Shown piece by piece: positions 1 to 21,389 of a stretch of DNA of 21,389 nucleotides (positions are counted from its first letter, which is position 1; each line of letters opens with the position of its first letter). Location of the stretch: positions 1-21,389 of IMG/VR virus record IMGVR_UViG_3300027754_000503. One strand, written 5' to 3'. This DNA comes from a virus. A program made the position numbers and the translations under genes. The notes below the pieces were generated by a model. It saw nothing but the letters and a program-made list of their open reading frames with translations. It was not told the origin of the DNA and made no database searches.

Positions 1-4
1 AACC

Positions 5-18
5 GGGGCTTCGGCCCC
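5..18. terminator. UUCG-capped hairpin at left edge
   Basis: GGGGC (5-9) pairs with GCCCC (14-18) around a TTCG tetraloop, giving the very stable C(UUCG)G cap. No T-run follows, so it may be a weak or Rho-assisted terminator for a gene lying left of the window, or a transcript-stabilising hairpin. The stem is seen directly; its role is inferred. Confidence 0.5.
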
Positions 19-37
19 CACTTACAGCGAGAATGAC

Positions 38-205
38 ATGACCAACGATGAATTCGAAGCGCTGGTTAGCAGCGACCTTGCAATGCTGGTCGCAGCAGCG
101 CAGGCAAAGCAGCGTGCTGCTGAACTGGCCCGTATCACCGAACTGGTAGCCGAGGGCATGAGCCTTGAGCAGGCTGTGCAAATGTTCGAAGGGGAACAAG
201 AATGA
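38..205 (+). CDS. Small helical hypothetical protein (55 aa)
   Basis: A 55-residue ORF beginning MTNDEFEALV. It is alanine- and glutamate-rich throughout and predicted almost entirely helical, with a heptad-like stretch (residues 10-40) followed by a second amphipathic helix (41-52). The ATG at 38 is chosen because the ATG at 33 meets a stop after two codons. A GCGAGA sequence at 28-33 is a possible weak ribosome site. The stop overlaps the next start as ATGA, so the two small ORFs are probably translated together. I recognise no family. It lies upstream of the terminase genes, where phages often carry small non-essential ORFs. Its reality rests on reading-frame coupling and natural-looking composition. 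Confidence 0.55.
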   Translation: MTNDEFEALVSSDLAMLVAAAQAKQRAAELARITELVAEGMSLEQAVQMFEGEQE

Positions 206-303
206 ACGACGACGAAGAGACGTTGATGGACAAACTGATCGTTGTTATAATATTCACAGCGTTCATTGCTGGTCTGGTTATGTTGCCGGACTTAATGCGT
301 TGA
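202..303 (+). CDS. Tiny single-pass membrane protein (33 aa)
   Basis: A 33-residue ORF with an acidic N-terminus (NDDEETLMD), one hydrophobic segment at about residues 12-28 (LIVVIIFTAFIAGLVML) and a short tail ending in Arg. The layout predicts one inner-membrane helix with the acidic end on one face. The start overlaps the preceding stop (ATGA at 202-205), and a GGGGAACAAGA sequence just upstream can act as the ribosome site. Small membrane peptides beside terminase genes are sometimes holin-like or superinfection factors, but nothing here identifies a function. The evidence is coupling plus a convincing transmembrane segment. Confidence 0.5.
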   Translation: MNDDEETLMDKLIVVIIFTAFIAGLVMLPDLMR

Positions 304-309
304 ACAGTT

Positions 310-326
310 CCCCGCACTTGGCGGGG
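310..326 (+). terminator. Terminator-like hairpin after small ORFs
   Basis: CCCCGC (310-315) pairs with GCGGGG (321-326) around a five-base loop, seven bases after the stop of the 33-codon ORF. The stem is strong but the downstream sequence has no T-run, so it is at best a partial terminator. Its position directly after a stop codon supports a 3'-end role. Confidence 0.5.
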
Positions 327-328
327 CC

Positions 329-460
329 ATAAGTCTAGGCATTGGCAGGACGAGGCCGGTCATGGCGAATGTAGTCGCGCTCTGGGTTGCAAACCATCGT
401 GTACGGCGCTTCATCCCGGTGCTCTGTGCGACTAGCTATCGCAACGGTGTCTAGACTTAT
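329..460. repeat. Nested inverted repeats in the non-coding gap before terS
   Basis: Within the 239-base non-coding gap (304-542), a perfect 10-bp inverted repeat, ATAAGTCTAG at 329-338 and CTAGACTTAT at 451-460, encloses a second stem. That stem is TAGTCGCGC (372-380) with GTGCGACTA (426-434): nine pairs, one of them G-T. A short inner stem (382-386 with 415-419) is also possible. The arrangement would fold as one long branched RNA or cruciform. It could be a structured leader, a small RNA, or part of a packaging recognition site, since these often lie next to terS. A 30-codon ORF (362-454) with a GAGG upstream lies inside but does not look protein-like. Confidence 0.55.
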
Positions 461-542
461 AGCGAACCAGCAGCGAAGAGAAACCCACTCGGTTTCGACC
501 GGCACACGAGGCCGGGGAACCAAACAAAACGCCGGAGCCGCA

Positions 543-1142
543 ATGACAGCTAAGAAGATACCCGCCAAGGCCATCAGAAGCCCCGCTACGCCTGTGAAGG
601 CCACAGCTAAGGGTAAGGTAGCTGCATCGCCCGCAAAGAGAACTGGAAGGCCATCAGGCTCTGGCTCTACCTACACAGACAGCATCGCATCCAGTATCTG
701 CGGACTGGTACTCAACGGGGTGCCACTGCGTCAAGTGTGCAGAATGCCGGGTATGCCAGCGTGGCGAACTGTTTACGATTGGTGCGACGATCACCCGCTC
801 TTCGCCGCACGCCTCGCGCAAGCCAGAGACCTTGGGTTCGATGCGCTGGCTGAAGAGGCGCTGGAGATTGCTGACACGCCGGTGATGGGTCACAAGCAGG
901 TGATGGGTGACGACAAGACAACGACGACCGTCGAGGATATGCTGGGTCACCGCAAGTTGCAGATCGAGACGAGGTTGAAACTGCTGGCCTGCTGGAACCC
1001 GAAGAAGTACGGGAACAAGGTGGCACTCGGCGGTGACGCAGGTAACCCGATCCAGATCGAGGCATCGACGGAGGCGCAGAGCCTGCTGGATGCCTTGCTG
1101 AAGCACGCAGAGCTAACGCAGCAGACCAAAGCCAGTGAGTGA
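543..1142 (+). CDS. terS: Terminase small subunit
   Basis: This is the DNA-recognition subunit of the packaging motor. The 199-residue protein has a basic Lys/Ala/Pro-rich tail (1-36) ending in KRTGRPSG. A helix-turn-helix region follows at about 45-85 (PLRQVCRMPGMPAWRTVYDW), then the helical core FAARLAQARDLGFDALAEEA (87-106) and a HRKLQIETRLKLLACWNPKKYGNK block (136-159). This is the Sf6/P22-type terminase small subunit pattern. The frame is open upstream to 387, but the ATG at 543 has a GGAG six bases before it and the upstream translation is not protein-like, so 543 is chosen. It overlaps the large subunit gene by eight bases. The histone-like tail is unusual and may bind DNA non-specifically. 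Confidence 0.9.
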   Translation: MTAKKIPAKAIRSPATPVKATAKGKVAASPAKRTGRPSGSGSTYTDSIASSICGLVLNGVPLRQVCRMPGMPAWRTVYDWCDDHPLFAARLAQARDLGFDALAEEALEIADTPVMGHKQVMGDDKTTTTVEDMLGHRKLQIETRLKLLACWNPKKYGNKVALGGDAGNPIQIEASTEAQSLLDALLKHAELTQQTKASE

Positions 1143-2553
1143 CCTTGCGACCGTACTGAGAGACCCAGAGGTTCAGAAGAGCCTCGCGTTAGTCAGTCCG
1201 GAGGCCCGCCTTGCATGGGCGTGGCGCATGACGTGGATACAGAAAGCCCACAAGCATCAGGCATTGCCTCCCGGTGATTGGTGGTCGATCTGGCTGATGC
1301 TTGCTGGCCGTGGTGCTGGCAAGACGCGCACTGCCGCAGAACAGATAGCTTGGTGGGCGTACAGTGAACCCGGCACCCGCTGGCTTGTTGCCGCCCCGAC
1401 TAGTGCTGACGTCAGGGCAACCTGCTTCGAAGGCGACTCAGGCCTGCTCACTATCGTCCCCAAGGGGCTGGTGGCGGACTACAACAAGACCTCGCACGAA
1501 CTCAGGTTGATCAACGGTTCCCTGATCAAGGGCATCCCGGCATCCGAGCCTGAGCGGTTCCGTGGGCCGCAGTTCCACGGGGCGTGGCTCGACGAGCTTG
1601 CGGCGTGGGACTACCTACAGGAGGCTTGGGATCAGATTCAGTTCGGCGTCCGACTGGGGACACGCACCCGCATCATTGCGACGACTACGCCAAAGCCGAA
1701 GGATCTGATTGTTGAGTTGATGGGCCGCGAGGGTGATGACGTTGTGCTGACGACCGCCTCGACCTACGCCAACCTCGACAACCTATCGGCGAATTTCCGC
1801 AAGCAGATCCTGAGCTACGAGGGTACGACGATAGGTCGGCAGGAGATCTACGCCGAGATCATCGACCCTGAAGAGAACGGCATCGTCAAGCGGGAGATGT
1901 TCCGGCTCTGGCCTGCCGGTAAGCCATTCCCGCCTTTCGAGTACATCATCCAGTCCTATGACGTAGCGACCAGCGAGAAGAGCCAGAACGATCCGACCGC
2001 CTGTATAACCTTTGGCGTCTTCAAGCCCTTGGACGGGCCTATGAGCGCGATGGTGATCGACTGCTGGCAGGACAGGCTCCAGTACCCTGACCTGCGCCCC
2101 AAGGTGATCGAGGAGTATGAGGCGGTCTACGGCGAAGGTAAAGAAAAGAAGCGGGTCGACCTGCTCCTGATCGAGGACAAGTCCGCAGGGATCAGCCTCA
2201 TCCAAGACCTCCAACGCGCCCACCTCCCTGTCCGGGCCTACAACCCCGGCAGGGCCGACAAGGTGCAGCGGTTGAACATCGTCAGCGCCATCATCGCCCG
2301 TGGCCGGGTGTGGATCCCTGAGAGCGACCGCAGGAAGGGGTTCGTCAAGGATTGGGCCGAGCAGTTCGTCAGCCAGATATGTGCGTTCCCCGACACGACT
2401 CATGACGACCTCGTTGACGCCTGTACGCAGGCCCTTCGGTACTTGAGGGACGGCGGCTGGCTGGAGGTGGACGCCCCGCCGAGGGACGACTACGACGACG
2501 AGGACTGGGTCGATAGCGGCAAGTCAAAGAAAGGCAACCCGTATGCGCAATGA
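1135..2553 (+). CDS. terL: Terminase large subunit
   Basis: This is the ATP-driven DNA translocase and headful or cos nuclease that docks on the portal. In the 472-residue protein the ATPase half shows Walker A GRGAGKTR (58-65), Walker B WLDE (151-154; D153 and catalytic E154) and a coupling motif ATTTPKP (182-188). The RNase H-like nuclease half shows its acidic residues at D276 (SYDVATS), E347 (LLIEDKSAG) and D424-D425 (THDDLVDA). Length and motif spacing are normal for phage TerL, so it should be active. It starts with GTG at 1135 inside the terS end (8-base overlap) without a good ribosome site, which implies translational coupling. The C-terminus (449-472) is acidic, then basic. Confidence 0.95.
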   Translation: MSDLATVLRDPEVQKSLALVSPEARLAWAWRMTWIQKAHKHQALPPGDWWSIWLMLAGRGAGKTRTAAEQIAWWAYSEPGTRWLVAAPTSADVRATCFEGDSGLLTIVPKGLVADYNKTSHELRLINGSLIKGIPASEPERFRGPQFHGAWLDELAAWDYLQEAWDQIQFGVRLGTRTRIIATTTPKPKDLIVELMGREGDDVVLTTASTYANLDNLSANFRKQILSYEGTTIGRQEIYAEIIDPEENGIVKREMFRLWPAGKPFPPFEYIIQSYDVATSEKSQNDPTACITFGVFKPLDGPMSAMVIDCWQDRLQYPDLRPKVIEEYEAVYGEGKEKKRVDLLLIEDKSAGISLIQDLQRAHLPVRAYNPGRADKVQRLNIVSAIIARGRVWIPESDRRKGFVKDWAEQFVSQICAFPDTTHDDLVDACTQALRYLRDGGWLEVDAPPRDDYDDEDWVDSGKSKKGNPYAQ

Positions 2554-2586
2554 AAATCAAAACGCCACCACCTACAAGGAGAGACC

Positions 2587-2751
2587 ATGACCCGAGATCA
2601 AATCAGAGACCAGATGTACGAAGAGTTTATTGGCCGCGAAGCGTATGAGGAAGATGAGGGTTGGAGCAAGGAAGTCTGGGATTGTGCATGGGATGCCTCA
2701 TGGAAGTTAAGAATTGATGAGGCAATTGCAGAGTGGAGGAACCGGGAATGA
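2587..2751 (+). CDS. Small acidic Trp-rich hypothetical protein (54 aa)
   Basis: A 54-residue ORF preceded by AAGGAG at 2576-2581 with good spacing to the ATG. It is acidic and has six tryptophans (for example EGWSKEVWDCAWDASWK), with a likely helical, amphipathic structure. Its stop overlaps the start of the next gene as ATGA. I do not recognise a family. A strong ribosome site plus coupling supports a genuine gene. It lies between terL and the giant polyvalent-type gene, a position where phages carry accessory ORFs. Confidence 0.65.
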   Translation: MTRDQIRDQMYEEFIGREAYEEDEGWSKEVWDCAWDASWKLRIDEAIAEWRNRE

Positions 2752-2978
2752 AGTGCGAGATACAGATTACTGGCGTGGACACAGACCGTCCAGAGATTAA
2801 GCTGACCCTATGCAAGGGCCGGTTTGAGATCGTGGCAACGGAGGGAACTGCGGGTTTCCTGACGAACCCTACGATGATGGACAACGGCAGGACGGTCGGG
2901 TCGAACAACACCGACTGGCTGCACGGTGCCTTGGACTGTTGGCTGACGACATACCTCAGTGGACTTGACAAGGTCTGA
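2748..2978 (+). CDS. Small hypothetical protein (76 aa)
   Basis: A 76-residue protein starting MKCEIQITGV. An upstream in-frame GTG at 2733 is possible, but the ATG at 2748 is preferred because it overlaps the previous stop (ATGA) and has GGAGG at 2735-2739 as ribosome site. The first 40 residues read as alternating beta strands (CEIQITGV, IKLTLCKG, RFEIVAT). The end, from about residue 55, is helical (WLHGALDCWLTTYLSGLDKV). No catalytic motif or membrane segment is visible and no family is recognised. It forms a two-gene coupled unit with its upstream neighbour. Confidence 0.7.
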   Translation: MKCEIQITGVDTDRPEIKLTLCKGRFEIVATEGTAGFLTNPTMMDNGRTVGSNNTDWLHGALDCWLTTYLSGLDKV

Positions 2979-3011
2979 TTGTTATGATCCGGGAAACTTG
3001 AGGCCCATACT

Positions 3012-6000
3012 ATGCTGCACGAACCTGTCAAGGCTTTGAAGCCACTGCCCATGCTGGAACTGCCAAAGATACCCGGAAAGGGTAGGGAGCAGACCTTGCA
3101 GGAGTGGCACGCTGCTGGTGGCAGTGTTCCGGTGCAGTACAAGAGCAGGCCTCATGTCTGGCACGCCAAGGTCAAGCAGTACGCTGACGGTGGCTCGGTA
3201 GGTGGTGAGGCTTACGGCAACGCCCCTGACAGCAGCGATAGCGGGGTAGTGCAGGACGCCCAGCACTTTGCTGATGGCGGCGTTATTCACATGGCTGGTG
3301 GCGGTAGGCTTGGCTCTGCCCCTAGTGGCCGTGGCCCAATGACCGCAGGACAGCCCAAGAGGCGCGAGGCCAGCATTACTGAGGCAGTGACGCAAGGTCT
3401 TCTTCCAATGCTGTACGGGGCCGCTAAAGGCTCCGCATCCCATGTTGGTGGCGTGGCGGGTGATCTTGAAAGCCTTGCACGAGAGGGCTTAAATTTTTCA
3501 TTTGGCCCCGGTGGCGTTAATCTTAGCGAGGAGACATTCCTTCCTACGTCAGAAGATGTGCGTGGATACCTACCTTCTTTGAAACGGTTTGGCCCAACGG
3601 TTGCAGGCGTTGAAGATATTGGTGCTGACCTTGGGCAAAACCTTGTTGGAATGATGTTTGACCCGGCTGCGTTTAGGGCGGCTACCAAAGGCGCGAAGGC
3701 TGTTGGGCGTGGAGCGCTTGACCTAGCGAAGTCTGATGCTGCTCATCGCGTAGTGCAGAAGGCCCTGTCGTCCCCGCTGATGGCCCCATCGCATCAGATG
3801 AGCGTAGTGAAGCAGCCCGGTGGAAACTGGCTGACGGGCAAGGTTGAGCATGATGTCAAGCACTTGAAGACCCCTCATGGTACGGACTATCTTGAAGCAG
3901 ATTTGCGTGATCTTCGGTCGCGGTTTGGTGATTTGCCAGCTTATGAAACGGCAGATAAAGAAATCCAAGCGTCAAAGGCGGCTGACAAGTGGGTTGATAG
4001 TAACCTGACCAAATACATCAAGAACGAGATGGGGTCACCCAAAGACCCGGTGCGTCAGTTGTTTGACCAGAAGGCGCTTGATATTGAGGCAAAGTACGCC
4101 AAAGACATAGAGCGTGCAGACCGTGTTGCCCAGCGTGCGGCTGATGAGCCTGATCCACAACGCAAAGCTAACCTTGAGCGTGAGTCTAGACGCCTTAGCA
4201 GTAAAGCATTGGCTGATGCTGAGTTGGCTGAACAACACATTACGCATCAAAAAGGTATTGAAGAAGACCAAGATTACTTTTCCTCTTCGCTTCAAGATCG
4301 GCGATTGAGGGAAGGATTCCCGCCATCCGGACTAGCTACGTCGAGGTCAGGCCAAGCATGGGAGCAAGTCTCTGACCAAGGTATTGAAGCAAGCCGTGCT
4401 GGCAATATTCAAAAGGCAGTGCAAGACGAAGATACGGTTAAAAGGGTAACACGAGCTTGGCTTGCAAAGCGTGATGCTTTGAATAATAATTTTGACGAGT
4501 TTCTTCGTGCTAGACCAAATTTAAATGAATCAGATATATATTCATTAAATAGAAGAACTACGCTTGATGACAAAGCAAGAATGACTGGAGATACAGAGTA
4601 TCAAAAATCAGCCAGCGAATATTATGACGCTCAACATGGGTGGTCAAGTGACGATGCACGACTTGGTAAAGAAAACCCTTGGATTAGCAAAGTTGATCCA
4701 GACAGTTCGGTGTATTCTTCTTTTACAAACCACCTCGGCTTTCACCATATCGTTGATGTACTGAAAGCAGACATGGCGGCAGGCCGCATTCGCCCTGAGC
4801 AACTGAACAAGATGAGCATGGAGCAAGCGGTTAGGCGTACTGCTGAGTATGACCTAGACGCTGCAAAGGCGGCGGCAGCAGCCCGAGCCAAGAGCTTGGA
4901 AAATATGCCCGTCCTCAAAGAATACCCAGAGGGCTACAAGTGGGTGCAGCTAACCGAGCCGGGGCAGTTCGCTCAAGAGTCTAACGTGATGGGCCACTCG
5001 GTACGTGGCTACGAACCGCCAAGAGGCCACCCTGAACACATCCCAGAGTCCGGGACTGAAGGAAGCGACTACTACGGTCACGGCGGATGGGACGCCATTA
5101 AGTCGGGTAAGGCAAAGATTTATTCTTTGCGTGATCCAGAGGGAATGTCCCATGCAACGGTTGAGACAAGCAACAAACCAGATTACGACAAAGCCGCAAG
5201 AATTATGGGTATTGACGACCCAACGCAAGCTGATATAGCCAGCCTTATAGCAGAAGGAAAACTGCCAAATTCAGAGCGCATTACCCAAATCAAAGGCAAG
5301 CGCAACGAAAAACCAAATGAACAGTATCAACCTTATGTTAGTGATTTTGTAAAATCAAACAACTGGGCTGATGTTGGTGATTTGGAAAATACTAATTTGG
5401 CAAAACTTGGCAAAAATTATGTAACACTTGATGAATTAAATGAAGCAAAAAAACCAGCACAAAAGTTTTTAGCTGAACATCCGGGTTTTGAAAAATTCCG
5501 TAACGCGCATGAAAAATTGTTTACTGAAGGGTATGGTAGTCCAGAATATCAAGCAAACGAAAAGATTCGTGGGCAACCAGTACACAAAGATATTCCGTAC
5601 ACATACTCTGATTTAAAAGCCGTATTGGAAAATCCTGAAGATTGGGCAGACAAAACAGTTGGGGCTGGTGAGATTCTGTCCAAACATTTGGAACTAATAG
5701 ATAAGGTTCGTCGGCTATATGGCGACTTGCCAGCAGAAAAAGTATCTGGTATGAAAGCTGGCGGTGAAGTCCATATGGCTGACGGCGGTGCAGCCTTTGG
5801 CAAGTACCCTGCGATGAAGGCCAGTACGTCTAAGGGCAAGAAGGAGGCACAGTACCGCCTGCCGCTTGATGTGGCCCGTGGCGCTGTTGCTGGTGTGCTT
5901 GGTATGCCCGGTGACCTTGAGACCCTTGGGCGGCTTGGCTTGAACTTTGCGTTCGGCCCCGGTGGTGTTGATGTCAGCAACAAATCATTCCTGCCAACGT

Positions 6001-8318
6001 CAGAGGACATTGAGAAGCGCATCCCGTTCCGTGGTGAGGAGCCTGTCAACAAGCTAGGTGCTGGCTTTGGTTCGCTGATTGGTGGACTTTCCCCTGCCCC
6101 AGCCAATGCAGCTATTAAAGGCGCCAAGGCTGTTGGACAAGGTGCCGCTAAGGCAGCAAAGTCTGAAACTGTCCGCAATTTAGTTGAAAAGGCACTTGAG
6201 TCACCCATGCTGGCCCCAGCAAGGCCCATGTACGCTGCGCCCAAAGCACCAAAAGGTGTTGAGCCTATCGTGGTTCGCACGCCTGAAGAGCGGGCTGTAA
6301 TCGACAAGTTCGGCCAGAAGCAAGAGCAGGAAGCTGCCCGTAAAAAGAAGGTTGAGAAGGCAGCGTTATCTGAACCCGATGAATCATCTGCCCCGCCAAA
6401 ATCAAAAGGAAAACGTACTGCGGATTCTGCTGACGTTTACCGCAGGATGGCCGAGACGGAGGGCGATGAAGCCGTGCTAAAGGCTGCAAAAGCCGGTGAG
6501 CATCTGAAGCCTACCGCTAGTGGCTATGTTGGCGCACCGCGCACTGTGACCAGCCCACAAGGCCTTGGCGCAATGCGTAAAGCAATGGACAAAGACTTTG
6601 TTGATTCGGTTGAGGCTGTGCGCCTTGCTGATGCAGACCGACTTGGCACATGGTACGACCGTGCCAAACAGGGAATTGCCGAAAGCACTGAACCTTACCA
6701 ACTTCCTCGCACTCTTGAGCAGCATGGCGTTTACTCCGCAGGCGTAAGCCCAGAGTCAGAGTTGACCTTTGCGTTGAAGCATTTAAACAGCCGGGTAGCG
6801 GGTGAGCCGGGTATGGCTTATCGCGGCGCTGGGATGAGGAACCTTGACGAAGCCGTAGCTGAAAACCGTCCAGCCAATATGGGGTTCAAGATTGGTGAGT
6901 ACGCTAACAAGAATGACCCGCGCCTTCCAAACACTGGATTGTTCGGCGTGAATGACTTCCGCAGGGCGCAAGGCATGGGCTATACCGATCCACAAGGTAT
7001 GCCGTGGAAGGCGGGCGTATCTGCAACTATGCACCCGTTTATGGACGCTGAGACGGCCTTACAAGTTAATCGCGCCAACACCGCAAGGACTGGTGGGCGT
7101 ACTGACTGGGCTGGCCCGCACATCCAAGAAGTTCCTTGGGTTTATGGAAAAGCACAAGATTTGCACAGCCGAGGTGTAAAGGGCCGGTACAAGGGCGATG
7201 AGCTTGAAGGCATCAAGGGCGCTTTGCAAGACGCCAATAACACTGCCCGTGATTATTTCTACAAGCAAACTGGGTCGGCTACACACGAAGCCATTCCGGG
7301 GGCAAACACTGGTCATGTCCCGCAGATGATTGACGCCCCCTATGCTGAGAAGGTGGCATACGGGAACACTGGCCGGTGGGACGTACCAGCCCCAGAATAC
7401 GCAATGAGCGACATGGGGACGGTTGGTGCTGGTAACCGGGATGCAATCTATAGTGCTTTGGGTTATCGGCAACTTCCAACGATTGAGGCTTCGGGGGCTT
7501 ATTTCCCAGAAGGGTCAAAAATTGCAGAACACCAACCGGTAAAAATTGCTCGTCCATTGTTGGATTTTCCAACAGGCGGAGAAGGTTTGATAGCCGACCC
7601 AACACGGCAAACATTAGAGTTTGGTGAACGATTCCGCGCATTAAATGATGCACAAGAAGCGTTTGGGTTTAATTTGCCAAACACCATGAATGCCGTAAAA
7701 GGAAAAAATTCGTTGGTGCTTGATACCAGACGTTCCAATCCAAAAAACTTAGACGAGCCGCACACGGGGGTGATGCCCTCTGACCAGCAAATGGGTGCGT
7801 TGACGCAAGCATTGGGTGATGTCGGCTATGGTGTTGCCCCAACTAGCCGAGGGGCAACCGTGTTCCCATTTGATTCCAAAGCAACAGCCAAAGATGCTAG
7901 GAAACTGATGAAGAAAAAAGGTGCAGAGCTTCAAAAGATTTATCCTTCTGAAATGGAGCCTTCGTTAAATTCATCTGGATACGGGCCGGGTGTTGGGATG
8001 TACACACCGGAAGGTTTCAGGGGTACTGAACCATTCAGCGGGCAGGCAACAATGGGACTTCTAAAAGAAGCCTCATACTTGCCACCTGAAGTAGCTCTTA
8101 ATTTAGGAGAGTCTGAAAGTGTAAGAAATGCCATTCGCGGGAAAAGAACTCGCGATGCTGGTCTACCCGGTGCGCGGGCCGACATACAAGAAACCCGCCG
8201 GTTCTTTAGCGAAGCTGATTGGCCTAAAGCTGTTGCACTAATTCGTCAAGGCTTTACGCCTGCGGCGGCTTTGGCTGCTCTTGGCTACTCGGCATCCAGT
8301 ATGGCTAAAGATCGTTGA
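3012..8318 (+). CDS. Giant PcfJ-domain polyvalent-type protein (1768 aa)
   Basis: A very large multidomain protein; SD GAGG at 3000-3003. The N-terminus carries glycine motifs YADGGSV (57-63) and FADGGVI (86-92). Repeat module R1 covers about 130-263 (core FGPGGV, FLPTSED). A charged helical stretch follows, then a PcfJ-like domain at about 640-790 with MGHSVRGY (660-667), IYSLRDPEGMSHATVE (703-718) and ITQIKGKRN (757-765). Motif MADGG (922-926) precedes a diverged second module R2 (about 950-1075) and a long unassigned region (about 1170-1768). PcfJ domains occur in conjugative-plasmid and phage polyvalent proteins, which enter the cell with incoming DNA. I infer a virion-carried effector. 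Its position between terL and portal, internal duplication and AT-rich patches suggest a fused or acquired insert. No enzyme activity can be assigned. Confidence 0.85.
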   Translation: MLHEPVKALKPLPMLELPKIPGKGREQTLQEWHAAGGSVPVQYKSRPHVWHAKVKQYADGGSVGGEAYGNAPDSSDSGVVQDAQHFADGGVIHMAGGGRLGSAPSGRGPMTAGQPKRREASITEAVTQGLLPMLYGAAKGSASHVGGVAGDLESLAREGLNFSFGPGGVNLSEETFLPTSEDVRGYLPSLKRFGPTVAGVEDIGADLGQNLVGMMFDPAAFRAATKGAKAVGRGALDLAKSDAAHRVVQKALSSPLMAPSHQMSVVKQPGGNWLTGKVEHDVKHLKTPHGTDYLEADLRDLRSRFGDLPAYETADKEIQASKAADKWVDSNLTKYIKNEMGSPKDPVRQLFDQKALDIEAKYAKDIERADRVAQRAADEPDPQRKANLERESRRLSSKALADAELAEQHITHQKGIEEDQDYFSSSLQDRRLREGFPPSGLATSRSGQAWEQVSDQGIEASRAGNIQKAVQDEDTVKRVTRAWLAKRDALNNNFDEFLRARPNLNESDIYSLNRRTTLDDKARMTGDTEYQKSASEYYDAQHGWSSDDARLGKENPWISKVDPDSSVYSSFTNHLGFHHIVDVLKADMAAGRIRPEQLNKMSMEQAVRRTAEYDLDAAKAAAAARAKSLENMPVLKEYPEGYKWVQLTEPGQFAQESNVMGHSVRGYEPPRGHPEHIPESGTEGSDYYGHGGWDAIKSGKAKIYSLRDPEGMSHATVETSNKPDYDKAARIMGIDDPTQADIASLIAEGKLPNSERITQIKGKRNEKPNEQYQPYVSDFVKSNNWADVGDLENTNLAKLGKNYVTLDELNEAKKPAQKFLAEHPGFEKFRNAHEKLFTEGYGSPEYQANEKIRGQPVHKDIPYTYSDLKAVLENPEDWADKTVGAGEILSKHLELIDKVRRLYGDLPAEKVSGMKAGGEVHMADGGAAFGKYPAMKASTSKGKKEAQYRLPLDVARGAVAGVLGMPGDLETLGRLGLNFAFGPGGVDVSNKSFLPTSEDIEKRIPFRGEEPVNKLGAGFGSLIGGLSPAPANAAIKGAKAVGQGAAKAAKSETVRNLVEKALESPMLAPARPMYAAPKAPKGVEPIVVRTPEERAVIDKFGQKQEQEAARKKKVEKAALSEPDESSAPPKSKGKRTADSADVYRRMAETEGDEAVLKAAKAGEHLKPTASGYVGAPRTVTSPQGLGAMRKAMDKDFVDSVEAVRLADADRLGTWYDRAKQGIAESTEPYQLPRTLEQHGVYSAGVSPESELTFALKHLNSRVAGEPGMAYRGAGMRNLDEAVAENRPANMGFKIGEYANKNDPRLPNTGLFGVNDFRRAQGMGYTDPQGMPWKAGVSATMHPFMDAETALQVNRANTARTGGRTDWAGPHIQEVPWVYGKAQDLHSRGVKGRYKGDELEGIKGALQDANNTARDYFYKQTGSATHEAIPGANTGHVPQMIDAPYAEKVAYGNTGRWDVPAPEYAMSDMGTVGAGNRDAIYSALGYRQLPTIEASGAYFPEGSKIAEHQPVKIARPLLDFPTGGEGLIADPTRQTLEFGERFRALNDAQEAFGFNLPNTMNAVKGKNSLVLDTRRSNPKNLDEPHTGVMPSDQQMGALTQALGDVGYGVAPTSRGATVFPFDSKATAKDARKLMKKKGAELQKIYPSEMEPSLNSSGYGPGVGMYTPEGFRGTEPFSGQATMGLLKEASYLPPEVALNLGESESVRNAIRGKRTRDAGLPGARADIQETRRFFSEADWPKAVALIRQGFTPAAALAALGYSASSMAKDR
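3399..3800 (+). repeat. Intragenic module R1 of the giant protein
   Basis: Residues about 130-263. The key segment reads GDLESLAREGLNFSFGPGGV followed by FLPTSED, a variable stretch, GAKAVGRGA and ALSSPLMAP. The same order recurs in module R2 at 5859-6236. The copies match clearly in protein but are well diverged in DNA, so the duplication is old or the modules were joined by recombination. Confidence 0.8.
5859..6236 (+). repeat. Intragenic module R2 of the giant protein
   Basis: Residues about 950-1075. GDLETLGRLGLNFAFGPGGV, FLPTSED, GAKAVGQGA and ALESPMLAP appear in the same order as in R1 (3399-3800). Each copy is preceded by a HMA[G/D]GG segment, so the duplicated unit includes the glycine motif plus the module. 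Confidence 0.8.
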
Positions 8319-8506
8319 CCGTTGCGCCTGTACCATGCTTCCGCGCCAAATGATTGCTTTCCCCGACCAGACACCAAAACCTTGGGTAAAGTTTTGGGTT
8401 GGTGAGCAAGAGCTAAAAGCTCTTCCATCAACTCGGCGCACTCATCGAAATAGCTACCCGGCTCGACTTGTTTCAAAAACTCAATTGCTTCATCAAATTT
8501 GTTCAT
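8285..8506 (-). CDS. Small antisense hypothetical protein (73 aa)
   Basis: A 73-residue ORF on the minus strand filling the gap between the giant gene and portal. The protein looks natural: a helical, acidic N-terminal half (MNKFDEAIEFLKQVEPGSYF, then DECAELMEELLALAHQ) and a basic second half (SGRGKQSFGAEAWYRRNG). A GAG lies about nine bases before the start, so the ribosome site is modest. The frame is open to 8560, but the internal ATG at 8506 is preferred since the upstream residues look non-coding. It overlaps the 3' end of the giant gene by 34 bases tail-to-tail. It is the only believable minus-strand gene here. No family is recognised. The competing plus-strand ORF (8281-8580) has poor protein character. 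Confidence 0.5.
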   Translation of the reverse strand: MNKFDEAIEFLKQVEPGSYFDECAELMEELLALAHQPKTLPKVLVSGRGKQSFGAEAWYRRNGQRSLAILDAE

Positions 8507-8558
8507 TCGCTGTCTCAGTGTGTAACGTGGACTTAAATGGTAGCACAAGGAAAACCAC

Positions 8559-11090
8559 ATGGCAACCCAATTTCCAATAGACCCAGAGTTCGACCGTCAC
8601 GTTCAGGGCCAGCAGCAGGACGAGGAAGGCACTGAGGTCGATATGCCGGAGATGGATGAGTCCGAGCTTGAGGAGCTTCCTGACGGGTCTGTGATCGTTC
8701 ATATGCCGGGTAAAGGCCCGATGGATGACGAGGACTTCTACGAGAACTTGGCCGACTCTGACGCCATTCACCCGCTGGACATCAGCGGTCTTGCGCTTCG
8801 TTACATCGAACTGGTGGAGAAGGACAAGGAAGCCCGCAAGCAGCGTGACCGCCAGTACGAAGACGGCATCAAGCGTACCGGCATGGGCAATGACGCTCCC
8901 GGTGGTGCTAACTTCAATGGCGCATCGAAGGTTGTTCACCCGGTGATGGCCGAGGCTTGCATTGACTTTGCTTCGCGTGCAATCAAGGAGATGTTCCCGC
9001 CTGACGGCCCGACAAGAACAAAGATTCTGGGTGACGTCACCGAGATGAAGACCGACATTGCAGAGCGCAAGCGGGACTACATGAACTGGCAGTTGACGGA
9101 ACAGATTGAAGAGTTCCGCGACGAGCAAGAACAACTGCTGACCCAGCTTCCTTTGGGTGGTTCGCAGTACATGAAGCTGTGGTACGACGAGAAGAAGAAG
9201 CGTCCGTGCGCTCAGTTCTTGCCTATCGACAACGTCCTGCTGCCGTATTCCGCAGCCAACTTCTACACCGCAGAGCGTGTGACCGAGGTTGATGACGTAT
9301 CCGAGTGGGACTACAAGCGCCGGGTCAGGTCTGGTCTGTACCGCGACACCGCAATGTCCCGTGCAACTATGGATCCAGAATTGACGCTGGCCCAGAAGGC
9401 GACAAACAAGATTGAAGGCAAGTCATCCAACGACAACGATGACGGTCTGCGCCGGGTTTATCACATCTACACATGGCTGGAGCTTGAAGACGACAAGCTG
9501 ACCGATGGCGAGATGGCTCCTTACATCCTGATCATTGACGACCTGTCGACGGAAGTGATTGGCCTGTATCGGAATTGGGAAGAAGGCGACGAAACAATGA
9601 CCAAGCTGGACTGGGTCATTGAGTTCAAGTTCATTCCTTGGCGTGGTGCTTACGCAGTTGGTCTACCACAGCTCATTGGCGGCCTCTCAGCGGCCCTTAC
9701 AGGCTCTCTGAGGGCCTTGCTGGACTCTGCCCACATCAACAACGCTGCAACGCTCCTGAAGCTCAAGGGCGGCAAAATTTCTGGACAGTCCCAAGAGATC
9801 GAAGTCACGCAGGTTGTGGAGATTGAGGGCGCTCCGGGTGTTGATGACGTCCGCAAGATGGCTATGCCTATGCCGTTTAACCCACCAAGCCCGGTGTTGT
9901 TTGAGCTTTTGGGCTTTTTGACGACTGCTGCCAAGGGTGTTGTGACTACGGCGGAGGAAAAGATTGCCAACGTCAACTCAAACACCCCTGTTGGCACGAC
10001 TCAAGCTCTTATTGAGCAAGGCGCGGTGGTATTTTCGGCAATTCACTCGCGTTTGCATGAGTCCCAAGGCCGGGTGCTGAAGGTTTTGAGCAGAATCAAC
10101 CGCTGGTATCTGGACGATATGCGCCGGGGCGAGATTGTTGAGGATTTGGACATCAAGCGTGAGGACTTTGCCAAGGTTACTGACGTAATTCCGGTTTCTG
10201 ACCCGCACATCTTCAGCGAAACGCAACGGATGGCCCAGACCCAAGCGGTTATGGCTATCATGGACAAAAATCCCGATCTTTTTAACAAGAAGGCGGTGAT
10301 TCAGCGGTTCCTTAAGCAGATCAAGGTTCCGGGCGTCAACGAATTGATGATTGACACGCCGCCACCTGTCAAAATGGACGCAGCCAATGAGAATGTGGCT
10401 ATGGCTATCGGTCAAGCAGCCTTTGCATACCCAGAACAAGACCATTTGGGCCATATTCAAGTGATTTTGGACTTTGCAAAGAACCCCGCACTGGGTGCAA
10501 ACCCCGTTATTGCTCCTGCATACCTTCCAAAAGCCGTAGAACACATCAAACAGCACTTAGTTCTGTGGTATTTGAACCGCATGAACGGGTATGTTGAGAA
10601 GTCTTTGGGCAAGAAGATGGATCATTACGAGCTAGAAAGCGACCCGAAATCGGTTGATAAGCTATTCGCTTTGGCTTCGCAACACGTTGAAATGGACTCT
10701 GAGCAGACTATCAAGGGCATCATGCCGGTGATTACGCAGATGATGCAGCAACTCCAGCAGAGCAAGCCACAGCCGCCAATGACGCCTGACGTCAAGGTTC
10801 TGCTTGATACCAGCATGGCTGAGACCCAGCGCAGGGCCAAGCGTGACGAGGCTGAGATGGGTCTGAAGGACAAGGAGCTTGCAGCCAAGATTCAGAACGA
10901 CATGGCTGAATTGCAGCAACGCCAGCAGATTGACATGGAAGAGATGCAGTTGAGGTTGGCGATTGCCAATGACGACCGCGACATGAAGGAACGCATCGAA
11001 ACGGCCCGCTTAACACGGGATGCTGCAAAGCTCAATTTTGAGCAAGTCAAAGCCGTGCCAACCCAAGGAGCTTTCAATGGCAACCAGTGA
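8559..11090 (+). CDS. Portal protein
   Basis: This is the dodecameric portal ring at the packaging vertex, docking site for TerL and later for the adaptor. The 843 residues match the long podovirus portal type. They comprise an acidic N-terminal arm (1-75), a core with MFPPDGPTRTKI (about 144-155), LPLGGSQYMKLWYDEKKK and LLPYSAANFYTAERVTEVDD, and a stem/clip region around FKFIPWRGAYAVGLPQL. A long C-terminal coiled coil (about 752-835; AETQRRAKRDEAEMGLKDKE) is comparable to the barrel of P22 portal. The start has AAGGAAA at an ordinary distance. It lies after the antisense gene and shares 14 bases with the next ORF. The assignment rests on remembered family patterns and gene order. Confidence 0.88.
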   Translation: MATQFPIDPEFDRHVQGQQQDEEGTEVDMPEMDESELEELPDGSVIVHMPGKGPMDDEDFYENLADSDAIHPLDISGLALRYIELVEKDKEARKQRDRQYEDGIKRTGMGNDAPGGANFNGASKVVHPVMAEACIDFASRAIKEMFPPDGPTRTKILGDVTEMKTDIAERKRDYMNWQLTEQIEEFRDEQEQLLTQLPLGGSQYMKLWYDEKKKRPCAQFLPIDNVLLPYSAANFYTAERVTEVDDVSEWDYKRRVRSGLYRDTAMSRATMDPELTLAQKATNKIEGKSSNDNDDGLRRVYHIYTWLELEDDKLTDGEMAPYILIIDDLSTEVIGLYRNWEEGDETMTKLDWVIEFKFIPWRGAYAVGLPQLIGGLSAALTGSLRALLDSAHINNAATLLKLKGGKISGQSQEIEVTQVVEIEGAPGVDDVRKMAMPMPFNPPSPVLFELLGFLTTAAKGVVTTAEEKIANVNSNTPVGTTQALIEQGAVVFSAIHSRLHESQGRVLKVLSRINRWYLDDMRRGEIVEDLDIKREDFAKVTDVIPVSDPHIFSETQRMAQTQAVMAIMDKNPDLFNKKAVIQRFLKQIKVPGVNELMIDTPPPVKMDAANENVAMAIGQAAFAYPEQDHLGHIQVILDFAKNPALGANPVIAPAYLPKAVEHIKQHLVLWYLNRMNGYVEKSLGKKMDHYELESDPKSVDKLFALASQHVEMDSEQTIKGIMPVITQMMQQLQQSKPQPPMTPDVKVLLDTSMAETQRRAKRDEAEMGLKDKELAAKIQNDMAELQQRQQIDMEEMQLRLAIANDDRDMKERIETARLTRDAAKLNFEQVKAVPTQGAFNGNQ

Positions 11091-11226
11091 TCAGGAACAA
11101 AAGAGCGTGTTGGTTCCCCAACACAAGCGCATGGCTATGGGCGAGAAGATCGACGGCCAGTCAATGAAGGGCGCACCTAGCGCACCGAAACAAACTGGAG
11201 GTCTGTCACAAGCAAAGAAAAAGTGA
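11077..11226 (+). CDS. Small basic hypothetical protein (49 aa)
   Basis: A 49-residue protein overlapping the portal 3' end by 14 bases. The frame is open to 11020, but AAGGAG at 11065-11070 sets the start at the ATG at 11077. It is lysine-, glutamine- and serine-rich, low in hydrophobic residues and ends in AKKK, so it is probably disordered. Its stop overlaps the next start (GTGA at 11223-11226). No family is recognised. The strong ribosome site and the overlaps on both sides support it as real, and its basic nature could suit DNA or RNA contact inside the head. Confidence 0.7.
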   Translation: MATSDQEQKSVLVPQHKRMAMGEKIDGQSMKGAPSAPKQTGGLSQAKKK

Positions 11227-11405
11227 AAACCCTTGGTGACTTAATTGGTGGTGTGAAGACTAAGCAAGCTGAAATAGCTGCTTCCCTCGTTGCTGGAAAT
11301 GCGACGAACTGGGAGTCTTACATCCGCTTAGTGGGGCATAACGCAGGGCTGCAAGAAGCCCTCGACATCCTCGACAGTTTAATGAAGGAAGACAATGACA
11401 ACTAA
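11223..11405 (+). CDS. Small helical hypothetical protein (60 aa)
   Basis: A 60-residue protein starting at GTG, overlapping the previous stop by four bases. It is almost wholly helical in appearance: MKTLGDLIGGVKTKQAEIAA, then NWESYIRLVGHNAGLQEALD and an acidic tail. Two helices joined near AGNATNW would form a hairpin. It overlaps the co-chaperonin start by 11 bases. No named family comes to mind. No strong ribosome site precedes the GTG, so it probably depends on coupling to the 49-codon ORF. A structural or assembly role is suggested only by its place between portal and co-chaperonin. Confidence 0.7.
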   Translation: MKTLGDLIGGVKTKQAEIAASLVAGNATNWESYIRLVGHNAGLQEALDILDSLMKEDNDN

Positions 11406-11826
11406 TACCGTAGCTTCTAACGAAGCTGAGATAGCTTGGGCATTTCCGAGCGTTGATCCCGGTGCAAAGCCTTTGGGCGGACGAGTTTTGGTTCAACTCC
11501 GTAGGTCAAGGAAGAAAACAAAATCAGGCTTGATATTGCCTCATGAGACCAAGGAAACAGAGAAGTGGCAAAACATGGTGGCACGGGTTGTCGCTATTGG
11601 GCCACTTGCGTTTAAACACCGCGACACGATGCAGTCTTGGCCCGAAGGGTCTTGGTGCGAAGTTGGCGATTACTTGCGAGTTCCTAAGTGGGGCGGCGAC
11701 CGTTGGGAAGTACCAGTCCCCGGTGAAGATGACATTGAAGAGCCAGCGCTGTTCATGATCATCAACGACCATGAGGTTATCGCAAAGTTGACCGGTGATC
11801 CACTTGCCATGAGGGCCTTCCTATGA
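11395..11826 (+). CDS. GroES-like co-chaperonin (Cpn10 family)
   Basis: A phage version of the GroES lid, expected to act with host GroEL to fold capsid protein. The 143 residues begin with a 24-residue extension. The Cpn10 signature follows: KPLGGRVLVQLRRSRKKTKS (25-44), mobile-loop tripeptide LIL (46-48) in SGLILPHETKETEKWQ, then MVARVVAIGPLAF (61-73), VGDYLRVPKWGG (90-101) and the closing strand ALFMIINDHEVIAKL (118-132). Host GroES is about 97 residues, so this one has an extended N-terminus and a longer middle insert (about 73-90). T4 gp31 is the known precedent for a phage GroES substitute. The gene overlaps both neighbours (11 and 4 bases) and sits directly before the scaffold. Confidence 0.85.
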   Translation: MTTNTVASNEAEIAWAFPSVDPGAKPLGGRVLVQLRRSRKKTKSGLILPHETKETEKWQNMVARVVAIGPLAFKHRDTMQSWPEGSWCEVGDYLRVPKWGGDRWEVPVPGEDDIEEPALFMIINDHEVIAKLTGDPLAMRAFL

Positions 11827-12734
11827 GTACAGAAAAAGACGATGACATCCTAGACATGGATGTTGTAGAGGAGAAGGACGGGTCTGCCACGGTAGACCTT
11901 CCCGATCACATTGAGGCCCCTAGTGCGTCTGACGACGACCGGGATCAGCCTAACGACACAGATGCAATCCGCGAAGCTCGACGCAATCGCCGTCACGCCA
12001 AAAAGGACTACATCAAGCGCACCAACGAGGAGAAAGACCAACGTCTGAGCCTCTTGCAGCGCCGTAATCAAGAGCTTGAAGAGCGCCTGTCGGTTGTTGA
12101 GCGCAAGACCCACGGTGCCGATCTGGCCCGTTACGACAAGGCGATTGACGACGAAGAGCTTCGCCTGAACTACGCGATTGCCAAAATGCGAGAGGCTACC
12201 GATAACTCGGACGGTACGGCATTCACGAAGGCTCAGGAGATGTGGTACGACAGCCGCCGCAAAGTAGAGGCCATGAAGGACTACAAGCAGCGTGCTACCC
12301 AGAACACCTCGCAAGAGACTGGGGCGGTCAATCCTAAGCTGATGAAGCTGGCGAATAACTGGATGGAGAAGAACGACTGGTACAGCCCGGACTCAAATGA
12401 TGAGGACACGGCTATTGCCAAAGTCATTGATAACAGGCTGGTGGCTGAAGGCTGGAATCCCGAAAATCAAGATTATTGGGACGAACTTGACACCCGCTTG
12501 CAAAAACGTCTGCCACACCGCTATACTCAAAGTAACGACGAATACTCCAGAAGGAGACCCAAGAGCGTAGTGACGGGGTCGGGGCGTGAGTCAGTGAGCC
12601 GAGGCGGCAATTCCTTTGTACTTGAACCAGAACAGGTTCGGGCTATGAAGGATGCCGGTTTCTGGGAAGACACTGAAAAACGTAACCGAATGATCAAGCG
12701 GTATGCCGCTGACGCACGTAACTCAAGGAGCTAA
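11823..12734 (+). CDS. Capsid scaffolding protein
   Basis: This probably directs procapsid assembly and then leaves the shell. The 303-residue protein shows the expected scaffold layout: a very acidic disordered N-terminus (1-47), a long charged coiled coil (about 48-96; EEKDQRLSLLQRRNQELEER), more helix up to about 160, and a basic helical C-terminus (about 240-303; EQVRAMKDAGFWEDTEKRNR) suited to binding capsid protein. The start overlaps the co-chaperonin stop (ATGA). Its place between portal and major capsid gene supports the call, as does the absence of a nearby protease gene, in line with P22-type scaffold exit. There is no strict sequence signature, so the call rests on layout and position. 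Confidence 0.75.
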   Translation: MSTEKDDDILDMDVVEEKDGSATVDLPDHIEAPSASDDDRDQPNDTDAIREARRNRRHAKKDYIKRTNEEKDQRLSLLQRRNQELEERLSVVERKTHGADLARYDKAIDDEELRLNYAIAKMREATDNSDGTAFTKAQEMWYDSRRKVEAMKDYKQRATQNTSQETGAVNPKLMKLANNWMEKNDWYSPDSNDEDTAIAKVIDNRLVAEGWNPENQDYWDELDTRLQKRLPHRYTQSNDEYSRRRPKSVVTGSGRESVSRGGNSFVLEPEQVRAMKDAGFWEDTEKRNRMIKRYAADARNSRS

Positions 12735-12739
12735 ACATT

Positions 12740-13282
12740 ATGGATTCTCGTCTGAAAAAAACTCTCAACGCTGGTGGCCGCGAAACCCGATCTTCACAAG
12801 ATTTGTCGCGTGCTGCTCCTGAAGAGAAGTTCATGACCGCGCAGGAACGTCGAAAGATGTGGAGCGAAGAATGGACACAAAGTGCACTGCCAAAGGTTCC
12901 GGAAATTCCGGGATGGCACCTTTGTTGGTTATCGACTACCAACGGATACGACAGCATTGATAAGCGGATGCGACTGGGCTATGTTCCTGTTAGGTCAGAT
13001 GAATTGCCCGGATTCGAAAATTATCGCGTAAAGGCTGGCGAAGACGTAGGGTTTATCGCGTGTAACGAGATGCGACTGTACAAACTCCCTATGGAGATGT
13101 ATCAGGACATCATGGTACAGATGCACCATGAAATGCCGCTAGAGGAGGCCGATAAGGTTCGACTCCAAGTGGAAAACCTCCAAGGTGCGCGTGATAGTCA
13201 GGGCAAGAGCCTTGGCAAAGTCGAAGGCGAAGGCTTTGGCGAATTTGACCGAACTGTAAAGACACCTGTATTCCACGGGTGA
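12740..13282 (+). CDS. Conserved phage head-region protein of unknown function
   Basis: A 180-residue protein with AAGGAG before the ATG. It has a basic, disordered-looking first 30 residues, then TAQERRKMWSEEWTQSALPK and a compact aromatic core GWHLCWLSTTNGYDSIDKRM (58-77). RLGYVPVRSDELPGF and EDVGFIACNEMRLYKLPMEM follow, and the C-terminus is charged and glycine-rich. The core looks strongly constrained and resembles unnamed proteins seen next to scaffold genes in aquatic phages. No catalytic or membrane signature is visible. It is separated by five bases from the scaffold and 23 from the next gene. A structural or assembly-factor role is inferred only from position. Confidence 0.75.
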   Translation: MDSRLKKTLNAGGRETRSSQDLSRAAPEEKFMTAQERRKMWSEEWTQSALPKVPEIPGWHLCWLSTTNGYDSIDKRMRLGYVPVRSDELPGFENYRVKAGEDVGFIACNEMRLYKLPMEMYQDIMVQMHHEMPLEEADKVRLQVENLQGARDSQGKSLGKVEGEGFGEFDRTVKTPVFHG

Positions 13283-13305
13283 TTTAACTTAACTAGGAGT
13301 TTCAT

Positions 13306-13878
13306 ATGTCTTCGACTAATGCTCCGTTCGGCTTGGTGCCTTCGTTCCACCCCTCGGGTCTGGATCGTGCGGTCGCCTTGACTGACGGTATTGCTTCAGG
13401 TTATGGCTCTGCCATTCTGAAGGGACAACCTGTCCAACTGGATACAAGCGGCAATATCATCATTGCAACCACAAGTAGCTCTTTGCAAGGGGCCTTCGCA
13501 GGCTTCTCGTGGACTGATACGACTGGGCGTTTCCGTGTTTCGAACTACTACCCTGCCTCTACGTCTTACGTGGCTGGTTCGTCTACGGCTTACTACTACA
13601 GTGATCCCAACATTGTCTACATCATTCAAGCTGACGGGTCACTGGCCCAAACCTCACTTGGTGATCAGGCAAACTTCAGCAACATCGCTGCTGGCTCGAC
13701 CGTTACTGGTCTGTCGCAGTGCACGTTGAGTAACTCGCTTGCTGGTGCTTCCAGCACGGCGCAGATGAAGATTGTTGGTCTTTATGGTGGTATAGATAAC
13801 GCTTGGGGCGATGCCTATACTGTTGTGCAAGTTCAGATCAACAAGTCGCAGTTCCAAGCGTCTGTTGTCGCAATCTAA
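13306..13878 (+). CDS. Probable capsid accessory or decoration protein
   Basis: A 190-residue, beta-rich protein starting after TAGGAG. Features are the opening NAPFGLVPSFHPSGLDRAVA, then GQPVQLDTSGNIIIATTSSS, GAFAGFSWTDTTGRFRVSNY, a Tyr-rich strand YYYSDPNIVYIIQADGS and the ending NAWGDAYTVVQVQINKSQFQ. This pattern belongs to a widespread, mostly unnamed family immediately before major capsid genes in environmental phages. Composition (Ser/Thr/Gly-rich, few charges) fits an exterior virion protein. A 13-base gap with AAAGGAGG separates it from the capsid gene, so the two are probably co-expressed at high level. A decoration role is an inference from location and composition. Confidence 0.65.
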   Translation: MSSTNAPFGLVPSFHPSGLDRAVALTDGIASGYGSAILKGQPVQLDTSGNIIIATTSSSLQGAFAGFSWTDTTGRFRVSNYYPASTSYVAGSSTAYYYSDPNIVYIIQADGSLAQTSLGDQANFSNIAAGSTVTGLSQCTLSNSLAGASSTAQMKIVGLYGGIDNAWGDAYTVVQVQINKSQFQASVVAI

Positions 13879-13891
13879 AGGAGGCTAAAAA

Positions 13892-14806
13892 ATGGCTGCT
13901 CCAATGCGTAGTACGGACTTTCGTTCGATTGTTGAACCAATCCTGAACGAATGTTTCGACGGTGTTTACGACCAACGTACCGATGAATGGTCGCGGATTT
14001 TCCGTGAGCAAGAAGGTATTCCCCGCAACTATCACGAAGAACCAGTCCTGTACGGATTTGGTGCCGCGCCTCAACTGCCAGACGGAACTCCGGTTTCGTA
14101 CCAGCAGGGTGGTGTTCTCTTCCTCCAGCGCTATGTTTACAACGTGTATGGCCTTGCCTTCGCGTTGACCAAAGTTCTGGTTGAAGACGGCGACCATATC
14201 CGTATCGGTCAGGTCTATGCTCGTCACCTCGCTCAGTCACTGATCGAAACGAAGGAAACGCTGTCGGCTAACGTGCTGAACCGCGCTTTCAACGCTTCGT
14301 ATCCCGGTGGCGATGGCGTGTCTCTGATTAGCACGGCACACCCAATCGTGAACGGTACTTTCAGCAATCAGTTGTCGACCGCCGCCAACCTGAGCCAAAC
14401 ATCGCTTGAGCAGATGTTGATTCAGATTCGTCAAGCAGTGGACAACAACGGCAAGAAGATTCGTCTGGTTCCTAAGCAACTCGCTGTGGCTCCGGGCAAC
14501 GTCTTCCAAGCTGAAGTTCTGCTGAAGTCGGTTCTGCGTGCTGGCAACGCCAACAACGACATCAACCCAATCAAGTCTATCGGCTTGCTTGATGATGGTG
14601 CTGCTGTTCTGTCGCGTTTGACCTCCGCAACGGCTTGGTGGGTTCAGACCGATGCACCAGAGGGCATGAAGCTCCTGATGCGCCGGAAGCTGGAAAAGAC
14701 GATGGAAGGTGACTTTGAAACCGACTCCATGCGCTACAAGGCTACCGAACGTTACCAAGTGGGTTTCACTGACCCCCGCGCAATGTACGGTACACCCGGC
14801 GTGTAA
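13892..14806 (+). CDS. Major capsid protein
   Basis: This is the main shell subunit, probably HK97-fold. The 304 residues include an N-terminal arm (1-60), an E-loop-like strand region (60-98; GTPVSYQQGGVLFLQRYVYN), a long spine-type helix (about 100-133; ARHLAQSLIETKETLSANVL) and GGDGVSLISTAHPIVNGTFS. LEQMLIQIRQAVDNNGKKIR and KQLAVAP follow, with a C-terminal strand block ending YQVGFTDPRAMYGTPG. The last block is typical of phage head subunits in which a beta-rich P-domain closes with a conserved D-P-R. AAAGGAGG gives an excellent ribosome site, and a strong terminator follows, as expected for an abundant product. No pro-domain or protease gene is seen. Confidence 0.85.
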   Translation: MAAPMRSTDFRSIVEPILNECFDGVYDQRTDEWSRIFREQEGIPRNYHEEPVLYGFGAAPQLPDGTPVSYQQGGVLFLQRYVYNVYGLAFALTKVLVEDGDHIRIGQVYARHLAQSLIETKETLSANVLNRAFNASYPGGDGVSLISTAHPIVNGTFSNQLSTAANLSQTSLEQMLIQIRQAVDNNGKKIRLVPKQLAVAPGNVFQAEVLLKSVLRAGNANNDINPIKSIGLLDDGAAVLSRLTSATAWWVQTDAPEGMKLLMRRKLEKTMEGDFETDSMRYKATERYQVGFTDPRAMYGTPGV

Positions 14807-14812
14807 GTAACA

Positions 14813-14841
14813 GGGCGGGCTTAAAAACCCCGCCCTTTTTT
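14813..14841 (+). terminator. Intrinsic terminator after the major capsid gene
   Basis: GGGCGGG (14813-14819) pairs with CCCGCCC (14829-14835) around a loop of nine bases, followed directly by TTTTTT (14836-14841). This is a textbook Rho-independent terminator six bases after the capsid stop. It probably sets a high capsid to tail transcript ratio. Confidence 0.92.
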
Positions 14842-14874
14842 GTTTAACTGGTCAAACTTTTCAAGGAGCAGACC

Positions 14875-15852
14875 ATGCCTCAATTTTCAGATGATCTCTT
14901 TCTGGGTTCCGCCCTTACCGTTCAAGGTATGGATCAGTACCCTGCTGTTTCAACTTTCACTGGCTCAATCGCTACCACCACATTGACCGTCACCGCCTTG
15001 CTTTCTGGTGACCCAATTGCTGTGGGTATGTTTATTGACAGCTCAACGTCCCTTACCAATGGAACTTACATTACCGCTTTTGGTACAGGTTCTGGCGGCA
15101 CAGGTACTTACACCGTAAGCGCCTCACAAACTGTAGCAAGCGCAACCATCATTGGTTCTGGTAATGCTTTGTTGCAAAACCCATCCCCAATGAGCGTAGG
15201 TGTTGGCCCTCTGGGTCGCATTTATGTTTGGGACGCTGTACCACAAGCCAAGCTGACAAACAACATTGTTGCCGCTGTCATCACAACTGCCACCACGCTC
15301 ACGCTGGCCGCAGGTGCTGGTGTTACCTCCGCTACGATTACAGGCGGCGCAACAGGCTTGCAGCTTGACTGCCCTCGCGGTGTTTCTACAACGACAGGCG
15401 CTGGTACTCCGACTTCTGTCAACATTACTGTTTCTGGCTACGACTACTACGGTCAAGCCATGAGCGAAGTAATTGCAACAGGAACAGTGGCATCAACAAC
15501 TGTCAGCGGTAAAAAAGCCTTCTACCAAATTGCCAGCGTTACTTCTTCTGGCGCAAGCGTGGTGACCGTCGCGGTGGGTACAACCGACATCTTGGGTGCG
15601 CCACTGCGCATCACGGACAGAGGTTATGTCACTCGCGCAGGCTGGGACAACACCTTGGCTGAAGATGCTGGAACTATGACCCCTGCCGCCACGTTGACGG
15701 CTACCACCACAACCGGTGATGTGCGCGGAACCTACCTACCATCCTCGGCGGCTGACGGTATCAAGCGCCTTGTGATGGGAATCGCCCTGCCAGCAATTGC
15801 AGCAGGCCCGAATGCAACCCGCATTGGCGCGTTTGGCGTTACGCAAGCCTAA
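14875..15852 (+). CDS. Beta-rich virion-associated protein
   Basis: A 325-residue protein with a good ribosome site (AAGGAG). It is threonine-, alanine- and glycine-rich with few charges and almost all beta in character. Residues about 26-93 form a separable module ([19 protein letters not shown], then [20 protein letters not shown]) of the kind seen shuffled among phage fibre and capsid proteins. The rest reads continuously across it: [46 protein letters not shown], and a C-terminal block ending GITQ-like (AFGVTQA). It follows the capsid terminator, so it likely needs read-through or its own weak promoter, which I cannot identify. A surface or decoration function is inferred; no named family is assigned. 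Confidence 0.7.
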
Positions 15853-15863
15853 AGGAGAACGAC

Positions 15864-16829
15864 ATGGGTCAATTCAAACCAATGGTCAAGATGATGACCA
15901 CCGAGCCAACCGTTGAGCTAAAGCTCAAAAAAGGTGGCAAGGTTCAGAAGAAGGCTGACGGCGGCATGATGATGCCTCCTCCTCCTCCTGCTGCACCGCC
16001 TCCTAGCGCTATGCCAAGCCCAATGCCTGCGCGTGGCGCTCCTCCAATGGGTGCTGCCCCGATGAAGCCTTCGTTGGCTATGCGTCGACGCGCCATGAAG
16101 GTTCCTGCCGGTGCTGGCCCTGCTGCTCCTGTCGGGCCTATGTCCGCCATGATGAAGAAGGGCGGATCAGCAAAGCATGATGATGCTGCTGAAGACCGGG
16201 CAATGATCAAGAAGGCAATGGCTGGCAAGAAGTTTGCTACCGGTGGTGTCGTAAAGGGCAACGGCGGTGGTTATGCGACTGGTGGCGTTGTCGACGGTCA
16301 AGGTGGCTACGCTACTGGCGGTGTCGTCAATGGTCAGGGCGGCTACAAGAAGGGTGGTTCAGCAAAAAAAGCCTACGCGGCGGGGGGAACTGTTGATTCA
16401 GGTGCCCCTGTCGCAATGAAGCAAGGCAACAAGCCTGTTCCAAAGCCAATCAGCATTACGGCCCTCACCGGGACGTACAAGAGTGGTGGCCGGGTAGCTC
16501 CGGGGAATCGTCAGTTGCAAGGTATGTCCGCCAATGAAAATGCTCCGGCAATGCGGGCAGCAAAAGCTGACAGCAACCTGAAGTATGGTCGTAAGATGAA
16601 AGATGGCGGTGAAATTGATCTTTCAAATGGCGAATACGACAGGGTGGTGAACGCTCCTCCAGTTGGAATGAGCTTTGCCAAGAAGGCGCACAGCTTCATT
16701 GACAACCTGTTTGCTCCCAAGAAGGAAGCAGGCGCAGGGCGTGGATTTATCAATCCTCCTGCTGGTAGCGTCACGAAGTCGAAGGAAGCCGTTACGGTTG
16801 TTCCTAAGAAGCGTGGCGGGGCGTGCTGA
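15864..16829 (+). CDS. Gly-rich repeat protein with [YFK]xxGG motifs
   Basis: A 321-residue, basic, low-complexity protein with AAAGGAG before the ATG. After KKGG (22-25) and KKADGG (29-34) comes a Pro/Ala/Met-rich segment (35-92, with a run of prolines). A ladder of short motifs follows: KKGGSA (98-103), FATGGVV (124-130), YATGGVV (137-143 and 149-155), YKKGGSA (161-167), YAAGGTV (171-177), YKSGG (205-209) and KMKDGGEI (244-251). The C-terminal third is more ordinary and ends KKRGGAC. No catalytic signature or membrane helix is seen. The same motif occurs in the giant protein and in the 158-residue protein downstream. A multivalent binding scaffold within the virion is my inference. A terminator follows. 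Confidence 0.7.
   Translation: MGQFKPMVKMMTTEPTVELKLKKGGKVQKKADGGMMMPPPPPAAPPPSAMPSPMPARGAPPMGAAPMKPSLAMRRRAMKVPAGAGPAAPVGPMSAMMKKGGSAKHDDAAEDRAMIKKAMAGKKFATGGVVKGNGGGYATGGVVDGQGGYATGGVVNGQGGYKKGGSAKKAYAAGGTVDSGAPVAMKQGNKPVPKPISITALTGTYKSGGRVAPGNRQLQGMSANENAPAMRAAKADSNLKYGRKMKDGGEIDLSNGEYDRVVNAPPVGMSFAKKAHSFIDNLFAPKKEAGAGRGFINPPAGSVTKSKEAVTVVPKKRGGAC
16233..16394 (+). repeat. Tandem 36-base coding repeats (GGYATGGVVxGQ)
   Basis: The motif ladder FATGGVV, YATGGVV, YATGGVV, YKKGGSA, YAAGGTV is spaced at 10-13 residues. The central two copies share a 12-residue (36-base) unit, GGYATGGVV[DN]GQ. Synonymous differences between copies show they are maintained at the protein level and are not recent slippage. 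Confidence 0.75.
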
Positions 16830-16832
16830 AGT

Positions 16833-16860
16833 AAAGTGGGGGCTTAGGCCCCTGCTTTTT
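16833..16860 (+). terminator. Intrinsic terminator after the Gly-rich repeat gene
   Basis: GGGGC (16839-16843) pairs with GCCCC (16848-16852) around TTAG. The stem extends outward through G-T, T-G, G-C and A-T pairs, and T-richness (TTTTT at 16856-16860) follows. It lies just past the stop at 16829 and only 12 bases before the next start. Confidence 0.8.
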
Positions 16861-16872
16861 ATTGGAGAGAAC

Positions 16873-17292
16873 ATGACTATTACTGCTACATCCCAAACAT
16901 TGTTTGATGGCGAACGAATTGCCATCATGAAGTTCTATGCGTCGATGAGTACGACTGAAAATGAATCTGCTGTTGCAAAAGTAACGCCTGCTTCGCTTAC
17001 TCCGTCAGCGGCTGGTGGTGCTTGCGATGCTGTAAGCATTTTGAAGTGCACAGCAATGACGCATGGATTAGAAGTGCAAATGAACTGGAAAGCAAATACG
17101 CCAGTAGTCATTGAAATTATTCCGCCAAACACAAATTACACGCAAGATTACTCAAAATTCGGCGGGTTGTGGAACGACGCTGGAACCGGTAAGGATGGCG
17201 TAATCACGTTCACAACGTTCGATGGCAGTGCTGGTGACGCATACACCGTAATTCTTGAAATGCAAAAGCACTACGTTAACCCCGTGACCTGA
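16873..17292 (+). CDS. Small beta-rich phage structural-region protein (139 aa)
   Basis: A 139-residue protein. The frame is open back to 16675, but that would run into the preceding gene and through its terminator. The ATG at 16873 with TTGGAGAG just upstream is the real start. Features are MTITATSQTLFDGERIAIMK, a cysteine pair in GGACDAVSILKC (49-59), GLEVQMNWKANTPVVIEI (65-82), YSKFGGLWNDAGTGKDG (93-109) and a closing strand GDAYTVILEMQKHYV (121-135). The pattern belongs to a common, unnamed small virion-region family of tailed phages. The gene is visibly more AT-rich than its neighbours. A structural role is inferred. Confidence 0.75.
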   Translation: MTITATSQTLFDGERIAIMKFYASMSTTENESAVAKVTPASLTPSAAGGACDAVSILKCTAMTHGLEVQMNWKANTPVVIEIIPPNTNYTQDYSKFGGLWNDAGTGKDGVITFTTFDGSAGDAYTVILEMQKHYVNPVT

Positions 17293-17294
17293 TC

Positions 17295-17678
17295 ATGCCA
17301 AGCAAGTCACCTTCCCAACATCGCTTGATGGAGGCAGTTGCTCACAGCCCTTCTTTCGCCAAGAAAGTGGGCATCCCAACAAAAGTTGGAAAAGACTTTG
17401 CCAAGGCTGATGAAGGCAGGAAGTTCAAAGGAGGCGGGCCAAGCCTTGCTGTTGGCCGAGGAGAAAAGCTACCAGTTAGTCAAGGCGCAGGACTTACCCA
17501 GAAGGGCCGCGAGAAGTACAATCGTGAGACCGGATCGCACCTGAAGGCACCCCAGCCACAGGGCGGTTCACGCAAGGATTCTTTCTGCGCTCGGATGTCT
17601 GGCGTAGTCAAACATTCAAAGGGTGATGCTCCACGGGCTAAGGCATCGCTGAAGCGCTGGAACTGCCCCGGTTGGTGA
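17295..17678 (+). CDS. Small basic protein with DUF6321-like C-terminus
   Basis: A 127-residue basic protein starting two bases after the previous stop with no clear ribosome site, so probably coupled. The N-terminal part reads SQHRLMEAVAHSPSFAKKVG and VGKDFAKADEGRKFKGGG (1-48), a sequence style frequent in phages. The C-terminal part GLTQKGREKYNRETGSHLKA (66-85), SFCARMSGV (96-104) and ASLKRWNCPGW (117-127) matches my memory of the DUF6321 pattern in phage proteins. C98 and C124 are the only cysteines. No enzymatic role is known to me. The excess of Lys and Arg suggests a nucleic-acid-facing or packaged protein. Confidence 0.75.
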   Translation: MPSKSPSQHRLMEAVAHSPSFAKKVGIPTKVGKDFAKADEGRKFKGGGPSLAVGRGEKLPVSQGAGLTQKGREKYNRETGSHLKAPQPQGGSRKDSFCARMSGVVKHSKGDAPRAKASLKRWNCPGW

Positions 17679-17686
17679 TAGAGTAA

Positions 17687-17699
17687 TTTGTTAAACAAA
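17687..17699. promoter_or_regulatory. Small palindrome before the Gly-rich gene
   Basis: TTTGTT and AACAAA flank a single central A, giving a 13-base near-perfect palindrome in the 31-base spacer before the 17710 start. It overlaps the approach to the ribosome site AAAAGGAA. It could be an operator or may hinder translation initiation, but this is weak evidence. Confidence 0.3.
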
Positions 17700-17709
17700 A
17701 GGAACAATC

Positions 17710-18186
17710 ATGGCAATGACAGGTAACCCAATTTTAGACACAATAAAAGGTATTGACCCCGGTATGCCAAAGGAGCTGGGCGGCGGCGGCGGCGGCGGCC
17801 GTGGCGGCGGCGGCGGCTTTGGTGGCGGCGGCGGCGGCTTTGGCGGCGGCGGCGGCGGCGGCCGTGGCGGCGGTGCTTACGGTGGCTTGGAAACAGTCAA
17901 TCAAGGCTCAAGCCAAATTGGCAAATCGCTAGGGGAAGTCGGAAATAGCCTTGATCAAAGCAACATGGCTTTGGCACAGGGCCGACAAGCCCTTGGTGGT
18001 GGTACACAACAATTTGGCGGCGGTGGTGGTGGGTTTAACCCAATGCAGCCACTAGCCGTAGATGAGCTGATGCCAATGTACAAAAAGGGTGGTTCTGTCA
18101 GTTACACAGGAAAATCTGGCCGTTTGAACCTTGGGTCGGGTCGGGTCTCTACCGCGACAAAAAACAAGTCCAATTCTCGTTGGTAA
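17710..18186 (+). CDS. Poly-glycine low-complexity protein (158 aa)
   Basis: A 158-residue protein with AAAAGGAA before the ATG. Residues 24-59 are nearly all glycine with F and R punctuations (FGGGGGGF, GRGGGAYGG). A helical middle follows (about 60-97; IGKSLGEVGNSLDQSNMALA), then a second glycine run (103-108). The tail carries YKKGGSV (124-130) and a basic Ser-rich end. The tail motif is shared with the 321-residue protein and the giant protein. Glycine-rich stretches with Phe and Arg resemble flexible or phase-separating segments. No homologue is recognised. The ordered C-terminal half and context support expression; the repeat part could vary in length by slippage. Confidence 0.65.
   Translation: MAMTGNPILDTIKGIDPGMPKELGGGGGGGRGGGGGFGGGGGGFGGGGGGGRGGGAYGGLETVNQGSSQIGKSLGEVGNSLDQSNMALAQGRQALGGGTQQFGGGGGGFNPMQPLAVDELMPMYKKGGSVSYTGKSGRLNLGSGRVSTATKNKSNSRW
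17778..17876 (+). repeat. GGC trinucleotide low-complexity tract
   Basis: About 100 bases consisting almost only of GGC triplets, broken by CGT and TTT codons, encode the poly-glycine stretch. In-frame slippage would change the protein length in steps of one residue without a frameshift. It is the strongest simple-sequence repeat in the window and a likely assembly or sequencing trouble spot. Confidence 0.85.
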
Positions 18187-18190
18187 GAAA

Positions 18191-19252
18191 ATGGCGTACT
18201 CAGGAACGACAGGTACGACTGTAACGACAGTTCAGACGCTGATTGATCATGGCGCACGCCGCTGTGGGAAGATGGCTGAAGAATTGACGTCTGAGCAAGT
18301 CCTGTCGGCCCGTGAGTCGCTGTACTTCTTGTTGTCGAACCTGATCAATATTGGCATCCAGTATTGGGCCATCAGCAAGAAGGTCTACGGCTTCAAAGCT
18401 GACCAGTACATCTATGACCTTCCTCTTGGTGGAAATGACGTTCTGAACGTCCTGTACCGCTGGATGAACCGTCCAAATGGTTCCTACACCTCGTCTGCTG
18501 GTGGTGTTGTTGCTAACGTATATGACGGCAATGTCGATACTATCTGCACCCAGACGTCCGCAAATGGCAACATTTCGGTGGACTATGGTACGGCAAATCC
18601 AATCTACATTGGCTCTATTGGGTTTCTTCCCGCAGCTACCGGGTCTTGGTCGATCATCCTTGAAAGTTCAGTTGACAACACGACTTGGACGACCTTATCT
18701 GACCTTGGCACCATTCCAGTAGTCAACGGCGAGTGGGTTTGGACTGACATTGAAGCCGGTCAGACAACAGAGTTCTACCGAATCCGGGCGTATAGCGGCA
18801 CCACGTTGTCGCTGCGTGAACTGTATTTCGGCAACAACTCAACAGAAATTACAATGTCCCGTCTGAACCGGGACGACTATACGAACCTTCCAAACAAGAA
18901 CTTTACGGCCAATCAGCCGTTCCAGTTCTGGTTCAATCGCACCATCCCGCAATCAAAAATCTATCTGTGGCCTGTTCCGCAGAATGCTTTCTATCAGATG
19001 ACGGTGTGGTACTCGCGCCAGATCATGGACGTTGGTGACCTATACGGTGAGCTTGAGATACCGCAGCGCTGGTACATGGCTGTAGTCAGTATGCTGGCTC
19101 ACCAGATGAGCTTGGAGCTTCCGGGTGTCGAAATGACCCGGATTCAGTACCTTGAAGGCCAAGGAAGCAAGTACCTTTCAATGGCTGAAGAGGAAGAACG
19201 CGACCGGTCACCAATCTACTTCGCCCCGAATATTTCAGTTTATACGAGGTAA
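18191..19252 (+). CDS. P22 gp4-like head-to-tail adaptor with inserted discoidin-like domain
   Basis: This probably forms the ring that attaches to the portal and receives the tail hub. The 353 residues split into an N-terminal adaptor helix bundle (1-96; TLIDHGARRCGKMAEELTSE, ESLYFLLSNLINIGIQYW) and a C-terminal part (216-353; EITMSRLNRDDYTNLPNK, IPQSKIYLWPVPQNAFYQM, ELEIPQRWYMAVVSMLAHQM). Together these match the gp4-like tail-adaptor pattern. Between them, residues 97-215 form a jelly-roll-like insert (VVANVYDGNVDTICTQ, ISVDYG, WSIILESSVDNTTWTTLSDL, TEFYRIRAYSGTTLSLREL), typical of F5/8 type C (discoidin-like) domains that bind glycans. The ATG at 18191 is chosen over an upstream TTG at 18131, which lies inside the previous gene. 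Confidence 0.75.
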   Translation: MAYSGTTGTTVTTVQTLIDHGARRCGKMAEELTSEQVLSARESLYFLLSNLINIGIQYWAISKKVYGFKADQYIYDLPLGGNDVLNVLYRWMNRPNGSYTSSAGGVVANVYDGNVDTICTQTSANGNISVDYGTANPIYIGSIGFLPAATGSWSIILESSVDNTTWTTLSDLGTIPVVNGEWVWTDIEAGQTTEFYRIRAYSGTTLSLRELYFGNNSTEITMSRLNRDDYTNLPNKNFTANQPFQFWFNRTIPQSKIYLWPVPQNAFYQMTVWYSRQIMDVGDLYGELEIPQRWYMAVVSMLAHQMSLELPGVEMTRIQYLEGQGSKYLSMAEEEERDRSPIYFAPNISVYTR

Positions 19253-19254
19253 CC

Positions 19255-19617
19255 ATGCCGGTCTTCCTTGACACTCTTGGATATTCCGACATTGCCATCG
19301 CAATTTGCGATAGGTGCAAGATGAAGTATCCGCACGCTGTCATGAGGAATGACCCCAACTTTCCGGGTCTGCGGGTATGTAATACTGGGTGCGCTGATCA
19401 GCTTGATCCATACCGTTTACCTGCTCGTAAAACCGAAAGAATAACGATTCGGTTTCCAAGGCCAGATGCAAACATAGCTGCTTCTGACGACTTCCTTATG
19501 ACTGGAGGAACCAGCGAGTTCCAAATTTCGACGGAGCAGAACACGCAGACGCCGACACAGACGGGGAACAAAGACCAGATCGCGCCAAGCCCTCCAACTA
19601 ACGATCAGGGTCAATAA
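19255..19617 (+). CDS. Small zinc-ribbon-like protein
   Basis: A 120-residue protein beginning two bases after the adaptor stop, with GAGG eleven bases before its ATG. Four cysteines form a likely metal site: C18-x2-C21 (ICDRCKMKYP) and C42-x3-C46 (VCNTGCADQLDPYRLPARK). Then follow a short basic strand (ERITIRFPRPDA) and a Gln/Thr/Pro-rich disordered tail (about 88-120). The pattern, opening with a short LDTLGY segment and ending its core at DPYRLP, is frequent among unnamed small proteins placed between adaptor and fibre genes. Whether zinc is bound, and what it does, is unknown. The stop overlaps the fibre start by one base (TAATG). Confidence 0.75.
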   Translation: MPVFLDTLGYSDIAIAICDRCKMKYPHAVMRNDPNFPGLRVCNTGCADQLDPYRLPARKTERITIRFPRPDANIAASDDFLMTGGTSEFQISTEQNTQTPTQTGNKDQIAPSPPTNDQGQ

Positions 19618-20981
19618 TGTCCGCACAAGTAACAATCAGTCAACTCCCCACCGCTGGTGCAATTACTGGTAGTGAGCTTGTTCCTGTCGTCCAGAATGGC
19701 GTAACGGTACAGACTACAACTGGTGCTATCTCCGCATCCCCATCGCAGACCCAGACGTTCCTGACGGTAAACAACGAGCCTACGCTACCCAATAGCCGGT
19801 ACGTTGGTGTGACCAACGGTTTGGTCTTGACGGATGGCGGCGCTCAAGGGCTGTTCAACATCTCGACCACTGGGGCGTTGCTTTCGCTGAATAGCTCATC
19901 GACGGGCTTTCAAGTAAAGACTAATGGGTCAACCGTTGTTGGTAGGTCTATCACATCGTCTGGCGCTGGAGTTGGAATTACTAACGGTTCTGGTGTTGCT
20001 GGTAACCCGGTAATTGCTTTGACGGGCCAAATTGCTTCTTTGGCAAATTTGAGTGTTAATGGCATTCTTACTTTGGATACATCTGGAACCTTTGCGGCAA
20101 CCCAGATTCAAGGTACGGCAAACGAAATTGATGTTGCTAATGGAACGGCAATCAGCGGCTATCCAACAATTGGCCTTGCTGACAATCCGGTAATTCCCGG
20201 AACCGGGTCGATGAAAGTTCCTGTTGGGTCAACGGTTCTTCAGCCAATTGGATCACTTGGGGAGATGCGTTTCGATAGCACTACCGGCAACTTTGTTGGG
20301 TATACAAGCCTTGGCTGGCAACCATTTGCCGCTGGAAGTGGCGTAACGTCCATCAGCACGGGGCTAGGGCTTACCGGAGGGACTATAACGTCCACTGGCA
20401 CTATTTCGATGCTCAGTACCGACATTACGCTAGGTACTACCGTTGCATCGCTTGGAGCGACTGTTACGACCCTTGGTGGGCTTACGTCTGTTGCTGTAAC
20501 GCAGAATCCTACCAGCGCGTTGCAACTTGCAACCAAGCAGTACGTTGATGGGCTGCTTGTTTCGTACACCGCCGGGACAGGACTTACTCTTGTTGGGTCG
20601 CAGTTTAGCCTTACAAGTCCTGTTCTGGCTTCGCTTGGTGGGACTGGGCAGACGGCGTATACGGTGGGCGACATACTGTACGCCAGCACAGTTACTGACC
20701 TAGCTAAGTTGGCCGATGTCGCTGTCGGTAATGCGTTGATTTCTGGCGGCGTTGGGGTTGCCCCAAGCTATGGGAAGATTGGCCTTACAACACACGTATC
20801 TGGCACCCTTCCAATTGCCAGCGGCGGTACAAATGGCACGGCTTCGCCAACAGCAGGCGGGGCAATTTATGGAACCGGCACAGCATACGCAGTCACTGCG
20901 GCTGGAACGGCTGGGTATGTTTTAACATCAGCAGGGGCCAGCGCACCAACGTGGTCTGGCATCTCCGGAGGAACTTTCTAA
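19617..20981 (+). CDS. Tail fibre protein
   Basis: Probably a trimeric receptor-binding or connector fibre. The 454 residues are Gly/Ser/Thr/Val-rich with few charged or aromatic residues. The N-terminus VTISQLPTAGAITGSELVPV and VVQNGVTVQTTTGAI is the usual virion-attachment style. The shaft carries repeated short strands (GVTSISTGLGLTGGTITSTG), the fibre motif LQLATKQYVDGLL (about 302-314) and LGGTGQTAYTVGDILYAST (about 340-358), followed by LPIASGGTN and a short end. It lacks an obvious C-terminal chaperone or enzymatic domain. Host specificity cannot be told. It is coupled to both neighbours by TAATG overlaps, with GGAGG present before the next gene. Confidence 0.8.
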   Translation: MSAQVTISQLPTAGAITGSELVPVVQNGVTVQTTTGAISASPSQTQTFLTVNNEPTLPNSRYVGVTNGLVLTDGGAQGLFNISTTGALLSLNSSSTGFQVKTNGSTVVGRSITSSGAGVGITNGSGVAGNPVIALTGQIASLANLSVNGILTLDTSGTFAATQIQGTANEIDVANGTAISGYPTIGLADNPVIPGTGSMKVPVGSTVLQPIGSLGEMRFDSTTGNFVGYTSLGWQPFAAGSGVTSISTGLGLTGGTITSTGTISMLSTDITLGTTVASLGATVTTLGGLTSVAVTQNPTSALQLATKQYVDGLLVSYTAGTGLTLVGSQFSLTSPVLASLGGTGQTAYTVGDILYASTVTDLAKLADVAVGNALISGGVGVAPSYGKIGLTTHVSGTLPIASGGTNGTASPTAGGAIYGTGTAYAVTAAGTAGYVLTSAGASAPTWSGISGGTF

Positions 20982-21389
20982 TGTCTCAAGCAGGCTACAC
21001 CCCAATTTCGTTGTACTACAGCGCAACGACCACAAACGTTCCGCTTGCAGCCGACCTTGCTGCTGGCGAGTTGGCGCTCAATACCGCTGATGGCAAGCTG
21101 TTTTATAAGAACAGCAGCAACGTAGTGACGGTGCTGGCTACTGCTGCAAATGCAGTTAGTCCATTGGCTGTCCTCAACGGCGGAACTGGTGTCACGACAA
21201 GCACGGGTACGACCAATGTTGTCTTGAGCAACTCGCCTACGTTGGTGACTCCTGCCCTTGGGACTCCATCTGCTTTGGTCGGTACGAACATCACCGGCAC
21301 GGCGGCGGGCCTGACTGCCGGTAACGTGACCACCAATGCCAACCTGACCGGTGCCGTCACATCGGTTGGCAATGCAACGTCACTTGGTT
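20981..21389 (+). CDS. Second tail fibre protein (partial, runs off right edge)
   Basis: The start ATG overlaps the first fibre's stop by one base and has GGAGG twelve bases upstream. About 136 codons are visible with no stop. The start MSQAGYTPISLYYSATTTNV and the segment LAAGELALNTADGKLFYKNS are the classic beginning of fibre proteins in environmental phages. Repeated strands follow: LAVLNGGTGVTTSTGTTNVV, SNSPTLVTPALGTPSAL, NITGTAAGLTAGNVT and LTGAVTSVGNATSLG. These are trimeric beta-helix shaft repeats found in many tail fibres. The receptor-binding end lies beyond the window. Two fibre genes in tandem suggest a compound or alternative fibre. Confidence 0.85.
   Translation, partial: MSQAGYTPISLYYSATTTNVPLAADLAAGELALNTADGKLFYKNSSNVVTVLATAANAVSPLAVLNGGTGVTTSTGTTNVVLSNSPTLVTPALGTPSALVGTNITGTAAGLTAGNVTTNANLTGAVTSVGNATSLG

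Follow-up and report, generated by a model that had tools for sequence, protein, structure and literature searches.

A Cpn10/GroES-family co-chaperonin gene in the head gene cluster of an environmental virus record and its pairing with one capsid type

The textbook phage co-chaperonin is gp31 of bacteriophage T4, which is explained largely by cage size, and a single GroEL cage accepts substrates of up to roughly 60 kDa. In gp31 the roof loops are missing and the cage is larger, and the capsid protein has a mass of 56 kDa (PMC6318259). Together with GroEL, gp31 folds gp23, a task in which GroES cannot substitute, and both gp31 and CocO of phage RB49 can replace GroES for all essential folding in E. 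coli (PMC3012670). Size is maybe not the sole determinant, since the gp31 homologues of T-even phages prefer their own gp23, as reviewed for T4 (PMC3012670). GroES was reported earlier in siphophage B8b (PMC4294664), is one of 13 genes that make up the core of HTVC023P-type pelagiphages (PMC9599517), and is shown where the genomes of Roseobacter phages CRP-901/902 are compared (PMC10149686). The gene described below has homologues at the equivalent position that are annotated as co-chaperonin GroES in Caulobacter phages RW and KcrB, Pelagibacter phages HTVC023P and HTVC027P, Roseobacter phages CRP-901 and CRP-902, and Planktothrix phage Pag-Yong1.

In the present study we describe such a gene in a linear IMG/VR virus record of 21,389 bases, which was analysed whole and is referred to as the window. 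The gene is of an already known kind, and the phage group to which it belongs is widespread in freshwater and marine environments. What is added here is the tightness of the pairing between the co-chaperonin (Cpn10) and one type of capsid protein; a limited literature search found no statement of the breadth of this pairing.

A divergent Cpn10 under purifying selection

The 143-aa ORF matches the Pfam family Cpn10 (PF00166) at E=6.4e-9, with a score of 36.2 bits that exceeds the curated cut-off of 21.1, and the PHROG family phrog_3188, 'co-chaperonin GroES', at E=1.6e-10. The initial annotation had recognised a Cpn10 core from a few short motifs; all of these are present in the ORF, and the family matches bear the assignment out. 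A profile of 55 homologues (A1) retrieved Thermus Cpn10 (E=4.8e-8) and other GroES chains from the PDB. The NCBIfam equivalog cut-offs for housekeeping GroES were not reached (best score 30.5 bits, against 96-215 for the matched models), which points to a phage-type member that has diverged, and away from recent acquisition from a host. Such a capture is further disfavoured because the protein is only 21% identical to E. coli GroES and ∼25-30% identical to the closest Cpn10s of known structure, and because its distances track those of the capsid protein. The gene is under purifying selection, with a median dN/dS of 0.09 against close relatives and a median of 0.10 (maximum 0.24) over 608 pairs with 0.1<dS<1. 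A chance or spurious ORF is ruled out by the family E-values, the dN/dS of ∼0.1 and the conserved overlaps with neighbouring genes. The window thus encodes a genuine viral member of the Cpn10/GroES family.

The AlphaFold2 monomer model, computed with A1, has a pLDDT of 81.8 and a pTM of 0.77, and most of the predicted barrel lies at 81-95. The first 27 Foldseek matches in the PDB were GroES, Cpn10, gp31, or Cpn10-type subunits of the chloroplast Clp complex, and human Cpn10 (4pj1) was also among the best. Alignment with VIA gave Z scores of 9.6 for GroES (8wuc), 9.0 for Thermus Cpn10 (4v4o), and 8.1 and 6.9 for T4 gp31 (2cgt, the GroEL-gp31 complex, and 1g31, respectively), so that the top matches of the monomer are all of the GroES/Cpn10 kind, the best of them (Z 9.6) spanning 94 residues. 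Zinc dehydrogenases have a GroES-like fold as well but trail the co-chaperonins at Z 6.0 and below, against ∼7-9.6; a 'GroES-like' domain of the dehydrogenase type was rejected on this basis and because the mobile loop points to Cpn10. The expectation that modelling would give a Cpn10 barrel with a mobile loop was borne out for the monomer, confidently in the barrel and with low pLDDT in the loop.

Alignment to the 97-aa GroES of E. coli also agrees with the initial proposal that the N-terminus is extended and the roof or insert region lengthened. The extra length is distributed over five places: the N-terminus gains 21 residues and the C-terminus 9, another 4 follow the mobile-loop triad, the roof is longer by 4, and the last hairpin holds 8 more. 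A helix is predicted by AlphaFold2 at residues 7-16. Residues 41-60, the loop region, have pLDDT values of 59-64, as expected of a mobile loop. Among the 55 divergent homologues, position 46 of the triad is I in 52, and position 48 is L or I in all. Judged from these residues, the loop appears to be of the Cpn60-binding type with its hydrophobic triad. The invariant columns of the homologue profile in the roof-hairpin region are A72, G85, W87 and G91. As a separate observation, the GroES-like protein of Alcaligenes phage vB_Af_QDWS535 (3531-3872) has a long insertion before the triad, and its triad region reads LGIDL, not GGIVL-like, a possible change in the interaction with GroEL.

The head gene cluster of the window

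The features of the locus are collected in Table 1. The gene order begins with the small (phrog_1482) and large terminase subunits and continues through a 1768-aa ORF, the portal gene and two small ORFs to Cpn10, which is followed by the scaffold-like ORF, two further ORFs and the major capsid protein gene. The initial annotation placed the co-chaperonin gene embedded and overlapped within the head operon, between portal and scaffold; this description holds, given the overlaps on both sides (11 bp and 4 bp) and the conserved synteny, with two small ORFs separating portal and Cpn10. The 60-aa ORF before Cpn10 has no Pfam or PHROG family match, and small ORFs occupy this slot in relatives as well. 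At the downstream end, the 4-bp overlap with the scaffold-like ORF (ATGA, 11823-11826) is identical in 74 tallied relatives, and most others have short gaps. By its position and composition, the ORF downstream of Cpn10 is a putative scaffold gene.

Table 1. Features of the co-chaperonin locus in window coordinates
Feature	Position	Strand	Basis or remark
Terminase large subunit	1135..2553	+	PF03237 (5.6e-24); near start of head/packaging cluster
Portal protein, 843 aa, 95 kDa	8559..11090	+	phrog_1216 (6.1e-15)
Small ORF, 60 aa	11223..11405	+	Overlaps Cpn10 start by 11 bp
Cpn10/GroES-family co-chaperonin gene, 143 aa, 16.0 kDa	11395..11826	+	Start ATG 11395, stop TGA 11824-11826; PF00166, phrog_3188, AlphaFold2, Foldseek/VIA, dN/dS
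Mobile-loop core with hydrophobic triad L46-I47-L48 (SGLIL)	11515..11541	+	Equivalent of GroES GGIVL; low pLDDT
Roof-hairpin region GPLAFKHRDTMQSWPEGSWCEVGD	11599..11670	+	Exceeds that of E. coli GroES by 4 residues; alignment
Scaffold-like protein, 303 aa, charged, pI 5.3	11823..12734	+	phrog_28737 (unknown function)
Major capsid protein, 304 aa, 33.7 kDa	13892..14806	+	PF25209 (9.3e-11), PF10124 (3.9e-6), phrog_371

Several other features of the window were recorded. The 1768-aa ORF in the terminase-portal interval (3012-8318) has no PHROG match and contains the similar stretches EGLNFSFGPGGVNLSEETFLPTSEDV, near its start, and LGLNFAFGPGGVDVSNKSFLPTSEDI, near its middle. Its glycine-glycine motifs (ADGG, MAGGG) resemble those of ORF 15864-16829, in which YATGGVVNGQGG/KKGGS-type motifs recur and which has a 36-bp tandem repeat at 16266-16346. 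In the late structural region, a tract of GGC triplets at 17779-17873 (∼32 copies, 78% matches) codes for a long glycine-rich segment of ORF 17710-18186. A tRNA scan of the window gave no match.

Pairing with one capsid type

A tblastn search with the window Cpn10 found 15 phage records, all of which are among the 21 records that have this capsid protein. An HMM search for Cpn10 was run on five of the remaining capsid records (Alcaligenes phage QDWS535, three Manatee Spring phages and a virus assigned to Methanomicrobiales) and was positive in each. Cpn10 is therefore present in 20 of 20 tested phage records with this capsid protein, a count that leaves out MW202604, whose length and match coordinates equal those of the tested MW202601, and includes near-duplicates, namely four Caulobacter and three 65-kb cyanophage records. 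Metagenomic loci picked by the capsid protein alone, with two queries, carried Cpn10 ∼2 kb upstream in 52/52 and 38/38 of the cases in which the contig extended 4 kb or more in that direction; these 90 loci are dominated by close relatives, and the 20 phage records are more independent. For comparison, an E. coli GroES query matched only 90 of 50,697 records, and several of the 90 are jumbo phages or probably bacterial in origin. None of five cases from the distant ct7ZZ929 capsid group had Cpn10 near the capsid gene, and the ct7ZZ929 genome has its Cpn10 elsewhere, outside the portal-capsid interval.

Across 11 phages, the identities of Cpn10 and capsid protein are correlated (Mantel r 0.86, p 1e-4), which fits co-inheritance of the two proteins and, alone, is no proof of a functional link. 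The order TerL, portal, small ORF(s), Cpn10, scaffold-like gene, two ORFs and capsid is kept in most of the relatives examined, which comprised Caulobacter, Pelagibacter, Roseobacter, Alcaligenes, Planktothrix and uncultured phages. The window shares the arrangement of the HTVC023P-type head module, in which Cpn10 lies between portal and scaffold-like genes and only a few genes separate it from the PF25209-type capsid gene downstream.

Two observations concern individual relatives. The Methanomicrobiales-assigned virus BK063670.1, a putative archaeal virus that carries a distant version of the window-type capsid protein, has a 10 kDa chaperonin gene (1-270) just upstream of its terminase. For the RW cluster, PMC11053796 states that no major capsid gene had been recognised. 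RW_GP086c of Caulobacter phage RW (11619-12533) is very probably this gene, because its product matches the PF25209-type capsid protein of the window at 78% identity across 304 aa.

Proposed function and comparison with described systems

We propose that the protein is a GroES-type co-chaperonin that caps host GroEL and helps to fold the phage head proteins, the capsid protein first, and we put the probability of this reading at roughly 78%. Seven subunits would form a dome-shaped lid and dock onto the GroEL ring of the host through their mobile loops. The phage Cpn10, presumably expressed from the head gene cluster at the same time as its clients, would replace or supplement host GroES and so let GroEL fold phage head proteins. 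A partner encoded by the phages themselves was considered and rejected, as Cpn60 was detected in none of 22 records (some maybe fragments) by a search that was positive in 14 of 14 control genomes. With no Cpn60 in the related phages, the partner is most likely the GroEL of the host. The main client may well be the 34-kDa major capsid protein.

The initial annotation had tied the gene to the folding of capsid or portal proteins. The link to head proteins is supported indirectly, by the co-occurrence with one capsid type; folding of the portal protein inside the GroEL cage is implausible because its 95 kDa exceed a single cage. The analogy drawn with T4, where a phage co-chaperonin serves a large capsid protein, holds only in part and is weak for size, as the capsid protein has 304 aa (33.7 kDa) and the roof is slightly longer. 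A protein of 34 kDa fits the ordinary GroEL/GroES cage, so the size argument leaves the need for a dedicated Cpn10 unexplained. The lining of the cage, the affinity for GroEL, or the supply of co-chaperonin during the late burst would be better candidates.

The co-occurrence could instead stem from common ancestry of the entire head module and not from function, and a further point against the co-chaperonin reading is that phages of the ct7ZZ929 type, among the most distant capsid groups, place Cpn10 elsewhere. The same gene position outside the portal-capsid interval, in ct7ZZ929 and in the Methanomicrobiales-assigned virus, also weighs against a quite different role, in which a Cpn10-fold protein without chaperonin activity would supply its heptameric dome as a structural block of head assembly or the virion, for example with scaffold or portal. 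Such a role would suit a gene of the head cluster that adjoins the scaffold-like gene and shares the inheritance of the capsid; it would also suit a product with extensions at both termini that GroES lacks and with the predicted N-terminal helix. However, it needs neither a conserved triad of the GroEL-binding type nor a low-confidence loop, both of which are seen here as in functional GroES, and we regard it as quite improbable.

It is also unlikely that the protein is a general supplement, providing more GroES capacity or keeping GroEL active with no specific head client, so that the position in the head cluster only sets the time of expression. The near-absolute pairing with one capsid type across very diverse hosts and the conserved placement beside the scaffold-like gene are not what this would predict, even though gp31 and CocO can take over all essential GroES functions in E. 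coli (PMC3012670) and other phages, such as jumbo phages, carry GroES too.

If the protein is indeed a co-chaperonin for head proteins, a broader interpretation can be offered tentatively, as a possibility and not as the expected outcome: one capsid module may always require, and be inherited with, a dedicated co-chaperonin, which would serve a capsid protein of only 34 kDa on grounds unrelated to cage size. Such grounds could be the chemistry of the lumen, the hijacking of GroEL, or coupling to assembly via the terminal extensions. In that interpretation the module would span phages of cyanobacteria and of alpha-, beta- and gammaproteobacteria, together with a putative methanogen virus. As a single gene the finding is ordinary; it is the constant pairing with one capsid type that is worth testing. 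A very large environmental phage group that combines a constant Cpn10 with a small capsid protein offers a test of whether cage size is the real reason, and the Caulobacter phages RW and KcrB are cultured representatives (Cpn10 55%, capsid protein 78% identical) in which a laboratory test is possible.

Compared with named systems, the protein shares with bacterial GroES (E. coli, Thermus) the Cpn10 barrel, a GGIVL-like mobile loop and the closing strands, but is only 21% identical to E. coli GroES and has 46 extra residues. T4 gp31 and RB49 CocO are phage Cpn10s that work with host GroEL, as is proposed for the window protein, and their post-triad segment is also longer than in GroES; the predicted fold matches gp31 at Z 8.1 (2cgt). 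In contrast to gp31, with its missing roof loops and a cage enlarged for a large capsid protein, the window protein has, by alignment, a roof segment slightly longer than that of GroES (+4 residues), alongside a capsid protein of 33.7 kDa. The Riverwalkvirus Caulobacter phages RW, RLK, KcrB and GB2A and the HTVC023P-type pelagiphages have the Cpn10 domain, the slot and the capsid family all as in the window, and their homologues differ by sequence divergence only. The pelagiphage Cpn10s are ∼25% identical to that of the window, have an N-terminus that is longer and lack the 8-residue hairpin insertion; identity rises to 55% for the Caulobacter homologue and 61% for ctpbd312.

Follow-up and report, generated by a model that had tools for sequence, protein, structure and literature searches.

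Phages of the T7/SU10 type carry a ring of twelve head-to-tail adaptors with six fibres attached, and the beta domain of these adaptors, termed the fibre dock in T7 and SU10, is described as missing in P22 and Sf6 (PMC6702177, PMC9509320). In the SU10 structure the dock loops of adjacent adaptors grip one fibre (PMC9509320). SU10 gp11, T7 gp11 and the KP32 adaptor all have a helix bundle split by the beta fibre-dock domain, and their genes are located between those for the capsid and the fibres, in both respects like the adaptor described here. P22 gp4 and Sf6 gp7 have the helix bundle in common with it and, being described as devoid of a fibre dock (PMC9509320, PMC6702177), would offer no site for an insert of the kind reported below. 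The solved adaptor chains, judged by length, have about 150-245 residues, too short to hold both this insert and the core.

A virion ring protein with an additional domain has been described in lactococcal skunaviruses, in which the evolved Dit contains an internal carbohydrate-binding module that aids adsorption; that study also reports that adsorption of phages with a classical Dit was reduced after an EPS plasmid was put into their hosts, and that recombinant phages with the Dit insertion were constructed in order to probe its link to adsorption (PMC10688798). The adaptor studied here and the evolved Dit have in common that both are virion ring proteins with an inserted domain of carbohydrate-binding type. 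However, the Dit is a different ring protein, located at the far end of a long tail, and its role in adsorption has been tested, whereas the role considered here is a proposed one. The core of our protein is a head-to-tail adaptor and not a distal tail protein, and the likeness to Dit is one of principle only.

The window (the whole stretch of DNA analysed, 21,389 bases, record IMGVR_UViG_3300027754_000503) is a viral fragment, so that the remainder of the tail is not seen, and it derives from a freshwater phage. The adaptor gene starts with ATG. The genes before it encode the large terminase subunit (PF03237, E 5.6e-24), a protein resembling portals (phrog_1216) and, by its PF25209 match, the capsid protein; after it come a small CxxC gene and then a fibre-like gene. 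This is the gene order of SU10/T7-type phages (portal, capsid, adaptor, fibre). The features are as follows.

18191-19252, plus strand: adaptor coding sequence (353 aa) with the inserted, predicted discoidin/CBM32-like domain
18218-18364, plus strand: helix bundle, N-terminal half (residues 10-58; model helices 14-24 and 34-54)
18368-18466, plus strand: beta fibre-dock domain, first part (residues 60-92; model strands 61-67, 74-76 and 81-93)
18467-18838, plus strand: predicted discoidin/CBM32-like insert (residues 93-216; from alignment, length counts, model, and structure and Pfam matches)
18524-18541, plus strand: D112/T117 loop within the insert, both residues invariant in 45/45 full-length inserts
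18734-18742, plus strand: strand motif W182-x-W184, conserved in both forms of the insert, full and short
18839-19057, plus strand: fibre-dock domain, second part (residues 217-289; PF24175 match at residues 224-307 and model strands)
19058-19198, plus strand: helix bundle, C-terminal half (residues 290-336; model helices 292-309 and 315-336)
19199-19249, plus strand: C-terminal tail (residues 337-353; assigned by position only, pLDDT about 57-64), possibly a portal-embracing arm
19255-19617, plus strand: small CxxC-containing gene, immediately 3' of the adaptor gene
19617-20981, plus strand: probable tail-fibre gene, with an N-terminal region common to fibres beside insert-less adaptors

The 353-aa protein is a head-to-tail adaptor of the gp4/SU10/T7 type carrying about 123 extra residues. 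Its closest named relative, encoded in MW202545 and annotated as 'tail adaptor', is 65% identical. The score of the window protein against PF24175 (SU10_adaptor), 23.8 bits, lies under the cut-off of 27; the adaptor of Roseobacter phage CRP-902, a tblastn relative of the window protein (E 7e-6), reaches 52.4 bits, over the cut-off, and through it the window protein is, as judged from sequence, related to the members of this family. A helix bundle split into halves with a beta fibre-dock domain between them is present in the predicted models of both the window protein and an insert-less relative. The original prediction had called the protein gp4-like, an assignment now backed by the alignment with P22 gp4 and by structural matches to solved adaptors (see below).

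The extra residues were delimited by aligning eight phage adaptors, the window protein included. In the adaptors of the Roseobacter phages CRP-901 and CRP-902 (226 aa), of Alcaligenes phage QDWS535 (230 aa) and of two Manatee Spring phages (220 and 230 aa), the insert is missing and both flanks align. The original prediction, which had proposed a comparison with adaptors lacking the insert, placed it at residues 97-215 (18479-18835); the extra segment is real, since these relatives have 1-8 residues there with flanks matching on both sides, while the bounds from the alignment are slightly wider, about residues 93-216 (18467-18838). With just 1-8 residues at this site in adaptors of Roseobacter, Pelagibacter and other phages, we discarded the idea that the insert is a piece of the ordinary adaptor fold.

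A pattern search of viral contigs gave 488 matches; 486 of them code for relatives, of which the best 80 were kept. The loci contained 393 adaptor ORFs, and 277 unique sequences, each 220 aa or longer, went into the alignment from which insert lengths were counted. The stretch measures 121-131 aa in all 120 window-like and L082-like sequences, 96-99 aa in all 57 Caulobacter-RW-like sequences (the short-insert, L083-like group) and 1-6 aa in all 100 remaining adaptors, numbers that say nothing on natural frequency because the loci were picked by similarity to the queries. The insert is fixed in one abundant clade. No other domain was seen at the site among L087-like loci (68 loci, 50 unique sequences measured) or in 31 L086-like loci (total lengths 187-237 aa). 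The long L259 and L272 proteins, considered as further insertions at the site, owe their extra length to the C-terminus. A scan of cellular genome contigs found no adaptor relatives, and no relatives of the Alcaligenes adaptor were found in viral contigs.

The position of the insert within the ring protein was approached through the insert-less adaptors, whose profile meets P22 gp4 weakly (E 0.012) in the helix regions flanking the middle part, the N-terminal one included; residues 60-92 correspond to a part missing from P22 gp4 in the profile alignment. The model of an insert-less relative (L211:4001-4678; pLDDT 73.4, pTM 0.47) was compared by VIA with whole adaptors, giving Z 13.1 for VP1, 12.8 for cyanophage A4, 10.8 for T7 gp11 and 10.3 for SU10, and Z 12.7 over 112 residues for P22 gp4 (rmsd 3.0-7.5 against VP1, P22 gp4, T7 gp11 and SU10). 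The matches to the SU10, T7, VP1 and A4 adaptors take in the greater part of the model. In it the insert would stand in place of the turn that joins strands 80-90 and 98-104. The insertion site is thus, per the alignment of the predicted structure with P22 gp4, T7 gp11 and SU10 gp11, a hairpin of the fibre-dock domain, and the loop of the ring protein in which the insert had originally been placed can now be named. The fibre-dock domain taken alone (residues 58-153 of the insert-less model) also resembles parts of P1, T4 and phiKZ baseplate proteins and the CBA120 tailspike TSP4, with Z about 7-8 throughout; the likeness possibly reflects a shared attachment fold, or merely a common arrangement.

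An AlphaFold2 model of the window protein from 85 sequences (mean pLDDT 84.8, pTM 0.72) is highly confident across the insert, with pLDDT 92-95 in most of its blocks, and the insert is predicted to be a jelly-roll beta-sandwich of the discoidin/CBM32 type, as had been expected when it was first likened to an F5/8 type C domain. A predicted fold other than a jelly roll, named in the original prediction as an outcome that would refute it, was thus not obtained. In Foldseek the first eight rows are all carbohydrate-binding modules, of the sugar-binding CBM32/CBM62 kinds at the top, the best being the galactose-containing CBM32 structure 2j1a (E 2.4e-7), while lower-ranked rows include APC/C subunits and factor VIII C2. 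VIA-align superposes the insert on the CBM32 4a42 with Z 17.6 and 2.0 A rmsd over 121 residues. The signal in the sequence is weaker: PF00754 (F5_F8_type_C) matches the window insert at E 0.004 (17.4-17.7 bits, cut-off 28.2), and neither the window protein nor its insert reaches the Pfam cut-off with any F5/8 type C or adaptor family. The same family is found at E <= 0.01 in 24 of 45 full-insert relatives (best 6e-6), and of the 17 relatives with a short insert 8 match it as well, the best at 6.4e-7. Since it recurs in relatives and the predicted fold agrees, the resemblance is beyond chance. Profiles of the short and the full insert are matched by hhalign with a probability of 98.9. Taking all this together, an adaptor with a discoidin/CBM32-like domain inserted in the fibre-dock hairpin is an anatomy of which we are very nearly certain.

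Compared with known CBM32 and F5/8 type C domains, the window insert differs in lying within a virion ring protein and in having no conserved galactose-site His. D112, T117, W182 and W184 are invariant in the 45 full inserts, and we take the D112-T117 loop to resemble the Asp-Gly-Asn-x-x-Thr calcium loop of F5/8 type C and CBM32 domains. The Asp and Thr of this motif are present in 45/45 full inserts and 0/17 short ones; the latter (Caulobacter phage RW group) have the loop gapped throughout, another departure from CBM32 and F5/8 type C domains, and retain the W-x-W strand and both linkers. A His forms part of the galactose site in well-known CBM32s. No His column is conserved among the 45 full and 17 short inserts, which therefore lack the ligand His of the galactose type; any His at all occurs in 21 of the full inserts, mostly at position 154, and in 5 of the short ones. 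Conservation gave no decisive contrast between the loops of the presumed ligand end and the opposite ones, the ends having been assigned from strand order.

Selection was estimated by the Nei-Gojobori method, retaining pairs with core dS of 0.05-1.0 and insert dS below 1.5. Mean dN/dS was 0.094 for the insert and 0.067 for the core (313 pairs, 66 sequences), 0.125 and 0.045 (77 pairs, 54 sequences), and 0.258 and 0.191 (486 pairs, 57 sequences). With values of 0.09-0.26, above those of the core, the insert is under purifying selection, though constrained less tightly than the ring. Diversification often marks host-specificity modules. Identity within the window group does drop faster in the insert (74%) than in the core (87%), yet the low dN/dS leaves a hypervariable receptor-binding module unsupported.

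A distant relative comes from the Rickettsiales endosymbiont Ca. Megaera polyxenophila, two plasmids of which look like phage-plasmids or integrated phages. Both contain a phage structural cassette (CP113869.1 48174-64423 and AP017967.1 57569-88519; L428 and L429) with a terminase, a GroES-like gene and a 356-aa adaptor among other genes. One copy, WPX99786.1, already bears the name 'Discoidin domain-containing protein' and not that of an adaptor; it has the same domain order as the window adaptor, with the insert at the same site. Its insert is 35.0% identical to that of the window (43/123) and its core 19.8% (40/202; Fisher p 0.004). Similarity is higher in the insert than in the core in 50/50 pairs that match the Megaera adaptor to a window-like or L082-like protein and in 20/24 with short-insert L083-like ones, against 0/456 cross-group and 13/210 within-group pairs among the other bearers (three groups), counts in which the pairs are non-independent and each group has at most 13 sequences. 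The Megaera core halves score best with insert-less Pelagibacter, Roseobacter-like and L087-like adaptors (54-68 bits) and reach only 32-36 bits with window-like cores, while its insert gives 79 bits with window-like inserts. The core tree also groups Megaera with insert-less adaptors (FastTree 0.906; ultrafast bootstrap 96 for the split), the AU test on this short core not rejecting a grouping of all insert bearers (p 0.336). The simplest reading of this mosaic suggests that the domain moves between adaptors into the same site. A wider generalization, of a mobile discoidin cassette passed among diverged adaptor lineages into the same hairpin and making neck-mounted adhesin collars ('evolved adaptors'), is put forward tentatively, and we would sooner bet against it than for it.

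The genes next to the adaptors tell us about the fibres. A window-type fibre N-terminus, sought up to 6 kb downstream, follows the adaptor in 90/97 window-like and 58/63 L082-like loci (148/160 with a full insert), in 6/77 L083-like and 0/78 L084-like loci, and in 51/63 of the insert-less L087-like loci, fragments being included so that misses are not absences. Homologous fibres after insert-less adaptors indicate that seating them does not, in general, require the insert, if they are docked on the adaptor. As a separate observation, the CxxC gene (19255-19617) is retained in the insert-bearing groups, with a homologue 3' of the adaptor in 96/97 window-like, 63/63 L082-like and 76/77 L083-like loci, and is by profile almost missing from the insert-less groups (0/78 L084-like, 1/63 L087-like).

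As to what the insert might do, we propose that a T7/SU10-type adaptor gained a discoidin/CBM32-like beta-sandwich in its fibre-dock hairpin and that, if twelve copies ring the neck below the portal as in solved relatives, the virion would bear a collar of twelve discoidin domains beside the six fibre attachment sites. This collar could be an accessory adhesin, binding a conserved polysaccharide of the host envelope multivalently and with low affinity, and would raise the odds of fibre engagement, by analogy with the carbohydrate-binding insert in the evolved Dit. We give this reading, in which glycan binding is inferred, a probability of about 0.45, and favour it because of the analogy with the evolved Dit, with a structural role in the dock close behind. 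Against a plain lectin speak the missing conserved His, the purifying selection and the fact that the RW group has lost the D112-T117 loop. If the discoidin fold instead served to enlarge the dock, contacting the fibre base, nozzle or capsid vertex and binding no sugar, its location inside the fibre-dock domain, the strong purifying selection and a short form that keeps the W-x-W strand and linkers minus that loop would all be accommodated, and SU10, where dock loops of neighbouring adaptors hold one fibre, would offer a precedent (PMC9509320). This structural role, a substantial possibility that we nevertheless rate as somewhat improbable, has to face the homologous fibres after most insert-less L087-like adaptors and an insert that evolves faster than the dock.

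F5/8 type C folds also bind non-sugar ligands or act as scaffolds, and the ligand could be a lipid headgroup, an S-layer or another protein of the host surface; lipid binders with this fold are known, among them factor VIII C2, which is one of the Foldseek rows, and the galactose-type site is not conserved. Because sugar-binding CBM32/CBM62 modules head the fold matches, although the fold does not fix the ligand, we consider this unlikely. A relic domain without function would account for scores below the Pfam cut-offs and for the shortening in one subclade, but it is hard to reconcile with dN/dS of 0.09-0.26 and with an insert present in 177/177 sequences of the three insert-bearing groups, and appears very improbable. 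Least credible of all is binding of environmental mucus, a possibility raised in the original prediction, or of animal glycans along the lines of the bacteriophage-adherence-to-mucus model: the fold alone would permit it, nothing in sequence or context points to animal mucus, and the relatives of known source come from spring water, Caulobacter, seawater and an endosymbiont in a ciliate culture.

Both parts of the protein are of known kinds, and the distant relative has already been called discoidin. A discoidin insert in an adaptor is not named in the titles and abstract openings of the open literature searched, nor were the combination as such, the fibre-dock site or the mosaic relative found there. 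The insert would add the T7/SU10-type adaptor ring to the virion parts bearing inserted modules of carbohydrate-binding type, would provide a phage group that is abundant (hundreds of contigs) with a second candidate site of host contact besides the fibres, and would mark one fibre-dock hairpin as tolerating a whole extra domain. Were the mobile cassette also true, adhesin collars would occur in phages of freshwater bacteria and in Rickettsiales phage-plasmids. The Caulobacter RW group is culturable, which makes part of the proposal testable.

Some other genes of the window deserve mention. Between the terminase and the portal there is an ORF of 1768 aa (3012-8318) with no Pfam or PHROG match, in which stretches of 108 and 64 nt repeat about 2.4 kb apart with 72% identity, which suggests, from the nucleotide sequence, an internal duplication. 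A small DUF6321 protein (PF19846, E 1.3e-16) is encoded at 17295-17678, and the ORF at 17710-18186 contains a long glycine-rich run, mostly of GGC repeats. Within the structural gene cluster there is also a gene for a GroES-like co-chaperonin (11395-11826; PF00166, E 6.4e-9), and similarly named genes occupy the same position in several relatives.
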